Below, piece by piece: positions 1 to 9,497 of a stretch of 9,497 bases of DNA. The notes beneath the pieces were generated by a model, which saw nothing but the letters and a program-made list of their open reading frames with translations, was not told where the DNA came from and made no database searches. Location of the stretch: positions 1 to 9,497 of the forward strand of contig CALBOC010000072.1 in assembly GCA_937896705.1 (NCBI GenBank). The letters run 5' to 3'. The translations under genes were made by a program, and so were the position numbers. Source of the stretch: an uncultured Micrococcaceae bacterium (GTDB lineage Bacteria > Actinomycetota > Actinomycetes > Actinomycetales > Micrococcaceae). The stretch's first letter is position 1. Every line of letters begins with the position of its first letter.

Positions 1-991
1 CAGATCCCGTGGAGGATTCAATCCCCGCCATGTCCAACCCAAATAATAACGAGTCCCCCTCGGCTTGTGCAAAGGAAAAGTGCACGTTCGTTGGCAGCCG
101 ATATTCGGGGTCGCGGGGACCTTGGAGTTTGGCTTCGGGAATCGCGGCTTGAATACCCGCGATGAGCTGGTCGCGCAGGCCGGCCAGCCGGGCGGATTCG
201 TCGGCCAGATTGGTCGTGGCGTCCTCGGCGGCTGCAGCAAAGGCAGCGATTAATGCGTCGGCGGTCGTACCCGAACGAATATCACGCTCTTGTCCCCCGC
301 CGTGAAGTACCGGCGTGGGTTTGGCATCGCGCCGAACCAGTAAGGCACCAACGCCAACCGGGGCACCGATCTTATGTCCCGAGAGGGCCATCGTGGTGAT
401 GCCATCGGCGAAGGTAATGGGCAGCGCGCCAAAGGCTTGGACCGCATCGACGTGGAAGGCTACGTTGTCGGTCTGGCACAGGGCTGCGATCTGTTCGATG
501 GGCTGGATCGTCCCGATTTCGTTATTTGCCCACATCAACGTGGCCAGGGCAATGCGACCCCGATGACGGTCCAGCGCGGCCTGCCACGCGGCCACGTCGA
601 CGAACCCTTCGTCGGTGACGTCGACAAATATCAGCTCAGCGTGCTCGTGGGACTCGAGCCACTCCAGAGATTCCATCACGGCCGGGTGCTCAATGCGGGT
701 GGCGATGACCACGTTTTTTGCGGGATCGGCCGTACGCGCTGCCAGGTAGAGCCCTTTGATGCCCAGGTTGTCCGACTCCGTTCCACCGGCGGTGAAGATC
801 ACCTCGGTCGGATCGGCGTCCAAAGTAGCAGCCAACCGGTCGCGCGCATCAGCGACCTGCAGCTTCACCGAGCGCCCCGCGGTATGCAACGCAGACGCGT
901 TGCCGGGCTGTTTCGCCTGGGCAATAAACGCCTCGAGTGCGGCGTCACGAACCGGCGTGGTGGCAGCGTGATCAAGATAAATGCGGGACAT
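1..991 (-). CDS. Cysteine desulfurase (class V aminotransferase fold, NifS/IscS type), 3'-truncated by window edge
   Basis: A PLP enzyme that removes sulfur from L-cysteine, giving alanine and a protein-bound persulfide for Fe-S cluster assembly or tRNA thiolation; cytosolic. The first 330 codons are present. The N-terminus MSRIYLDHAATTPVR is typical of the family. GGTESDN lies near residues 69-75, the PLP-stacking His102 in RIEHPAV, Asp182 and Gln185 in HVDAVQAFG, and the Schiff-base Lys207 in SGHKIGAP (codon 371-373). The reading ends in ESSTGS, so the catalytic cysteine of the usual STGSAC loop should be about two codons beyond the edge and cannot be checked. ATG at 989-991 fits the family N-terminus. 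There is no convincing Shine-Dalgarno; a TACACT box sits 7 nt upstream. The gene is divergent from the J-domain gene. In many actinobacteria mnmA follows such a gene, but that would be off-window. The exact subfamily (IscS-like versus a dedicated tRNA-thiolation enzyme) cannot be decided here. Confidence 0.96.
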   Translation of the reverse strand, partial: MSRIYLDHAATTPVRDAALEAFIAQAKQPGNASALHTAGRSVKLQVADARDRLAATLDADPTEVIFTAGGTESDNLGIKGLYLAARTADPAKNVVIATRIEHPAVMESLEWLESHEHAELIFVDVTDEGFVDVAAWQAALDRHRGRIALATLMWANNEIGTIQPIEQIAALCQTDNVAFHVDAVQAFGALPITFADGITTMALSGHKIGAPVGVGALLVRRDAKPTPVLHGGGQERDIRSGTTADALIAAFAAAAEDATTNLADESARLAGLRDQLIAGIQAAIPEAKLQGPRDPEYRLPTNVHFSFAQAEGDSLLFGLDMAGIESSTGS

Positions 992-998
992 GTCTTCT

Positions 999-1004
999 AG
1001 TGTA
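999..1004 (-). promoter_or_regulatory. Putative -10 box (TACACT) for the cysteine desulfurase, leaderless arrangement
   Basis: On the minus strand TACACT matches the actinobacterial TANNNT -10 consensus and ends 7 nt before the ATG. Transcription would then start at or next to the start codon. No recognisable -35 hexamer lies 16-19 nt upstream. The AGAAG between box and ATG is too close to the start to be a good Shine-Dalgarno. The call rests on motif and spacing only. Confidence 0.5.
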
Positions 1005-1016
1005 GAACAGCGCGGG

Positions 1017-1022
1017 TAGAAT
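1017..1022 (+). promoter_or_regulatory. Putative -10 box (TAGAAT) for the J-domain gene, leaderless arrangement
   Basis: TAGAAT is close to TATAAT and ends 7 nt before the GTG start, predicting transcription initiation at about 1029-1030 and a leaderless mRNA. No Shine-Dalgarno is visible before the GTG. No clear -35 hexamer is seen. Only 12 bp separate it from the opposite-strand -10 box of the cysteine desulfurase, so the two promoters must share or contest the same 38 bp. Confidence 0.5.
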
Positions 1023-1029
1023 ATGGCCC

Positions 1030-1899
1030 GTGTCAGACAATTATGGTAACTCGTTAGACCCCTACCGTGTGCTGGGAGTCAGCCCTTCGGCGAGCGAAAA
1101 GCAGATCCGCCGAGCCTACTTAGCGTTGGCTAAAAAGCACCACCCGGACCGCGGTGGTGACGCCGCACGCTTCGACCAAATCACCAAAGCGTGGAACCAA
1201 CTGTCTGAGCTTGATTCCGAACCTGCGCCGGCTCAGGACTCGCCACGCCCGGCCCGCACCAACACGAAACCCCGCTCGGAACCAGAACCGGTTCGCTTCC
1301 GACCACCGCTAGCCGACGGGCCGGTTCGCACTCAGACGAATCCACCGGTCACCGTTGATTCGCTGTTGGCCCAACAACTCGTACACGGGAGTCTCCCCGG
1401 CGGATTTTTCACCCGCAAACAGCGCTCCCTGCACGCTCGGTTATCTGAGACATTGCAATCTCGCGTGCAATCAGCCCTGCCCGCCGTGCGCATTTTCCAC
1501 GGAGTCAAACTCTCGCGAAAGCTAACATTGGACACCGTACTGCTGGGCGGCACGAAAGTCGCAGTCTTCGCCGTCCAGTACACTCCGCCAGATGTGTACC
1601 AGTTCAACGGGAGCGAGCTGGTCGGTCGCAAACGCATTGAACTGCCCGACCTGACCGACGCCGTAGCCGGGCTACAAAAGCTGCTCCCCGATTTTGAGGT
1701 CGGCGGTTTTATCGTGCTGTTTTCGACCAATCCGCACGCCCCCACCATACAAGCCACCGACAGCCTCAACACCCTGGGCCTGACCGAAGTACCCGCCTCG
1801 ATCATGGATGCACTCCGCGATATCAAACTGTTCATCGGCACCGGCGAACACAATATCGTCGACCGGGCCGCCATGGGACAACTCATCGCCACACTATGA
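1030..1899 (+). CDS. J-domain protein with C-terminal NERD-like (nuclease-related) domain
   Basis: A 289-aa protein, probably cytosolic. Residues about 10-62 form a J domain (DPYRVLGVSPSAS, helix II, then the diagnostic HPD at 38-40), which in this family stimulates the ATPase of an Hsp70/DnaK partner. There is no Gly/Phe region, zinc-finger repeat or DnaJ C-terminal domain, so it is not DnaJ itself. A proline- and charge-rich linker (about 63-108) leads to a globular C-terminal half. There, RIFHGVKL..LDTVLLGGTKVAVFAVQY (about 154-184) resembles the core of NERD nuclease-related domains, but the usual D/E-x-K is replaced by a segment with Gln183, so catalysis is doubtful; this domain call is an inference. 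GTG at 1030 is chosen because the J domain starts soon after and the ATG at 1024 is out of frame and soon stops. The last 4 bp overlap trmL, suggesting co-translation. The client is unknown. Confidence 0.85.
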   Translation: MSDNYGNSLDPYRVLGVSPSASEKQIRRAYLALAKKHHPDRGGDAARFDQITKAWNQLSELDSEPAPAQDSPRPARTNTKPRSEPEPVRFRPPLADGPVRTQTNPPVTVDSLLAQQLVHGSLPGGFFTRKQRSLHARLSETLQSRVQSALPAVRIFHGVKLSRKLTLDTVLLGGTKVAVFAVQYTPPDVYQFNGSELVGRKRIELPDLTDAVAGLQKLLPDFEVGGFIVLFSTNPHAPTIQATDSLNTLGLTEVPASIMDALRDIKLFIGTGEHNIVDRAAMGQLIATL

Positions 1900-2405
1900 A
1901 CCCACACGACACCGCACCCCGTACCCCACAGACCGCCAATCCGCGATTCCGCCTGCTCTTTCACACCCCGGAGATCCCCGGCAACACCGGCAACGCCATC
2001 CGCCTAGCCGCCATCACCGGAGCCGAATTACACCTGGTTGAACCGCTTGGATTTAACTTCGACGATGCACACCTGCGCCGCGCCGGCCTGGACTACCACG
2101 ACCTGGCATTGGTCACCGTCCACGCCAACCTCGCCGCCGCGTGGGAAGCCCTGCAACCCGAACGCGTATTCGCGTTCACCGGTAGCGGCACCGTGCGCTA
2201 CGACGAGGTCGACTATCAACCCGGCGATGTGCTGGTCTTTGGACAGGAATCCACCGGGCTGCCCGACGAAGTGCTGACCGATGAGATGATTACCGACACG
2301 GTGTATTTACCGATGCAATCTGGACGCCGGTCACTCAACTTAGCCAACTCGGCGTCAATTGTGCTCTACGAGGCCTGGCGACAGCACGATTTCGCTGGGC
2401 GTTAG
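1896..2405 (+). CDS. trmL: tRNA (cytidine/uridine-34-2'-O)-methyltransferase TrmL, SPOUT/SpoU family
   Basis: A 169-aa SpoU-type methyltransferase (E. coli TrmL is slightly shorter), predicted to transfer a methyl group from SAM to the 2'-OH of wobble base 34 of certain tRNALeu species. The three family motifs are present in order: motif 1 as PEIPGNTGNAIRLAA (about 25-39), motif 2 as LVFGQESTGLP (113-123), and motif 3 as PMQSGRRSLNLANSASIVLYE from residue 139, which forms the trefoil knot that binds SAM. The first 16 residues are a family-unlike, probably disordered extension. ATG at 1896 overlaps the upstream TGA by 4 bp (ATGA), a normal translational-coupling arrangement, and no better internal ATG precedes motif 1. 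It is presumably expressed from the J-domain gene promoter. No key residue appears lost. Substrate specificity is taken from the family, not shown here. Confidence 0.93.
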   Translation: MNPHDTAPRTPQTANPRFRLLFHTPEIPGNTGNAIRLAAITGAELHLVEPLGFNFDDAHLRRAGLDYHDLALVTVHANLAAAWEALQPERVFAFTGSGTVRYDEVDYQPGDVLVFGQESTGLPDEVLTDEMITDTVYLPMQSGRRSLNLANSASIVLYEAWRQHDFAGR

Positions 2406-2450
2406 CCGACCATAGGGCGCGCCGAGCCATCCGAGCTTTGAACTCCTCGG

Positions 2451-2456
2451 TAAGCT
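2451..2456 (+). promoter_or_regulatory. Possible -10 box (TAAGCT) ahead of the sigma/anti-sigma fusion gene
   Basis: TAAGCT fits TANNNT and ends 8 nt before the ATG at 2465 (5 nt before an in-frame GTG at 2462), which could give a leaderless or nearly leaderless transcript. There is no Shine-Dalgarno before that ATG, and no -35 hexamer at standard distance. The 59-bp gap after trmL also allows read-through expression. Weak motif-only call. Confidence 0.3.
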
Positions 2457-2464
2457 TGACAGTG

Positions 2465-3838
2465 ATGGACACTTACACTCCCGGCCCCGCACAACTGCTC
2501 CGATCCGCTGGCGACGATGACACGGCCGCCTTCGCCGCGCTCTATGATGTCACCTCGCCGCAGGTCTTTGGCATGCTCTCCTCCATGTTCCCGGCTGAAG
2601 CCGACGCGCTGCAGGCCACCACGGACGCCTACGTCTCCTTGTGGCGCCAAGCGCCGCACTTCACGTTTGATTTCAATATTGACCACGCTGACGAAAACGC
2701 GCGGGACCGCACGGTCGTGGCCTGGATTAACTCGATAGCCCAGCAGACCGGGCGCTACCACCGTCCTGACGCCGAGGAAATCGGCTCCGTCGAACGCATG
2801 CACGCCATCGCAGGACAGCTGACCGAGTTGAAGCCTCTGACCTCGGCACAAGCCGTGGCGTTGACCACCGTGTGGTTGGGCGGCCGGACCGTCGAAGAGG
2901 CCGCGAAGGATCTCAACGTTGCCCTGCCGACCCTGAAATCGCGTCTGCGGGATGCTGCGGTGCGACTGACTCGGCACTACCTCTCCGAGATTCATGCCAA
3001 CGCTGACACCGACCCGCTGCTGGCCACCCGGGTGACCGGGTCGCTGTCTTCGTCGGGCGGTCAGACCGCGGCTTTTTCTGACGAGGTGAGCACCGATTTG
3101 CAGGTGGGGCTGGGCAGCGAATTAGCCACACTGAATGCATTGCAGGCTCTCAATGACGATGATGCGGTGGCCGTTGAGGCATGGATTAATCGGCAGGATC
3201 GCGATGTCGCAGCGCAATTACGCGCCCGCGCCACCCTGTTTCAGCGCATGCTGACCTGGGCGTATCGTCGGGTATCAGCGCACCCACCGGCGCAGTTATT
3301 AGAATCGGTGCTGGATCAACTGCCCGAACAAAACGTGAGCATCGGGTTTATTGAAACCGTGGAAGACTACGAGATCGAAGACGACCCGGCCCAGCAGCGT
3401 CGAAGCCGCACGATGTTCATTATTGTGGGTGCGGTATTGGTCATCGCCGTCTTGGTTGCGGTGATTTTTTTGAATACCGGGGAGCAACGTATCCGCAGCG
3501 CGGTGGATAATGCCGATGATGTAACCAGCGTGACCGCCGATCTTGACGGCTCGACGGTGGCCGGGCACTATTCGACGGAAGAAGACGCCGCCTACCTGTC
3601 GTTCAATGAGGTCCCCGAACTGGCCGAGGACGAGCGGTATCAGGTCTGGTTATTTGAAGAACCGGGCGGTCATGTCGTCTCTGTGGGACTGTTTACTGCT
3701 GAGCAAATGGAAAACGACGAGGTACGGTTCCGCGGGGTGAACTCATATGAACTGTTGTGGATCACGGTTGAGCCCGAGACTGGCTCAGAGACTCCTTCAA
3801 GCACCGCGCTGGTCGAGATGCCACTCACCCAGGGTTAG
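2465..3838 (+). CDS. SigK-like ECF sigma factor fused to RskA-like membrane anti-sigma factor
   Basis: A 457-aa protein. Residues about 18-100 resemble ECF region 2 (TAAFAALYDVTSPQVFGM, then ATTDAYVSLWRQAPHF, then VVAWINSIAQ). Residues 124-172 resemble region 4, with a clear helix-turn-helix (TVEEAAKDLNVALPTLKSRL). After a Ser-rich linker (about 173-215), LNALQALNDDDAVAVEAWI (223-241) resembles the sigma-binding start of RskA. PPAQLLESVLDQL (274-286) also matches RskA. One membrane helix spans about 317-336, after an RRSR stretch. The outer part (about 345-455) has the RskA signatures RYQVWLFEEPGG, SVGLF and ITVEPETGSETPSS. Predicted topology is N-terminus in, C-terminus out. SigK and RskA are normally separate neighbouring genes; here no stop or frame break lies between them. 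Region 2.3/2.4 lacks the usual basic and Asp residues, so -10 recognition is doubtful. ATG 2465 is preferred; TTG at 2438 would add nine residues. Target genes are unknown. Confidence 0.88.
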   Translation: MDTYTPGPAQLLRSAGDDDTAAFAALYDVTSPQVFGMLSSMFPAEADALQATTDAYVSLWRQAPHFTFDFNIDHADENARDRTVVAWINSIAQQTGRYHRPDAEEIGSVERMHAIAGQLTELKPLTSAQAVALTTVWLGGRTVEEAAKDLNVALPTLKSRLRDAAVRLTRHYLSEIHANADTDPLLATRVTGSLSSSGGQTAAFSDEVSTDLQVGLGSELATLNALQALNDDDAVAVEAWINRQDRDVAAQLRARATLFQRMLTWAYRRVSAHPPAQLLESVLDQLPEQNVSIGFIETVEDYEIEDDPAQQRRSRTMFIIVGAVLVIAVLVAVIFLNTGEQRIRSAVDNADDVTSVTADLDGSTVAGHYSTEEDAAYLSFNEVPELAEDERYQVWLFEEPGGHVVSVGLFTAEQMENDEVRFRGVNSYELLWITVEPETGSETPSSTALVEMPLTQG

Positions 3839-4590
3839 AACCCGGCAAACGTGGTTTCGTCATTGACGGCCACCACGTGAAAACGCTCGGCAGCACGGTC
3901 AGCCTCGGGATGGTTGGCGGCCAGGGCTGCCCGCACGCGGTCGTCCATAAGCTTCGGGTCTGGGTGTTGGGAAACATGCCGGTGCAAAGCGCTGAGCTTA
4001 TGCTCAACGTAATCGGTGACATCCACCGCCAGGTTGGCTAATTCTGTGGGAGCTCCCATCATCCATAACTGACCGATGTGAAATGCCGGCAGCTCAAGCT
4101 CCGGATAGGCGAAGGGATTTTCCACAGCCGGATAGATCGCCCGCGCGGTCGCCTCGCCAACGGCCAGGTGATCTGGATGCGAGGCTTGAATACGTTCCCA
4201 ATGGCGCTGCGGGTGCTGGCTGATAACCACCTCGGGCTGTACCTGGCGCATGACTCCGACCAGCTGACTGATGAGCCGGTGAGTGGGCTCGACGTAGCCA
4301 TCCGAGTGATCCAGGAAGCACACCTGGTCCACCCCGAGCTCGCGTGCGGCGTCGCGTTGTTCTTGCTGCCGCCGTGCCACCATCTGTTCACGGGTTTGAT
4401 CCAGCTCAAAACCTCCGGCATCACCGGACGTCACCAGGCAAAAGGTCACCTCAACCCCGGCGTCGGTCAGCGCCGCGATCGTGGCGCCGGCACCGAAGTC
4501 AATGTCATCGGGATGCGCGGCAATGGCCAGAGCACTCCGAATATTTGACGTCGAGACCAGGTCGGAAGCGAAAACAGGTTTGGTAAGCAC
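3835..4590 (-). CDS. PIG-L (LmbE-like) zinc-dependent N-acetylhexosamine deacetylase family protein
   Basis: A 251-aa probable metallo-deacetylase of the family that includes mycothiol biosynthesis MshB and mycothiol-S-conjugate amidase Mca. The signature AAHPDDID lies at residues 24-31; by family analogy His26 and Asp29 bind zinc and Asp28 is the general base. The third zinc ligand is probably His141 in SHPDHLAVGEA. No signal peptide is seen, so it should be cytosolic. The substrate is not determinable: MshB, Mca and general N-acetylglucosaminyl deacetylases share these motifs, and I see no feature that singles one out. GTG at 4590 is chosen: it puts the zinc motif about 24 residues in, as is usual, and a TACACT box lies 7 nt upstream. 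The frame is open to an ATG at 4656, but that would overlap the HtrA gene by 50 bp with no family-like sequence. It follows HtrA by 16 bp, and its stop overlaps that of the converging sigma/anti-sigma gene by 4 bp. Confidence 0.9.
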   Translation of the reverse strand: MLTKPVFASDLVSTSNIRSALAIAAHPDDIDFGAGATIAALTDAGVEVTFCLVTSGDAGGFELDQTREQMVARRQQEQRDAARELGVDQVCFLDHSDGYVEPTHRLISQLVGVMRQVQPEVVISQHPQRHWERIQASHPDHLAVGEATARAIYPAVENPFAYPELELPAFHIGQLWMMGAPTELANLAVDVTDYVEHKLSALHRHVSQHPDPKLMDDRVRAALAANHPEADRAAERFHVVAVNDETTFAGF

Positions 4591-4606
4591 GGCTACCAGT
4601 GTAGCC
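4591..4606. repeat. Perfect inverted repeat filling the whole HtrA/PIG-L intergenic gap
   Basis: GGCTAC-CAGT-GTAGCC: two 6-bp arms with a 4-bp centre. It begins right after the HtrA stop codon and ends right before the PIG-L GTG, and it contains the TACACT -10 box. It could be a protein-binding site over the promoter, or a small hairpin in HtrA read-through RNA affecting entry at the PIG-L start. It has no T-run, so it is not an intrinsic terminator. Confidence 0.55.
4598..4603 (-). promoter_or_regulatory. Putative -10 box (TACACT) for the PIG-L gene, leaderless arrangement
   Basis: The hexamer is the same as upstream of the cysteine desulfurase and has the same 7-nt distance to the start codon; from CTACACT through the start codon the two sites agree at 13 of 17 positions. 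No Shine-Dalgarno is present. A poor TTGGGT lies 15 nt upstream as a possible -35. This implies the PIG-L gene can be transcribed on its own from the end of the HtrA gene. Confidence 0.45.
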
Positions 4607-5851
4607 CTAGTTTGTCCCACCCAAGGTGACCGTTTCGGTGAACTCCTCACCGTCACGCTCGATGGTTAATTCGACCTCAGCACCGGCCGGGTATTCTCGA
4701 ACCGTCGCTGATAACGAGCCCGGATCACTAACGGTTTTCCCATCAATGCCCACGATCACATCATCGGGTTGGATTTCGGTGCCGTCCGCCGGGCCGTCTT
4801 CGACCACCTCGACGACCCGGGCGCCAGACGAGACGTACTGGTCACCGGCCGGCACGATGGTCACCCCGAGCATCCCGTGCGAGGCTTCGCCGTTTTCAAT
4901 GATCTCTTCAGCTACCCGCTGGGCGTAATCCACTGGGATGGCAAAACCCAGTCCGACGTTGCCCTCGGAGCGCGTGGCAATGGCTACGTTAATGCCGATG
5001 AGTCGTCCGGCTTGGTCCACCAGGGCACCACCCGAGTTCCCCGGGTTGATCGCGGCATCGGATTGGATCACGTTTAGGTGGATCTGCCCCTGCGGCGTCG
5101 GTGGCTGGGCTTGATCCGGGAGCCGGAACTCAAATGGGCTTTCCTGCTCGGGTGTATCGGGCTCTTCGGGGACCGCCGAGGATGCGACTGAAATCGTCCG
5201 ATCTAAGGTGGAGATAATGCCCTCGGTGACAGTGCCTGAGAGACCGAGTGGAGCACCGATGGCGACCGCCTGGTCGCCGACGTTGAGGTCTTCTACGCTG
5301 CCCATTTCAATGGGTGTGAGACCTTCTGCTTCGATTTTGATGACTGCTAGGTCTGACATTGGGTCCAAGCCCACGACTTCTGCTTCGTATACTTCACCGT
5401 CGGAGGTCTGTACCAGCACATCGGCGGCTGCGGTCTGCCCGCCGAGCGTCACCACGTGAGTATTGGTGACAATGTGGCCTTGTTCATCCAAAATGACTCC
5501 GGAGCCGGATCCCAGAGCCTGATCTCCCCCCACGGATAAGGTCACCACCGACGGGCCGGCCACGGCTGCAGCCTCGGTGGTCGGTGTGACGTCATCAGTC
5601 CGGTTGAGTTGTGGAGTGTGTTGTGGCGAGCCCTCGACAGTTGCGGAGCCCAGGGAGTTGACGGCCAATCCTCCGACGCCGCCGCCTAAGAGGGCCGCGA
5701 CTGCCACCGATGTGATCAAGGCGGGCCAACCGAAACGCTTCGATCTGCGTTCATTCACTTGTGCTGCCGGTGGTGGCGGAGGTGAATTCACGGAACCGTT
5801 ATCGGGTTGGTCGGTTCGACGCTCTGAGTCGTGTGGCCATGAGTTGGGCAT
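4607..5851 (-). CDS. Membrane-anchored HtrA/DegP-type serine protease (S1C) with PDZ domain
   Basis: A 414-aa envelope protease. The cytoplasmic N-terminus (1-40) is charged and has five prolines in a row; one membrane anchor lies at about 43-66, followed by an extracytoplasmic linker and a trypsin-like domain at about 95-312. The triad is His132 (TNTHVV), Asp167 (MSDLAVI) and Ser273 (NPGNSGGAL). A single PDZ domain (about 325-405) contains GMLGV, GPADG and QPDDVIVGIDG. Family role: degradation or quality control of misfolded or exported proteins, with PDZ control of activity. A proline- and acid-rich stretch of about 34 residues (224-257) interrupts the protease domain before the Ser region. 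ATG at 5849-5851 has a strong Shine-Dalgarno 6 nt away; the open frame reaches 5908 but lacks one there. The PIG-L gene follows after 16 bp. Its native substrate is unknown. Confidence 0.94.
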   Translation of the reverse strand: MPNSWPHDSERRTDQPDNGSVNSPPPPPAAQVNERRSKRFGWPALITSVAVAALLGGGVGGLAVNSLGSATVEGSPQHTPQLNRTDDVTPTTEAAAVAGPSVVTLSVGGDQALGSGSGVILDEQGHIVTNTHVVTLGGQTAAADVLVQTSDGEVYEAEVVGLDPMSDLAVIKIEAEGLTPIEMGSVEDLNVGDQAVAIGAPLGLSGTVTEGIISTLDRTISVASSAVPEEPDTPEQESPFEFRLPDQAQPPTPQGQIHLNVIQSDAAINPGNSGGALVDQAGRLIGINVAIATRSEGNVGLGFAIPVDYAQRVAEEIIENGEASHGMLGVTIVPAGDQYVSSGARVVEVVEDGPADGTEIQPDDVIVGIDGKTVSDPGSLSATVREYPAGAEVELTIERDGEEFTETVTLGGTN

Positions 5852-5857
5852 TCGCCG

Positions 5858-5866
5858 TCCTTTCCT
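5858..5866 (-). promoter_or_regulatory. Ribosome binding site deciding the HtrA start
   Basis: AGGAAAGGA on the minus strand sits 6 nt before the ATG at 5851 and supports that start over the upstream in-frame ATG at 5908. An AT-rich patch at about 5873-5893 just upstream is the likeliest place for the promoter, but I see no clean TANNNT there. Confidence 0.75.
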
Positions 5867-6167
5867 GTCAGCTCTATTTTGATATATTTTTCTGGATGTC
5901 GACGCCATGAAGCCCGAACATTTCCTGATCGTTCTCCGCGCGTTCGGTCCATGCTCTCCGGTGCCCTAACAGAGCCGCCCTACCGGTTCTTGTATAGGCT
6001 ATCGGTCAAGAGCCTAGGATGCGCGGGTCCAGTTCCTCTTCGTCATGCGCTGGCAGTGAAGTGTGGTGCAAGGAAAGAAGTGCCAAGGCCGGCAGAATGG
6101 GCCCGACAGACGCCGGCAGATTTTAGTACCAGCGATGAGATCTGAGACGAAGTATAGCTGCAACGCA
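5867..6167. other. Intergenic stretch upstream of HtrA, no convincing gene
   Basis: About 300 bp between the HtrA start region and the tRNA terminator. It holds the AT-rich patch at 5873-5893 (probable HtrA promoter zone). The + strand frame open at 5879-6145 has no Shine-Dalgarno and no recognisable protein character, so I leave it out. A 9-bp direct repeat, GCCGGCAGA, occurs at 6088-6096 and 6112-6120; because GCCGGC is its own complement, the copies could also pair as a short hairpin. I recognise no known RNA family or riboswitch. An unannotated small RNA cannot be excluded. Confidence 0.5.
6088..6120. repeat. Two 9-bp direct repeats GCCGGCAGA, 24 bp apart
   Basis: Exact copies at 6088-6096 and 6112-6120. 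The GCCGGC core is palindromic, so this could be a paired regulator site or a 6-bp stem with an 18-nt loop. Short enough to be chance in GC-rich DNA. Confidence 0.3.
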
Positions 6168-6196
6168 AAAGGCCCCCGAGAATCTCGGGGGCCTTT
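6168..6196 (-). terminator. Intrinsic terminator after tRNA-fMet
   Basis: A perfect 13-bp inverted repeat (arms AAAGGCCCCCGAG and its complement) with a 3-nt loop, starting 12 nt past the tRNA 3' end. On the minus strand the GC-rich stem is followed by TTTT, as expected of a Rho-independent terminator. The opposite direction has only TTT, so it may also act weakly on + strand transcripts. Confidence 0.88.
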
Positions 6197-6208
6197 CACG
6201 TTATTCAG

Positions 6209-6282
6209 TTGCGGGGGCAGGATTTGAACCTGCGGCCTTCGGGTTATGAGCCCGACGAGCTACCGAACTGCTCCACCCCGCG
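6209..6282 (-). tRNA. Initiator tRNA-fMet (anticodon CAT)
   Basis: A 74-nt gene that folds completely: acceptor CGCGGGG/CCCCGCA, D arm GAGC/GCTC, anticodon arm TCGGG-CTCATAA-CCCGA, 5-nt variable region, and T arm GCAGG-TTCAAAT-CCTGC. Two initiator hallmarks are visible: the unpaired C1 x A72 at the top of the acceptor stem, and three consecutive G:C pairs closing the anticodon loop. It is therefore the start tRNA, not elongator Met. The 3' CCA is not encoded, as is common in actinobacteria, so CCA-adding enzyme is needed. It has its own promoter just upstream and a strong terminator 12 nt downstream. Confidence 0.96.
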
Positions 6283-6294
6283 GCGTCTTTCTCT

Positions 6295-6323
6295 ACTGTA
6301 CACACCGCGGAAATGGAATGCAA
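6295..6323 (-). promoter_or_regulatory. Promoter of tRNA-fMet (TTGCAT-N17-TACAGT)
   Basis: On the minus strand, -35 TTGCAT (6318-6323) and -10 TACAGT (6295-6300) have an ideal 17-bp spacer. The predicted start, at about 6288, is some 6 nt before the tRNA 5' end, so the 5' leader would be very short. This is the best-formed vegetative promoter in the window. It lies in the 75-bp gap behind the UPF0182 gene, where I see no terminator, so read-through from that gene is also possible. Confidence 0.7.
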
Positions 6324-6357
6324 ATCGGAGGACTAGTTCATCGGAACCACATCAGGC

Positions 6358-9300
6358 CTAGTCACCCTCCCCTTCGGTGTCATTGTTAGCAGTGTCACTT
6401 TCGTCGGTGTCAGCAGCATCTGGGTCTTCGCCCTCTTCGAGTGCGAGAGCGCGCTCCAGGGCTTCCTGCAGGTCGGCTTGGGCCTGACCGTACTCTGCCC
6501 AGTCACCGTCTGCCATGGCGCTCTCCGAGCGAGCCATCGCGTCACGGGCGTCGTCGAGCGCTTCAGTGAGCTGTTCAGCAGGTGACCCCGCCAACGGTGG
6601 CTCAGCCTGGTCTCCTTCCGGAGCCTCTTCACCTTCCGGTACGTCTTCGGTCTGTTGTTCCTCTGGCGTTTCGGCACCGGAGTCACCTTCGAAGACCTGG
6701 TCGAGTGCTTCGGCCAGGGTGTCAGCGAAACCGACTTCGTCACCGAAGGCCACCAGGACCTTCCGAAGTACAGGGTAAGACGTCTCACCCGTGGAGCGGA
6801 CGTAGACCGGCTGGACGTAGAGGATACCGTTAGCCACCGGCAAGGTGATCATGTTGCCGTTGATTACATCGGAGGCACCCTGACGCAGCAGGTTCAGCTC
6901 ACGTGACACGGTGTCATCGGAGTTGAAGTTGTTCTGTGCCTGCCCGGGGCCAGGAGTTGTGGTCTGGCGCGGCAGTTCTAGCATCTGCAGCTGTCCGTAG
7001 GTGTCTGCTTTGACACCGTCTTCGCCGGTCCCGGCGTCCCCATTGGCGCCCAGGAAGCCGTACAACACGTTTCGCTGTGCGGCTCCTTCACGTTCCTGTG
7101 GGATGTACGGGGTGGTGAGCTGGAAGGCTGGTTCTTCTTGGCCCGGCATCTGCATGGTCATGTAGTACGGCGGGATTTTCACGCCCGCTTCGGAACCCGA
7201 GGTTGGGTCATCCGGGATGGACCATGCGTCGTTGGCCTCGTAGAAGTCCCCTGGATCATCGACGTGGTAACGCGCCAACTGTTCACGCTGTACTTTGAAC
7301 ATGTCCTGCGGGTACCGGACGTGGTCCAGCAGATCAGCTGACATCTCCGAGTACGGCTGGACGGTGTCCTCGTAGACGTTCATCCACGCTTGGAGTAAGG
7401 GATCTTCTGGTTCCCAAGCGTAGAGATCGACGCTGCCGTCATAGGCATCGACGGTGGCTTTGACCGAGTTCCGGATGTAGTTGATTTGTCCCGATAACAC
7501 CAGGTTCGGATCCACGTTCAGCGCATCGACTGTCGCGGACTCGAGCTGTGACTGGTCGGAATATGGGAACGCGTCTGAGGTCGTGTAGGCGTCGACAATC
7601 CACTTGACCTTCCCGTCGACAATCGCCGGATAGGTATTGGTATCAACCGTGAGGTATGGCGCGACTTTTTCAATGCGCTCTACGGGGTCACGGTCGAACA
7701 GAATCTGCGACTGCGAGTTGACGTCCTGGGAAAGGAACAAGTCGGTAGAACCGAATTTTATCGCATAAGCCATCCGGTTGAACATGCCACCGATTGATGG
7801 GCCACCATCGCCACTAAAGGTGTAGGTAGTGTCCTGTTCGGACCCGGTTTCCTGCGGACGGTCACGTTCGCGATCGGGTTCGCCTTCCTCTTTACCCACT
7901 ACCGAATATTCCGGTGCGCTGCGACCAAAGTAAATCCGCGGTTCGTATTCATCTTCCGAAGCCAAGGGCCCAGACGTTGGAATACCGGACAGCAGGAACT
8001 GGGGACGTCCACCGCCGCCTACTTCTGAGGCGTCGGCTGCGACAATGCCGTAACCGTGAGTGTAAATGACGTGCTGGTTGACCCAGGAGTCATCACCCGG
8101 TGGGCTGATCTCACGTGCTGCTAGTACGGTATCGCGGACTTCTCCGTCAATCTCATACCGATCGACGTGCAGCGTCGATGGGAAGGAGTAGTACGGACGG
8201 AACTGCTGGAGCTGCCCGAACGTTTCGCTGAGCAGGTTCGGGTCCATCAACCGCACGTTGGCGGTTGTGGCGGACTCGCCTTCTAGCGCTCCGGCTTCGG
8301 TTTCAGTTTCACCGGCATAGGGGGTGTATTCAACATCTGAGACGTCGTACCCTTCGCGAGTGTATTCAATGTTGCGCTCAATATAGGGCGCTTCCATGGT
8401 CTGCTCGGTTGGCGATACCCGGTATTCCTGGATCAGGAATGGATAAATCGAACCGGCAATCAGTGCGGCAACCAAGAAGCCTGCCACACCGATGATGGAC
8501 AACCGCCAGCTACCGTTAATCATCGTGGCAATAAACAGCCCGATGACCAGCAGCGCTGCGATCGACAAAATCGTTGAGGTTGGGATGACCGCGTTGACGT
8601 CGGTGTACATTGCACCGGCCCAGTTGCCGGACTGGTCCTGCAGGGTCTGGTAGCGGTTCAGCCAGTATCGGCCGGCCTGTAACAGCATGTACAGCGAGGC
8701 GAAGACCAGAATATGGATCCGCGCTGCGCGTTCCACGGTGATGCCGGCGCCATCTTCGATACGAATACCACCGTAGAGGTAGTGCACGATGATGCCTGCG
8801 ATCCCGGCGACCAACACGATCGAGGTCAAGAACGACAGCACCGTGGACACCATCGGCAAGGTGGCCATATAGAAAGTCAGATCCAGACCAAATTCTGGAT
8901 CTTCCATCCCGTACGGCACCTGGTTGAAGAACAACAGAACTTGTTCCCAGCCATTCATTGCTGCGGTACCAGCAAAGAACCCAATCAGGATCGGCGCGCC
9001 GATGAACACCAATCGACGGATTGGCTCAAGTTGTCTTTGATATTGCTCGACGTTTTGACGAAGCTGGCCGGCGAGGTTTTTCGGGCGATGTTTATACGCC
9101 AGATGCAGCGCAAGCCACGTCACGACGGCCATGAGCACACCGGCAATCACAAAGAGTATTGCTTTGGTGACGTTCTCAATCCAGAACACCTGCTGGTAGC
9201 CCAGTTGGTTGAACCACAGCACCTCGGTGTAGACCATGGTGAACAGCACAAACAGGGCTACCAGAACACCGAGAATAATCAGTGTTAGCAGTAAAGCGCC

Positions 9301-9471
9301 TGGCCGACGCGAACCTGCGCCTTCCCCGCCTCCCCTGTCATCGCTTCCTGAGCCTCCGCTGCCTGACGAAAATCCATACCCACGGGTCGATGACCCGTCG
9401 GAATCGCCAGAGCCACCGGAGGGATCATCGGGGCGACCAAATATGCCGCCGAATCCTTGTCCGAAACTCAC
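6358..9471 (-). CDS. UPF0182 family membrane protein
   Basis: A 1037-aa integral membrane protein of the UPF0182 family, whose function is not established. The N-terminus (1-57) is Gly/Ser/Asp-rich and probably disordered. Seven likely membrane helices lie at about 58-80, 102-125, 152-172, 203-230, 251-268, 298-318 and 322-343. A very large domain (about 350-925), predicted extracytoplasmic, contains family-like runs such as APYIERNIEYTREGY, RPYYSFPSTLHVDRYEIDG, YTHGYGIV and RNSVKATVDAYDG. The last 110 residues are strongly acidic, with a helical Ala/Glu/Gln segment (about 963-1013) around GDWAEYGQAQADLQEAL and an acidic end. Members run about 900-1000 aa, so this one is slightly long because of its tails. 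GTG at 9471 is supported by AGGGA 6 nt upstream. It is followed by tRNA-fMet on the same strand. Confidence 0.95.
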   Translation of the reverse strand: MSFGQGFGGIFGRPDDPSGGSGDSDGSSTRGYGFSSGSGGSGSDDRGGGEGAGSRRPGALLLTLIILGVLVALFVLFTMVYTEVLWFNQLGYQQVFWIENVTKAILFVIAGVLMAVVTWLALHLAYKHRPKNLAGQLRQNVEQYQRQLEPIRRLVFIGAPILIGFFAGTAAMNGWEQVLLFFNQVPYGMEDPEFGLDLTFYMATLPMVSTVLSFLTSIVLVAGIAGIIVHYLYGGIRIEDGAGITVERAARIHILVFASLYMLLQAGRYWLNRYQTLQDQSGNWAGAMYTDVNAVIPTSTILSIAALLVIGLFIATMINGSWRLSIIGVAGFLVAALIAGSIYPFLIQEYRVSPTEQTMEAPYIERNIEYTREGYDVSDVEYTPYAGETETEAGALEGESATTANVRLMDPNLLSETFGQLQQFRPYYSFPSTLHVDRYEIDGEVRDTVLAAREISPPGDDSWVNQHVIYTHGYGIVAADASEVGGGGRPQFLLSGIPTSGPLASEDEYEPRIYFGRSAPEYSVVGKEEGEPDRERDRPQETGSEQDTTYTFSGDGGPSIGGMFNRMAYAIKFGSTDLFLSQDVNSQSQILFDRDPVERIEKVAPYLTVDTNTYPAIVDGKVKWIVDAYTTSDAFPYSDQSQLESATVDALNVDPNLVLSGQINYIRNSVKATVDAYDGSVDLYAWEPEDPLLQAWMNVYEDTVQPYSEMSADLLDHVRYPQDMFKVQREQLARYHVDDPGDFYEANDAWSIPDDPTSGSEAGVKIPPYYMTMQMPGQEEPAFQLTTPYIPQEREGAAQRNVLYGFLGANGDAGTGEDGVKADTYGQLQMLELPRQTTTPGPGQAQNNFNSDDTVSRELNLLRQGASDVINGNMITLPVANGILYVQPVYVRSTGETSYPVLRKVLVAFGDEVGFADTLAEALDQVFEGDSGAETPEEQQTEDVPEGEEAPEGDQAEPPLAGSPAEQLTEALDDARDAMARSESAMADGDWAEYGQAQADLQEALERALALEEGEDPDAADTDESDTANNDTEGEGD

Positions 9472-9477
9472 GGTAGT

Positions 9478-9482
9478 TCCCT
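9478..9482 (-). promoter_or_regulatory. Ribosome binding site of the UPF0182 gene
   Basis: AGGGA on the minus strand, 6 nt before the GTG at 9471, supports the GTG start. The window ends 15 bp beyond, so the promoter is not visible. Confidence 0.65.
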
Positions 9483-9497
9483 ATCTGCGGGCAATGC

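Follow-up and report, generated by a model that had tools for sequence, protein, structure and literature searches.

The closest described relatives of the protein analysed here are the sigma factor SigK and its anti-sigma factor RskA (ECF18/ECF19), whose complex from Mycobacterium tuberculosis has been solved (4nqw). According to the available text of PMC5411451 and PMC8999054, IutY of Pseudomonas putida (ECF243) places a sigma part, a membrane helix and an outer anti-sigma part in one polypeptide and serves iron cell-surface signalling, becoming an active sigma factor once it has been proteolysed, and the accessible part of PMC8999054 describes ECF48, ECF52 and ECF53 of Actinobacteria as sigma domains with a C-terminal, anti-sigma-like membrane extension containing a zinc-finger domain. 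A further comparison is the sigma-like domain of PhyR, a response regulator acting on the separate NepR; as far as the available portion of PMC8103513 goes, this domain has the ECF fold and degenerate contacts to promoter and core, and its binding partner is an anti-sigma factor.

In the 9,497-nucleotide stretch of DNA that was analysed (the window), a single open frame of 457 residues joins homologues of both SigK and RskA in the order of the two-gene system, and split pairs occupy the same locus in relatives (Table 1). The protein differs from SigK-RskA in being one chain, in having lost residues of region 2.2 and the −10 helix together with both redox cysteines, and in carrying a larger loop stretch. 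It differs from IutY in that its anti-sigma part is of the RskA type and its sigma half, judged by its residues, looks inactive; from ECF48, ECF52 and ECF53 in that it carries RskA_C and an RskA-type domain, and Pfam found no zinc finger in it; and from PhyR, whose degenerate contacts it appears to share, in that it contains its own partner and is membrane-bound. In the literature searched by title and abstract no RskA fusion is described, and one may still be published elsewhere. Database names such as 'anti-sigma factor domain-containing protein' and 'Regulator of SigK' conceal the sigma-like half.

The chain runs from an ECF sigma-2/sigma-4 fold through a linker to an RskA-type anti-sigma domain (ASD), one membrane helix and an RskA outer domain, which bears out the initial annotation's reading of one frame joining these parts. 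Its expectation of sigma and RskA profile matches held in part. On the sigma side, the NCBIfam SigK model matches residues 9–169 (E 2.3e-19, 69.8 bits), far below its 226-bit cut-off, and Pfam sigma regions 2 and 4 (12.8 and 15.4 bits) both fall under theirs. On the RskA side, RskA_C clears its cut-off (65.2 against 29.4 bits), while the NCBIfam anti-sigma model over residues 225–447 (E 4.2e-24, 85.8 bits) stays below 100 and RskA_N (12.9 bits) below 27; RskA_N exceeds the Pfam cut-off in the relatives L156, L158, L161 and P0130. By sequence search, chain A of 4nqw matches residues 11–170 (E 3e-10) and chain B, weakly, residues 219–285 (E 0.28), and Rhodobacter SigE is another solved relative (E 8.5e-5). 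No receiver domain was among the 8 Pfam families reported at E up to 10 for the window's protein.

Table 1 Features of the window; residues are counted along the 457-residue fused chain.
Feature	Position	Strand	Basis
Cysteine-desulfurase-like frame, running past the window start	2..991	-	by eye
DnaJ-domain protein; long C-terminal part without Pfam match	1030..1899	+	
SpoU-type RNA methylase (trmL-like), upstream neighbour	1896..2405	+	Pfam; 17/17 fused, 20/22 split loci
TAAGCT, −10-like box 8 bases 5' of the ATG	2451..2456	+	TANNNT statistics
Fused gene	2465..3838	+	457 aa plus stop; frame, Pfam/NCBIfam matches, homologues
Sigma-2-like domain, degenerate, residues 8–104	2486..2776	+	4nqw_A fit in model; Pfam 12.8 bits, cut-off 24
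Place of region-2.2 motif (Q-E in split SigK), lost, residues 49–54	2609..2626	+	residue comparison
26-residue stretch between two conserved Trp, residues 61–86	2645..2722	+	15 residues in split SigK
Helix bearing RRAxDRxR in SigK; two Arg and Asp absent, residues 87–99	2723..2761	+	
Sigma-4-like helix-turn-helix, residues 109–176	2789..2992	+	Pfam, AlphaFold model, structural fit
KSRLRD recognition helix motif, kept, residues 158–163	2936..2953	+	KSRxRD in 41/50 fused
Linker, residues 177–215	2993..3109	+	model confidence low at 192–198
RskA-type anti-sigma domain, residues 216–286	3110..3322	+	NCBIfam, 4nqw_B by sequence and fold
Membrane helix, residues about 318–340	3416..3484	+	sequence; model helix 308–336
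Outer RskA_C domain, residues 341–457	3485..3835	+	Pfam 326–445, E 9.3e-18
PIG-L deacetylase (mshB-like), downstream, convergent	3835..4656	-	Pfam; 17/17 fused, 17/22 split loci
Membrane-anchored trypsin/PDZ (HtrA-like) protease gene	4607..5908	-	17/17 fused, 20/22 two-gene loci
UPF0182 family protein	6358..9471	-	

We compared the sigma halves of 50 fused proteins with 38 unfused SigK-type proteins (22 from two-gene loci and 16 further copies from fused genomes), numbering residues after the SigK of locus L023 and assigning them to what we take, from general knowledge of ECF sigma factors, to be region 2.2 and the −10 helix. Gln62 of region 2.2 is present in 38 of 38 unfused proteins and 1 of 50 fused ones, and Asp96 of the −10 helix in 38 of 38 and none of 50; the window's protein has neither. 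Glu63 is not universal even in unfused copies (29/38, against 1/50 fused), and Arg92 of the −10 pocket, found in all 38 unfused proteins, is kept in 29 of the 50 fused proteins, those of the window's clade not among them. Both structural tryptophans, Trp69 and Trp85, are kept in 50/50 fused proteins, and the stretch from one to the other spans 14–15 residues in unfused and 22–65 in fused chains. By comparison with sigma-H, in the available text of PMC6411747, this stretch contains the specificity loop that reads the −10 element. Cys139 and Cys189, which correspond by count along the chain to Cys133 and Cys183 in the accessible part of PMC7509140, occur in all 22 two-gene proteins, in 6 of the 16 further copies and in none of the 50 fused proteins. 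That same part of PMC7509140 gives two redox cysteines for 94% of ECF18 and reports that a cysteine-less SigK still works, so cysteine loss alone does not rule out a sigma factor.

By these residues the sigma half is degenerate, having lost what the two-gene versions keep. Profiles separate the two kinds of protein as well: Pfam sigma region 2 scores 55–65 bits in 6/6 split SigK proteins and less than its 24-bit cut-off in 10/10 fused proteins scanned, and none of the 131 distinct homologues listed has a precomputed sigma-2 match, while precomputed sigma-4 matches occur in 2/32, 20/24 and about 59/76 members of three homologue sets. The KSRxRD motif of sigma-4 is kept in 41 of the 50 fused proteins. 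It is absent from nine group C proteins (L156, L160, L165, L250, L253, L256, L261, L262 and L264), which suggests that group C has taken a further step away from DNA binding.

In two AlphaFold models, sigma-2 and sigma-4 are placed as in RskA-bound SigK. Chain A of 4nqw fits both sigma domains of the models at 2.2 and 2.8 Å, the 2.2 Å fit spanning 141 residues, whereas ECF sigma factors taken from holoenzymes lie about 20–28 Å from the models with both domains aligned; the solved 4nqw structure may have influenced both models. The superposition of sigma-2 and sigma-4 on 4nqw_A leads us to predict a closed arrangement held by the ASD, as in the RskA-bound crystal. Chain B of 4nqw superimposes on the ASD at 1.3 Å over 68 columns, yet with a Foldseek E of only 1.6, and it is absent from the best 50 Foldseek matches of model 2, which is weak (pLDDT 68, ASD poorly modelled). 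Beyond the ASD, the model shows one long helix and a beta domain from residue 354 onward.

All 17 fused loci with long flanks carry the window's neighbours, the dnaJ-like gene included, with the fused gene between trmL and the PIG-L gene. Among 22 two-gene loci of the family, which were picked for high RskA scores, trmL and htrA lie nearby in 20 and the PIG-L gene as well in 17. A tree was computed from the 50 fused chains together with 22 joined pairs from two-gene loci and another 8 pairs, by a quick method with SH-aLRT support only and with long branches flagged. In it the fused proteins form one clade, all on one side of a branch (SH-aLRT 100), with a stem of 1.73 changes per column and two-gene pairs of the same family adjoining it. 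Because the locus is shared with split sigK-rskA and the clade is single, we read the fusion as a single event at this locus. A canonical SigK (175–240 bits) is also encoded in 9 of the 25 fused genomes examined, and in the two of these that were laid out (L239, L240) it lies at another locus; the remaining 16 give no SigK match of at least 175 bits besides the fused gene.

Constraint is uneven along the chain. For the nine sequences of the window's clade, the paired values of identity and pN/pS are, along the chain: sigma-2 0.88/0.11, sigma-4 0.81/0.19, linker 0.79/0.20, ASD 0.89/0.10, juxtamembrane segment 0.88/0.09, membrane helix 0.80/0.18 and outer domain 0.74/0.24. The outer domain is thus the least conserved region, and sigma-2 and the ASD are among the most conserved. 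These values indicate strong purifying selection on both sigma-2 and the ASD in this clade, and the low pN/pS leads us to reject simple decay of the sigma half there. In the high-GC groups B–D, where low synonymous change inflates pN/pS so that only ranks within a group can be read, sigma-2 and the ASD rank high in C and D too; group B differs, its highest ranks going to sigma-4 and the linker (both 0.87/0.22), ahead of sigma-2 (0.80/0.36). Group C has pN/pS of 0.6–1.0, and the sigma half may have decayed there. In the top 50 covarying column pairs, from a thin sample of 21 effective sequences, sigma/anti-sigma pairs are enriched 1.9- and 2.7-fold, and sigma/outer-domain pairs are not (0.2- and 0.5-fold).

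Since the residues lost are those that unfused SigK keeps, we predict a membrane-held pseudo-sigma regulator and not an initiating sigma factor, a reading that ranks as the likeliest and that we nevertheless hold tentatively, with somewhat less than even confidence. The ASD would keep sigma-2 and sigma-4 closed; a signal at the outer domain, likely acting through membrane proteolysis, would loosen or free the cytoplasmic module; and the freed sigma-4 helix-turn-helix would act as a regulator by binding −35-like DNA, while forming no holoenzyme of its own. Here we infer the output and the release, and likewise the loss of initiation, which is read from residues only. The neighbouring HtrA-like protease might make the initial cut in the outer domain. 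Genes for M50 (site-2) proteases are present in 16/16 fused-type genomes searched and likewise in 14/14 control genomes, and therefore say little for the release pathway. The nine group C proteins lack the sigma-4 motif, which excludes DNA binding as the output they have in common. We count against the pseudo-sigma regulator that Arg92 is kept in 29 of 50 fused proteins and that conservation in group B is highest in sigma-4 and the linker instead of sigma-2.

We give about even chances to a wider account, in which one in-place SigK-RskA fusion produced a new membrane receptor: a one-chain pseudo-sigma whose sigma-2 would no longer serve RNA polymerase and would be selected as the partner of the ASD, whose output would come from sigma-4 or the anti-sigma face, and which has been inherited in Enteractinococcus, Yaniella, Auritidibacter, Citricoccus, Nesterenkonia and Garicola, in some outlasting canonical SigK. 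It looks like a sigma factor captured by its inhibitor and repurposed, and since the two-gene form persists at the same place in relatives, the two forms can readily be compared to learn how a sigma/anti-sigma switch might become a one-component membrane regulator.

The alternative ranked second, which we regard as unlikely, is a working sigma factor with altered promoter recognition that is inhibited by the fused ASD and freed by regulated membrane proteolysis. IutY would be its precedent, since the available text of PMC5411451 and PMC8999054 gives it as an established case of sigma and anti-sigma parts in one chain that two proteases activate, and the retained sigma-2 fold and tryptophans, the sigma-4 motif in 41/50 fused proteins, Arg92 in 29/50 and the presence of M50 proteases all fit. 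This is close to what the initial annotation had proposed, a working sigma factor tethered to its own inhibitor, and the residues argue against it: the region-2.2 Gln is lost in 49/50 fused proteins and the −10-helix Asp in 50/50, the loop stretch is replaced and the cysteines are gone. The SigK-like/RskA fusion on which that proposal was built stands, and the regulator or decoy it offered as an alternative fits better.

A third and distinctly improbable reading is a PhyR-like mimic in cis, in which the sigma half caps its own ASD until a signal opens the pair and the ASD captures another ECF sigma factor. The degenerate, anti-sigma-binding domain of PhyR (PMC8103513, in the part available) sets the example, the joint strong constraint on sigma-2 and the ASD in groups A, C and D agrees with it, and the separate canonical SigK of 9/25 fused genomes would be a possible target. 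It provides no such target in the 16/25 genomes that give no SigK match at that threshold, and leaves the retention of the sigma-4 DNA motif in 41/50 proteins unexplained. Lower still we place the possibility that the cytoplasmic half is a mere folded scaffold for an outer domain with a function unrelated to transcription: group C has indeed lost the sigma-4 motif too, but in the window's clade it is the outer domain that is least conserved and sigma-2 and the ASD that are among the most.

We reject an artefact of sequencing or assembly as the source of the fusion and consider its probability practically negligible. Related genomes do have split genes at this locus, yet every one of the 32 close homologues is fused over its full length (98–100% query coverage, 42–93% identity), at least 49 of 295 family genomes carry one intact fused frame by profile search, and the fused proteins form one clade. 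The initial annotation had named a stop and start in the linker of close relatives as the sign of such an error; the fusion proves instead to be shared by relatives. The nearest named relative is a protein of Enteractinococcus fodinae, 93% identical. Of the 75 loci retrieved from named genomes, 8 have one frame (two in Enteractinococcus, four in Yaniella, one in a Micrococcaceae MAG and one in Auritidibacter), and a second, separate RskA frame accompanies 20 of the remaining 67. Protein searches added carriers in Citricoccus, a 'Micrococcus sp.' MAG, Nesterenkonia and Garicola.

Two records stand apart. In one further genome (G189, locus L263) the fused gene is interrupted by an in-frame stop, so that this copy is either a pseudogene or misassembled, and the fused protein P0069, filed as Actinocorallia glomerata, groups with Nesterenkonia sequences, so that this record may be mislabelled.

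A TANNNT box supports position 2465 as the start of the fused gene, subject to a caveat on start choice. Such a box lies 7–9 bases 5' of the ATG in 31/31 fused genes compared with 86 of 2981 ATGs (2.9%) at the same loci, a figure that is overstated because the genes are akin and some high-GC starts were picked among several with the upstream sequence in view. Its closeness to the ATG suggests a leaderless or nearly leaderless transcript. A consensus promoter scan of positions 2350–3950 returned no −35/−10 consensus pair (0.4 in shuffles).

The 'RskA' of Nesterenkonia sp. Act20 is described in the available text of PMC8965627 as dropping under UV-B and then recovering. The Act20 genome (G261; loci L158, L171 and L192) holds three RskA_C genes, one of which is the fusion, so the UV-B-responsive protein could be any of them; the fused protein P0058 from this strain is identical to that of L158.
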